From contig CAJWVO010000002.1 in assembly GCA_913048465.1 (NCBI GenBank), forward strand, positions 1-64,000: a stretch of 64,000 bases of DNA, in the 5' to 3' direction. A model generated the notes under the pieces. It was given only the letters and a program-made list of their open reading frames with translations, had not been told where the DNA came from and made no database searches. Source of the DNA: an uncultured Nitrosomonadales bacterium. GTDB lineage: Bacteria; Pseudomonadota; Gammaproteobacteria; Burkholderiales; Methylophilaceae. Below are positions 1 through 64,000 of the stretch, in pieces. How positions within the stretch are numbered: position 1 is the first letter of the stretch; the number at the start of each line of letters is the position of its first letter. A program made the position numbers and the translations under genes.

Positions 1-1
1 T

Positions 2-106
2 AAGAAACCAGCAGCTAAGAAAAAACCAGCAGCTAAGAAACCAGCAGCTAAGAAACCAGCAGCTAAGAAACCAGCAGCTAAGAAAAAACCAGCAGCTAAG
101 AAATAA
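2..106 (+). CDS. C-terminal end of a Lys/Ala/Pro-rich histone H1-like (AlgP-like) protein, partial at window start
   Basis: Frame 2 reads KKPAAKKKPAAKKPAAKKPAAKKPAAKKKPAAKK* (PAAKK pentapeptide repeats) ending at TAA 104-106. Confidence 0.75.
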   Translation, partial: KKPAAKKKPAAKKPAAKKPAAKKPAAKKKPAAKK

Positions 107-130
107 TCAAATAAAACATATCTCTATTAA

Positions 131-158
131 AAACCAGGCATTTGCTTGGTTTTTTTTT
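131..158 (+). terminator. Intrinsic terminator after the H1-like gene
   Basis: AAACCAGGC-attt-GCTTGGTTT stem followed by T8 run. Confidence 0.75.
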
Positions 159-168
159 ATAATTACGT

Positions 169-840
169 ATGGATTTTAAAAACTATAGTCGCATAAGAGA
201 AGAAATACAGATTTTTGAAGAAAATCATAATAGAAAAATCAGCTTAATTGCTGTGAGTAAAAAACAATCGATTGAAAAAATTAACAAATTAATCGATTAT
301 GGCCACTTAGATTTTGGAGAAAATTATGTACAAGAGGGAGTGAATAAAATTAAAACTATTTCAAACTCTTCACTAATTTGGCACTTTATTGGCCCGATAC
401 AAAGCAATAAAACAAAGCTAATAACAGAACATTTTAATTGGGTTCATAGCATTGATCGCTTAAAAATATATGAAAGAATAAAAAAAGAGGCGAATAGTTT
501 AAGGAAAAAAATCAACTTTCTAATCCAAATTAATATAAGTAAAGAAAATACAAAAAGTGGTATAAACATCAATGATCTTGATGGAATTTTAAATGGTATT
601 GATCCAAGTGATGATTACCTATGTTTTAGAGGAATTATGGCTATTCCAAGCAATACCTCAAATATAAATCTCTTAGAAAAAGAATTTTCGCTTTTAAATA
701 AAGTTTATATTTCCTTGATAGAGCGTTTTCATACCGTTGACACATTATCTATGGGAATGTCTAATGATTATCATTTAGCAATGGATTATGGCTCGACAAT
801 GATAAGAGTTGGATCCAAAATTTTCGGAGAACGTATATGA
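169..840 (+). CDS. yggS: YggS family pyridoxal-phosphate homeostasis protein (PLPBP)
   Basis: ISLIAVSKKQSIEKI, DFGENYVQE, WHFIGPIQSNK and LSMGMSNDYHLAMDYGSTMIRVGSKIFGER motifs. Confidence 0.93.
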   Translation: MDFKNYSRIREEIQIFEENHNRKISLIAVSKKQSIEKINKLIDYGHLDFGENYVQEGVNKIKTISNSSLIWHFIGPIQSNKTKLITEHFNWVHSIDRLKIYERIKKEANSLRKKINFLIQINISKENTKSGININDLDGILNGIDPSDDYLCFRGIMAIPSNTSNINLLEKEFSLLNKVYISLIERFHTVDTLSMGMSNDYHLAMDYGSTMIRVGSKIFGERI

Positions 841-1634
841 CAAAAATAACATTTGTTGGATGTGGAAATATGGCGCAAGCTATGATTTCTGGTCTTCGTG
901 CGTCAAAACAAAAATTTCACATATACGTGATAGAAAAAAATAAAGAACTAAAAAATAAGATTCAACAAGAACTAAAAGTTGAAATTATCGATGATCTAGA
1001 TCATCTTCAAACCGATATTGTAATCTTATCTGTTAAGCCTAAAGATATAGCTGTGGCGTGTAAAAACCTTAATGTAAAAGAATCCGTTGTAATTAGTATC
1101 GCTGCAGGTATAGGACTAAACACAATAAAGAACCATCTTAACGGACACCAAAAGCTAGTTAGGGTTATGCCTAATTTAAATGCATTTCAGGGCAAAAGTA
1201 TTAACGCTATCTATTTCGATGGGCTCATTGAACCTGAGGATAGAAAAATTATTAACAGCATATTTTCTAGCATTGGTCATAATATTGTTTTTGATGATGA
1301 ATCAATGATCGATCAATCGACTGCTGTCTCGGGAAGTGGCCCGGCATATGTTTTTTACTTAATGCAGTCATTTATTGAAGCAGCGAATAAAATTGGCCTT
1401 CCACTAGAAGAATCTAAGAAGCTGGTTTATGAAACATTTGCAGGCGCTTGTGCTACTGCTAAAAAAAATCTTGATGATCTTGATAAGTTAATAGAAGATG
1501 TTTCATCTAAAGGCGGTACAACAGAGGCAGCAATAAAAACATTCGATGAGAGAAATTTAAAAGAAATCTTTAATCAAGCGGTAAAAAATGCACACAGCAG
1601 AGCGCTTGAAATAAACCAAGAAAATAAAAATTAA
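837..1634 (+). CDS. proC: Pyrroline-5-carboxylate reductase
   Basis: ITFVGCGNMAQAMISGL N-term and AVSGSGPAYVFYLMQSF...SKGGTTEAAI; 4-bp overlap with yggS. Confidence 0.95.
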   Translation: MTKITFVGCGNMAQAMISGLRASKQKFHIYVIEKNKELKNKIQQELKVEIIDDLDHLQTDIVILSVKPKDIAVACKNLNVKESVVISIAAGIGLNTIKNHLNGHQKLVRVMPNLNAFQGKSINAIYFDGLIEPEDRKIINSIFSSIGHNIVFDDESMIDQSTAVSGSGPAYVFYLMQSFIEAANKIGLPLEESKKLVYETFAGACATAKKNLDDLDKLIEDVSSKGGTTEAAIKTFDERNLKEIFNQAVKNAHSRALEINQENKN

Positions 1635-1637
1635 TCA

Positions 1638-2732
1638 ATGAAAAAAAAGAACATTATTGTTGGTTTATCTGGAGGGGTTGATTCTGCAGTTACTGCACAT
1701 ATTCTAAAACAACAGGGACATAATGTACGCGGTTTGTTTATGAAAAACTGGGAAGAAGATGATGACGATGAGTATTGTTCTAGTAAGCAAGACTTAATTG
1801 ATGCCATAAGTGTTGCTGAGAAAATTGGTATCGACATTGAAATTGTTAATTTTGCAAAAGAATATAAAGAAAAAGTATTTAATCTTTTTATAGATGGTTT
1901 AAAAAAAGGCTTTACTCCCAACCCTGATATTCTGTGTAACTCAGAAATTAAATTCGAGGCTTTTTTAAATCATGCAATGCAACTTGGTGCTGATTATATT
2001 GCAACTGGGCATTATGCAGATGTTGCAGAAAAAGACGGTTTATTTTATCTTTTGAAAGGTATGGACTCTACAAAAGATCAAAGCTACTTTTTACATAAAC
2101 TTAATCAACAACAGTTATCCAAGTCAATTTTTCCTTTAGGAAAAATATTAAAATCGGATGTCAGAAAAATTGCTAAAGAGAATAATTTACACAACCATGA
2201 CAGGAAGGACTCAACAGGGATTTGTTTTATAGGAGAAAGGCCTTTTGCGGAATTTTTAAATCAATTTATACCAAAAAATCCAGGCGATATTGTCACAGTT
2301 GATGGAAAAAATATTGGAAAGCATAACGGTCTTACTTTTTACACTGTTGGACAAAGACAAGGTCTAGGAATTGGTGGAACATCCTCTGGAAGTGGTGAGC
2401 CGTGGTTTGTTGCCAAAAAAGATATGAAAGAAAATCAGTTAATTGTTGCTCAAGGAAAAAACCACCCAGCTTTATATCATGATGCATTAGAGGCTGAAGA
2501 AATTCACACCATCTCGAATTCGTTTCCAATACAACGTGTCATTGGTGCAAAAATTAGATACAGGCAGCCTGATGCCGCATGCCAAATAAATGAAATTAAT
2601 TCAGATGGATTGGTTTCCTTTTTTGGTCAAAAACAATGGGCTGTCACCCCAGGTCAATATATTGTTTTTTATGACAGCAATATTTGTCTTGGTGGCGCTG
2701 TGATTAAATCTGGATTTAATAGTTTTCAATAA
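1638..2732 (+). CDS. mnmA: tRNA-specific 2-thiouridylase MnmA
   Basis: [13 protein letters not shown]-loop, [23 protein letters not shown]. Confidence 0.97.
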
Positions 2733-2737
2733 TTTTT

Positions 2738-3601
2738 ATGAATATTTCTTTTAAAACATTACTTGAAAATGAAATTAATCGTAATATTCTTAATGCTTTG
2801 AATGAGGATATTGGCAAAGGTGACCTTACTTCCAAATTTATTGAAAAAAATTCCTTAAGTACAGCTAAAATTTTTTGTAATGAAAATGCCATTTTTTGCG
2901 GGAAAGTATGGCTTGATAAAATTGTTAAAAAGCAAAAAAATTCAAAAATAAAATGGCATGTGAAGGATGGTGACTTTATTCAAAAAGGTCATTGCATTTG
3001 TGAAATAAATGGATCTACTCGAGAAATTTTATCCATTGAAAGAGTGTGTCTTAATTTTATTCAAACTCTTTCTGGAACTGCAACGCTGACCAATCAATTT
3101 GTAAATATCATTAAAAAGACTGAATCACAAATTTACGACACCCGAAAAACTATACCCGGAATGAGGTTTTCACAAAAATATGCTGTAAAAGTTGGAGGCG
3201 GTGGAAATCAGAGACTGGGGCTTTTTGATGTGGCCCTTTTTAAAGAAAATCATTTTTCAGCAAATGGTACTTTTGAAACATTGCTAAACAAAATTAAAAC
3301 CAAAAATCTCACTAATTCAATTCAAATTGAGGTTGAAAACTTAAATCAACTAAAAACTGCCCTCAAATATTCTGTAAAAAATATACTTCTAGACAACTTC
3401 TCTAATTCAAACATTAAAAAAGCTATTGATATGGCAAACAAAAATACAATTCTTGAAGTTTCTGGAAATGTGACTCAAAAAACCGTACTAAAAATTGCTA
3501 AATTAGGTAAATTAAGAATATCAATTGGACCTTTGACAAAAAACATTCAAGCTATTGATTTTTCAATGTTAATTGAAGATAAAAAGTCACGTTCCACTTG
3601 A
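2738..3601 (+). CDS. nadC: Nicotinate-nucleotide pyrophosphorylase (carboxylating)
   Basis: EDIGKGDLTS, TLSGTATLTNQFV, YDTRKTIPGMR, KYAVKVGGGGNQRLGLFD. Confidence 0.96.
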   Translation: MNISFKTLLENEINRNILNALNEDIGKGDLTSKFIEKNSLSTAKIFCNENAIFCGKVWLDKIVKKQKNSKIKWHVKDGDFIQKGHCICEINGSTREILSIERVCLNFIQTLSGTATLTNQFVNIIKKTESQIYDTRKTIPGMRFSQKYAVKVGGGGNQRLGLFDVALFKENHFSANGTFETLLNKIKTKNLTNSIQIEVENLNQLKTALKYSVKNILLDNFSNSNIKKAIDMANKNTILEVSGNVTQKTVLKIAKLGKLRISIGPLTKNIQAIDFSMLIEDKKSRST

Positions 3602-3638
3602 CCAAACCCATGCAAATAGGTTATTTTAGCGGTTTGGT
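3601..3638 (+). promoter_or_regulatory. Extended hairpin in the nadC-ilvB gap, possible ilv leader structure
   Basis: ACCAAACC (3601-3608) / GGTTTGGT (3631-3638), inner GC+AAATA / TATTT+GC pairing around a GGT loop; no T-tract after it. Confidence 0.45.
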
Positions 3639-3651
3639 TTAAAAACATAAC

Positions 3652-5373
3652 ATGAGCGCAAAAAAGTTTACCGGAGCTGAAATTGTTATTCACTCCTTGC
3701 ATAAAGAAAACACAGAATTTGTCTTTGGTTATCCAGGTGGTGCGGTTCTAAATATTTACGACGCCATTTTCCAATTAAAAAAATTCAAACACGTACTAGT
3801 TCGTCACGAGCAAGCCGCTGTGCATGCGGCTGATGCTTATTCCAGATCGACTGGAAAGGTGGGTGTAGCTCTCGTCACATCTGGACCAGGTGCCACCAAT
3901 GCTGTAACAGGTATTGCCACAGCCCACATGGATTCAATTCCTATGGTTATCATTTCAGGTCAGGTTCCAACTCATGCGATTGGCCAAGATGCTTTTCAAG
4001 AATGTGACACTGTTGGAATCACAAGGCCCTGTGTCAAACACAATTTCTTAGTTAAAAAAATTGAAGACATTGCGCCAACAATTAAAAAAGCTTTTCACAT
4101 TGCCAGATCCGGAAGGCCTGGTCCGGTTGTAGTTGATATTCCTAAGGACATCACTGCTGAAGAATCCGTCTTTGAATATCCATCTGAAATTGAATTAAGA
4201 TCATATCACCCTGTTGAAAAAGGCCACCAAGGTCAAATTACTAAAGCACTCGAATTATTGATTTCATCAAAAAAACCGATGGTTTACACTGGCGGAGGAG
4301 TAGTTTTAGGAGATGCTTCTGAAGAATTAACCAAGCTTATTAAAAAATTAGGATTTCCAGTTACAAGTACTTTAATGGGATTGGGTGGGTTTCCTGCCAA
4401 TGAAAAACAATTCTTAGGCATGCTTGGTATGCATGGAACCTATGAAGCAAATATGGCCATGCAAGAGTGTGATGTATTAATTGCCATTGGCTCAAGATTT
4501 GATGATCGAGTTATTGGAAACCCAGACCATTTTTTATCAAAACCAAGAAAAATTATTCACATTGATATCGATCCAGCATCAATATCCAAAAGAGTTAAGA
4601 TTGATGTTCCAATCGTTGGTAATGTCAAAAGCGTTCTTAAGGATATGAACGAGATTTATTCAACATTAGAAAAAAACCATGATAAAAAGATCCAATCTGA
4701 TTGGATGAAAACGATTGATGAATGGAAAGCTAAAAAATCACTCTCTTACAAAAACAGTGATGAAGTTATTAAACCTCAGTATGTAGTGGAAGAGCTACAT
4801 AAGGTAACCAATGGTGATGCATTTATTACATCAGATGTAGGTCAACACCAAATGTGGGCTGCACAATACTATCCGTTCAACAAACCCCGCAGATGGCTTA
4901 ACTCAGGTGGTCTAGGAACAATGGGGGTTGGGCTTCCCTACGCCATGGGAGCACAATTAGCCCACCCTGAAGCTCAAGTTGCATGTATAACGGGTGAAGC
5001 ATCAATTCAAATGTGTATTCAAGAACTATCTACCTGCAAACAGTTTCATTTGCCAGTAAAAATTATTAATCTAAATAATAGATATATGGGGATGGTCAGA
5101 CAATGGCAGGAATTTTTCTATGGAAATCGTTATGCAGAATCATACATGGACGCCCTTCCTGATTTTGTAAAACTAGCCGAATCATACGGACACATTGGTT
5201 TACAAATCGAAAAGCCTTCAGAAGTCACTGATGCTCTGAAAGAAGCTTTTTCTGAAAAAAATAAAGAACGTTTGGTTTTTCTAGATTTCCTTACTGACCA
5301 GACTGAAAATGTTTACCCGATGGTGCCAAATGGCAAGGGATTGTCTCAGATGATCCTATCTGAGGACTTATAA
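3652..5373 (+). CDS. ilvB: Acetolactate synthase large subunit
   Basis: ThDP enzyme: FGYPGGAVLNIYDA, VTSGPGATNAVTGIATAHMDSIPMV, LNNRYMGMVRQWQE. Confidence 0.95.
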   Translation: MSAKKFTGAEIVIHSLHKENTEFVFGYPGGAVLNIYDAIFQLKKFKHVLVRHEQAAVHAADAYSRSTGKVGVALVTSGPGATNAVTGIATAHMDSIPMVIISGQVPTHAIGQDAFQECDTVGITRPCVKHNFLVKKIEDIAPTIKKAFHIARSGRPGPVVVDIPKDITAEESVFEYPSEIELRSYHPVEKGHQGQITKALELLISSKKPMVYTGGGVVLGDASEELTKLIKKLGFPVTSTLMGLGGFPANEKQFLGMLGMHGTYEANMAMQECDVLIAIGSRFDDRVIGNPDHFLSKPRKIIHIDIDPASISKRVKIDVPIVGNVKSVLKDMNEIYSTLEKNHDKKIQSDWMKTIDEWKAKKSLSYKNSDEVIKPQYVVEELHKVTNGDAFITSDVGQHQMWAAQYYPFNKPRRWLNSGGLGTMGVGLPYAMGAQLAHPEAQVACITGEASIQMCIQELSTCKQFHLPVKIINLNNRYMGMVRQWQEFFYGNRYAESYMDALPDFVKLAESYGHIGLQIEKPSEVTDALKEAFSEKNKERLVFLDFLTDQTENVYPMVPNGKGLSQMILSEDL

Positions 5374-5864
5374 TGCGACATATCATTTCTTTACTGATGG
5401 AAAACGAAGCTGGTGCACTATCCAGAGTTGCCGGACTTTTCTCAGCTAGAGGCTATAATATCGAGTCTTTAACGGTAGCTCCCACTGAAGATTCTTCCTT
5501 ATCAAGAATGACTATTGTCACTTCGGGTTCCGATGAAATTATCGAACAAATAATTAAACAACTAAATAAATTAATTGATGTTGTCAAAGTTTTAGATTTA
5601 AATGACGGGAAACATATTGAAAGAGAATTAATGCTTGTAAAGGTCAAAGCAAGTCACCAATACCGTGAAGAAATGAAAAGAATTAGTGATATTTTCAGAG
5701 GGAGGATTATCGATGTCTCTGATAATACATTTACAATCGAAATTACTGGATCATCTACTAAATTAGATGCTTATCTTGATAGTTTAGACAAATCAGCAAT
5801 TGTTGAAACTGTTAGAACTGGAGCATCAGGAATTGGTAGAGGTGATAGAATACTGAAAATTTAA
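5373..5864 (+). CDS. ilvH: Acetolactate synthase small (regulatory) subunit
   Basis: MRHIISLLMENEAGALSRVAGLFSARGYNIESL ACT domain; 1-nt overlap with ilvB. Confidence 0.95.
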   Translation: MRHIISLLMENEAGALSRVAGLFSARGYNIESLTVAPTEDSSLSRMTIVTSGSDEIIEQIIKQLNKLIDVVKVLDLNDGKHIERELMLVKVKASHQYREEMKRISDIFRGRIIDVSDNTFTIEITGSSTKLDAYLDSLDKSAIVETVRTGASGIGRGDRILKI

Positions 5865-5869
5865 TTTAG

Positions 5870-6894
<1,025 letters not shown>

Positions 6895-6895
<1 letters not shown>

Positions 6896-7533
6896 TGAAC
6901 AAAAATTATCCTATTCTTGCTCGTGAGGGTTGGCCTTTTGTTGCCCTCACAATTTTCTTATTTTTAATTTCAATTTATTCTATTAATTCAATAGCCATTT
7001 GGTTTACGGGAATACTTTGTTTATTCGTAATTCAATTTTTTAGAGATCCACAAAGAAAAATTGTTGCTGAATCGAACGAAGTTGTATCTGCAGCAGACGG
7101 GAGAGTGATTGCTATTGAAAAAACAAATGACCCCTATAATAAAAGAGCAGCGATAAAAGTTAGCGTGTTTATGAATGTTTTTAATGTACATTCGAATAAG
7201 GCTCCAATTTCAGGAAAAGTAATTAATAAAATTTACAAGCCTGGAAAATTTCTTAATGCTGCTCTTGATAAAGTATCAAGTGAAAATGAGCATTGTGCCA
7301 TTACAATCAAAACACCCAAAAATCAAATCATTACCTCTGTTCAAATAGCTGGATTAATTGCTCGAAGAATTTTATGTTATGCAAATGAAGGATCAGAATT
7401 AAAACAAGGTGATCGATATGGTTTTATTCGTTTTGGATCAAGAGTTGATCATTACATTCCAATAAACTCTAAAGTAAAAGTTAAGTTGGGACAAAAAGTA
7501 AAAAATTCTGTGGATATTCTTGCAGAAATTTAA
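6895..7533 (+). CDS. psd: Phosphatidylserine decarboxylase proenzyme
   Basis: FFRDPQRK, VSAADGRV, FMNVFNVHSNKAPISG, FGSRVDHYIP (GS cleavage site). Confidence 0.93.
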
Positions 7534-8009
7534 TTTTTAGTTTCAACAAATTGCCATAATTCATTTAAAGCAGCCGAATATACTTCTTTTTTAAAATCTA
7601 CTACATCCTGAAGAGGGTACCAGAAGTTTTCCCATTTCCAATCATCGAATTCAGGTGAGTCATGCAGGTTCAAATTAATTAAATCATCAGATCCAATAAA
7701 TTTTAGTAAAAACCAAATTTGTTTTTGTCCCTTATACCTTTCCTGCCAATAGGTTTTTATAAACCTCTCTGGAACGTCGTATTTTAACCAATCAGCAGAT
7801 CTTCCCAGTATCTCAAAACTATTTTTTTTCAGGCCAACTTCCTCATATACTTCACGATACATGGCTTGCTCTGGGGTCTCACCTTTCTGGATCCCCCCTT
7901 GAGGAAATTGCCAATTATCTTCATCAACCCTCTTGGCCCAGAGAATTTTATTATCTTTATTAATAATTACTGAAGCCACATTCGGCCTATATCCATCTTC
8001 ATCAATCAT
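7530..8009 (-). CDS. rppH: RNA pyrophosphohydrolase (Nudix)
   Basis: MIDEDGYRPNVASVIINK, Nudix box GGIQKGETPEQAMYREVYEEVGL. Confidence 0.95.
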   Translation of the reverse strand: MIDEDGYRPNVASVIINKDNKILWAKRVDEDNWQFPQGGIQKGETPEQAMYREVYEEVGLKKNSFEILGRSADWLKYDVPERFIKTYWQERYKGQKQIWFLLKFIGSDDLINLNLHDSPEFDDWKWENFWYPLQDVVDFKKEVYSAALNELWQFVETKN

Positions 8010-8065
8010 TGTTAAACTTTAATTAAATGTAATTTTATTATCTAATTTTTTCATACTAATCGACA

Positions 8066-9001
8066 TTGATAAATAATTTTTTGAAAATTTTTATTCTTTT
8101 AATAACACTTATTATCTTTCAGGGCTGTCAACAACAGTCCTTTGCCATTATTACTAACCAAGGTGAGGATACGGTATCCATTGTTGATTTACAAAAATTA
8201 AATGTCATAAAAACAATACATACAAAGCCTGGGCCGTTAGCAGTTGAGATTCTCAAAAATAACTTAGCAATAATTTCTAATACAAAAAATGAATCCATGG
8301 AGTTAATAGATCTAGATAGCCTGAAGATTATTGATACAGTAGATTTGGGTTTTACGCCATTAGGAATTGTTTTTATTGAGGACAAAGATTTACTTTACAT
8401 ATCCTCATGGTATGAAAATAAGTTGTATTACTATGATACCAATACATGGAAAAGAATTGGTGTGATCCCAGTTGGTTTAACCCCATCTGGAATCATCTAT
8501 GACAAAAAAAGAGACCTGATTATTATCTCTAATAGAGATGAGAATTTATTAACAATTATTCAAGACAACAGAGTTGTTCAAACTGTTGAGGTTGGTGACC
8601 ACCCCTTTGGAATTTTCTTATCAGATAACTCTATATTCTCTGTGAATGTTTACTCCAACGATGTTTCAAAAATAGACTTAAATACTTTCGAATCATTTAA
8701 ATTTAATGTTGGGGATCATCCTTATAACATTATTTCTTCTGAAGGGTACCTTTTTGTAACAAACACTCAAGATGACTCTGTCAGTGTAATAAATAAAGCT
8801 GACTTTTCTATACAAAAAACACTCAGAACTGGTGAGGTTCCTGAAAATCTTGGCATTGATTCTTTAAACAATCAATTAATTGTTACAAATTGGGGGTCAA
8901 ATTCCATCAGCGTATTCGATTTAGATAGTCTAGAAATCATAAAGAATATTCCTACCGGAAAAGAAAGTCGCTCTTTTGGAAATTTTATTTGGACAAAATA
9001 A
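8066..9001 (+). CDS. YncE/YVTN-type beta-propeller lipoprotein (TTG start)
   Basis: Lipobox LIIFQGC; repeated blades (TNQGEDTVSIVDL, TNTQDDSVSVINK, TNWGSNSISVFDLDSL). Confidence 0.8.
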   Translation: MINNFLKIFILLITLIIFQGCQQQSFAIITNQGEDTVSIVDLQKLNVIKTIHTKPGPLAVEILKNNLAIISNTKNESMELIDLDSLKIIDTVDLGFTPLGIVFIEDKDLLYISSWYENKLYYYDTNTWKRIGVIPVGLTPSGIIYDKKRDLIIISNRDENLLTIIQDNRVVQTVEVGDHPFGIFLSDNSIFSVNVYSNDVSKIDLNTFESFKFNVGDHPYNIISSEGYLFVTNTQDDSVSVINKADFSIQKTLRTGEVPENLGIDSLNNQLIVTNWGSNSISVFDLDSLEIIKNIPTGKESRSFGNFIWTK

Positions 9002-9062
9002 TTAAAAGTAATCTGTAATATAGTAATATGGTGTTTGTTTTCAAAAATGTTAAGGATTATCA

Positions 9063-9584
9063 ATGAAGAAAATAGTATTACTTATCACATCACTTTTATT
9101 TGCATTCACTATCTTTGCTCATGGACCAACCCCACAAAAAGTTCAAAAATCTGTGAAAATTGCTGCTAGCCCAGATAAAGTTTGGGAGGTGGTTAAAGAT
9201 TTTGATAACGCAAATAAATGGCTTCCTTTCGTATCCGATATAAAAGTCGAAGTTAAAGGTGAAGATAAATTTAGAACTTTAACTTTGAAAGAAGGTGGTA
9301 AGGTCTTAGAAAGATTAAAAGGCATCGATGATGACTTAATGAAAATTAAGTTTGAAATTGTAGAAGGTGATGTGCCAGTTGCTGATTGTAATATGTATAT
9401 TACTGTTGCAAAAGGAGGAAATGATAAAGAGTCTGAGGTTCAGTGGACTGCAAGATTCTACAGGGTTTATAAACTAAATCCTCCTATCCCAGAAGGTCAA
9501 GATGATGAATCTGCTTTAAATGCAATGAACGCAGTGGTGGATGCAGCATTACCTGAATTGAAAAAATTTATTGAGTCAAAATAA
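9063..9584 (+). CDS. SRPBCC-family periplasmic protein, MxaD-like
   Basis: Signal peptide ending FAHG; VQKSVKIAASPDKVWEVVKDFDNANKWLPFVSDIKV START/SRPBCC pattern. Confidence 0.75.
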   Translation: MKKIVLLITSLLFAFTIFAHGPTPQKVQKSVKIAASPDKVWEVVKDFDNANKWLPFVSDIKVEVKGEDKFRTLTLKEGGKVLERLKGIDDDLMKIKFEIVEGDVPVADCNMYITVAKGGNDKESEVQWTARFYRVYKLNPPIPEGQDDESALNAMNAVVDAALPELKKFIESK

Positions 9585-9596
9585 AGCTATTTAATA

Positions 9597-10205
9597 TTGC
9601 TTCATATAAATTCTGGTTCTGCGTCTAATAAAACACTTATTTGGTTACATGGATTAGGCGCAGATTCTAGTGATTTCGCTCATTTCTTTTCTAATCCATT
9701 ATTTAAGGAATATGAGGTTGTTCTCCCAAACGCACCATATCGAAAAATAACGCTTAATCAAAATTTTGAAATGCGTGCATGGTTTAATATGAAAAGCTTA
9801 AACTTGGATGATTTGAACGAAGAAGACTTTATTGAATCATCAAAAGCGTTAGACTTGATCATAGAGGATAAATTAAAAACTAATTCATCATCTAAAATAT
9901 ATGTTGGTGGTTTTTCTCAAGGTGCCGCATTGTCAATTTTTTATGGTCTTAAAACGATTTATAAAATTCATGGCGTGGTTTCCTTTTCTGGTTTTGTCCC
10001 AAAATTTAATTATCAAAACACATTGATTACAAAACCAATACTTAAAATTCATGGCATCTATGACGATATTATCAATTTTCAAACATCTAAAAATACTTTT
10101 GATTTGTTAAATTTTTCCAATTTAGTATCCAAGAGTTACAATATGGGTCATGAGGTTATTGAAGACCAAGTCGTTGACCTTCTATCTTTCTTAAAGGAAA
10201 CATGA
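9597..10205 (+). CDS. Phospholipase/carboxylesterase-type alpha/beta hydrolase (TTG start)
   Basis: TLIWLHGLGADSSDF, GGFSQGAALSIF nucleophile elbow, MGHEV. Confidence 0.88.
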   Translation: MLHINSGSASNKTLIWLHGLGADSSDFAHFFSNPLFKEYEVVLPNAPYRKITLNQNFEMRAWFNMKSLNLDDLNEEDFIESSKALDLIIEDKLKTNSSSKIYVGGFSQGAALSIFYGLKTIYKIHGVVSFSGFVPKFNYQNTLITKPILKIHGIYDDIINFQTSKNTFDLLNFSNLVSKSYNMGHEVIEDQVVDLLSFLKET

Positions 10206-10426
10206 TGTCTGAAAAAAATAAAGGTTTTGATGAAATTCTTGAGGAGCTTGAGTCCATAGTAGAGTCAATGGATGACGGTAGCTTAAAGCTTGAAGAAACG
10301 ATTGATTCGTATGAAAAAGGAATCAAGTTAATTAAGCAAGCCCAAGCATCTTTAAAAAATTTTGAAAAAAAGGTACAAATTTTAAATAGTAAGAATGAAT
10401 TAGAAGATTTTAATGAACCAGAGTAA
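10202..10426 (+). CDS. xseB: Exodeoxyribonuclease VII small subunit
   Basis: GFDEILEELESIVESMDDGSLKLEETIDSYEKGI; position before ispA. Confidence 0.92.
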   Translation: MMSEKNKGFDEILEELESIVESMDDGSLKLEETIDSYEKGIKLIKQAQASLKNFEKKVQILNSKNELEDFNEPE

Positions 10427-11285
10427 AAAATTTTTAACATTTAAATCTGAGTTTAATAAATTTCTTTCACTACAAATACCTAACTCCAATGACGTAAATC
10501 ATAAAGCAATCAAGTATGCCGTTTTTAATGGTGGAAAAAGAATAAGGGCATACCTTCTCTTTACACTTGGGAAACATTTCGGTATTTCAAAGAATATTTT
10601 AAATACCCTTAGTGCATCCATTGAGATGATCCATGCCTACTCTCTCGTTCATGATGATCTTCCCTGTATGGATGACGATGACCTTAGAAGAGGAAAACTT
10701 ACTTGTCATAAAAAATTTGATGAAGCTCAAGCACTACTCGTAGGTGATGCATTACAGTCACTTGCCTTTGAATTGCTTAGCTCAAATAAATTAAAAATTG
10801 ATCCCGAATTAAAACTCAAGTGCATCAATTTATTAGCTTCAGCAATTGGCTCGCAAGGAATGGTTCTTGGACAATCGCTTGATATGATCTATGAAAAAAA
10901 GAAGCCAACAAAAAAAATTATTGAAAAAATACACAGAAACAAAACAGGCATGTTAATTTCAACATGTATCCTAATCCCATCAATAATATCTCGACAAACA
11001 AATTCTACTCATAAAAACTTAAAAATTCTTGGTGAAAACTTAGGCCTTTTATATCAAATGGTTGATGATTATCTTGATGCAACATCAGATGTTGAGAAAC
11101 TTGGCAAAAATCCTGGTAAAGATCACCAGAGAGAAAAAGTGACCTACTTCTCTCTGTATGGAAAAGAAAAATTATTAGGCATCATTAATACAACCAAAGA
11201 AGAAATCGATAAAATATCATTTAAGCTTGAATTACCAGATGAATTTAATTTTTTAATTAACAATATCTATGACCGAATCAAATAA
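10413..11285 (+). CDS. ispA: Farnesyl diphosphate synthase
   Basis: GGKRIRAYL, SLVHDDLPCMDDDDLRRG, QMVDDYLD. Confidence 0.95.
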   Translation: MNQSKKFLTFKSEFNKFLSLQIPNSNDVNHKAIKYAVFNGGKRIRAYLLFTLGKHFGISKNILNTLSASIEMIHAYSLVHDDLPCMDDDDLRRGKLTCHKKFDEAQALLVGDALQSLAFELLSSNKLKIDPELKLKCINLLASAIGSQGMVLGQSLDMIYEKKKPTKKIIEKIHRNKTGMLISTCILIPSIISRQTNSTHKNLKILGENLGLLYQMVDDYLDATSDVEKLGKNPGKDHQREKVTYFSLYGKEKLLGIINTTKEEIDKISFKLELPDEFNFLINNIYDRIK

Positions 11286-13095
11286 AAAGATTTTAAATCA
11301 GATTGACTCCCCGAAAGATTTAAAAAATCTCAACAAATCAGAGTTAGTTTCATTGGCTGCTGAAATCAAAGATTTTCTTATCACCTCAGTTCAGGAAACA
11401 GGTGGACACCTATCATCAAACTTAGGTGTAATTGAGCTTACCATAGCTCTTCATTACGTCTATAACAGTCCTGATGATGTTTTAATCTGGGATGTTGGTC
11501 ACCAGACCTACGTCCATAAGATCCTCACAGGAAGAAAAAATAAATTACATACATTAAGGCAGTTTAAAGGTGTTTCAGGATTTCCAAAAAGAGATGAAAG
11601 TGTCCATGATCATTTCGGAACAGGGCATTCAAGTACTTCTATATCAGTTGCTCTTGGAATTTCTGAGGCAATGCTTAAAAATAAATCTAATAATAAATCG
11701 ATTGCAATTATTGGTGACGGAGCGATGACTGCCGGTATGGCTTTTGAAGCCTTAAATAATGCCGGAGAATCAAAAAGCAATATTCTAGTCATACTCAATG
11801 ACAATGACATGTCCATCTCAAAAAATGTTGGAGCACTAAATAACTACCTAGCTAGATTATTAAGTGGAAAAATTTATGGCGGAATTAAATCAACCAGTAA
11901 ACAAATATTTGAAAAAGTACCCTCAATCCTAGAACTAGCAAAAAAAACAGAAGAGCATGTTAAGGGAATGGTGACGCCTGGAACATTATTTGAGGAATTT
12001 GGTTTTAATTATATCGGTCCAATCGATGGCCATAACATAGATATTCTTGTGGATACGCTTGAAAATATAAAATCATTAAATGGTCCACAATTCCTTCATG
12101 TGGTTACTAAAAAAGGTCATGGCTACCTACCTGCAGAAAAAGATCCTAACAAATTTCATGGAATATCAAAAAAAAGTACATCCCAAGCCAATCAAAAAAC
12201 TTTTACTCAGGTGTTTGAAGAATGGGTACTGAGTTATGCAAAAAAAGATAAAAAGCTAATAGCCGTAACACCGGCAATGGCAGATGGCAGCGGATTAACA
12301 ACATTTTCTAAAAAATATCCGTCACGTTTTTATGATGTTGGTATTGCTGAGCAACATGCAGTCACATTCGCAGCTGGGTTAGCTATTCATGGATACAAGC
12401 CAGTTGTAGCAATCTACTCAACTTTTATGCAAAGAGCCTATGATCAAATTATTCATGATGTTGCATTACAAAATATCCCCATGTTATTTGCAATTGATCG
12501 TGCTGGATTAGTTGGTGCTGATGGTGCAACACATACTGGAAATTTTGATGTTTCATTTATACGATGTATACCAAATACAGTCATTATGCATCCAACTAAT
12601 GAGACGGAATTAAAACTGATGCTGACCTTAGGGTATGAAAGCAGGAATATCTGTTTTGTTAGATATCCCAGGGGTTTTACAAATAATTTTAGAAGTCAAA
12701 AAAGTGTAAAAATTGGAAAAGCTGAGAACATCAGAAATGGAAAAAAATTAGCCTACCTTTGCTTTGGTCCCTTAATCAATCAAATTTTACCGTTAGCTAA
12801 AAAATATGATCACACTGTAATCAATATGCGATTTTCTAAACCTTTGGATCATGCCATGATTAAGAAAGTTGCCAGCGAACATGAATTTATTGTAACCCTT
12901 GAGGATAACGTTATCTCAGGAGGGGCTGGTTCTGCAGTTTTAGAAAATTTATCCGCAAATCATTTAAAAAATAAAACTCTTCTTCTCGGTTATCCAGATT
13001 ATTTTCCTGAGCATGGTTCACAAGATGAAATTCTTAAGACGTATCAATTGGATATTGAATCAATAGAAAATAAAATTGTGAACTTAATTACCTGA
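11269..13095 (+). CDS. dxs: 1-deoxy-D-xylulose-5-phosphate synthase
   Basis: [55 protein letters not shown]. Confidence 0.97.
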
Positions 13096-13111
13096 TGTTA
13101 GACTTACATCC

Positions 13112-13900
13112 ATGAATAAGATTACAGACAAAATCGAAGACGTACAAAATACTCCTGACAAGCGCCACTTGGATATCGATAAGGTAGGAATAAAATCCAT
13201 TCGACATCCCATATCTGTAAAAGACAAAACCGGTGGTGATCAATCCACGGTCGCAATGTTTGATATGTTTGTGCATTTGCCTCATAACTTTAAAGGCACA
13301 CACATGTCACGATTTGTTGAAATTTTAAACGAGAATGAAAGAACAATTAGTGTTAAGAATTTTGAAAAGATCTTGAGAGACATGCTTGTACGCCTTGAAA
13401 GTAAAGCGGGTGATGTAGAGATGACATTTCCATATTTCGTAAACAAGAGAGCGCCAATATCCGGAGTAGAAAGCCTCCTGGATTACGAAGTCACCTTTAT
13501 CGGCTCAATTAAAGATAATGAATTTATTAATCAAATTAAAGTGATAATTCCAGTGACAAGCCTGTGTCCTTGTTCCAAAAAAATCTCAAACTACGGAGCT
13601 CACAACCAGAGGTCCCATGTTACTGTAACAGTTGAGACAAATGATTTCGTTTGGATTGAAGACATAATCGAACTTGTTGAAAAAAATGCCTCATCTGAAC
13701 TTTATGGATTATTAAAAAGGCCTGATGAGAAATATGTGACAGAAGAAGCATATGATAATCCTAAATTTGTTGAAGACATGGTTAGGGATATCGCTACAGA
13801 TTTAAATTTAAATAATAAAATTACTTCCTATACTGTGGAATCTGAGAATTTTGAGTCAATCCATAATCATTCTGCTTACGCCATGATTCAGAGCTCTTAG
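13112..13900 (+). CDS. folE2: GTP cyclohydrolase FolE2 (type IB)
   Basis: [43 protein letters not shown]. Confidence 0.94.
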
Positions 13901-15060
13901 TAAAATAGCTTTGCATTAAATTTATTTGATTTAATGCCAAAGGCAACAATAACAAATCCAATCAATGGAAATAGAGCTGATAACAAAAAAGCGCTAGATG
14001 CTGAGTAAGTTTGAATGATAAAACCACCTCCAAGACCACCTAAAGCACCTCCAACTCCATAAGTAATGCTGTTATAGAGTGCTTGACCCTTTGCATGATT
14101 TTTGCCTGGAAAAAATTTATTTACCATTTCAATTGAAGCCACATGAAATGCACCAAATGTAAATGCATGCATCATCTGTGCGAGGATAATAAGAATTAAA
14201 AAATCAACATAATTTCCAATGATAAAAAATCGAATTACAGCAATAAACAAACTGATCATTAGGATCTGTTTGAAATTAAAAAATTTGAGTATTTTTGGCA
14301 TAGATAGGAAAACTATAATTTCACAAATCACGCCCAGAGACCAAAAAAATCCTATAGCAGATCTTGTATAGCCCTGCTCATCTAGGTAAATGGAAAAGAA
14401 ATTGTATAGTAATCCGTGTGACGTCACCATCAAAGCGCAAGATGATAAAAGGCATATCACCTCATTATTTTTAAGAATGTTAAAAAAGCTTAAATTAACA
14501 CTCTCCTCTTTTTCGTAAGCTTTTTCAGGTACTCCATAGCTAAATATAAAAATTAGCACCTGAGTGATAAGAAGCGTAACTAATAAATGTTGAATTCCTA
14601 GAAGATCAAAAACAAAACCGAATCCAAAAGAGGCCACAATAAATCCAAAAGAACCCCAAGCTCGAATTCTACTGTAATGTCCATTAGTCGTTGCCAAGTG
14701 AGATAAAGTTAAGGACTCAGCTAAGGGAAGAGTTGAGCTGGTAAAGATAGACATTGCCATCATGATGAGGAATACCTCAAAAAAATTGTCGGCCCAAAAA
14801 ATTCCAAAAAAACCTAAACAACCAAAGAAAGCTGTTAACTTAATCCAAAGAGATCGTTTCTCTGTGCGGTCTGCAAGCCAGCCCCATATATTCGGTGCAA
14901 AAATTCTACTTAACTGAAAGAAGGAGAGCATAAAGCCTATTTGGATTGGCGTAAATGACTTAAATGTCAGGAACAAGCCCCAGTAAGGAACAAATAGTCC
15001 AACAAAAAAATAATATATAAAATAAAAGCGAGAGAGATTGAAGTGAAGTTTATGTGTCAA
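13897..15060 (-). CDS. MFS transporter (HcaT/PPP-like family)
   Basis: 12-TM pattern; [48 protein letters not shown]. Confidence 0.82.
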
Positions 15061-15064
15061 CTAA

Positions 15065-16138
15065 TTATTTTCTTTTGACAGAATAATTTTGGGCAACATC
15101 TCTAAGTAAGTGATCCATTAGCACCAGTGCCATCATTGCTTCAACTATAGGAACAGCACGAATAGCCACACAAGGATCATGTCGGCCTTTGGTCTTCATT
15201 AAGACTGGTTTATTTGATCTATTAATTGAGTGTCGATCTTGAGGAATGCTGGAGGTTGGTTTAAAGGCGACATTCGCTGTAATTGTTTGCCCAGTTGATA
15301 TGCCTCCTAAAATTCCTCCGGAATTATTTGAGGAAAAACCTTGAGGAATAATCTCATCGGAATGTACTGAACCTCTCTGTTCAACTGATAGAAAACCTGC
15401 TCCTATCTCCACCCCTTTGACAGCATTGATACTCATCATGGCATGAGCTATATCAGCATCCAGACGATCGAAGATTGGTTCACCTAAACATTTTGGAGGA
15501 TTAGTAACCTGCACATGCACTAAAGCTCCAACAGAATCTTTTTCTGATCTAATTTGATTTATGTAATCTTCTAGCGTAGGAATTATTTTTAAATTAGGAG
15601 CAAAAAAAGGGTTTTGGTTTACATGCTTCCACGCTGCAAATGGGATATCAATTTCTCCAATTTTCTTAATGCACGCCTGGACCTTTACCTTATGTTTTTT
15701 CAATAGCCATTTTTTTGCAATTGCACCAGCAGCAACTCTAATTGCTGTTTCACGCGCACTGGAGCGTCCGCCTCCTCGATAATCACGAATTCCATACTTT
15801 TGTTGATAAGTTATATCCGCATGACCTGGTCTGAATGTATTTTTTATTTCAGAATAATCTTTTGATCTTTGATCTTCGTTATAAATAATTAAACCAATCG
15901 GGGTGCCAGTTGTTTTCCCTTCAAAAACCCCTGACAAAATTTGCACTTTATCTGACTCTTTTCTCTGCGTTACAAATTTTGATGATCCTGGTTTTCTACG
16001 ATCAAGATCAATTTGTAAATCTTTTTCAGAAATCTCCAAACCTGGTGGGCAGCCATCAATGATTCCTCCAATAGCAACTCCATGAGACTCACCAAATGTT
16101 GTTAATATGAAATTTTTTCCTATTGAATTACCAGACAA
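15065..16138 (-). CDS. aroC: Chorismate synthase
   Basis: [61 protein letters not shown]. Confidence 0.97.
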
Positions 16139-16184
16139 AATATATTCCTAAAAAACTTAGTTAATTATACCATCTAACTTATTT

Positions 16185-16715
16185 TTACTTGATGATTTGA
16201 TAATCTCCGGGCCGTAATTTATTGAGATAGTAGTCGTCTACATGATATCGAATTAGCCTTAGTGTCGGAAAGCCAACAGCTGCAGTCATTTTTCTTACCT
16301 GCCTATTTTTACCCTCCCTGATTTGAACCTTGACCCATGAGGTTGGTATATTTTTCCTAAATCTAATTGGCATTGATCGTTCCCAAATTTCTGGTTCATT
16401 AATTTTTTCAACCCTCGCTGGCAAAGTGGTGAAGTCTTTTAAATTGATACCATTTTGTAATTTCTGAATTGCCTCATTCTCAATGTCTCCTTCTACTTGA
16501 ACCCAATATCCTTTATACTTATGGCTGTTTGGAGATGAAATTTCATGCTGAATCTTCCCATTGTCTGTAAGCACTAAAAGTCCTTCGCTGTCAGTATCCA
16601 GTCTTCCAGCTGGGTAAATATTGGGGATATTCAGATAATCTTTTAATGTTGGGTGAATTTCATGTTTGGAGAACTGACAGACTACACCAAACGGTTTGTT
16701 AAATAACACTATCAT
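16185..16715 (-). CDS. rluE: 23S rRNA pseudouridine synthase, RluE/RsuA family
   Basis: [52 protein letters not shown]. Confidence 0.88.
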
Positions 16716-16731
16716 ATGGATTGGAAATAAA

Positions 16732-17964
16732 ATGAGTCAAAATTTAATATCTCAACCTAAAGGTGAGCCAATAACTATTCATAATAATGAACTCAATATA
16801 CCAGATTTTCCAGTTATTCCATTTATTGAGGGTGATGGGATTGGTCAGGATATATCACCAGCAATGCAAAAGGTTATTAATGCTGCCGTTTCAAAAGCTT
16901 ATGATGGGGCTAAGAAAATTGATTGGTTGGAAATATATGCAGGTGAAAAAGCTGTGAATTTATACGGTCAAGATCAATACTTACCAGAGGAAACTATCGA
17001 TGCATTAAAAAAATATATCATCTCAATTAAAGGGCCTTTAGCTACTCCAGTTGGAGGCGGTATCAGGTCTCTTAATGTTGCTATGAGACAAAAACTTGAT
17101 CTGTATGTGTGTTTAAGGCCAGTGCAATACTATAAAGGAGTTCCAAGCCCTTTAAAAAATCCAGAAAAAACTGATATGGTGATTTTTAGAGAAAACACAG
17201 AGGATATTTATGCTGGGATTGAATATTCTAAAGGTACAAAAGAAGCACAGGAAATACTCAATTTGCTCGAGCAATTTAATGATAAAAACAAAGTAAGATT
17301 CCCAGAAACGTCATCGATTGGAATAAAACCAGTATCAGAAGAAGGAACAAAAAGACTCACTAGGAAGGCTATTCAGTATGCCATAGACCATAACCGTAAA
17401 TCAGTGACATTTGTTCATAAAGGTAACATTATGAAGTTTACTGAGGGTAGTTTCAAACAATGGAGTTATGATGTTGCAATAGAAGAGTTTGATGCTAAAG
17501 AAAACAGCTCTGGAGAATTAATGATCCATGATTCAATTATCATTAAAGATTGTATTGCAGATGCATTTCTACAAGAAATTTTATTACGCCCAGAACGATA
17601 TGATGTTGTTGCGACATTAAATCTTAATGGCGACTATATATCTGACGCACTTGCTGCTCAAGTCGGAGGAATTGGAATTTCACCAGGAGCAAACTTATCA
17701 GAAAAACTCACTATATTTGAAGCTACTCATGGTACTGCGCCTGATATCGCTGGAAAGAATATTGCTAATCCAAGCTCCCTAATTCTCTCAGCACAAATGT
17801 TACTTTCATACATAAAATGGGATGAAGCATCATCTGTGCTTGATAAAGCTTTTAGAAAAACTCTTGATGAGAAAAAAGTTACTGCAGATTTTTCAAATCA
17901 TATGGGAGTAACAGCATTATCGACAAGCGATTTTGCCGAAGCAATAATTGAGAATATTACGTAA
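16732..17964 (+). CDS. icd: Isocitrate dehydrogenase (NADP); the tracked ORF is extended 5' to 16696
   Basis: [55 protein letters not shown]; start MSQNLISQ. Confidence 0.94.
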
Positions 17965-17966
17965 AA

Positions 17967-18170
17967 CTAAGCTTTTTCTATGTTAGATGCTTGTTTACCT
18001 TTTGGTCCGTCAGTAACTTCAAAAGTTACTCTTTGACCCTCTTTCAAGCTCTTGTATCCATCACCTGAAATAGATGAAAAATGTGCAAATAAATCCTCAG
18101 AACCATCATCTGGAGTGATAAAACCAAAACCTTTTGCATCATTGAACCATTTAACTGTACCTTCAGCCAT
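17967..18170 (-). CDS. cspA: Cold-shock domain protein
   Basis: [31 protein letters not shown]. Confidence 0.96.
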
Positions 18171-18326
18171 AAAACTTCCTACATATGTTGTGGGGAGGCG
18201 CCCCTTAAGTTTGGATTAAGGAAGCTTGGATACTTAATTTTGGAATCAGAATACAAAACAACTTAATGCAAACACCTTGAGTTTCATAAGTTACGGAAAA
18301 ATCATATTAAAGTCAAGAAATTCTTG
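18171..18326 (-). promoter_or_regulatory. Probable long 5' UTR/promoter region of the cold-shock gene
   Basis: 156-nt gap after dsbC; minus-strand TTGACT candidate -35; CCTTAA-N7-TTAAGG (18203-18221) and GC-rich GGGGAGGCGCCCC (18192-18204). Confidence 0.5.
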
Positions 18327-19019
18327 TTATAACAATGATTTAAATTCATCCATTGGGATCGCTCCAGACACCCTTCTGCCGTCCTGAAATACGATTGTTG
18401 GAGTTGATTGCACACCATATTTCTTTGCAAAATTCTGAATTTCATCAATTGGCGAGGCACAATCACCTTTATTATCTGGTAAATCAGCCGTTTTCATAAA
18501 TTTTACCCAATTGGCAGCAGGGTCATCAGAGCACCAAATTTGTAATGACTTTTGTTCTGCCTCTGGATGGATAGCCAAGGGAAAAATAAAAGTATAAATC
18601 TCGACATTATCTATCTTCATCAACACATCTTTTTCTAGTTTTCGACAAAAAGGGCAGTCAATATCCGAAAAAACAGCCACCTTTTTTTGACCATTGCCCT
18701 TTTTAATTTTGATTGCTAAATTCATGGGGAGATTTTCAAAATCAATTCTTTGAAGGTCTGCTAATCTTTCCGCTGTAATATTTGTCTTGGTTTTTGGATC
18801 AACTAATTGTCCCTCAATAATTAAAAATTTAAATGATTTATCTGTATAGATGATTTGATTTCCCAAATAAACTTCATACAAATCATTAAAGCTAGTTTTT
18901 TTTATACTTTGGATTTTTATATCTGGATATTGTTTCTCAATCAGCTTCTGGAGATTCTTCTCATTGGCTTGCAGACTACAAATATTAACTAAAAAAATAA
19001 AAATAAATAACTTAAACAT
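18327..19019 (-). CDS. dsbC: Thiol:disulfide interchange protein, DsbC family
   Basis: Signal peptide; VFSDIDCPFCRKLEKDV; GVQSTPTIVFQDGRRVSGAIP. Confidence 0.93.
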   Translation of the reverse strand: MFKLFIFIFLVNICSLQANEKNLQKLIEKQYPDIKIQSIKKTSFNDLYEVYLGNQIIYTDKSFKFLIIEGQLVDPKTKTNITAERLADLQRIDFENLPMNLAIKIKKGNGQKKVAVFSDIDCPFCRKLEKDVLMKIDNVEIYTFIFPLAIHPEAEQKSLQIWCSDDPAANWVKFMKTADLPDNKGDCASPIDEIQNFAKKYGVQSTPTIVFQDGRRVSGAIPMDEFKSLL

Positions 19020-20126
19020 TTAAATCATCTTCCTCACTATGGCTTTTTTTAATAATTCTGAATTTTCAATTAACTTAATAGGATACTTGAATAAATTTGA
19101 AAATACATCACTCTTATTGACCAAAGTCTCATCAAGACAATCTGTGAGATTCATAACGAGTGATTCATCTACAGAACGAGATATCACATATTTTTTTATA
19201 TTATTTTCCTGTCCAAAATCAATAATTCTTTTATCAGAAATGAGATTTTCTAGCATTTGAATATCTCCTAATCCCAGGTTTAATCCTTGCCCAGCCAGTG
19301 GATGAACTTTGTGTCCGGCATCGCCAATAAATAATGATCTTAACTTTGGATCATGTTTTATTTTATACAGAGTTAATGGAAAGTGGCTGATCTTAGATAA
19401 TAACTCTACTGAAGCTAAAGTAGTTTGTTCTTTAATAAAATTAATTAATTGTTCACCCGAATCATCAAACAGTTTTTCATCGCCTTTTTTTAATCCAGAT
19501 AAAACAATAGAAAATTCATGGTCTGAAAAAGGAAGAATGGCTAAAATTTTACTCTCTCTAAAATACTGCACTGCCCTATTCTCTAAATTATCGTCTGTTT
19601 TAAAGATAGCCGTCACAGCAAATTCATCGTATTTCTTTTTTTCTTCTCTCTCGGGCTTTTTGTTTAAAAATTTATTGAATCGAAAATCTGTATTAATAAT
19701 AAGTTTTGAGGGTATTTGATAATTCTTTAAAATTACTTCGTCATTGTCAAACACAAACTCCAAATCCTCATCTTCCTTAAAAACTTTATGGATATCATCA
19801 AGATCTCTTGAAAAAGATTCAAATAAATAATCGCTACTCATGATATTAAAAAGTGGGAATGGCTTGGTTACACTATCTTTCAAATTGAGCTCTTCATTGT
19901 CAACAAAAATTTGAATATGCTTTATAGCGTAATGATTATGAAGATCTTCATTAAAACATTCACTGTACCATTTTAAGAATGTTGGTTTAATTGCAAAGAA
20001 TCGTCTTTCAGTTTCTTGAACTGGATAAGCAAAATTCAAATGATCAATCTTATTTTTTATAAGTATTCTTCTTAACAAATTTGAGATTAGATTGTTCCCC
20101 AGAACAAGAATATTAGTTTGATCCAT
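19020..20126 (-). CDS. UbiH/UbiF/VisC-family FAD monooxygenase paralog with divergent N-terminus
   Basis: FIGDAGHKVHPLAGQGLNLGLGDIQML C-terminal family signature; N-term LVLGNNLISNLL lacks canonical GxGxxG. Confidence 0.8.
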   Translation of the reverse strand: MDQTNILVLGNNLISNLLRRILIKNKIDHLNFAYPVQETERRFFAIKPTFLKWYSECFNEDLHNHYAIKHIQIFVDNEELNLKDSVTKPFPLFNIMSSDYLFESFSRDLDDIHKVFKEDEDLEFVFDNDEVILKNYQIPSKLIINTDFRFNKFLNKKPEREEKKKYDEFAVTAIFKTDDNLENRAVQYFRESKILAILPFSDHEFSIVLSGLKKGDEKLFDDSGEQLINFIKEQTTLASVELLSKISHFPLTLYKIKHDPKLRSLFIGDAGHKVHPLAGQGLNLGLGDIQMLENLISDKRIIDFGQENNIKKYVISRSVDESLVMNLTDCLDETLVNKSDVFSNLFKYPIKLIENSELLKKAIVRKMI

Positions 20127-21291
20127 AATTAAATTTATTAATAAAGTTATCTTTAATTATTTTTTGATTATCTAGAAGGAAAAGTGATAGGCTACGTATT
20201 TTATTTATCCCGACATAATCATTAGAGAATCCCTCAACTAAAAAATGAGTTAGTTTCATAAATGATTTCATTTCTTTGACTCGATTATCAAAGTATTGTT
20301 TGAGTATATCTTGGTCAATTAGATATTGATTTTTTTGTAAAAGAGTTGAGAGGTATGCGATATCACGAATAGTTAAGTTTAAGCCCTGACCTGCAACAGG
20401 ATGCATGGTATGAGCTGCATTTCCTAATACCAGAATATTTTCTGTGTATGGTTTGAGCATATATTGCTGTCGCAATGGATACACCAACTTTTCACCAATA
20501 TCTTTAACCTGTCCCAATCTTTCGCCAAAATTTTCATGAAACAATTTAATAAATTCATTATTATTTAATTTAAGCAAACCCTCTATAAAATGATTATTTC
20601 CTGTCCAAACAAATTTAGATAATGAATAATTATCAATTGGTAAAAGAGCAATTGGGCCATCCGGAGTAAAGCGCTCATAAGCAATATTTTTGTGCTTTAA
20701 TTGAGTATCTACTTCGCAAACTAACGCTGAATAATTAGCCATTTCATTGTCAACGGAAAATTCAAATTGTTTATCAAGTAAATTACCAATGCCATCAGAG
20801 AAAACTAAAAAATTATAATTATATTTTTTATCATCAACATCTCTAAAGAAATTTTCTTTAACATTTATATTAATAACTTCAGATTCAAAATGAATAGAAA
20901 TATTTTTATTAGCGTTTACTTTATCTAATAATTTTTTTATCAATTGATCGTAACGTATTACAAACCCAACAGGATCCGACTCGCCTTGATCAATTATTAC
21001 CCTTCCGAATGATTCTTTTTGGCTGGTATGAATTTTATTAATTGGAATAAATTCTAAATTTTTTTTAGGATCAATATTTATCTTTTTAAGAATGTCGATG
21101 GAACTAGCTGACAAAGCAAGTGCCCTCGATTGGTTAAGAAGCTGATCAAGATCTAATTTTTCATGGATAACTATCTTATGCTTCTCATGCACATTGAGTA
21201 ATGCAGAGATCAAGCCAGCTGGCCCTCCCCCGATTACTCGGATTAATTCAATATGACTATCCTTTGCCAATGATTGATTCCAATTCGTCAA
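20113..21291 (-). CDS. ubiH: Ubiquinone biosynthesis FAD-dependent hydroxylase, UbiH family
   Basis: IRVIGGGPAGLISALL; LVLGNAAHTMHPVAGQGLNLTIRDIAYL; downstream of pepP. Confidence 0.87.
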   Translation of the reverse strand: MTNWNQSLAKDSHIELIRVIGGGPAGLISALLNVHEKHKIVIHEKLDLDQLLNQSRALALSASSIDILKKINIDPKKNLEFIPINKIHTSQKESFGRVIIDQGESDPVGFVIRYDQLIKKLLDKVNANKNISIHFESEVININVKENFFRDVDDKKYNYNFLVFSDGIGNLLDKQFEFSVDNEMANYSALVCEVDTQLKHKNIAYERFTPDGPIALLPIDNYSLSKFVWTGNNHFIEGLLKLNNNEFIKLFHENFGERLGQVKDIGEKLVYPLRQQYMLKPYTENILVLGNAAHTMHPVAGQGLNLTIRDIAYLSTLLQKNQYLIDQDILKQYFDNRVKEMKSFMKLTHFLVEGFSNDYVGINKIRSLSLFLLDNQKIIKDNFINKFNYGSN

Positions 21292-22561
21292 TCTCTTTAG
21301 GACAGTTAGATGTTAAAACATCCGCTTGATTATTGTTAACCAATACATCATCTTCAATCCTGATACCAATATTTCTAAAAACTTTGGGTACTGATCTGTC
21401 ATCAGGGAAATATAATCCAGGCTCAATCGTAAGAATCTGACCATTCATTAACCTGACTGGTTTACCTTTAGGGTCAAAGTAGTCACCGACATCATGAACA
21501 TCTAGGCCCATCCAATGCGATGTCTTGTGCATGTAGAATTTTTTATATTCTTCTTTTTCAATAATCGTATTCACAGAATCTTTTAAAATTTTTAAATCTC
21601 TAAGGCCTTGAGCCAATACCTGAATAGCTGCAATGTGCGGGTCAATAAAACTATTATTTTTTTTCACTTGGCCAATAGCTGCTTTTTGGGCCTCCAAAAC
21701 AACTGCGTAAAGATCTTTTTGAGGCTCACTAAATTTGCCGCCGATAGGGAACGTTCGGGTAATGTCTGACGCATACCCCTCATACTCACATCCTGCATCA
21801 ATCAATATCAGTTCAGATTTATTGAGTTTAGATTGATTTTCAATGTAATGTAATGTGCACGCATTTTTCCCAGAGGCCACTATTGAACTATAGGCCTCAT
21901 TCCTTGCATTATGAACCCCAAAAAAATATCTCAATCGCGCCTCAACCTGATACTCATATGAATCAGATTGAATATTTGCCATGACAAATTGATGTGCACT
22001 AGATGAAATATTGGCTGCCTGCCTGATGACACTTAATTCATCTATAGACTTTACAGACCTCATTCTGTCAGCAAAGGAATTTAAAGAAATAATTTCATTT
22101 TTTAAAAAAGCATCAGCTCTTTTATTCTTTGATAAGTGATTCAATTTTTTTGAAACTAAGTCTCTTAAATTTAAATCTTCTTGGAGCAGGTAAACTTTGG
22201 AATTTTTTGCTAATAAATCTGATATTGACTCATCAAAATGCTTGAGATCAAAACCTTGATCAAATAAAAACTCTTTTGCAGCTGCAGTCGATCCATAAAT
22301 AAAGCCATCCCATATTTCTTTCGTTTTATCTTTTGTTTTTGAAAAAATCCAAGTTTTAAATGGTTTGCAATTAATTACCATTACCGCATCAGATTCTGGA
22401 AATCCAGAAAAATAATGAAAATAACTATTGGATCTAAATGGAAAAGTTGTGTCATTTGATCGTATCTGATCCGAAGAATTTCGAATGATAACGAGACCAT
22501 TCCCCAATGTTTTGGCTAACTGCTTTCTTCTTTGTTTGTAAACTTTATTTTTAATTATCAT
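21257..22561 (-). CDS. pepP: Xaa-Pro aminopeptidase (start likely MIIKNKVYKQRRKQL)
   Basis: DAGCEYEGYASDITRTFP, HKTSHWMGLDVHDVGDY, LTIEPGLYFP, GIRIEDDVLV. Confidence 0.94.
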   Translation of the reverse strand: MIIKNKVYKQRRKQLAKTLGNGLVIIRNSSDQIRSNDTTFPFRSNSYFHYFSGFPESDAVMVINCKPFKTWIFSKTKDKTKEIWDGFIYGSTAAAKEFLFDQGFDLKHFDESISDLLAKNSKVYLLQEDLNLRDLVSKKLNHLSKNKRADAFLKNEIISLNSFADRMRSVKSIDELSVIRQAANISSSAHQFVMANIQSDSYEYQVEARLRYFFGVHNARNEAYSSIVASGKNACTLHYIENQSKLNKSELILIDAGCEYEGYASDITRTFPIGGKFSEPQKDLYAVVLEAQKAAIGQVKKNNSFIDPHIAAIQVLAQGLRDLKILKDSVNTIIEKEEYKKFYMHKTSHWMGLDVHDVGDYFDPKGKPVRLMNGQILTIEPGLYFPDDRSVPKVFRNIGIRIEDDVLVNNNQADVLTSNCPKEIDELESIIGKG

Positions 22562-23222
22562 TTTTATTATTCTCAAACTCTAGTCGTTCTGCCGTACCTA
22601 TATCTGACCAATATCCATGGTATAAAGATCCATCAATTTTATTATTTAAAATATAGTCATCGAGAATTGATTTTAACTTTATTTTTTCGCCTTTTTTAAA
22701 TCCCTGGAACATTTCTTTCCTGAATATTCCTATTCCAGAATAGGTAAAATCTTTGGTAAATGACAATTTTCTATCCTCTAAGCCATAATCACCAACTGTT
22801 TTAAATTCAGGATTAGGAACTAAAATTAAAAAGGCTGACACATCAGCAGACAGCTTATGCTTTACAAGAACACTGTAATCAAAATTAGTAAAAATATCAG
22901 CATTAGTCACCAAAAAAGGCTTGTTATCGAAAAATTCTAAGGCATTTACAATGCCGCCAGCAGTTTCAAGAGGTTGATCTTCTTCAGAGAATTGTATTTT
23001 AATATTAGATGAATTTTTATATTTATTTGATACAAATTCAATGATTTGATCGCCTAAATAAGAAACATTAATTAAAAACTGACTTATGCCTGCTTGTATT
23101 AATTTATTTAACTGTATTTCTAGCAAAGTTTCATTGCCAATCTTTAAGAGTGGTTTTGGGATTTTTTGAGTCAAAGACCCCATACGTGAACCCATACCAG
23201 CAGAAAGGATCATTGCTTTCAT
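22551..23222 (-). CDS. murU: Nucleotidyltransferase, MurU-like (MurNAc-1-P uridylyltransferase)
   Basis: MKAMILSAGMGSRMGSLTQKIPKPLLKIGNETLLE; adjacent to amgK-type kinase and lptD. Confidence 0.87.
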   Translation of the reverse strand: MKAMILSAGMGSRMGSLTQKIPKPLLKIGNETLLEIQLNKLIQAGISQFLINVSYLGDQIIEFVSNKYKNSSNIKIQFSEEDQPLETAGGIVNALEFFDNKPFLVTNADIFTNFDYSVLVKHKLSADVSAFLILVPNPEFKTVGDYGLEDRKLSFTKDFTYSGIGIFRKEMFQGFKKGEKIKLKSILDDYILNNKIDGSLYHGYWSDIGTAERLEFENNKNDN

Positions 23223-24199
23223 CTCTGTATCTCCAGATCTCTTTTTTTTAAGATTAACTCTTTTAAATAGCTTATCTTTGGATATTTTTGTGAAACATCA
23301 AGTATATAATCCTCAACCAACGGAATATCATCAAGGTACTGTTTTTTCCCATCTCGTAAAAATAATCTTTTAAAAATGCCTAAGATCTTTAGATGTCTTT
23401 GCACACCCATTATTTCAAAATCGACAAAAAAATCACCGAAATCACAAGGCATGTCAAAATTAATTCTAGCTAATTCCCAGTATTTAATACAAACATCAAT
23501 GATTTGGGAATCATTTTTTTTATGATACGCGTCTTTGAGATAAGAAACTAAATCATATGTAATTGGGCCTATTAGGGCATCTTGAAAATCTATAAGACAT
23601 ACTTTGCCATGATTAATAAGCAGATTTCTACAATGGAAATCACGATGTACAAACTTTTTAGTTTGCTGTTCTATTCTTGCTATGAGGTAAGAATAAATAC
23701 TTTCTAATTTTTTTTGGTCAAATTCTATGTCTTTTAAATACCACTCATGAAATAAATTGAGCTCATTTAAAAGAATCTTTGATGTATAAATTGGTACGTC
23801 AATATCAGAGCAACTTTTTTGCAAATGGATAATTGTTTCATTTAAATTATCAAAAATGAGATTGTCATTTTTTTTATCAAGCTTTTGGTAATGGTGCATT
23901 AATGAATAAGTTCCAAAGTCTTCCTGCAAAATGACCCCGAGGTTATTATCAAATGCATATACTTCTGGAGCTCTTACAGATCTGGCTTTCAATGATTTAG
24001 CGAGAAATAAAAATTGATCTAATGGCTCTTTGTCCGGCGGAGCAACCATCAAAATGCTTGTTTTATCTTTATCTTGAACTCTGAAGTATTTTCTAAAGCT
24101 TGCATCCTCTGAAGCCTTGGTAATCGTATATTCTGAGCCAATATTCATTTGAATAAATGTATGAACATCGCTATTAAGCTTAAAGGTTTCTTTTTCCAA
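23219..24199 (-). CDS. amgK: AmgK-like aminoglycoside phosphotransferase family sugar kinase
   Basis: FVHRDFHCRNLLINHGKVCLIDFQDALIGPITYDLVSYLKDAY. Confidence 0.88.
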   Translation of the reverse strand: MEKETFKLNSDVHTFIQMNIGSEYTITKASEDASFRKYFRVQDKDKTSILMVAPPDKEPLDQFLFLAKSLKARSVRAPEVYAFDNNLGVILQEDFGTYSLMHHYQKLDKKNDNLIFDNLNETIIHLQKSCSDIDVPIYTSKILLNELNLFHEWYLKDIEFDQKKLESIYSYLIARIEQQTKKFVHRDFHCRNLLINHGKVCLIDFQDALIGPITYDLVSYLKDAYHKKNDSQIIDVCIKYWELARINFDMPCDFGDFFVDFEIMGVQRHLKILGIFKRLFLRDGKKQYLDDIPLVEDYILDVSQKYPKISYLKELILKKRDLEIQR

Positions 24200-24315
24200 T
24201 TTTTACCAAAAATATTAAATGAATTAATTGATATAAATTATTGATTTTATTTGATTTATTAAAAATATCATTTAAAATATATCCCCCAGTTAAAAGATTT
24301 AAAATTTTTTATTTA

Positions 24316-26607
24316 ATGCATAAAAAAATTATCATACATTTCATTTTAACCAATATAGTTTTTTTTGGTTGCCTCTATGCGAATTTTGTTTTAGCAATCG
24401 ACAATCCTAACGACACAGATTTAATTATCGAGGGAGAGACTCTTGAAAATATTGTAGATAAACAAATTAAAGCTAATGGTGATGCCATTCTAATTAAATC
24501 AGGTAAGCGTATTGAGGCTGACCAAATTGTATTTGACCAAATATCAAATGAGCTTGAAGCTGATGGAAATGTAAAGCTAAAAAGTGGAAATACACTTATT
24601 TCAGGCGAAAAGCTGATACTTAATGTTGATGATTCAATTGGTGAAATTCCAAATGCAACTTTTGATTCGGATACGGAGAATAAGTCTGCAATTAATCAAT
24701 CTATTCGTGGATATGCAGAAAAATTATCCATTCTTGGGACAAATAAGACCAGTCTTGAAGGTGCTGAAATTACCACTTGCGAGGTAGGACAAACTGATTG
24801 GTTTATCAAAGGTACTAAAATAGATGTTGACAACAAAACAAGGACTGTTGATGCTACTAATGCCAGGATGGAGTTTAAAGGAGTACCCATTCTTTACTCT
24901 CCTAAAGTCAATTTTTCATTTAATAATCAACGTAAATCAGGCTTTTTAAGTCCAACATGGGGCACAACTACTAAAAGTGGTTTTCAAGTCAAAACACCTT
25001 ATTACCTAAATATAGCTCCCAATAAAGACGTCACCATTACACCGAGATATATGGGTAAACGAGGTTTGCAAATTGGTGGTCAGTATCGATATTTAGGTGA
25101 TAATCATAGTGGTGAAGCGAATGTGGAATTTTTGAACAATGATTTCATGACGAACCAAGAAAGATACTTACTTAACCTAAAACATAAACAAAAATTTACT
25201 GATAATTTTTCAGGCTTTTATAAGTACCAAAAAGTTTCTGACAATGATTATTTTGCTGATATGTCCTCATTAGTGAGTAGGACTTCAAGAGTTATCTTGC
25301 CACAAGAATTCGGATTAGATTATAAAATTGGTTCATGGAATACTGGACTCAGAGTACAGAAATTCCAATCACTGACCACAAGATCTCCTTACGAGAAGTT
25401 GCCGCAAGTTTTTTTAAATCGAAATGATGAGTTTTATGGAATTCAGTCTTCAAGTCAATTTGAATTCACACAATTTGATGCTAATAATTCACACAATAAG
25501 TTTGTAAGTGGTGACCTATTACCAAGGGGCTATTCAGTTGGCGACTTCAAACCTACAGGCAGCCGATTTGTTTACAATCAGGAGTTTCAAACCACGCTGC
25601 ATGAAAATAGCTACTCATATATAAGACCCAAGTTATCATTAAATTTTAGGCAATATGATATTAATCATGGCGCTTTATCAACCAATGAAAGTTTTGTAAT
25701 ACCTACTACTTCAGTTGATAGTGGAATGTTTTTTGATCGTTCATTTAATTTTTTTGGGAGCAATTTAACTCAAACATTAGAACCAAGAGCTTTTTACTCT
25801 TACACACCATTTCATGATCAATCGATGATTCCAATCTACGATACCAGATTGATGGATCTTAATATGTATAATATTTTCTCTGAAAATCAGTTTATTGGTT
25901 ATGATCGAATCCAGGACTCGAACCAGATAACCACAGGCTTAACTTCAAGGTTTATAGATTCAAATTCTATTGAAAGATTATCCCTGACTTTTGCACAAAG
26001 ATTTTACTTAAGTGATCGTCAAGTTTTAAATGACCCTCTCTATTCAAATGCTGGCTCTAGTCTTGAACGTGCCTCCAGTGATTTCTTATTTGGAGCAAAC
26101 GCAAAACTTACAAAAGACCTGACCTTTAGAACAATGACCCAATATAATCCTGAGCAAAGTTCTACTAAACGCGTTCAATATGGGTTTAAGTACAACCCCC
26201 ATCCAGGCAAGTTACTCCGATTCGATTATCGATTCATTGAAAATGCTTCAACGAATCAAACAAGACTCAAACAAACCAATATTTCAGGTCAATGGCCGCT
26301 TGGGAAAGGGTTTTATGCAATCGGTAGATACAATTTTGATTTAGAGAATTCTAAGGTAACTGAGTCTCTCGGAGGTTTAGAGTATGATGCGGGATGCTGG
26401 ACATCTCGAGTTATGCTTCATAGGCTATCGCTTGCCACTGCAGAAGAACCTAATTACAGTTTATGGTTTCAGTTAGAATTGGGTGGTTTAGGAAGCATAG
26501 GCTCTGGCAAAGCAAGGAAACTTGACAGAGTGCTGATGAGAAATATTCCTGGAGCAGCATGGGCTAGCACATTAGATAATGAAATACGACGACAAAACTA
26601 TGACTAA
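24316..26607 (+). CDS. lptD: LPS-assembly protein LptD (start probably MHKKIIIHF; ORF track extends to 24241)
   Basis: OstA-like N domain followed by QRKSGFLSPTWGTTTKSGFQVKTPYYLNIAPNKDVTITPRYM; surA follows. Confidence 0.95.
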   Translation: MHKKIIIHFILTNIVFFGCLYANFVLAIDNPNDTDLIIEGETLENIVDKQIKANGDAILIKSGKRIEADQIVFDQISNELEADGNVKLKSGNTLISGEKLILNVDDSIGEIPNATFDSDTENKSAINQSIRGYAEKLSILGTNKTSLEGAEITTCEVGQTDWFIKGTKIDVDNKTRTVDATNARMEFKGVPILYSPKVNFSFNNQRKSGFLSPTWGTTTKSGFQVKTPYYLNIAPNKDVTITPRYMGKRGLQIGGQYRYLGDNHSGEANVEFLNNDFMTNQERYLLNLKHKQKFTDNFSGFYKYQKVSDNDYFADMSSLVSRTSRVILPQEFGLDYKIGSWNTGLRVQKFQSLTTRSPYEKLPQVFLNRNDEFYGIQSSSQFEFTQFDANNSHNKFVSGDLLPRGYSVGDFKPTGSRFVYNQEFQTTLHENSYSYIRPKLSLNFRQYDINHGALSTNESFVIPTTSVDSGMFFDRSFNFFGSNLTQTLEPRAFYSYTPFHDQSMIPIYDTRLMDLNMYNIFSENQFIGYDRIQDSNQITTGLTSRFIDSNSIERLSLTFAQRFYLSDRQVLNDPLYSNAGSSLERASSDFLFGANAKLTKDLTFRTMTQYNPEQSSTKRVQYGFKYNPHPGKLLRFDYRFIENASTNQTRLKQTNISGQWPLGKGFYAIGRYNFDLENSKVTESLGGLEYDAGCWTSRVMLHRLSLATAEEPNYSLWFQLELGGLGSIGSGKARKLDRVLMRNIPGAAWASTLDNEIRRQNYD

Positions 26608-27886
26608 CTATATGACAAGAACTATAATTTTTCTTTGCCTGTTGTTCAATTTTGGCCTTGTTTCATCATACCAAGAATTAGATAGGATTGTTGCAGTTGT
26701 AAATAAAGATGTAATTACACTCAGAGAACTTAATGAAGGAGTTGATAAAGCACTTCTTTTTTTTCAACAGAATGCAATAGATCCACCAGAGGAAGATGTT
26801 ATCGAAAAAAAAGTTCTTGATGAATTAATAGAACAGAAAATTATCAAGGGTTATGCAGAGGACTGGAATATCAAAGCATCCCAAGAAGATATCGATTTAC
26901 TTGTACAAAATATTCTTTCAGCGAACCAAATTACCCTTGATGAATTGAAATCGAATCTAAAGCAACAATCATCATCTTATGACAAGCTAGTTAAAGGTTT
27001 AAAGTATGAAATCATTTTAAAAAAAGTAAAAAATCGGGAAATCAGTTCTAAATTAAATATATCTGATTATGAAATAAGGAAGCATAAAGAAAAGATGGCA
27101 AAAATAAGACCTGATATATTTGATTTGTCCCATATATTAATCAAATTTTCATCAGAGCCAACAGCAGAAGAAAAAAGAGAGAAGCGTAAATTTGGTGAGG
27201 AAATTTTCAATAAATTAAAAACAGAGGATTTTGGTAAAATTGCATATGAATTTTCCGACTCTCCTGATGCCAGTGAAGGTGGGGCATTAGGAAAGTTAAC
27301 ACAAAGCGAACTTCCAGAAATATTTATTGATAAATTAACTAATCTAAATGCTGGAGAGTACTCAACTCCATTTGAATCGAATAATGGAATTCATATTATT
27401 AAGATTAATCAAATTGAGAGCTACAACGAAGCAAAAAATAGCTCTCAAAAAATAAAAAAATATTTAATAAAACAAATCGTTTTGAAAACTAGTGAAGTTA
27501 CATCTGAAGATGATGTTATAAAAAAGCTTAAACGATATAAAAATGAAATAGATTCAGGTGCTGATTTCAGCGTGATAGCAAAAAAATATTCTGAGGACTT
27601 TTCGGCTAGTAATGGTGGAGAAATTGGCTGGGTTAACGAGGGACTTCTTGACCAAAAATTTGATGAACAATTAGTAAGTATTGACCAAAATGAAGTTAGT
27701 CAGCCCTTTAAGACAGATCTTGGTTGGCATATCATACAATACACAGATTCTAAGTTTGAGGATCTTGCATCAGAAAATATAGACAATAAAATTAAGTTTG
27801 AATTAATTAACGAAAGAACAGAGCTTTTTTACCAAGACTGGTTTTCATCATTAAAAGCTGAAAGTTTTATCGAAATTAGACAATGA
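26600..27886 (+). CDS. surA: Periplasmic chaperone / PPIase SurA
   Basis: LDRIVAVVNKDVITLREL; two rotamase domains (DLSHILIKF...; ...SNGGEIGWV). Confidence 0.94.
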   Translation: MTNYMTRTIIFLCLLFNFGLVSSYQELDRIVAVVNKDVITLRELNEGVDKALLFFQQNAIDPPEEDVIEKKVLDELIEQKIIKGYAEDWNIKASQEDIDLLVQNILSANQITLDELKSNLKQQSSSYDKLVKGLKYEIILKKVKNREISSKLNISDYEIRKHKEKMAKIRPDIFDLSHILIKFSSEPTAEEKREKRKFGEEIFNKLKTEDFGKIAYEFSDSPDASEGGALGKLTQSELPEIFIDKLTNLNAGEYSTPFESNNGIHIIKINQIESYNEAKNSSQKIKKYLIKQIVLKTSEVTSEDDVIKKLKRYKNEIDSGADFSVIAKKYSEDFSASNGGEIGWVNEGLLDQKFDEQLVSIDQNEVSQPFKTDLGWHIIQYTDSKFEDLASENIDNKIKFELINERTELFYQDWFSSLKAESFIEIRQ

Positions 27887-28815
27887 ACCATATAACAACT
27901 CTTGCTGTTTCAGCTGGTGATCCAGATGGAATTGGTTACGATTTATGTGCACTTCTCTATGAAAAACATCTCAATTACCATGTTGATATTTATGGAGATA
28001 AGGAAATTCTATTGTCCAGAGCCAAATTACTTGGCTTAAAAAATCTACACAATGAAAAAATCACAATTTATGATGTAAAAAATAATAAAAAGGTAAAAAA
28101 CAAAAGAGAGTTAGTTTTAGAGAGTATTAAAGGTGCAGCTGAGTCATGTATTCAAAAAAAGTCCGTTGCTTTGGTAACCCTGCCAGTTAATAAAGAAAAA
28201 TTATCCACATCAAGAAATTTATTCACTGGGCACACTGAGTATATCGCAGCATTTTTAAAAGCTCGCAATGAGCCAATTATGACTTTTATTGGAAATAAAA
28301 AACTAATAGTAGCTACCCATACAACACACATGAGTCTTCTTAATGCTATTAAAAAAGTTAAAAAAAATAACTTAATAAGTAAATTACAATTGCTTCACTC
28401 CTGCTTAAAAAATCAATTGAAAATCAAAAATCCAAAAATTTTAGTTACTGGACTTAACCCTCATGCTGGAGAAAATAACCTGTTTGGTGATGAAGAAGGT
28501 AAACATATCATTCCAGCAATTAATAAACTAAAAGAATTAGATATACATTTAGATGGTCCTGTGCCAGCTGATACTGCTTTATTAAAAAACAATACAAAGA
28601 AGTATGACTGTATTTACTACATGTATCACGATCAAGCACTGTGTGCTTTTAAATCTTTATTTTTCGACGTTGGTGTTAATCTAACGCTTGGATTGCCTAT
28701 TATAAGGACATCTGTAGATCATGGAACTGCTGAGGAATTAGTTGGCAAAAAAGAGAAAGTATCTATAAAAAGTTTTTTAAATGCCCTTGATATTGCAGAA
28801 AAATTTTCTAAGTAA
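27883..28815 (+). CDS. pdxA: 4-hydroxythreonine-4-phosphate dehydrogenase
   Basis: VSAGDPDGIGYDL, FTGHTEYIA, TGLNPHAGENNLFGDEE, DVGVNLTLGLPIIRTSVDHGTA. Confidence 0.95.
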   Translation: MNHITTLAVSAGDPDGIGYDLCALLYEKHLNYHVDIYGDKEILLSRAKLLGLKNLHNEKITIYDVKNNKKVKNKRELVLESIKGAAESCIQKKSVALVTLPVNKEKLSTSRNLFTGHTEYIAAFLKARNEPIMTFIGNKKLIVATHTTHMSLLNAIKKVKKNNLISKLQLLHSCLKNQLKIKNPKILVTGLNPHAGENNLFGDEEGKHIIPAINKLKELDIHLDGPVPADTALLKNNTKKYDCIYYMYHDQALCAFKSLFFDVGVNLTLGLPIIRTSVDHGTAEELVGKKEKVSIKSFLNALDIAEKFSK

Positions 28816-29576
28816 TGATTAAAGCAAAGAAAAAATTTGGACAAAATTTTCTTATCGACAATCAAATAATTAAATCAATTCTTGATGAAATAAAATTTTC
28901 TGAAAGAAATAAATATCTCGAAATAGGTCCAGGCATGGGGGCATTAACCAGCGAACTTCAAAAAAAGACAAAAAAATTAGATCTTGTTGAAATTGATCCA
29001 GACATGATTAATGTTCTAAGAACAAAATTAAATAGCAATACACAGCTGTTTGAAGGCGATGTTCTAGGTTTTAGTGATGAATTCTTTGAGAAATATAACG
29101 TAGTTTTAGGAAACCTTCCATATTACATTGCAACAGAAATAATTTTTAGATTTGTACCAATTAAAAATGTTGATACTTTATATTTTATGTTGCAAAAAGA
29201 GGTTGCGGATAGACTAGTTGCTAAAATAGGTACAAAAGAAAATTCCATTTTGACTAATCTTTTGGGTTTTAATTTTAGAACTGAAAAATGCTTTGACATT
29301 AAGCCAGAATCTTTTGATCCCGCCCCTAAAGTTACTTCAAGCTTTATTAAATTAACAAGGCATAAAGACTATGAAAATGAAATTACATATGTTGACTTTA
29401 AGAGAATAATAAAAGAGTCATTTAAATTCAAAAGAAAAAATCTAAAAAATAATTTAAAAAATATTTTAAATCTGAATGACTTTGAAAATCTCGAAATCTT
29501 ACCTACAAAAAGGGCAGAGGATCTATCTATTGAGGATTTTATTAAAATCACCAAATACCTGATCTCAAATGCATAG
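28815..29576 (+). CDS. rsmA: 16S rRNA dimethyladenosine transferase
   Basis: KKKFGQNFLIDNQII, LEIGPGMGALTSEL, VLGNLPYYIATEI. Confidence 0.96.
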   Translation: MIKAKKKFGQNFLIDNQIIKSILDEIKFSERNKYLEIGPGMGALTSELQKKTKKLDLVEIDPDMINVLRTKLNSNTQLFEGDVLGFSDEFFEKYNVVLGNLPYYIATEIIFRFVPIKNVDTLYFMLQKEVADRLVAKIGTKENSILTNLLGFNFRTEKCFDIKPESFDPAPKVTSSFIKLTRHKDYENEITYVDFKRIIKESFKFKRKNLKNNLKNILNLNDFENLEILPTKRAEDLSIEDFIKITKYLISNA

Positions 29577-29625
29577 AGAGAGTTCTTATTGATATAATGT
29601 TAAAGTTTTTTTATAAGGAAAAAGT

Positions 29626-30261
29626 ATGAATGTTATTCTTCTTGGAGCACCTGGCGCAGGTAAAGGAACGCAAGCTTCTTTTTTAAATAATGAATATCAA
29701 ATCCCACAAATTTCAACTGGTGATATGTTAAGAGCTGCTGTATCAAACAAAACTGAGCTTGGTATTGAAGCAAAGAATTTCATGGATGAGGGTAAGCTTG
29801 TACCTGACTCTTTAATAATCAATCTTGTCAAAGAAAGAATAAGTCATGAGGATTGTAAAAATGGATTCATGTTAGATGGCTTTCCTAGAACAATAAATCA
29901 AGCTAAGGCGATTGATGATGCAAAAATTCAAATCGATTATGTTATATCTATATCTGTTCCCGATGAAGTCATTATTGAAAGGCTTTCAGGAAGAAGGGTT
30001 CATCCTGCATCTGGAAGAACATACCATATAAAATTTAATCCACCCAAAAATGACAATAAAGATGATGTCACAAATGAGGATCTCATTATTCGCGATGATG
30101 ATAAAAAAGAGACCATTATGACAAGACTTAAAAATTATCATGAAGCAACAAAACCTTTAGAAGATTATTATAAAAACAAGTCTAATCTCAACTTCATCGA
30201 TATCGATGGAACCCTTCAAATAGAATCTATTAACCAATTTTTAAAAAAAATAATTAAATAA
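29626..30261 (+). CDS. adk: Adenylate kinase
   Basis: [47 protein letters not shown]. Confidence 0.98.
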
Positions 30262-30262
30262 A

Positions 30263-32680
30263 ATGTTCGAAACATATAATTTTCATGAGATTGAAAAAGA
30301 GTGCCAATCCTCTTGGTTTGGCTCCAACAAGTTTGCTGCAAAAAAAGATTTATCTAAAAAGAAATATTATGTTTTATCAATGTTCCCCTATCCTAGCGGC
30401 AAGCTTCATATGGGTCACGTGCGTAATTATACAATTGGTGATGTAATTTCTAGATTTAAAAGGTTTCAAGGTTATAACGTCATGCAACCTATGGGCTGGG
30501 ATGCTTTTGGACTCCCTGCAGAGAATGCCGCGATTAAGAATAATACTCTTCCTGACAAATGGACATACCAGAATATTGATGCAATGAAGGAGCAATTAAA
30601 CTCCCTAGGTTTTTCCTTAGACTGGAGTAGAGAATTCGCAACCTGCGACCCTAGCTATTACAAATGGGAGCAATGGCTTTTTATTAAGCTATTTAAAAAA
30701 GGTTTGATTTACAAAAAGACTTCAAAAGTAAATTGGGATCCTGTAGACCAAACTATCTTAGCGAACGAACAAGTGATTGATGGTAAGGGATGGAGGTCTG
30801 GTGCGCTTGTTGAACAAAAAGAAATACCTCAGTATTTCTTTAAAATAACTGATTTTGCAGAAGAGCTTGATAAGGATATTAACAGCCTTGAGGAATGGCC
30901 TTCACAAGTAAAATTAATGCAAAAAAATTGGATCGGTAAAAGTTTTGGTTATAGAGTTGAGTTTCAACAAAAAGAATTTAATTCTATTGCTGTTTTTACA
31001 ACACGTCTTGACACTCTCTATGGCGCCACTTTTTTAGCTATTGCTATTGATCATCCTATATCCAATGAGCTAAGCAAAACAAACAAAAAAATTAGTGATT
31101 TTATAAATGAAAATAAAAAAAGTGGGGTATCTACTGCTGAATTGGAAAAGGCAGAGAAAAAAGGTTTTTTTACTGGTCTATACGCTACCAATCCGATTAA
31201 TGGAAAATCTATTCCAGTATGGATAAGTAACTATGTTTTAATGGGGTATGGTGAAGGCGCGATTATGGCTGTACCTGCACATGATGATAGAGATTATGAG
31301 TTTGCTAAAAAATACTCTCTTGATGTTATTCAAGTTATCGAAACTGATCAAGAATTATATACCGGTAAAGGCACCCTGATTAATTCAGAAGACTTTAATG
31401 GTTTATCTTCAGATGATGCAATTAATATGATTGGTAAACAACTTTCAAGTAAAAAAGTTGCAGAAAAACAAACCAAATATCGATTAAGAGATTGGGGCAT
31501 ATCAAGACAGCGATATTGGGGTTGCCCTATTCCAATCATTCATTGTAATGAATGTGGTGAAGTCTGTGAAAATGAATCTAACCTTCCCGTCATGCTCCCG
31601 CAAAAAGAAAAATTTGATTTTGATAATCAATCAATTAAAACCGAGATTGATTTCATTAACTGTATTTGTCCTAGTTGTGGCAATCCGGCTCAAAGAGAAA
31701 CAGATACGATGGATACATTTGTTGAATCATCATGGTATTTTGCAAGATACGCATGTCCCACTGAGGATAAATCCATGTTAAATGATGAGGCAAATTATTG
31801 GTTACCGGTTGATCAATACATAGGCGGCATTGAACATGCTATCCTTCATTTACTTTATTCTAGATTTTTCAGCAGACTTCTGAGAGACGAAGGTTTAATA
31901 AATGTATCTGAGCCTTTTAAAAATCTTCTAACCCAAGGAATGGTTCTAAAAGATGGGTCCAAAATGTCAAAATCAAAAGGGAATACTGTTGACCCAGGAG
32001 AATTGATAGATAAATTTGGTGCTGATACTGCCCGATTATTTATAATGTTTGCAGCACCGGCAGACCAAAGTTTGGAGTGGTCTGATAAAGGTATTGAAGG
32101 TTCCCATAGATTTTTAAAAAGGATATATACACAAATATTTAATTTTAAAAAAATTCTAGATGGTCAAAGTACTTTTAACCTAGAAGAATCAAATCTTGAT
32201 AACGAGTTTAAATTTCAACTCAACAAAACTATTGATAAAGTAACTGATGATATTGACCGAAGGAAAAGTTTCAATACAGCAATTGCTGCATTAATGGAGT
32301 TTGTTAATTATTTAAGCACACTCGATAAACAAAAATCACTTAATGAACTTTTTCTTGGTTATAAAAATTTACTGATCATGTTATCCCCGTTTGTTCCACA
32401 TTTTAGTGAATACATATACATAAAACTTACTGAACATAGTATAGGCAATGAAACTTGGCCTTCAGTGAATAAGGATGCCCTTGTTCAATCAACACAAACG
32501 ATAGTGATCCAGGTAAATGGAAAAGTTAGAGATAATATTGAGATTGAAAATAATGCACCACAAGAAATCATTGAGGAAAAAGCTTTTGCAAGCGAAAAAG
32601 TGTTAAGATTTGTAGAAGATAAGATTAGAGTGAAAAAAGTGATTTTCATTAAAAATAAAATACTTAATATTGTTGTATGA
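30263..32680 (+). CDS. leuS: Leucyl-tRNA synthetase
   Basis: FPYPSGKLHMGHVRNYTIGDV (HIGH), MSKSKGNTVDPGELI (KMSKS), MGWDAFGLPAENAA. Confidence 0.98.
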   Translation: MFETYNFHEIEKECQSSWFGSNKFAAKKDLSKKKYYVLSMFPYPSGKLHMGHVRNYTIGDVISRFKRFQGYNVMQPMGWDAFGLPAENAAIKNNTLPDKWTYQNIDAMKEQLNSLGFSLDWSREFATCDPSYYKWEQWLFIKLFKKGLIYKKTSKVNWDPVDQTILANEQVIDGKGWRSGALVEQKEIPQYFFKITDFAEELDKDINSLEEWPSQVKLMQKNWIGKSFGYRVEFQQKEFNSIAVFTTRLDTLYGATFLAIAIDHPISNELSKTNKKISDFINENKKSGVSTAELEKAEKKGFFTGLYATNPINGKSIPVWISNYVLMGYGEGAIMAVPAHDDRDYEFAKKYSLDVIQVIETDQELYTGKGTLINSEDFNGLSSDDAINMIGKQLSSKKVAEKQTKYRLRDWGISRQRYWGCPIPIIHCNECGEVCENESNLPVMLPQKEKFDFDNQSIKTEIDFINCICPSCGNPAQRETDTMDTFVESSWYFARYACPTEDKSMLNDEANYWLPVDQYIGGIEHAILHLLYSRFFSRLLRDEGLINVSEPFKNLLTQGMVLKDGSKMSKSKGNTVDPGELIDKFGADTARLFIMFAAPADQSLEWSDKGIEGSHRFLKRIYTQIFNFKKILDGQSTFNLEESNLDNEFKFQLNKTIDKVTDDIDRRKSFNTAIAALMEFVNYLSTLDKQKSLNELFLGYKNLLIMLSPFVPHFSEYIYIKLTEHSIGNETWPSVNKDALVQSTQTIVIQVNGKVRDNIEIENNAPQEIIEEKAFASEKVLRFVEDKIRVKKVIFIKNKILNIVV

Positions 32681-33153
32681 GAAAAAATAAATTTTTAATT
32701 TTCTGTTTATCATTTCTGTTGGTATTAAATTCATGTGGGTTTCAATTAAGAAAACCATTAGATCTAGACTATCAATCTTACGCAATTACTGGCGACTCAT
32801 CTGGGTTATCAAAGCTTATTCACAAACAGCTTTCTTTTACAGATATCAAAGAAAATAATGATGGTGACGCAGACCTGGTTATTGAAATTATGAACAATAA
32901 TTTTGAAAAGAGAATCTTATCGCTTGCAGGGAATGGTCAAGTTGGAGAATTTGAGCTTGTCCAAACTATTGAATACAGATTGAAATCAAGTGGCAAATGG
33001 TCTGAACCTAGAAGATTGGAGGCTATCAGAGAATACACATACGACCCTACCCTTTATAATGCCGCACGAGCGGAGGAGGGTTACCTTAAAGATTCAATGA
33101 TTGAGCAACTATCAAGATCACTCATTACCGAAATTAATAATATAGGAAAATAA
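32677..33153 (+). CDS. lptE: LPS-assembly lipoprotein LptE
   Basis: Lipobox VLNSCGFQLRKPL; between leuS and holA. Confidence 0.88.
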   Translation: MRKNKFLIFCLSFLLVLNSCGFQLRKPLDLDYQSYAITGDSSGLSKLIHKQLSFTDIKENNDGDADLVIEIMNNNFEKRILSLAGNGQVGEFELVQTIEYRLKSSGKWSEPRRLEAIREYTYDPTLYNAARAEEGYLKDSMIEQLSRSLITEINNIGK

Positions 33154-33155
33154 AA

Positions 33156-34067
33156 TTGAAAGTTTTTGATCTCACTTCTGATGTGATTAAAAAACATAAC
33201 ATTTTTTTCTTATATGATCATGATTCATGCATTTCCGATCATTGCATGCATGAGATAAAAGTTATTTTAGAAATTAGAAATCTATCTGTTGAAATCAATG
33301 AAATCTCCTTTGAAGACGAACTGAATCAATACCTTTCCTCAGATTTATTTGGAGAAAGACATCTGATAAAAATCAATATAAAAAATGCAAAAAATATTTC
33401 GAAAATTAATGATTTAATAAAAGAAAATTCAAGTGATAACGTTTTCATTATCAAATACTCAAAAAAGGATAAGTTTGATTTTAAAGGACTAGATTCATTA
33501 TTTATCGACACAGAGATCAAAGAATTTGAAAAAAATAAATATCTTACTTATTTGATAAACTCTTATAAAATTGACTTAACAACAGACGAGATAAACTCAA
33601 TTGAGGTCGCAACTGCAAATAATTTTTTAGCACTCCATAATGTATTGAAATTAAAAACCTTATACACAAAAAATAATATTGAGAACCAGTCAAGCTACGA
33701 AGGCTTTGATATCATTGCATCGATTTTTAAAGATAAACAAGAGGTATTTTTTAATAAAGTTGATAAATTTTTACAATCCTTAAATGATCCAATTCAATTC
33801 AATAGTTTATTGTTTTGGTTTTTTAAAGCTGTTTATCGTCATAAAAATGATTCAAGCATTAATTTGAAAAATTTAAGGTTATTTGGAGATCTTGCAAAAT
33901 TTTGCCAAGCTGCTTCATCAAAGATGAGTCTCAAACTTTTAGAAAATATTATTCAAAAAATTCACTTAGTTGATAAAATAAGTAAAGGTCAATATATTGA
34001 TCTTGATGCTAAGTTGGAAATAAAAAAAATTTTACAAATTTGTTTTTTAAAGACACGTAATGGATAA
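33156..34067 (+). CDS. holA: DNA polymerase III delta subunit (TTG start)
   Basis: NIFFLYDHDSCISDHCMHEIK, DELNQYLSSDLFGERHLIKI; syntenic position. Confidence 0.85.
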   Translation: MKVFDLTSDVIKKHNIFFLYDHDSCISDHCMHEIKVILEIRNLSVEINEISFEDELNQYLSSDLFGERHLIKINIKNAKNISKINDLIKENSSDNVFIIKYSKKDKFDFKGLDSLFIDTEIKEFEKNKYLTYLINSYKIDLTTDEINSIEVATANNFLALHNVLKLKTLYTKNNIENQSSYEGFDIIASIFKDKQEVFFNKVDKFLQSLNDPIQFNSLLFWFFKAVYRHKNDSSINLKNLRLFGDLAKFCQAASSKMSLKLLENIIQKIHLVDKISKGQYIDLDAKLEIKKILQICFLKTRNG

Positions 34068-35310
34068 ATATATTAAAAATCTGCTTATTAATGCAAAAAC
34101 AGACTCGGCTTCAATTGCAAATGCATCATCATTATCTAAGAATGAATTTCTTTTACATCTTGAAAAACAATTAATGTCTTACAAGACAAAAATTATTAGT
34201 GAAAACAAAAAAGATTTAAACCTAGCAAAAAAAAATCATTTAGATCCAGCCTTTGTTGATCGACTAGTTATCAGTGGTAAGGTGGTAGATTCAATGTGTG
34301 AAGGTTTAAGAAATATTCATTCTTTAAATGACCCGATAGGAAATATTGAAAAAATTAATGTTAGGCCAAATGGTTTAAAAATTGGAAAAATGCGAGTCCC
34401 ACTTGGTGTCATATTGATAATTTATGAATCCAGACCTAATGTTACTATTGATGTAGCTGCCCTAGCGGTTAAATCAGGAAATTCTGTAATCTTAAGAGGT
34501 GGTTCTGAGGCTCTTCACTCAAATTTATTTTTAGGGAAGTTAATTCAAAAGGCATTGCAATTAGCTAAGCTTCCTCCAAATGCAGTACAAATAGTAAATA
34601 AAACTGATCGATCATTAGTTGCCGACCTGATCACGGCAAAAGACTATATTGATGTCATTATTCCTAGGGGCGGGAAAGGTTTAATCAAAAATATTAGTGA
34701 TAATGCCAAAATACCGGTTATTAAACATCTTGATGGAAATTGTCATATTTATGTTGACGAGTTTGCGTCACTAAATCAGGCGATTGATATAGTTGAAAAT
34801 TCAAAAACCCAAAGATATGGTACATGTAACACCCTCGAGTCACTTGTTATTCATAAATCAATTTCTGATCAATTTTTAAAAAAAATTGCATCCAAATTTA
34901 AAAAATATAAAGTTGAAATGCGCGGCTGTAATGAAACATGCAAGATACTTACCAACATTACAAAAGCCACTTCTGAAGATTTTTTTGAAGAATATTTAGC
35001 TCCAATCATATCCATTAAGATTGTTAATTCTCTGAAAGCAGGGATAGACTTTATTAATAAACACTCATCTAAACATACTGAAGCTATAATCACGGAAAAT
35101 TATACTCATGCACAAACTTTTTTAAAGTTAATAGATTCATCTAGTGTGATGGTTAATGCCTCAACTAGATTTGCAGACGGTTTTGAGTATGGCCTAGGAG
35201 CTGAAGTGGGAATCTCTACTGATAAATTTCATGCTCGTGGTCCTGTTGGCCTTGAGGGATTAACCTCAGAAAAATATATTGTCTATGGGGAAGGGCAAAC
35301 CCGCTCATAA
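34060..35310 (+). CDS. proA: Gamma-glutamyl phosphate reductase
   Basis: KMRVPLGVILIIYESRPNVTIDVAAL, VIPRGGKGLI, RYGTCNTLESLVIH. Confidence 0.96.
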   Translation: MDKYIKNLLINAKTDSASIANASSLSKNEFLLHLEKQLMSYKTKIISENKKDLNLAKKNHLDPAFVDRLVISGKVVDSMCEGLRNIHSLNDPIGNIEKINVRPNGLKIGKMRVPLGVILIIYESRPNVTIDVAALAVKSGNSVILRGGSEALHSNLFLGKLIQKALQLAKLPPNAVQIVNKTDRSLVADLITAKDYIDVIIPRGGKGLIKNISDNAKIPVIKHLDGNCHIYVDEFASLNQAIDIVENSKTQRYGTCNTLESLVIHKSISDQFLKKIASKFKKYKVEMRGCNETCKILTNITKATSEDFFEEYLAPIISIKIVNSLKAGIDFINKHSSKHTEAIITENYTHAQTFLKLIDSSSVMVNASTRFADGFEYGLGAEVGISTDKFHARGPVGLEGLTSEKYIVYGEGQTRS

Positions 35311-35930
35311 TGCAAAATAATATTGCGCTGTTTGGCGGTGCTTTTGATCCCTTTCATAATGGCCATCAATATATTATCAATCAACTCAAATTATTAAATT
35401 TTGAAAAAATTATTCTTGTCCCAACTGGAGTATCTGCCTTCAATAAAAATTTAACAGAAGCAAGACACCGTATTAATATGATAAATGCTGCAACCAAAAA
35501 TGTTGAAGTAAGTAATTATGAGGTGAATCAATTAGACCAAATCACCTTTTCAATAGACACCATTAAATATTATCTAAAAACATATCCACAACTTGTTCTT
35601 GTGATTGGAGAAGATTGTTTTTACACCTTTGATAGATGGAAAGACTGGAAAAAAATCATTGAGTTAGTAAAAATAATTGTTATCAAAAGAAAATCAAACA
35701 TTGATGACTTTCTTCTGATAGCAAAAACAAAAAAGATTGATGTAGTAAAAAGTTTCAAAGAATTTCAATGTCGACAAAATAACTGTCTGTATTACTACGA
35801 CGGAGATGGCTATGCTGCTTCATCTAGTGAAATAAAAAAATTAATTAAAAATCAGCGCATCAAAGATATTCAGAATTTAGTCTCCGATGATGTGCTTCAT
35901 TACATCACAAAAAATAAACTATATATCTAA
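35310..35930 (+). CDS. nadD: Nicotinate-nucleotide adenylyltransferase
   Basis: IALFGGAFDPFHNGHQYII; VIGEDCFYTFDRWKDW. Confidence 0.93.
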   Translation: MQNNIALFGGAFDPFHNGHQYIINQLKLLNFEKIILVPTGVSAFNKNLTEARHRINMINAATKNVEVSNYEVNQLDQITFSIDTIKYYLKTYPQLVLVIGEDCFYTFDRWKDWKKIIELVKIIVIKRKSNIDDFLLIAKTKKIDVVKSFKEFQCRQNNCLYYYDGDGYAASSSEIKKLIKNQRIKDIQNLVSDDVLHYITKNKLYI

Positions 35931-36551
35931 TTTAAAATTAGAATCTTTGTACCTGGTGATGCCCAGACAATTCGATTTGATATTTTGTTTTAAATATTCA
36001 ATATTTTTGTCAACCTCATCCATCTCTGGATCAATTTGATTTCCAATCCATCCAACCGTCTTGATACCATTTGATTGGAGTACATGCTGAGTTAGTAAGG
36101 CATCATTTATACATCCGAGTTTTATACCTATAATTACGATTACAGGAATATCTAGATGGCGGATCAGGTCTAGATTCGTCCTAGATTGGTCCACTGGAGA
36201 TAATAAACCCCCAACTCCCTCAATCAGAATACGATCATATTCGTTTTCAAGATCATTGATCTTTTGTTTAATAAGATTAAAGTCAATTTGTAAACCCTCC
36301 TCTTCTGTTCCAATATGAGGGGAGACAGCTTTTTTTAAGGAGTAAAAATTAATTTTACGATAGTCATCTATTGAAACCTGGCAATCTAAGAGGGTCTGAA
36401 CATCTTCATTTATTGAACCCTGACTAAATCCAGCAGCAATGGGTTTAATGCCAATAATTTTTTTTCTCGATAAGATATTTTTTAAAAGGACCGAGGTAAT
36501 ATAGGTTTTACCAATCCCTGTGCCAGTACCGGTGATAAAAAATTTTTTCAT
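35919..36551 (-). CDS. bioD: Dethiobiotin synthetase
   Basis: FFITGTGTGIGKTYIT; VEGVGGLLSPVD-type LIEGVGGLLSPVDQ. Confidence 0.95.
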   Translation of the reverse strand: MKKFFITGTGTGIGKTYITSVLLKNILSRKKIIGIKPIAAGFSQGSINEDVQTLLDCQVSIDDYRKINFYSLKKAVSPHIGTEEEGLQIDFNLIKQKINDLENEYDRILIEGVGGLLSPVDQSRTNLDLIRHLDIPVIVIIGIKLGCINDALLTQHVLQSNGIKTVGWIGNQIDPEMDEVDKNIEYLKQNIKSNCLGITRYKDSNFKLDI

Positions 36552-37372
36552 TACTTCATTATCCTTATAAAATGCTCTTCTGCATTACGGATTTTCCAAG
36601 CATGACCAAGGATTACTTCATAACTGAGGATATTTTTATTATTCTTTTTATATTGATCTAAATGGTCAATAAGTTTTAATAAATATTTTTTTCCTCTAAG
36701 GCTTTTATGAGAATCCTCAGATTTTGTCACTCCAATTTTTTTTAAATCACGTAAGGCTGATAATGCATCGTCATATTCATTTTGGTACTCATCTCTTATT
36801 AGAACTGGATCGTAAAAATTATTATTATTCAATATCTCAGCATATTCTTGAATAGTTAAGAAATTTTGGGTAAGCTCATTATCATTGAAATTTTGTAATT
36901 CAATTAATGTATTTTTTAAAAAAGAGGAAAACAAAAATAAACCATCTATAGTTAATAAATTATTAATATTTTTGAATAGTTTATTAACATTCTCAGACCA
37001 TTGAATTGAATTGCTTGAAATGATTAGATCAAAAGTATTTCTATCAAATGGTAATTCGTCCATATCTGCATTAACAAAATATCTTTTTTTAGATGAAAAT
37101 AATTTTTTGAAACTTGTTCTTTTATTCATCGATACTCTTAACATATCTAACGAAAAATCAAGCTCATATATCTCCGCATTGGGAAAAATCTTTTCCAATA
37201 AGATAGAATTTTTTCCTGTTGCAGAACCAATATCCAAAACTCTCTTGGGATTAATTTTTATATAATTTAGTCTTTCGATCAACTCCTCAGCAATTATTGA
37301 TTGCATTACTGCAACCTGATCGTAATGTTCTGCTGCACTGTTAAAATCTTTAATTTTTTTTAATTTATTCAT
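36551..37372 (-). CDS. bioC: Malonyl-ACP O-methyltransferase
   Basis: FNSAAEHYDQVAVMQ, VLDIGSATGKNSILL; inside bio cluster. Confidence 0.9.
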   Translation of the reverse strand: MNKLKKIKDFNSAAEHYDQVAVMQSIIAEELIERLNYIKINPKRVLDIGSATGKNSILLEKIFPNAEIYELDFSLDMLRVSMNKRTSFKKLFSSKKRYFVNADMDELPFDRNTFDLIISSNSIQWSENVNKLFKNINNLLTIDGLFLFSSFLKNTLIELQNFNDNELTQNFLTIQEYAEILNNNNFYDPVLIRDEYQNEYDDALSALRDLKKIGVTKSEDSHKSLRGKKYLLKLIDHLDQYKKNNKNILSYEVILGHAWKIRNAEEHFIRIMK

Positions 37373-38124
37373 GAATAGATATCATCAAGATAGGTGGCAC
37401 ATTCTTCAGGATGAGATAAAAAAGGAACATGCGAGGCTTTGTTGATAAATAATGTTTTTTTTACATTCCTAATATTTTTTTTCATGAATATTTGTGATTC
37501 AATAGGGACAATCTTATCTTGATCCCCAGCAATTAAATGTATATCACAATTCATATTGCCCATAAATGTTAAAAAATTATTTTTTTTCATATGAGATAAA
37601 TAAAATTTGAGTGAATTAACATTGAGATTCTGGGTTGCTACACAGTTTGTCAAATAATTTAAGATTGATTTTTTGTTCTCTTGGCCTAATAGTTGTAGAT
37701 TAAAAAAATTGGTCAAAGTTTTCTTTTGGTCATTCATGATCGACTTTGCAAAATCTTCAAAAATTTCTTCCTTGAGTCCAAACTCCCAAAAATCATTGTT
37801 AACGAAAAGTGGTGTTGATGAAGCTAGTATAATTTTTTTTACTTTTTCCCTTTTTAATCGACAAATTTCTATTGCAATTTGACCACCTAACGACCACCCA
37901 AAAAGGTCAAAAGAATCAAAATTAAAATCTTGTATTGCATCACTGATCTGATTGATACAATTCTCCCAGGTATCATTTTCATCAATTTCAGGCAAATCAA
38001 AGAATAGAAGTTGATATTTTTTTTTATCAAGCTTTTCAAAAAATGGCTTGAACACGTCTTTATTCATGGCCCATCCATGAATGAAAATTATAGGATGACC
38101 TACGCCTAATGACTCAATTAACAT
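37369..38124 (-). CDS. bioH: Pimeloyl-ACP methyl ester carboxylesterase
   Basis: IFIHGWAMNKDVF, DLFGWSLGGQIA, between bioF and bioC. Confidence 0.9.
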   Translation of the reverse strand: MLIESLGVGHPIIFIHGWAMNKDVFKPFFEKLDKKKYQLLFFDLPEIDENDTWENCINQISDAIQDFNFDSFDLFGWSLGGQIAIEICRLKREKVKKIILASSTPLFVNNDFWEFGLKEEIFEDFAKSIMNDQKKTLTNFFNLQLLGQENKKSILNYLTNCVATQNLNVNSLKFYLSHMKKNNFLTFMGNMNCDIHLIAGDQDKIVPIESQIFMKKNIRNVKKTLFINKASHVPFLSHPEECATYLDDIYS

Positions 38125-39250
38125 GTGATAGTGAATTATTCAGAGCCTCAGCTAACTGCATAATGTCATTTTTTGAATGTCTTGCAGATATACTTATCCT
38201 AAGCCTTGATTCTGAAAACGGGACAGTCGGCGAGCGGATAGCTGCAACATGAATATTTTTTTCTAAAAGCTCTTTTTGAATATTTATTACTATTTGATTA
38301 TCTTTTATCAAGATAGGTTGTATGGGCCCATCCACATTCATTAATAAGTGTTTCTTATGAATCAGAGTACGAAATAAATTAACATTTTTATTTAACTTCT
38401 TTCTCAATTTTTCGCCTTTCATTATCAAGTCAATTGACTTTAAAATCCCATCAGCAAGATATGGAGGCGAAGCAGTTGTATAAATATATTCTCGTGATTT
38501 TTGTTTTAGATAATCAATTATTTTTTTTGATCCGCAAATCATAGCCCCCGATAACCCTGCAGATTTTCCAAAAGTGGTAAGGTGAATAATATTACTTTTA
38601 TCTATCTCAACGCCCATCTGACTCTCAAGCAATCCCAGCCCTTTGGATCCATAGACTCCAAACCCATGCGCATCATCAATGTATAAAATAGTTTTATATT
38701 TTATGGATAATGAACACAGTCTTGATAAATCTGCAATATCACCATCCATACTAAATACACTATCAGTCACTATAATTTTATTTTCTTTTGTTGAATTTTT
38801 TAATTTTTCCTCAAGAGACTCATAATCAAGATGTGGGTAACGAGTGAATGGTGATTGAATTGAAAACATTCCATCATAGATAGATGCATGACAAAGTTTA
38901 TCTAAGAAAATATCAAACTCGCCTTTTATTATATTTTTAAAAAAAGATACATTCGCGTTGAAACCGCTATGATAAAAAAGGCCATCTTCAAAATGAAGTA
39001 TATTTGCTATCTTTAACTCTAGATTGCTGTGGCTTTGAAAGTGGCCTGAAATAAGATGGGATGCGCCTGAACCATTACCAAATTTATCGATTGATTTTTT
39101 CATGGCTGTTGAAATACTTTTATTATTTCTAAGCCCAAGATAATCGTTATCTGAAAAATTTAAATAGTCCTTATTTCTATCTTCCCTATTTCTCAATAAA
39201 TTTTTTTCTTCAATATCTTGAAGTTCTAGAGCTATATCTTTTTCAATCAT
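38114..39250 (-). CDS. bioF: 8-amino-7-oxononanoate synthase
   Basis: NDYLGLRN, GSGASHLISGHFQSH, IDDAHGFGVYGSKGLG, THLTTFGKSAGLSGA-type motif. Confidence 0.95.
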   Translation of the reverse strand: MIEKDIALELQDIEEKNLLRNREDRNKDYLNFSDNDYLGLRNNKSISTAMKKSIDKFGNGSGASHLISGHFQSHSNLELKIANILHFEDGLFYHSGFNANVSFFKNIIKGEFDIFLDKLCHASIYDGMFSIQSPFTRYPHLDYESLEEKLKNSTKENKIIVTDSVFSMDGDIADLSRLCSLSIKYKTILYIDDAHGFGVYGSKGLGLLESQMGVEIDKSNIIHLTTFGKSAGLSGAMICGSKKIIDYLKQKSREYIYTTASPPYLADGILKSIDLIMKGEKLRKKLNKNVNLFRTLIHKKHLLMNVDGPIQPILIKDNQIVINIQKELLEKNIHVAAIRSPTVPFSESRLRISISARHSKNDIMQLAEALNNSLSHVN

Positions 39251-39253
39251 TAA

Positions 39254-40234
39254 CTAATTGGTTTTTATTCCAAGTTTTCTAAACAATTCCTGATCCTTTT
39301 CGGATGCTGGATTATCTGTGGTTAAGAGCTCATCACCATAAAAGATTGAATTAGCACCAGCAAAAAATGCCAAAGCTTGTGTGGATTCATTCATTTTTTC
39401 TCGCCCTGCTGACAAGCGGACATAGCTCTTGGGCATAATAATTCTGGCTACAGCAATTGTTCTAACAAAATCAAAATGGTCTAACTCCTTTTGACCAAAT
39501 AGTGGTGTGCCTTCCACTTGTGTCAAAAGATTAATAGGAACACTTTCCGGCTGAGGTGTGAGATTGGATAGCTGAGCTAATAACCCAGCCCTTTCATTAA
39601 GCGACTCTCCCATCCCAACAATTCCACCACAACAAACATTAATATCCTGATCACGAACATTCTTTAATGTGTCAAGTCGATCCTCGTAAGTTCTAGTGCT
39701 TATAATATCTCCGTAAAATTCTGGCGAAGTATCTAAGTTATGGTTATAGTAATCTAACCCAACGTCTTTTAACTGCTTTGCCTGATCTCCATCCAGCATA
39801 CCAAGCGTTGCGCATGACTCCATGCCTAATTTCTTTACTTCTGTAATCATATCTTTTACGAGATCTAAATCTTTTTGTTTTGGACTTCGCCAGGCTGCGC
39901 CCATACAAAAACGAGTTGCACCGGAAGCTTTTGCTTCTTTAGCCGCATGAATAACCTCTTCGAGCGCCAATATCTTTTCATTTTCTACATCGGTGTCATA
40001 TCTTGCGGATTGGGGACAGTACGCACAATCTTCTGAACATCCTCCAGTTTTAATTGATAGCAATGTACTTAACTGAACCTGATTGGGGCTAAAGTTTTCT
40101 CTATGCACTTGATGCGCCTGAAAAATTAGATCATTAAAAGGTTTTTCAAACAAAGATCTAATATATTTAATTGATATTGACTGATCGCTTGATAAATTCT
40201 TATCAATTTTATTAAAATGAATGGGTTGGTCCAT
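39254..40234 (-). CDS. bioB: Biotin synthase
   Basis: [23 protein letters not shown] radical-SAM motif, [12 protein letters not shown]. Confidence 0.98.
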
Positions 40235-40324
40235 ATTAATCCTTTTTTTTATTTAAACATTATAATATCAGATGAAGTAAACTAAAAATAAAAATAAATT
40301 AACTAATGTATAAAAAATAATCAA

Positions 40325-40789
40325 ATGTTTAATATTGTCTTATATGAGCCAGAAATTCCACCTAATACCGGAAATATTATTAGGCTTTGTTCTAACTCTA
40401 ATTGTAAATTACACCTTATAAAACCTCTTGGGTTTGAATTGAGTGAAAAAACTTTGCGTAGAGCTGGTTTAGATTATATAAAAGAAGAGTTATTTGTCAT
40501 CTATGAGAACTATTCTGATTTTTTATCAAAAAATAAAAATATCAACTTGTTTGGCATATCAACCAAAGGGGAAAATCATTATCATTCAGTAAGTTTTAAA
40601 CCTCATGATTTCTTTATGTTTGGACCTGAAACTCGAGGTTTGCCCGATTCTATAAGAAGCCAACTTGCACCTAATCATCTCCTGAGGGTGCCGATGGTAG
40701 AGAATAGTCGGAGTATTAATTTAGCAAATACAGTATCTATTATTTTATATGAAGCCTGGAGGCAAAATAATTTCTTAGGGAGTGTTTAA
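40325..40789 (+). CDS. trmL: tRNA (cytidine(34)-2'-O)-methyltransferase
   Basis: MFNIVLYEPEIPPNTGNIIRLC, FGPETRGLP, RSINLANTVSIILYE. Confidence 0.96.
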   Translation: MFNIVLYEPEIPPNTGNIIRLCSNSNCKLHLIKPLGFELSEKTLRRAGLDYIKEELFVIYENYSDFLSKNKNINLFGISTKGENHYHSVSFKPHDFFMFGPETRGLPDSIRSQLAPNHLLRVPMVENSRSINLANTVSIILYEAWRQNNFLGSV

Positions 40790-41775
40790 TTTTCTGTTGT
40801 TAGTGATCGTGACAACAGATTTTTTACCGCGTCTTTAGCTGATATCTGATTAGTCAATACACGATAAACTTCACAAGTAATAGGCATATCAATGTTTTCA
40901 TGCTTAATTCTCTTAAACACTTCATAACAAGCATTAACTCCCTCTGCAACATGACCAATAGATGAAAGGATTTCTTCTAAACTTTTACCTTCCGCTAACC
41001 GAATACCAACCTCACGATTACGTGAATACTGGCCGGTACATGTAAGTAATAAATCACCAATTCCCGCTAAACCAATAAATGTTTCTTCGGATGCATTCAA
41101 TACCTTTCCAAATCGGGTTATTTCAGCTATACCTCTAGTTATTATGGCAGCCCGCGCATTATTTCCAAAACCCATACCATCAGATATTCCAGAAGCAATT
41201 GCAATAATATTTTTTAAGGAACCGCCAACTGTCACGCCAGCAATGTCATTACTGAGATACACACGCATGCTGCCATGGTGAAATATTTTTGCTACAGAGT
41301 TAGATAATTCTATGTTAGTAGTTGCTAGGGTAACTGCTGTAGGAAGATCTCTTACTAATTCAGCTGCGAAACTTGGTCCCGATAAGACGCCGTAAGCAAG
41401 TTCTTTATTTGCAAGGTAGTCTTGAATTATTTCATGTGGAAAAAGACTAGAACCAGTCTCAAGTCCTTTATTAGTCCATATGATAGGCTTGTTAGGGTCA
41501 ATAGTTTGTATTTTTTGAATTATTTCTGCAAAAGCGTATGTTGGCACTGAGGAAATAACAATATCTGATGATAATACTGCTTCATCAAATGAAGGTGTTA
41601 ATTCAAGCTGATCAGGAAAAGGAAAATCACCAAGATACTTTGGATTGGAACGAGCTTTTTTCATCCCAGAGATATGACCAGAGTCTCGGGCCCATAATTT
41701 CACTGGGTAAGCTTTTGCAGCTTGAATTGCCAAAGCAGTTCCCCATGCGCCTGCGCCAAGAACCGCAACTTTCAT
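40786..41775 (-). CDS. gpsA: Glycerol-3-phosphate dehydrogenase [NAD(P)+]
   Basis: MKVAVLGAGAWGTALAI, GSLKNIIAIASGISDGMGFGNNARAA. Confidence 0.96.
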   Translation of the reverse strand: MKVAVLGAGAWGTALAIQAAKAYPVKLWARDSGHISGMKKARSNPKYLGDFPFPDQLELTPSFDEAVLSSDIVISSVPTYAFAEIIQKIQTIDPNKPIIWTNKGLETGSSLFPHEIIQDYLANKELAYGVLSGPSFAAELVRDLPTAVTLATTNIELSNSVAKIFHHGSMRVYLSNDIAGVTVGGSLKNIIAIASGISDGMGFGNNARAAIITRGIAEITRFGKVLNASEETFIGLAGIGDLLLTCTGQYSRNREVGIRLAEGKSLEEILSSIGHVAEGVNACYEVFKRIKHENIDMPITCEVYRVLTNQISAKDAVKNLLSRSLTTEN

Positions 41776-42227
41776 TGTTTGATACCCCACAAATTGGTAA
41801 CTTTAATGAAACCTTCAATGTCCCCTACTTTGGAGTACACTTTTACCCAATCATCAATTTTTTTTTCATCTAAAAGCTCGAGTGTAACGTTCTCATTCAC
41901 CTTCGCAAGCACTGGACTTTCTGATGAAGGTTCTAGGTAAATTGAATTATTATCCTTTAAATTCAAAACTGTACTTTTGGATGATAAGTCACTCGTTTTG
42001 ATCCAATTAATCAATCCCTCATGATCCTTCACTTTCTTCCATTCTTTTAAGCTCACGATCACCTCGAGCGGATATCCTTTCGTAACAATATAAGATTTTT
42101 TTGTCGAGTCTGATGGAGCCTCATGAAGGAATGCTTGATCAGCATTCACTGACATAAAATCTGCATGAGCAAAAGAACTTATGAAACAAAAAAACAAAAG
42201 TGGAAGCCACTTTTGTTTTTTAATCAT
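41772..42227 (-). CDS. Periplasmic bacterial-SH3-domain protein (start likely MIKKQKWLPLL)
   Basis: Signal peptide to AHA; paired SH3-like segments (AFLHEAPSDSTKKSYIVTKGYPLEVI; SIYLEPSSESPVLAKVNENVTLEL). Confidence 0.72.
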   Translation of the reverse strand: MIKKQKWLPLLFFCFISSFAHADFMSVNADQAFLHEAPSDSTKKSYIVTKGYPLEVIVSLKEWKKVKDHEGLINWIKTSDLSSKSTVLNLKDNNSIYLEPSSESPVLAKVNENVTLELLDEKKIDDWVKVYSKVGDIEGFIKVTNLWGIKQ

Positions 42228-42735
42228 TCTTTTTTTGCTCTTTAGCTTGTTGTTGTTTTTGTTGAAGGTATAAATTTTCAAAGTTAATCGGGTTCAATAG
42301 AACTGGTTGAAATCCTGATTTCGTTACCATGTCTGATACTGCTTCTCTTGCGTAAGGAAAGAGAATATTTGGACATGTTATCGCGAGAATCATCTCTAAA
42401 CCTTCATCTGGGATATTGTTGATTTGGAAAATGCCAGCCTGGGTTACTTCAACGAGAAAGGCTACTTTATCATCTTGCTTGGAAGTAACAGTAACTTGCA
42501 GTGATACATCATAAAAACCATCTGCCAATGGTTTGGCTGTATTATTCAATTCAATACCAATTTTTGGCGCCTCACGATTCGTAAAAATCTCTGGTGCATT
42601 TGGAACTTCAACTGATGCATCTTTTAAATATAATTTTTCTATTGCAAATCCAGGTTGTTGCGCCTGAGATGGATCAACACCTTTTGCATTATTTTTTTTT
42701 GTTTTGGTTGCTTTCTTTTTTTTATCTTCAGCCAT
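42220..42735 (-). CDS. secB: Protein-export chaperone SecB
   Basis: FAIEKLYLKDASVEVPNAPEIF, CPNILFPYAREAVSDMVTKSGFQPVLLNPINFE. Confidence 0.97.
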   Translation of the reverse strand: MAEDKKKKATKTKKNNAKGVDPSQAQQPGFAIEKLYLKDASVEVPNAPEIFTNREAPKIGIELNNTAKPLADGFYDVSLQVTVTSKQDDKVAFLVEVTQAGIFQINNIPDEGLEMILAITCPNILFPYAREAVSDMVTKSGFQPVLLNPINFENLYLQQKQQQAKEQKKND

Positions 42736-42798
42736 AATTATTCCAACTTAAATTTTTTAAAAAGTGATTTTACACTTTTAAATGTGTAAAACATAGTC

Positions 42799-43062
42799 TT
42801 AAATCTTTGAATTAGAAATCACTTTATCCAATTCACCCGACTGGTCAAATTCTCGTAAGTCATCAAATCCACCAATATGCTGGTCATTAATAAATACTTG
42901 AGGAACAGTTCTTCTGCCAGTTATTTCTATCATTTTTAATAGATCATCATCAGATTTATCAATAAATATTTTATTGATATTATTTAGTCCTTTTTTGTTA
43001 AGCAATTTCTCGGCATTGGTACAGTAAGGACAAAAATTACTTGTGTACATAATTACTTTCAT
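42799..43062 (-). CDS. grxC: Glutaredoxin 3
   Basis: MYTSNFCPYCTNAEKLL, TVPQVFINDQHIGGFDDL. Confidence 0.96.
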   Translation of the reverse strand: MKVIMYTSNFCPYCTNAEKLLNKKGLNNINKIFIDKSDDDLLKMIEITGRRTVPQVFINDQHIGGFDDLREFDQSGELDKVISNSKI

Positions 43063-43160
43063 ATTATTTATATGGGTCTTTATTTTAAAAATTCAATACT
43101 TTTCATAAAACTAATCTTTCATTGTATGTAGACGATTTTTCAAATGATATAATTCAATCT

Positions 43161-44690
43161 ATGTCAAAGAAAACTATCACTCTATTAATCCTTGATGGAT
43201 TTGGTCACTCCTCTAACCATGACCATAATGCTATTTCTCATGCAAAAACTCCTAATCTTGATTTTTTAAAATCGAATTATCCAAACGGCTTTATTAATGC
43301 ATCAGAAAACCATGTAGGCTTACCAGATGGTCAAATGGGAAATTCTGAGGTTGGCCATATTAATATTGGTGCTGGTCGTGTAGTTTATCAGGACATACAG
43401 AAAATAAATAACTCAATCAGAAACAACGATTTACAAAATAATATAGCCCTCAAAAAAAGCTTCGATGAACTTAAGAAAAATCAAGGTAGATTGCATTTTC
43501 TTGGATTACTTTCTGATGGCGGTGTCCATAGTCATTACGATCACTTTGAAGCTTTCCTGAAGATTGCAAAAGATAATGGTATAAACAATACCTTCATTCA
43601 TGCATTCCTAGATGGACGAGACACCCCACCAAAGAGCGCTAAAAAATATCTTAATAAATTAGATACATGGATATCGTCAAACAGTTATGGTGTCATTGGA
43701 TCCATAAGTGGTCGATTTTATGCAATGGATCGGGATAACAGATGGGATAGAGTCAAATTAGCTTATGACATGCTTACAGAAGGCCAAACTGATTATGTTT
43801 ATCAAAACAGTATCGAAGCTTTAAACTCTGCATATCTTAGAGGAGAAACAGATGAGTTTGTCTTGCCCTCGTTAATAGATTCTGAAAGCATAATTCAAGA
43901 AAACGATATGGTAGTCTTTCTTAATTTCCGATCTGATCGTGGCAGAGAGTTAACTCGTGCCTTTAAAGATAAAAATTTTAACGAATTTGAAAGATCAACC
44001 AAATTAACTAGCCTCAATTATTTAACAATGACCTGCTATGATCAGTCATTTGAAAATATTTCAGTGTTGTTTCCCCCAGAGAAACTTGCAAATACACTTG
44101 GTTCATATTTAGCTGACAAAGGTTTAACTCAGCTTCGAATTTCTGAAACAGAAAAATATCCTCATGTGACATTCTTTTTTAACGGCGGTGAAGAAGCAAA
44201 ATTTAAAAATGAAGATCGGATTCTCATCCCATCGCCTGATGTTAGAACTTATGATTTAAAACCTGAAATGAGTGTATACGAAGTTACTGAGAAATTAATT
44301 GAGTCCATTAATGCAAAAAAATATGATGTCATCATTTGTAATTTTGCCAATGGTGACATGGTGGGACATACAGGTAATATGGAGGCAGCAAAAAAAGCTG
44401 TCGAAGCCATGGATGAGTGTATTGGTGATATTATCTCAGCAACAGAAAATATATCTGGATCCTTAATAATTACAGCTGATCATGGCAATGCTGAATTGAT
44501 GCTTGATGTTGAAAATAATCAAGTTCACACACAACATACAACAAACCTAGTTCCATTCATTGTTATGGACAAACGAGCAAAAAAAGTTTCTGATAGTGGT
44601 AGTTTATCTGATATCGCTCCAACAATACTTGCCTTGATGGATATAGAAGTACCTAGTGAAATGACAGGAAAAAATTTAGTCACCTTTTGA
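43161..44690 (+). CDS. gpmI: 2,3-bisphosphoglycerate-independent phosphoglycerate mutase (start MSKKTITLLILDG)
   Basis: LPDGQMGNSEVGHINIGAGRVVYQD, HAFLDGRDTPP, MVGHTGN, ITADHGNAE. Confidence 0.96.
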   Translation: MSKKTITLLILDGFGHSSNHDHNAISHAKTPNLDFLKSNYPNGFINASENHVGLPDGQMGNSEVGHINIGAGRVVYQDIQKINNSIRNNDLQNNIALKKSFDELKKNQGRLHFLGLLSDGGVHSHYDHFEAFLKIAKDNGINNTFIHAFLDGRDTPPKSAKKYLNKLDTWISSNSYGVIGSISGRFYAMDRDNRWDRVKLAYDMLTEGQTDYVYQNSIEALNSAYLRGETDEFVLPSLIDSESIIQENDMVVFLNFRSDRGRELTRAFKDKNFNEFERSTKLTSLNYLTMTCYDQSFENISVLFPPEKLANTLGSYLADKGLTQLRISETEKYPHVTFFFNGGEEAKFKNEDRILIPSPDVRTYDLKPEMSVYEVTEKLIESINAKKYDVIICNFANGDMVGHTGNMEAAKKAVEAMDECIGDIISATENISGSLIITADHGNAELMLDVENNQVHTQHTTNLVPFIVMDKRAKKVSDSGSLSDIAPTILALMDIEVPSEMTGKNLVTF

Positions 44691-45877
44691 TGAAAATAAT
44701 TTTTATTACCCTTTGCCTCCTTTTTTATTTCTCCCCCGCTAAAAGTGGCATCGATGAAAGTTCAAAAGACTTAGATAATGTAAAGAAACAAATAAAGAAT
44801 ATTGATGAAGAAATCAAAAAAAATAAGGATAAAAAGAAAAATATTGATAATGAGTTAAAACAACAGGAAAAGAAAATTAGTAAAACGCGAAAAGAAATCC
44901 ATAACATTAATAAAAAATCAAAACAAAATCAAAAAAAATTAAAACAACTTAGCCTGGATCAAAAAAAACTCGAAGAAGAAACAAACAAGAAAAAGATTTA
45001 CCTATCAGCTTTCTTTTTAGACATCCATAAAAAAGGTGATTCGTCATATTTAAAATCAATTATTGATGGTGACAATCCAGGTGATATTTTGCGAGATCAA
45101 AAATTAAAATCCTACTTCACTAACGCACAAGTTGAATTAATCAATCAATTACAGACAGACAAAAAAAAATTATTGGATACTAAAAAAATTATCAATAAAA
45201 CCATAGCTAGAATTGATCGTCAAAAAAAAGATAAAAATAAAATAAAGAAACAATTAGAATCTGAAAAAAGCAATAAAAAAAAATTACTTGCGAGTGTAGC
45301 TAAAGAGATAAAAAACAAAGAACAAGCGAAGAAAAAATTAATAGAGGATGAAAAAAAACTAAAATCTATTATTGATGAGTTAGTTAAAAAAGCAGCAAAA
45401 GAGGAAGAAAAGGAACAGTTAAGAAAAAAAGAAACAAAAAAAACAAAATCAACTGAAAAAGTTGTGCCCTATAAAGGTGGAGCTTTTGCCAAGCTAAAAG
45501 GGAAGTTAACGCTTCCTCTTAAAGGAAAGATTAGATATAAATTTGGAACAAAAAGAAAAGATACTGGAGTTGTATGGAAAGGTATCTTTATTGAAGGTAA
45601 GGAGGGTCAAGATGTTAAATCTGTTGGTCATGGCAAGGTAGCTTATGCAGATTGGTTGAGAGGTTTTGGTAATCTCATCATCATTGACCATGGTCAAGGG
45701 TATATGAGTCTATATGGTTATAATGAATCCGTTTTATTAAATGTCAATGATGAAGTTAAAGAAGGTGATATTATTGCCACAGTTGGAAATACTGGGGGTC
45801 TAGGTATAAATGGTTTATATTTTGAACTCCGTAAAAATAGTAAACCGTTTAATCCATTAGGTTGGACAAAAAAATAA
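44690..45877 (+). CDS. envC: Murein hydrolase activator EnvC-like (coiled coil + M23/LytM domain)
   Basis: Signal peptide, long Lys-rich coiled coil, GKGKIRYKFGTKR..WKGIFIEGKEGQDVKSVGHGKVAYADWLRGFGNLIIIDHGQGYMSLYGY. Confidence 0.9.
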   Translation: MKIIFITLCLLFYFSPAKSGIDESSKDLDNVKKQIKNIDEEIKKNKDKKKNIDNELKQQEKKISKTRKEIHNINKKSKQNQKKLKQLSLDQKKLEEETNKKKIYLSAFFLDIHKKGDSSYLKSIIDGDNPGDILRDQKLKSYFTNAQVELINQLQTDKKKLLDTKKIINKTIARIDRQKKDKNKIKKQLESEKSNKKKLLASVAKEIKNKEQAKKKLIEDEKKLKSIIDELVKKAAKEEEKEQLRKKETKKTKSTEKVVPYKGGAFAKLKGKLTLPLKGKIRYKFGTKRKDTGVVWKGIFIEGKEGQDVKSVGHGKVAYADWLRGFGNLIIIDHGQGYMSLYGYNESVLLNVNDEVKEGDIIATVGNTGGLGINGLYFELRKNSKPFNPLGWTKK

Positions 45878-45879
45878 TA

Positions 45880-46299
45880 TTATTCACCGATAATATGAAT
45901 AACAATAGATCGATTATGGGCTGAAAATCGATGCTCATATAAAAAGATTCCCTGCCATTGACCAATTTGTAGGACACTGTTTTTAATGGGAATTGATAGA
46001 TGCGTCTGCGTCAATGCCGTTCTAATGTGTGCTGGCATGTCATCAGCGCCTTCCATCGTATGAATAAAACCCGAAGAACCATCCGGTACTAATTTTGAAA
46101 AAAATGTTTCCATGTCAACCAATACATCTGGATCATAATTTTCATTAATTAAAAGGCTAGCCGACGTATGTTTGATATAGGCAGTAAACAAGCCATTCTC
46201 AATTGCAGAATTTCCTACAATTCTTTTAATATCGGCGGTAATGTCATAAAAACCACGGCCTCTAGTAGTTGTTATTTTAATATCTTCAAACTTTTGCAT
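45880..46299 (-). CDS. yjbQ: YjbQ family (UPF0047) protein
   Basis: [42 protein letters not shown]. Confidence 0.9.
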
Positions 46300-48877
46300 G
46301 ATCTAATTTATTAATTAAAAATCTATCATTATTAAAATCAATTTCTAAAACGTCTTTATCTAAAAATTTACCAGATAAAATTTCTGTGGAAAGTTTATTT
46401 TCAATTTCATTTTGAATGGCTCTCTTTAGCGGTCTTGCTCCAAAAATAGGGTCAAAACCTGCCTTCCCAATTTCAGATACTGCTTTGTCTGTCACCTTTG
46501 CTTGTATTCCAATTTTTTTAAGCTTAAGTAATAGATTCTCTAATTGAATTTTTGTTATATCACGTAAATGTCTTTCACTCAGCCCGTGGAAAACAACAAC
46601 ATCATCTATTCTATTGATAAATTCAGGTTTGAAATAATCTTTCACCTCTGCCATGACTGAAATTTTGATTACCTGATAATCATCTTGGGTCATTTTTTGA
46701 ATTAGGTCAGACCCTAGGTTAGAAGTCATAATAATGACCGTATTTTTAAAATCGACAGTTTTCCCCTTGCCATCAGTAAGTCTCCCTTCATCTAAAACCT
46801 GAAGAAGTAAATTAAAGACATCGGGATGAGCTTTTTCAATCTCATCAAGCAGTATCACACTATATGGCTTTCTTCTGACTGCTTCAGTTAAATAGCCGCC
46901 CTCTTCATATCCAACGTAACCAGGAGGGGCGCCTATAAGTCTAGCTACAGAATGCTTTTCCATAAATTCAGACATATCAATGCGAATTAAATGTTCTTCA
47001 CTATCAAACAGAAAGCTAGCCAATGATTTTGACAGCTCAGTCTTACCCACGCCAGTTGGTCCTAAAAATAAAAATGATCCATACGGCTTTCCCTCGTCAC
47101 TCAATCCAGACCTTGATCGTCTTATGGCATTTGAGATTGATTTGACCGCCTCATCTTGACCAACGACACGCTGATGCAATACAGACTCCATATTAATTAA
47201 TTTTTCTTTCTCACCTTGCATCATTTTTGCAACAGGAATTCCAGTTACTCTTGAAACAACTTCTGCAATTTCATCAGCCCCAACTTCAGTTCGCAGCATT
47301 TTATTTTGTGACTCAGGTTTTGTTACATCAGCTTTTTTTAACTGTTCTTCAAGTTGAGGTATTTCGCCATACTGCAGTTCGGATACTCTTTGCCAATTCC
47401 CTTTCCTTTTTTCTTCTTCCATAGAAATTTTTAGAGATTCTAATTTCTCTTTTATATCTTTTGCTCCAGTTAAAGTGGCTTTTTCTGACTTCCAAACCTC
47501 CTCTAAGTCAGCAAATTCTTTTTCAATTTTTATAATCTCAGATTCAATAATCGCAAATCTTTCTTTTGAGGCAGCATCTTTATCTTTTTTTACGGCTTCT
47601 CGCTCAATCTTAAGTTGAATCAGTCTTCTTTCTAATTTATCAAGCTGCTCAGGTTTTGAATCAATTTCAATTTTTATTCTTGATGCAGCCTCATCAATGA
47701 GATCAATCGCCTTGTCCGGAAGAAATCGATCCGTGATATATCGATTGGATAATTCAGCTGCAGCAACAATTGCCGGATCTGTAATCTCCACATTGTGATG
47801 TAACTCATACTTTTCTTGCAATCCTCTTAAGATGGCAATGGTTGCTTCCACATCGGGTTCATCCACCATGAATTTTTGAAAACGACGCTCTAATGCAGCA
47901 TCTTTTTCTACATACATTCGATATTCATTCAGCGTGGTTGCGCCGACACAATGTAATTCACCACGTGCTAAAGCAGGTTTAAGCATATTACCAGCGTCCA
48001 TAGCCCCTTCAGTTTTGCCGGCTCCAACCATGGTATGAATTTCATCGATAAATAAAATAATGGTTCCTTGACTAGAGTTAATCTCTTTTAATACAGCCTG
48101 CAATCGTTCCTCAAAATCACCTCTGTATTTTGCGCCCGCCAATAATGACGCCATATCCAGTGACAATACCTGTTTATTCTTTAATGAATCTGGCACCTCC
48201 TGATTCACTATTCTTTGTGCAAGACCTTCAATGATTGCTGTTTTACCAACTCCAGGCTCCCCAATTAATACTGGGTTATTTTTACTTCGGCGTTGCAAAA
48301 CTTGAATTGTTCTTCGAATTTCATCATCTCGACCAATCACCGGGTCCAACTTACCATCCCTTGCCAGTTGGGTCAGATCAATCGTATATTTTTGCAAAGA
48401 TTGGCGATGATTTTCTGCATCTGGAGTTTTGATATTTTGTTCATTCCTTGCGCTCATAACAATCTCCTTTAACTTATTAAAATTTATTCCATGTTCAATT
48501 AGAATTTCTTTGAGACGACTTTTATCATTCTCAAGACTCAAAAGAAATAAATCCGTCGATATGTAATCATCTTTCAACTCAAAGGCTTTTTTTTCAACCC
48601 AACTAAGGAGTGAATTTAATTGTCTCGAAACAGTAGGCTGATTATCATTGGATTGCGATTGTGGAAAATTTTTAATCAGCTGCTCAATGGAGTCATAGGC
48701 CGTATTTTTCATTCCTGATAAACGAAGATAGTCCTGAATATCATCATTGTTGGAAGATGAAATCAGTGCCTTCAATAGGTGTGCTGGTTCAATCTGAGTA
48801 TGATTAGACACATTTGCCAAGGACTGAGCCTCTGCAATGGCCTGTTGAAACTTGGTAGTTAATTTATCAAATCTCAT
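46286..48877 (-). CDS. clpB: ATP-dependent disaggregase ClpB
   Basis: Two AAA modules ([37 protein letters not shown]), coiled-coil M domain. Confidence 0.98.
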
Positions 48878-48887
48878 CTTTCATTTT

Positions 48888-48919
48888 CCATATAAGAATT
48901 GTTCATATTTCTTATATGG
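48888..48919. repeat. Perfect 11-bp inverted repeat upstream of clpB
   Basis: CCATATAAGAA (48888-48898) - 10 nt - TTCTTATATGG (48909-48919). Confidence 0.9.
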
Positions 48920-48941
48920 TGATGAAATTTATTTTTTCAAA
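48914..48941 (-). promoter_or_regulatory. Putative heat-shock (sigma32/RpoH) promoter of clpB
   Basis: Minus strand TTTGAAA - 13 nt - CACCATAT; consensus CTTGAAA-N11-16-CCCCATNT. Confidence 0.6.
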
Positions 48942-48952
48942 TTTTTTTTTGG

Positions 48953-51151
48953 CTAGAAAGAATACTCAATAGATGTGAAGATTGACCTTCCCATACCTGG
49001 GACATTTACAGCATTGGCGTATGTAAGCCCCATGCCAGTAGTGTTCATGGTTTTCCCCTGGCCCATGTAAACACCGCCTAGAGGATGATCATAATCTCGA
49101 TCAAATAAGTTATAAATACCCAGATTCAGTTGCAGATTTTCTTTTTGGTACGTGGACTTCAAGTCAACTAATGCATAGCCACTAGTTTCCATCTCCTGTC
49201 GGATATCATTAACATTCTTCTTGCTATCCACCAATTGGATATGAAGTCCGTTATTCCAATGATTAATCTTTTGGCTAAAGATCAATTTTAGATTGGTTGG
49301 CATCACATGATAGAGGTCATCATTCGCAAGGGTATTAACTCCTTTGACATGACTGAGTTTGGAATCAAAATAAAAATCCCCAAGCTTAGCAATATTGCCT
49401 AAATATTGGGAGGCCTTCACATCAAATCCCCATAGACGTGCATTTTGATTACCAAGGGTAAGTGTTCGAAATCCATCTGCCCTAGAAGTATAGGATACTG
49501 CATCAATATAGTCATCAATATAAGTAAAGTAAGGCTTAAAATGAACATTCCATAATTGTTTGCCAACATCATGGAATACGGCGGCGTAGGCAAAGGTATG
49601 TGCTGTTTCTTTATCCAAATTCACATCACCCACATATCCATTCCCATCCCCAAACCAGTTCGCCATGGAAGCTGCCATAGCACTGTTAGACCAAAGGTAC
49701 CTTTCTTGCAAGGTTGGTGATCTATTCTTGATAGAGTAGCCAAACTCGTGGGTTTGATTCAGATTAGGAGAATAGGCAGCTGATAAGGATAAATCAAGAT
49801 GAGTATCATCTTTTTTGTGATTGAGCGCATTAAAGCTATTTGCATCTGCAGCATAACCCATGTTGTTATACCCTTGTACGTCGTTGGTATCCATCTCAAT
49901 CCGGGTGAGTCTGATCCCCGACTGGGTAAACCACTCTTTTGACCATTGGTGGTCTAATTCTGTAAAGATGCTATATCTATCTCGCTTACCGTCGTTAATA
50001 TTTTTCATAACGTTTGGTGACATCATGCCTCCAGTGGGATCCCAGCTATCATCCACCTCATAAAACTGAGTTTCTAATCCGGATCGAAGTGTACTTTTGT
50101 CATTCAGATAAATATCCGATACTGCATTAAACCCAGTGGTGAAACCGTGGTGCGTCATGGACATGCCTGGTGTTCCAGAATAATTAAAGTTCTTATTTTT
50201 TCCAAAATTCATTTTGGTTTCTACCTGATGGTGATAGGCCTGAAGCTCCAGTTTCCCCCAAGCAAAAGAAATTGTGTCTTTAAGTTGAATCTTATGGGTG
50301 TGTTGGCCAACAACATCCATCCGCTGATTCATAAAACCTTGGTATGGCATAGACTGATAATCAAATTTAATTTCAAGTAAATGATTGTCTAACTGGTAGC
50401 CATAACTCAACTGATGATTCTCCATTCGATAACCACTAGAGGCGATTTCATCATCTCGAATTCCGCCTTTATCCGATGTTCCACCGTAATTGGATCCTTT
50501 AAAATTATTTGCGCTGGAATAATTATTGGACTGGGAATAACTTCCAGAATATTTGAAATATGCGTTACCAGAGGCAACAGAAGATTTGAAATGAACCCCT
50601 TGATCGTCATTGTTACTTTTGTAAAAACTTTTAATGTTGGTCGAATAAATTAATTGATCGTTCTGGCTAAAGGTAGGCTTCTTTGTCTTTATTTTTATAC
50701 TGCCGGCAATGCTGTCGCCCCCCATACTCACTGGTGTGATTCCTGCAAATACTTTAATGAAATCAACATCATTGATATCAATAAAGGATAGATCGGTGTC
50801 GGTATGAGAGGTGCACGCAGAATTGAGGTCCACACCATCAACGCTGATCCTTATTCTGTCATCATTCAACCCCTGCATATAAGGTATCGAGGACACTGAT
50901 CCATTTGCGGCATTATCAATCCCCGTAAAATACTCTAAAAGTGACGAGGTGTCCTGCTTGAATTGGTGATTAAGTTTCGATGAACTGATACTCTCACCCG
51001 AGGTTATCTCACCCGGGGTCACAACATCGGTGATGACATAAATATCTCTCAAACTTAAACCCTCGTTTGGATAAGTAGGGATGTAATCATTTGCATTTGA
51101 AACTGTATTTTGAGCAATTAATAAAAAAGAAATGAGAAAAAATTTTTTCAT
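48953..51151 (-). CDS. TonB-dependent outer-membrane receptor, OprC/NosA-like (putative copper) type
   Basis: Plug: MQGLNDDRIRISVDGVDLNSACTSHTDTDLSFIDINDVDFIKVFAGITPVSMGGDSIAGSI; C-term YNLFDRDYDHPLGG...IFTSIEYSF; Met/His-rich segments. Confidence 0.82.
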   Translation of the reverse strand: MKKFFLISFLLIAQNTVSNANDYIPTYPNEGLSLRDIYVITDVVTPGEITSGESISSSKLNHQFKQDTSSLLEYFTGIDNAANGSVSSIPYMQGLNDDRIRISVDGVDLNSACTSHTDTDLSFIDINDVDFIKVFAGITPVSMGGDSIAGSIKIKTKKPTFSQNDQLIYSTNIKSFYKSNNDDQGVHFKSSVASGNAYFKYSGSYSQSNNYSSANNFKGSNYGGTSDKGGIRDDEIASSGYRMENHQLSYGYQLDNHLLEIKFDYQSMPYQGFMNQRMDVVGQHTHKIQLKDTISFAWGKLELQAYHHQVETKMNFGKNKNFNYSGTPGMSMTHHGFTTGFNAVSDIYLNDKSTLRSGLETQFYEVDDSWDPTGGMMSPNVMKNINDGKRDRYSIFTELDHQWSKEWFTQSGIRLTRIEMDTNDVQGYNNMGYAADANSFNALNHKKDDTHLDLSLSAAYSPNLNQTHEFGYSIKNRSPTLQERYLWSNSAMAASMANWFGDGNGYVGDVNLDKETAHTFAYAAVFHDVGKQLWNVHFKPYFTYIDDYIDAVSYTSRADGFRTLTLGNQNARLWGFDVKASQYLGNIAKLGDFYFDSKLSHVKGVNTLANDDLYHVMPTNLKLIFSQKINHWNNGLHIQLVDSKKNVNDIRQEMETSGYALVDLKSTYQKENLQLNLGIYNLFDRDYDHPLGGVYMGQGKTMNTTGMGLTYANAVNVPGMGRSIFTSIEYSF

Positions 51152-51178
51152 GTAAGTAATATATTATTATTTGGGTAG

Positions 51179-51221
51179 ATTATAAGTTAAAGATCACAGC
51201 ATATGTGCGACATATCGTCGC
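51179..51221 (-). promoter_or_regulatory. Putative RegA-type box (51207-51221) plus TATAAT -10 (51179-51184) for the TonB receptor gene
   Basis: GCGAC-atatc-GTCGC palindrome; minus-strand TATAAT; poor -35; box centre about -42 of the implied start site. Confidence 0.55.
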
Positions 51222-51231
51222 GCCAGGTGAT

Positions 51232-51762
51232 TTATGATTTGACTGGTTTTTTTTGTAACTTTCTTTGCAAGGTTCTTCTATGCATATTTAATGCTTTTGC
51301 AGTTAAGGTGATATTAAAATTATTTTCTTTTAGAATCCTTTGGATATGCTCCCATTCAACCCTCTTTGCTGATGGAAGTTTAACATCTGGAATACTTTTG
51401 CTCAGTTTTTTAACTAAATTAAAGGAAGATAAAATTTCATCAGTAAGAACTGGTTTAATTAAATAGTCATCTGCGCCGAGCTTCATCGCTTCAACGGCGG
51501 TTGCAACACTTGAATAGGCTGTTAAGATAATTATCCGAGCTTTTATTGTGCTGTCACATATCTCTTTAATTAATTGTAGGCCATTTCCATCTGGAAGATT
51601 AAGGTCAATTAAATAATAATTTGTTGAGTTATTCTTGGAAATCTTTTTTCTCGCATCAGATATAGATTCAGATTCAATAATCTTGTCAAAGTAGTTAACT
51701 AAATTTATCTTTAAACTTGATCGAAATAATTTATCGTCATCTAAAATGAGGAGATTTTTCAT
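51232..51762 (-). CDS. regA: Response regulator, RegA/PrrA/ActR family (receiver + Fis-type HTH)
   Basis: LLILDDDKLFRSSL, YLIDLNLPDGNGLQLI, GADDYLIKP, C-term LKENNFNITLTAKALNMHRRTLQRKLQKKPV. Confidence 0.9.
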   Translation of the reverse strand: MKNLLILDDDKLFRSSLKINLVNYFDKIIESESISDARKKISKNNSTNYYLIDLNLPDGNGLQLIKEICDSTIKARIIILTAYSSVATAVEAMKLGADDYLIKPVLTDEILSSFNLVKKLSKSIPDVKLPSAKRVEWEHIQRILKENNFNITLTAKALNMHRRTLQRKLQKKPVKS

Positions 51763-52973
51763 TTTCTATAAATTACTGATTTTTGTGGTAAAAAAACTTT
51801 AACAACATTTGTGTTATTCACATAATGAATATCTATTGAACCTTCATATCGCTCAATAATAATTTTACTTAAATACAAACCCATTCCCATGCCAAAGTCT
51901 TTTTTTGATTTTGGCTTATCGTCAAGTATATTTTTTTTAAATTTTTTTCCATCATTTTGTATTTCAAGTACAAGGTTTTGATTATCAAAAAACAAACTGA
52001 CTTTTACCATGCTTTTGGAGTCATGGATGGCATTGTCAATAATATGTATTATTGAATGAAAAAGCATATCGTCGTATTTGATTTTTACATTTTGTTTGGA
52101 TTCGTAGTTGAAATTTATTTTTATCCTATTCATAGACTGTGAATAAAAATCACTAAGCATTTTGACGAAATATGATAATTGAATATTTTTTTTGGACTTT
52201 GAAAAATTATAATTATTGATTGATTTTATAATGTCTTTGCATTTGAATAATTGTGACTTTATGACTTCAAGTGCATCCTTTGCTTTTTCTGAAGTAATCA
52301 TCCTACTCAACTCTTCATACTTCATTGCAATTGTTGCCATAGGTGTGCCTAATTGATGTGCAGTAGTTGCAGCAAATGAGGTCATATGAATGTTCTTATC
52401 TTTCTTTAAAAGTAATTCTTTTGCCTTTGAAAACTCCTCATCGCTCTCTCTATTAAGTTGCATGATCCAAAAAAAATACCAGACAATAAGAGATGTAATT
52501 ATCAAATAGGCTATTAAAACTCCCCATAAATTTAGATTTCCTGAAAATCCTCCAAAATAATTCATTGATAAATGAGATATCGGTTGAGTATAAAAGCATA
52601 CTAAAGAAAATGTAATAATTGATTCTATTGAATAAATAATTAAATATTTTTTATATAAGGTTAATGCTGCCGATACCATCGGAATTAGCATTAAAAAAAT
52701 TAAAGGATTTTTATAACCACCAGCAAAGAAAAAAAATAATCCAATCCAAATTAAATCAATATTTGCTTGATAGAAAAGATATATATTTTTAATTTGACTA
52801 GGTTTTTTAAATATAAAGTTCAAATTGATCAAGCCTGAAATAAATAAAAGGAAAAATAAAAGGGAATATGGAATGGGGTAGCTGTAAGTATTCATTAATA
52901 TCAGAATAACTGCAAAAAAAGATATTAAAAAAAATCTACCAAATAAAACAACTTTTAAAATTTTATCCAGCAT
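51759..52973 (-). CDS. regB: Redox sensor histidine kinase, RegB/PrrB/ActS family
   Basis: TM domain with GGYKNPL (RegB GGxxNPF-type motif), H-box HQLGTPMATI, conserved-type Cys in SQLFKCKDIIKSI, overlaps regA start by 4 bp. Confidence 0.87.
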   Translation of the reverse strand: MLDKILKVVLFGRFFLISFFAVILILMNTYSYPIPYSLLFFLLFISGLINLNFIFKKPSQIKNIYLFYQANIDLIWIGLFFFFAGGYKNPLIFLMLIPMVSAALTLYKKYLIIYSIESIITFSLVCFYTQPISHLSMNYFGGFSGNLNLWGVLIAYLIITSLIVWYFFWIMQLNRESDEEFSKAKELLLKKDKNIHMTSFAATTAHQLGTPMATIAMKYEELSRMITSEKAKDALEVIKSQLFKCKDIIKSINNYNFSKSKKNIQLSYFVKMLSDFYSQSMNRIKINFNYESKQNVKIKYDDMLFHSIIHIIDNAIHDSKSMVKVSLFFDNQNLVLEIQNDGKKFKKNILDDKPKSKKDFGMGMGLYLSKIIIERYEGSIDIHYVNNTNVVKVFLPQKSVIYRK

Positions 52974-53133
52974 AATTTAAGCTAATCTCAGTTGTGATGC
53001 CCAAGTCTAGAATTGGAAATTTTTTTGTCAATGTTTGCCTGCCAGGTAAGCGTGCGAGTGACTGTTTTTCTATTGGCTTATTATTTGATTGAGTTTTTTT
53101 TATTTTTTCCTCAAACAGTTTATTAAATGTCAT
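52963..53133 (-). pseudogene. 56-aa ORF resembling the truncated N-terminus of a sulfite-oxidase-like molybdopterin oxidoreductase (not in ORF track)
   Basis: Read from minus strand: [56 protein letters not shown]; start overlaps the lspA stop (ATGA), stop lies inside regB. Confidence 0.6.
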
Positions 53134-53585
53134 TTAATTTTTCCTTTTAATAAGCCTAAAAGATATATGATTGCTCCAGTGGTAATGACCGAATCAGCGA
53201 CATTAAATGCTGGCCAGTAATAATCATTTATATGCAGATAGATAAAGTCCGTCACATGCCCGTTTGAAAATCTATCAATTAAATTTCCAATAGCGCCGCT
53301 AATAATTAACATGATTGATATCGACCCATATGCACTTGAGATATTTTGTCTATATAAATAAATTAAGTAGATTAGGATAGCTAGGGATAAAAGAATAAAA
53401 AAATTGTTTTGCCAACCAGATGCGCTATCTAAAAAACTAAATGCAGCACCCGTATTTTGAAAATGAACAATCTTAAAAAAATTATTTATTTCCAAATATT
53501 CAGTGAAAGGAATATTTTTTTCAACCCAATTCTTGGAGAGCTGATCAATAAGTATGATGCATAAGCCTAAAAGAAACTTACACAT
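53130..53585 (-). CDS. lspA: Lipoprotein signal peptidase (start likely [11 protein letters not shown]; tracked ORF over-extended into ileS)
   Basis: [55 protein letters not shown]. Confidence 0.95.
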
Positions 53586-56349
53586 ACCTTCTTTTTTCTC
53601 CATCTCCAAAAAGATTTGTAATACAACGTTCACAGATGGAAGGATGCTCATCATGATTGCCCACAGAAGATTCAAAATGCCAACATCTGTCACATTTGTC
53701 ATGATTAATTTTTTTAACACTGACAGAGAGTCCTTGTTGCTCTTCAATCAAACTCACGCTTGATACAATAAAGATATAGTGGAGTTCTGATTCATAAGGT
53801 TTTAAAATTTGAAAAGTTTCTGACTTACATGACAGCTGAATATCACACTCCAAAGCAGAACCTACTAACCCTTTCTCTCTTTCAGCCTCAATACTCTTAT
53901 TCACTATTGGTCTGATATCTTCAATCTCACGCAAAAATTGAAGCTCTGTTTGATTCAAAGAGGAAGGCATAAATTCGTACCATGATTCCTTAAAAATATT
54001 TTGATCATTAGTTATCGTCTGCCATAATTCCTCAGCGGTAAAGCTTAAGATAGGTGCAATCATTCGTGTTAAAGCATGAGTGATGTGATATAAGGCAGTT
54101 TGTGCTGAGCGTCTTTCCAGAGATTTCTCTGGCATGGTGTAAAGTCGATCTTTAATGATATCTAAATAAAATCCTCCCATGTCCTCAGAACAAAAACTGA
54201 CTAATTTTTTTGTTAGATGGTGAAAGTCATAGCTTTCATAAAGCTGAACTATTTCTTTTTGGAGAACTTCAGTTTTCATAAGCGCATATTTATCCAACAA
54301 TAATAAATTGGGTTCTTCTAACATCATAGATGATGCATCAAAATCAGATATATTTGCACATAGAAATCTTAGTGTATTTCTGAGCCTTCGATAACCATCA
54401 GCCGATCTCTTGATGATCTCATCAGAAATATTTAATTCTCCAGAGAAGTCAGTCATTGCCACCCAGAACCTCAGAATATCCGCTCCATACTGGTCCATTA
54501 TTTTTTGTGGGGCAATCACATTCCCTTTAGACTTACTCATTTTTTTCCCTTGACCATCCACTACAAAACCATGAGTTAGCAATGCTTTATAAGGCGCCTG
54601 TCCAGAAATAGCTGAGGCAGTTAGTAAACTGGATTGGAACCAGCCTCGATGCTGATCTGATCCTTCAAGATAGAGATCGGCAGGGTAATTTAAATTATCA
54701 TTTGTTTTTAACACTGATTCATGAGTGGTCCCAGAGTCGAACCACACATCTAAGGTGTCCATCACTTTTTTATAATATTTTGCATCATCACCAAGATATT
54801 CATTAATATCCAAATCAAACCACGCATCAATACCATGCTCTTCAATCAATAGAGCAATTTTTTCAAAAAACTCGGCAGTCTTAGGATGTGGCTCATCTGT
54901 TTCTAAGTGGGTGAAAATAGTGATGGGTACTCCCCAATTTCTTTGCCGTGATATACACCAATCTGGTCTATTTTTCATCATTCCCTCAAGGCGTGCTTTT
55001 CCCCATGATGGAATAAATTCTGTTTGTTCAACCTGCTCTTTGGCAATATCTCTTAAAGTCTTTTGACCAAGTGATAAATTCATGCCGATAAACCACTGTT
55101 GTGTGGCTCTAAATATAATTGGGGTTTTATGACGCCAACAATGCGGGTAACTATGTTCAAACGATTTTTTAAAAATAAGCGCATCATTCTTTATTAACAG
55201 ATCGATAATTTCAGAATTAGCTTTCCATATATTTTTTCCTGCAAAGAACTCCACATTGCTCTTAAAGCTGCCCTCTTCATTGACTGGATTTTCTACAGGC
55301 AGGTTATATTTCATGCCAACAACATAATCGTCTAAGCCATGCGCTGGAGCAGTATGCACCAATCCTGTTCCATCTTCAATTGTCACATGGTCGCCCAATA
55401 TAATTGGAATATTCTTTTCGATATAGAAAGGGTGATTGAATAAAAAGTTTTCTAGCTCCTGACCAAGGATGGAATTTATTTTCTTGGCTGTTTGACCGGT
55501 TCTTGCAGCAAATTTATCAACAAGCTCATCTGCAATAACTAACAATTTTTCTTCTAGCTCAACAAGAACATACTTTAGTTTTGGATTAACTGAAATTGCC
55601 TCATTGGCTGGTAATGTCCAAGGTGTGGTTGTCCATATCACAGCGTAAATGTCTTTTTCAAGCTTTGACGAGTTAAATAATTGATGCAAGCCCCTTTGAT
55701 CAACCCCTTTGAACGCCACATCAATTGATATTGAGGTTTTATTTTCATAATCAACCTCAGCTTCAGCGAGTGCGGATCCGCAATCAAGACACCAATGCAC
55801 AGGCTTGTTACCTTGATACAGCATATTATTCTGGTAGATTTTTCCAAGTGAGCGAACAATGTCCGCTTCTGTTTTTTTATTTAATGTTAGGTATGGGTTA
55901 TCCCAGTCTCCCAACACGCCTAACCTAATAAAATCATTTTTTTGATTAGCCACTTGCAGGTTTGCATAATCCCTGCACAATTGCCGAAACTTCTTTGAAT
56001 CAAGGTTCTTGCCATGCTCTTTTTCGATAGCTAACTCAATTGGAAGGCCATGACAATCCCAGCCAGGGATATAGGGAGCATCGTAATCTGACAATCCTCT
56101 AGATTTAACAATAATATCTTTTAATACTTTGTTAACCGCATGGCCAATATGAATATTCCCATTGGCATATGGTGGGCCATCATGAAGGATAAATTTAGGT
56201 TTTCCTTTTTTTACATCCCTAATTTGTTGATAGTATTTTTTTTCCGTCCATGAAGATACCCAACCGGGCTCACGCTGAGCCAAATTACCCCTCATAGGAA
56301 ATTCTGTATCCGGTAGATTTAAGCTATATTTTTTATTGTCATTACTCAT
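53578..56349 (-). CDS. ileS: Isoleucyl-tRNA synthetase
   Basis: [36 protein letters not shown]-terminal CDRCWHFE...CERC zinc motif. Confidence 0.98.
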
Positions 56350-57236
56350 AATTTGAAAAATTGTTTTACGTCATTAACATCAGAAGCTATTTGGAAAGAC
56401 AATTCATTTGTAGTGGAAAATTTCTTTTCATCACGAATTTTTTTAAAGAAAGTGACATGCACATGTTTTCCATAGATATTTTTATCAAAGTCAAATAGAT
56501 GAACTTCTAAAACTAAATTTTTTACACCGCCAAATGTTGGTTTTAAACCTAGATTAGCAACCCCAAAAAAAGAATCTAATTTTACAGCAAACACTCCCGT
56601 CAATGGTGGGCTTTTGTGAAACATATGGACATTTGCTGTTGGATATCCTAAAAGTCTGGCTTTTTTTTCTCCGTGAATCACTCTTCCAGCAATAACAAAA
56701 GGTCTGCCTAATAAAGATTCAACCTGATCAAAATCAGCATCTTGCAATGCGTCTCGAACTCTAGAGCTGGAAATTCTCTCATCATTAAGAAAAATTGTTC
56801 CTGGCTGAATGACTTGGATACCAAAGTGTTTAAGCTCGTTTATTCCAAATTGTCTTTTCTTGCCAAAACGAAAATCATCGCCAACAACCAATCCTTCTAA
56901 CAACAATTTGCTTTGTAAAATCTCAATAAAGTCATTTCCTTCAAGATTGGAAAACTTCTCATCAAATCTGATCACATAGGCTCTATCAAGTTTGTGTGAG
57001 TGAAAAAATTCTAACTTCTCTCTTAGGCTAATCACTCTTTTTGGTGCAGCCTTAGGTTGAAAGAATTCTTTAGGATGTGGTTCAAATGTAATAACTGCTG
57101 ACTCTATATTTTTTGCCCTTGATTCAGAGATAACATGATTTATTAGTGATTGATGACCCAAGTGAATACCATCATAATTTCCAATAGTAGCTATGCATGG
57201 ACTACTGGCTTGTTCAAAATGGCGATAGATTTTCAT
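56346..57236 (-). CDS. ribF: Bifunctional riboflavin kinase / FAD synthetase
   Basis: [38 protein letters not shown]. Confidence 0.95.
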
Positions 57237-58771
57237 AAGTTGTTTTTACTTAAGTTATGTAATTTAACGCCTTGTAAGAGAAGTAAGCTCCCAAAAACAA
57301 GAGCCCCTAGTACAACTAATGCAAGCAATAAAATCATCCTATAAAGAAAACTTATGCTCACCCAGTACTGAAAATCTGGATTAATGAAGAATAAAATTAT
57401 TCCCATCACAAATGCAGACAAAATAACCTTGATTAAAAAAATGAATGTTGTGGGTTCAATTTTAAAGTCATTCATTTTTTTTATTGATAAAAACAACATG
57501 ACTGCGTTAAATGTTGCACCGATACTAATAGCTAGCGCAAGTCCGACATGCTGAAAATAAGGAATTAAGATTAAATTCATTGCTTGTGTAATAAACAAAG
57601 TAATAACAGCAATTCTGACTGGTGTTTTAATATTTTTTTGAGAATAAAAGACTGGAGCAAATACCTTGATCATAATTAATCCGATTAATCCAAAGCTATA
57701 AGCGAACAAGGCTTTGTGTGTCATGACTAAATCAAGCTCACTAAATTTTCCATAATAAAATAAGGTTGTAATTAAAGGTATGGATAACACTGCAATTCCA
57801 ATTGCTGCTGGTATTGATACTAAAAGCCCTATCCTGATGCTCCAGTTCATGAGCTTGTTAAATTCTTCATATTTTTTATCAGAAAATGATGAAGATAATG
57901 CTGGTAAAAATACCGTGCTTAATGCAACCCCCAAAACACCTGCAGGAAACTCCATCAATCGATCTGCAAAGTATAACCAAGACACACTCCCCTGCTGAAG
58001 AAATGAGGCAAAAATAGTATTGATTAATAATGAAATCTGAGTAATGGAAACACCAATAATAGCTGGCCCCATCAATTTAAGAACTTTCCAAACACCATCA
58101 TTTCTCAAATCAAAATCTAATTTTGGAGACCAGCCTATTTTTAAGATAAAAGGATATTGAAATAGTAATTGAACCACTCCTCCAAAAAAAACAGCCCATG
58201 CAAGAACAGTGACCGGCTCATCAAAATATTCGTTAAAAAATAATGCCGCAAGAATAAAACTTAGATTGAGGAATACCGGAGAAAATGCTGGAGCGGCAAA
58301 TTTTCCAAATGTATTTAATACTCCTCCAAACATGGCAACAATCGATATGAGAAAGATATATGGAAAGGTAATTTTTAAAAGGTCAGATGCTAAATTAAAT
58401 TGGTAAGAGCCATACTCAAACCCTGGAGCGCTAATATATATTAACCAAGGTGATGCGAAGACTCCTATGAGAGTAATTAACAATAAAATAGCGCTCAACA
58501 GAGTCACCACCTTGTTTAAAAATGCGTTAAATTCTTTTTTGGACTTATTTTTATAATCTGAAAGAGTTGGTATGAATGCTTGAGTAAAAGCACCTTCAGC
58601 GGTGATTCGACGTAACATATTGGGTAGTTTGAAAGCTACAAAAAAGGCATCAGTTGCTATGCTGACACCAAATGCTCTTGCAATTATCATATCTCTGACA
58701 AAACCTAAGATTCTAGAGATAATTGTTAAGCTGCTGAAACTTATTAAATTGTTTACGATTTTTGTTTTCAT
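57233..58771 (-). CDS. murJ: Lipid II flippase MurJ
   Basis: SRILGFVRDMIIARAFGVSIATDAFFVAFKLPNMLRRITAEGAFTQAFIP. Confidence 0.97.
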   Translation of the reverse strand: MKTKIVNNLISFSSLTIISRILGFVRDMIIARAFGVSIATDAFFVAFKLPNMLRRITAEGAFTQAFIPTLSDYKNKSKKEFNAFLNKVVTLLSAILLLITLIGVFASPWLIYISAPGFEYGSYQFNLASDLLKITFPYIFLISIVAMFGGVLNTFGKFAAPAFSPVFLNLSFILAALFFNEYFDEPVTVLAWAVFFGGVVQLLFQYPFILKIGWSPKLDFDLRNDGVWKVLKLMGPAIIGVSITQISLLINTIFASFLQQGSVSWLYFADRLMEFPAGVLGVALSTVFLPALSSSFSDKKYEEFNKLMNWSIRIGLLVSIPAAIGIAVLSIPLITTLFYYGKFSELDLVMTHKALFAYSFGLIGLIMIKVFAPVFYSQKNIKTPVRIAVITLFITQAMNLILIPYFQHVGLALAISIGATFNAVMLFLSIKKMNDFKIEPTTFIFLIKVILSAFVMGIILFFINPDFQYWVSISFLYRMILLLALVVLGALVFGSLLLLQGVKLHNLSKNNL

Positions 58772-58818
58772 CTTAAGTTGTTATTATCGCAGATGACGGT
58801 ATTTAAATGATTTAAAAC

Positions 58819-58847
58819 TTGAAAAAAAACAATGTTTTCGCTAGAAT
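58819..58847 (+). promoter_or_regulatory. Putative sigma70 promoter of rpsT
   Basis: TTGAAA (58819-58824) - 17 bp - TAGAAT (58842-58847). Confidence 0.6.
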
Positions 58848-58878
58848 ACCCAATCTTATAAATTTTGAGTAATTATAT

Positions 58879-59139
58879 ATGGCAAATACTGCACAAGCAC
58901 GAAAAAGAGCAAGACAAAATGACAAGCTACGCGCTCATAATGCGAGTTTAAAATCAGCCTTCCGAACTGCAATTAAAAAAGTGATAAAGGCGATTTCTTT
59001 AGGCGATAAAAAAGTTGCTAAAGAGACTTTTGATGCTAACGTGGCTATCATTGATCGCATTGCTGACAAAAAAATTGTGCACAAAAATAAAGCTGCACGT
59101 CACAAAAGTAGACTGAACTCAGCGATTAAAGCTCTTTAG
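58879..59139 (+). CDS. rpsT: 30S ribosomal protein S20
   Basis: [34 protein letters not shown]. Confidence 0.98.
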
Positions 59140-59153
59140 AAATAACTAATTAT

Positions 59154-59182
59154 AAAAAAAGGCGCCTATTGCGCCTTTTTTT
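59154..59182. terminator. Bidirectional terminator between rpsT and purK
   Basis: A7-GGCGC-ctatt-GCGCC-T7; perfectly symmetrical, purK stop overlaps its edge. Confidence 0.9.
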
Positions 59183-60314
59183 ATAGACTTTTCTTTATTT
59201 TTTGAAGTTTGTCAATTTCATCTTGATTAATGTTTTCTTTACTTAGAAAGGTAACATGTCCCATTTTTCTTCCTATCCTTGGCTCCTCTTTACCATACAA
59301 GTGAAGATTGAAATTATTTTCGAACATTATTTTGGTCCATTCAGGCTCATGGGGACTTGGCAATTCCCATGAGTCACCTAACAGATTAATCATAAATGCA
59401 TTCGAATGATTTATCGGGTTTCCAATAGGCATTTCAGTAAGAGTCCGTACTTGTTGATCAAACTGGGAAAAGTAACAAGCATCAATAGTATAATGCCCAG
59501 AGTTGTGTGGTCTTGGAGCTATCTCATTTACAAATATCTCTCTACCAGAAATAAAAAATTCAACAGCCATGACCCCAACGTAATTTAACTTTAATGCCAC
59601 CATTTTTGCTAAATCGGTAACATTTTTTTCAGTAAGTTGGTCAATATTTGCAGGAGCAAGTGTACTATCAAGAATGCCGTTAACATGCACATTCTCAGCT
59701 ACAGGGTGGCATTTAATTTGCCCATCTGCGGATCTTGCTAACACGACAGATACTTCCTTATCAAGGCTTACTTGCTTTTCAAGTATGCAAGGTTTTTTTT
59801 GAAATTCATCAAAAGCTTCTGTTAAGGACGTCTTACAATCGACAGATTTTTGTCCTTTTCCATCATAACCAAACTCAGCGATTTTTAGAATTCCTGGAAA
59901 TAAATCGTCTGAAATATTTGCAATATCCTGTTCCTCATTAATGATGTGAAATCTTCCAACAGGAATAGCATTTTCTCTTAAAAATGTTTTTTCTCTAATT
60001 CTGTTTTGAACCACTCTGACTGAATCACCATCAGGATAGACCTGAATTTTATGTTTTAAGTAATTTAATGAATCTGCAGGGATATTTTCAAATTCTGTGG
60101 TTGCTGCCTCGCATGTGGCTATAATTTCATCAAGTGCATTTTGATCATCATAGGCACTGCATAAATGAACATCGGCAATTTTTCCTGCAGGGCTTTGAGG
60201 GTCTGGATCTAAAACTGTAACTTTATAACCCATCTTATGAGCTGACATCACAAAATATCTACCTAATTGACCACCACCGAGCATGGCTAACATTTTTTTT
60301 GGAGTGATTATCAA
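59181..60314 (-). CDS. purK: N5-carboxyaminoimidazole ribonucleotide synthase
   Basis: LAMLGGGQLGRYFVMSAHKMGYKV, EIAPRPHNSGHYTIDAC. Confidence 0.96.
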   Translation of the reverse strand: MIITPKKMLAMLGGGQLGRYFVMSAHKMGYKVTVLDPDPQSPAGKIADVHLCSAYDDQNALDEIIATCEAATTEFENIPADSLNYLKHKIQVYPDGDSVRVVQNRIREKTFLRENAIPVGRFHIINEEQDIANISDDLFPGILKIAEFGYDGKGQKSVDCKTSLTEAFDEFQKKPCILEKQVSLDKEVSVVLARSADGQIKCHPVAENVHVNGILDSTLAPANIDQLTEKNVTDLAKMVALKLNYVGVMAVEFFISGREIFVNEIAPRPHNSGHYTIDACYFSQFDQQVRTLTEMPIGNPINHSNAFMINLLGDSWELPSPHEPEWTKIMFENNFNLHLYGKEEPRIGRKMGHVTFLSKENINQDEIDKLQKIKKSL

Positions 60315-60315
60315 G

Positions 60316-60810
60316 TCAGACTTCCTGATTTAACTTCATAGCTTTAACTTTTTCTTCTTGATCAATTCTAAATTTTTTCAATTTTTCCAATAAACCATTA
60401 TCCTCTTGTGCAAAAATCGAAACAGCGAATAATGCAGCATTTGTTGCGCCAGCCTCGCCAATAGCAAAAGTAGCCACAGGGATTCCTTTAGGCATTTGAA
60501 CAATTGAATACAGAGAGTCTTGTCCATTAAGATATTTAGTTGGAATAGGTACACCCAATACTGGTACTCTTGATTTCGAAGCAACCATTCCTGGCAAATG
60601 AGCAGCGCCACCTGCACCAGCAATAATTAAACCAATGCCATTACCATTTGATGATTCTGCAAAATCAAACATCAGATCAGGAGTCCGATGAGCTGAAACA
60701 ACTTTTGCTTCATAAGGAATATTGAATTGATCAAGGATATCAGCAGCATTTTTCATTACCGGCCAGTCACTATTCGAACCCATGATAATTGCAATTTTTT
60801 TTTGTTTCAT
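60316..60810 (-). CDS. purE: N5-carboxyaminoimidazole ribonucleotide mutase
   Basis: [44 protein letters not shown]. Confidence 0.97.
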
Positions 60811-60823
60811 AATTTTTCCAATA

Positions 60824-62948
<2,125 letters not shown>

Positions 62949-62958
62949 CTACACCAAA

Positions 62959-62986
62959 TAAAAAAGCCCTATCAAATGATAGGGCT
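62959..62986 (-). terminator. Intrinsic terminator after rplU-rpmA (minus strand)
   Basis: AGCCCTATC-aaat-GATAGGGCT with T-run on the minus strand (AAAAAA on plus side at 62959-62964). Confidence 0.88.
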
Positions 62987-63008
62987 CGAATCAAAGATTT
63001 TACTCAAA

Positions 63009-63266
63009 TCAGTTAGTAACAATATTTACTAGTTTTCTTTTCAAATGACCTTTAACACTAAAACTTACCTTACCATCCGCTTTTGCAAATAAGGTATGAT
63101 CTTTGCCCATACCAACGTTTTCGCCCGGATGCATCTTTGTGCCACGCTGTCTCAAAATTATCCCGCCAGCTTTTACAAACTGATCACCAAATACTTTAAG
63201 TCCTAAACGTTTAGCGTTTGAGTCTCTTCCGTTTCTTGAGCTTCCGCCCGCTTTCTTATGTGCCAT
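63009..63266 (-). CDS. rpmA: 50S ribosomal protein L27
   Basis: [34 protein letters not shown]. Confidence 0.98.
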
Positions 63267-63282
63267 ATTATTTTCCTAAATA

Positions 63283-63597
63283 TTATTTTGCGTTAATTTT
63301 AGTAACTTTAAGCTCAGTAAAGTTTTGTCTATGCCCCTGCGTTTTTTTGTAATGTTTACGTCTTTTCATTTTAAAAATCATAACTTTGTCATGTTTTCCG
63401 TGGGAAACGACTGATACATCAACATTTGCACCCTTAACTGTTGGAGCACCAATTGTAGTTTTATCACCGTCAACTAACGCTAGGACGTTGTCTAATTTTA
63501 AACTTTCACCTTCTTTAGCAGTAAGTTTTTCTACTCTCAGGATATCTCCCTCGGATACTTTATACTGCTTTCCACCAGTTTTGATTACAGCTTGCAT
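63283..63597 (-). CDS. rplU: 50S ribosomal protein L21
   Basis: [18 protein letters not shown]...[23 protein letters not shown]. Confidence 0.98.
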
Positions 63598-63643
63598 TAT
63601 AATTCCTATTATCTAAACATATGTTTGTTTCTAAAGACCGAAC

Positions 63644-63672
63644 ATTATATGAAAAAACTTGAATTTAATCAA
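63644..63672 (-). promoter_or_regulatory. Putative sigma70 promoter of rplU-rpmA
   Basis: Minus strand TTGATT - 17 bp - TATAAT. Confidence 0.6.
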
Positions 63673-63690
63673 CAAAATAATCAAATTCAA
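63659..63690. repeat. Inverted repeat in the rplU/ispB divergent promoter region
   Basis: TTGAATTT (63659-63666) - 16 nt - AAATTCAA (63683-63690), perfect 8-bp arms. Confidence 0.85.
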
Positions 63691-63711
63691 CATAGTATAA
63701 TAGTTGAACTA

Positions 63712-63741
63712 ATTAAGACGGATTAAGACGGATTAAGACGG
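63712..63741 (+). repeat. Three perfect tandem copies of 10-bp ATTAAGACGG upstream of ispB
   Basis: 63712-63721, 63722-63731, 63732-63741 identical. Confidence 0.97.
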
Positions 63742-63772
63742 ACAAATAATTCTAAATTGCTAATAAATAAAA

Positions 63773-64000
63773 GTGAAAACCTTATCCCAAAAAAATATAA
63801 CATTAAATAGCGATCAACAAGATCATCTACAAAAAGTAAATGACGTGATCAGGTCTTCATTGGATTCAGAGGTTCCACTAATAAATCAAGTAAGTAAACA
63901 TATTATTGACGGTGGTGGTAAGAAAATGAGGCCTCAATGTTTGTTAAATTTAGCTGGACTCGCAGGTGGTATAAAAGATATCCATTACCAATTAGCAGCC
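63773..64000 (+). CDS. ispB: Octaprenyl/polyprenyl diphosphate synthase, 5' part only (GTG start)
   Basis: VKTLSQKNITLNSDQQDHLQKVNDVIRSSLDSEVPLINQVSKHIIDGGGKKMRPQCLLNLAGLAGG; divergent from rplU as is typical. Confidence 0.88.
   Translation, partial: MKTLSQKNITLNSDQQDHLQKVNDVIRSSLDSEVPLINQVSKHIIDGGGKKMRPQCLLNLAGLAGGIKDIHYQLAA

Follow-up and report, generated by a model that had tools for sequence, protein, structure and literature searches.

The palindrome between regA and a TonB-dependent receptor gene in this uncultured member of the Methylophilaceae (genome G000) is very probably the operator of the RegB/RegA-like system encoded upstream, from which RegA, centered at about −42, would activate the OprC-like receptor gene. 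The evidence consists of the box itself, its conserved position in the promoter, its dependence on RegA across genomes and its uniqueness in G000. In the proposed mechanism, a RegA dimer would bind GCGAC-N5-GTCGC, stand in for the missing −35 element and recruit RNA polymerase to the receptor promoter at its TATAAT (class II activation), while RegB would set the activity of RegA from the quinone pool or the redox state. The receptor, which most likely imports copper as OprC does, would then be made when the respiratory oxidases need metal.

The palindrome (GCGACATATCGTCGC) occupies the 80-nt gap between the two genes, where the sequence-only reading had placed it, and is the only match to GCGNC-N5-GNCGC in the window, that is, in the whole 64,000-nucleotide stretch analyzed; 100 dinucleotide shuffles contain none. 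In pattern scans of the G000 genome (1.2 Mb, 88% complete) it is the sole perfect GCGAC-N5-GTCGC, and the genome-wide scan for GCGNC-N5-GNCGC that the sequence-only reading had proposed returned one further match, GCGCCTCTCTGCCGC, within coding sequence. Hand comparison with the consensus strings quoted in PMC5506826 gives agreement at 14 of 15 positions with the RegR box GNGRCRTTNNGNCGC, on either strand, exactly as the sequence-only reading had given it, and at 15 of 15 with the R. capsulatus RegA consensus SSGNVRDNHYSNCSS, which bears out the suggested fit to a RegA/PrrA-type site. The other promoter features described earlier also hold: the minus-strand TATAAT lies 22 nt from the end of the box, which puts the box center at about −42, and the view that a regA terminator is unlikely agrees with a search of the gap that found no intrinsic terminator and no T-tract. 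The gap also contains a weak competing promoter match (TTAACT at 51190 and AATAAT at 51163, 9/12).

Table 1. Coordinates of the genes and promoter elements around the palindrome in the window
Feature	Position	Strand	Remarks
TonB-dependent receptor, 732 aa, OprC-like, proposed target	48953..51151	-	Pfam Plug
regA-receptor intergenic region, 80 nt	51152..51231	-	contains box, -10 and leader
Putative -10 (TATAAT) of the receptor promoter	51179..51184	-	22 nt from box; implied start ~51172
RegA-type box (putative)	51207..51221	-	GCGACGATATGTCGC on the minus strand, the receptor sense
RegA/PrrA/ActR-like response regulator, 176 aa	51232..51762	-	receiver and Fis-type HTH
RegB/PrrB/ActS-like sensor kinase, 404 aa	51759..52973	-	NF033792, 162.6 bits (cut-off 350)

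Both proteins of the two-component system are divergent members of their families that fall under the NCBIfam equivalog cut-offs. The regulator carries Response_reg (4.4e-20) and HTH_8 (4.2e-10) Pfam domains, and its best NCBIfam model is ActR/PrrA/RegA (NF033791), with 147.8 bits against a cut-off of 250; it is therefore called RegA-like. Five RegA homologues from the family likewise stay under this cut-off (154–210 bits). The phospho-acceptor D53 and the recognition helix NMHRRTLQRKL are invariant among seven family sequences. In the kinase, the quinone motif GGXXNPF reads GGYKNPL, with a final L for F that also occurs in some relatives, and the H-box histidine H206 (HQLGTP) and C245 are invariant. 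We take C245 to be the equivalent of Cys265, the redox cysteine of RegB/PrrB/ActS kinases.

Among the TonB-dependent copper receptors OprC and NosA, OprC of Pseudomonas aeruginosa is the closest solved structure and the only PDB relative of the G000 receptor (E 2.5e-10 alone, 3.5e-28 by profile). The two share the plug cysteine (C113, at the position of OprC Cys143), but the OprC copper site CxxxM-HxM is altered in G000: the C-x3-M of OprC is C-x3-T, with Thr at the Met147 position, and the HxM region failed to align. A conserved GMxM motif may substitute for HxM, this region being unaligned. CxxxM itself is kept in most family receptors (CANHM) and in G056 (CGNHM), a regBA-bearing genome of the same genus. 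The G000 receptor scores below the NCBIfam TonB-copper cut-off. It is thus OprC-like rather than OprC proper, and its ligand is probably copper. CrtA of Bordetella, from the same broad bacterial class, is likewise a TonB receptor, a copper importer tied to respiratory oxidases (PMC12914433). However, CrtA belongs to a different receptor cluster and is controlled by the CruR upstream ORF, and RegA is unmentioned in PMC12914433. At three loci from other genera (L040, L034 and L038), regBA adjoins a PepSY_TM protein and what appears to be the end of a TonB receptor, an arrangement that recalls the Bordetella CrtA-CrpH copper operon (PMC12914433).

Within the genus, a close regA is present in 2 of 31 genomes, G000 and G056. 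Footprinting against relatives, as proposed at the outset, favors the box: G056 has the order regB-regA-box-TATAAT-receptor, with GCGACAATTTGTCGC 23 nt before TATAAT, and retains the box in place and spacing despite a receptor with just 49% identity to that of G000 and divergence elsewhere in the gap. Four sister species (G015, G034, G046 and G065) encode a receptor 92–96% identical to that of G000 at the same site, between lspA and clpB, and have neither regBA nor a box upstream of the receptor. The interval between lspA and the receptor is empty in G065 and holds a molybdopterin oxidoreductase gene in the other three; this junction is variable in the genus, with regBA, the molybdopterin oxidoreductase gene or nothing (window positions 51152–53747; L054–L058). 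Since the box and regBA are physically linked in these species, they could have been lost jointly for trivial reasons, and the motif was therefore learned elsewhere, from the regB promoters of the family. Single GCGAC-N5-GTCGC sites recur in nine regA-less members of the genus (G080, G104, G109, G124, G129, G132, G138, G141 and G147), with spacers such as CTAAA or TTTAA in common.

The family compared is the Methylophilaceae, of which 187 genomes were pattern-searched. A de novo dyad count on the regions upstream of regB in 49 RegA-bearing genomes ranks TGCGACA-N3-TGTCGCA at the top, in 20 regions against a shuffle maximum of 5; the reversed-sequence control of this count just mirrors the motif and is uninformative. 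An arm spacing of 5 nt occurs 64 times and any other spacing at most 13 times, and a second spacing peak, at 20 nt, is due to tandem boxes upstream of regB. A weight matrix was trained on the regB boxes only, with G000, G056, G033 and G045 left out, and applied to 70 receptor genes, over 450 nt of upstream sequence each. The learned motif is GYGRCA-N3-TGYCRC, and scores on the receptor upstream regions are bimodal. The G000 box scores 22.4 (p 0.005, the floor of 200 shuffles) and differs from the consensus of the family in a single central nucleotide.

The box tracks RegA across the family. It precedes 31 of the 36 receptor genes in RegA-bearing genomes vs 1 of 34 in genomes lacking RegA (Fisher 1.5e-13, a value inflated by kinship). 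The one box-bearing genome without RegA, G073, is an 85% complete MAG whose nearest neighbor in the receptor tree, G014, has RegA. Two of the five RegA-associated genes missed by the 450-nt scan, those of G001 and G035, have a box farther upstream, with a cytochrome c gene between box and receptor in G001. For about 21 of the 31 receptors with a box, regA is on a different contig or more than 15 kb away, so linkage is not the cause of the pattern. RegA changes about ten times on the receptor tree; of nine independent pairs, about five are concordant between box and RegA, none is discordant and four show no difference in the box (p 0.0625, an underpowered comparison). A scan of named genomes found more distant RegA relatives only.

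Promoter geometry is conserved. Of the 32 receptor promoters with a box, 30 have a −10 element (at least 5/6) that follows it by 22–24 nt; 3-nt windows at other offsets contain a mean of 0.7 matches and never more than 4. The −35 matches of these promoters reach 1–4 of 6 positions. An ATTC-like stretch usually comes just after the box, although not in G000. The combined pattern box-N22..24-TANAAT is found in 49 of the 187 family genomes (reversed control, one hit), and 32 of the 33 RegA-typed genomes that have it are RegA-bearing (Fisher 2e-17). The earlier prediction that RegA directly controls the receptor thus gains support from the co-occurrence of box and RegA and from the fixed 22–24 nt geometry; for activation as the sign of that control, the argument is the geometry.

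The identical architecture also occurs before regB, other TonB receptors, cytochrome c, cydA and an unannotated family of proteins with Cys motifs, and the predicted targets form a believable respiratory and metal regulon. The unannotated proteins, of about 320 aa, are found repeatedly behind a RegA-type promoter (L192:1583-2542, L199 and L200:1583-2542) and carry the N-terminal Cys motifs CGGAFCTxNTNWD or CSSCGCTLNSDW; the two members scanned, those of L192 and L200, have no Pfam or NCBIfam match. They are possibly metal-related envelope proteins. Counts of perfect palindromes were dropped as evidence for a regulon, the 12–15 GCGAC-N5-GTCGC matches in each of G096, G102, G122 and G131 being misleading. 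These copies (L083–L098) have mostly GC-rich or TTTTA-type spacers, often stand in pairs about 32 nt apart and resemble a family of repeats with no relation to RegA. Nothing was found in a scan of viral contigs.

The reach of the system appears much narrower in the two regBA-bearing genomes of the genus. The remaining near-matches in G000 and G056 are either inside genes or have no −10 at the proper distance, and neither genome has a box before regB. Two-component systems are reported to be greatly reduced in pelagic Methylophilaceae (PMC6794327). RegBA has apparently been kept in these genomes as a dedicated switch for the adjoining receptor, a normally global regulator cut to one local target.

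The main rival to activation, which we consider unlikely, is a repressor operator, in which RegA over the −35 region would block RNA polymerase and inactive RegA would allow the receptor to be made. RegA-type regulators repress as well as activate, and the box adjoins the −35 region or overlaps with it. However, these promoters have no usable −35 and should be weak without RegA, the distance from box to −10 is fixed as for polymerase contact, and the promoter has also changed in species that lost RegA, which simple derepression does not need. The box could instead be bound by another transcription factor with the same distribution as RegA, correlation alone being unable to name the protein. 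We rate this as improbable, given that the motif comes from regB promoters and matches the published RegA and RegR consensus strings, that the recognition helix of RegA is invariant and that the sole promoter box of both G000 and G056 adjoins regA.

A function of the inverted repeat as RNA, namely a hairpin at the 3′ end of regA that terminates, protects or processes the transcript, is very improbable. Although a 5-bp GC stem could form 10 nt past the regA stop (minimum free energy −12.2 kcal/mol, z −1.7), conservation concerns the sequence and not pairing alone, and in about 21 relatives the element precedes receptors unlinked to regA, upstream of the −10. The terminator and hairpin readings were rejected: there is no terminator call and no T-tract, and in these relatives the element lies outside the receptor transcript. 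Chance, finally, has a negligible probability. With 155 inverted repeats of the 5-N5-5 type in the window and an expectation of 0.11 in the gap, an arbitrary repeat would be unremarkable, and the weight is carried by the GC-rich identity and the conservation of the box. Exact arms, by contrast, have an expectation of about 4e-6 in the gap (zero-order), G056 keeps place and spacing despite diverged flanks, and the family-wide pattern contradicts a chance origin.

The preferred reading, activation of the receptor gene by RegA, both resembles and departs from known systems. RegSR of Bradyrhizobium, whose RegR belongs to the same regulator family, recognizes the 15-bp box compared above (PMC5506826). 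Promoters bound by RegR often have two putative sites, variable half-site spacing and imperfect arms (PMC4064962), whereas G000 has one box with perfect arms, a fixed 5-nt spacer and a fixed distance to the −10; and whereas RegSR is global, RegBA of G000 apparently has one target. RegB/RegA of Rhodobacter capsulatus and PrrB/PrrA of R. sphaeroides likewise combine a kinase bearing His and Cys, and a quinone motif that has a variant form in G000, with a Fis-type HTH regulator. However, these systems govern global photosynthesis and respiration regulons through degenerate sites, and the G000 proteins are divergent. Copper binding and a disulfide link at Cys156 have been described for R. capsulatus RegA (PMC9147068). 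The literature searched contained no earlier report of a RegA-controlled copper receptor.

Published descriptions of RegA/PrrA/RegR sites present them as degenerate and unlike from one species to another (PMC5506826). In the Methylophilaceae, the motif is sharp and the promoter geometry fixed, which makes direct RegA targets predictable. A broader scenario, which we see as evenly poised, is that in streamlined Methylophilaceae a global RegBA became a one-promoter switch for a copper receptor, with the box lost together with regBA, and that across the family RegA would couple respiratory redox state to metal import through one fixed geometry. Redox sensing would then be tied to the import of a metal, probably copper, which terminal oxidases use, and the streamlined genomes would offer a one-regulator, one-target version of the system for clean testing.
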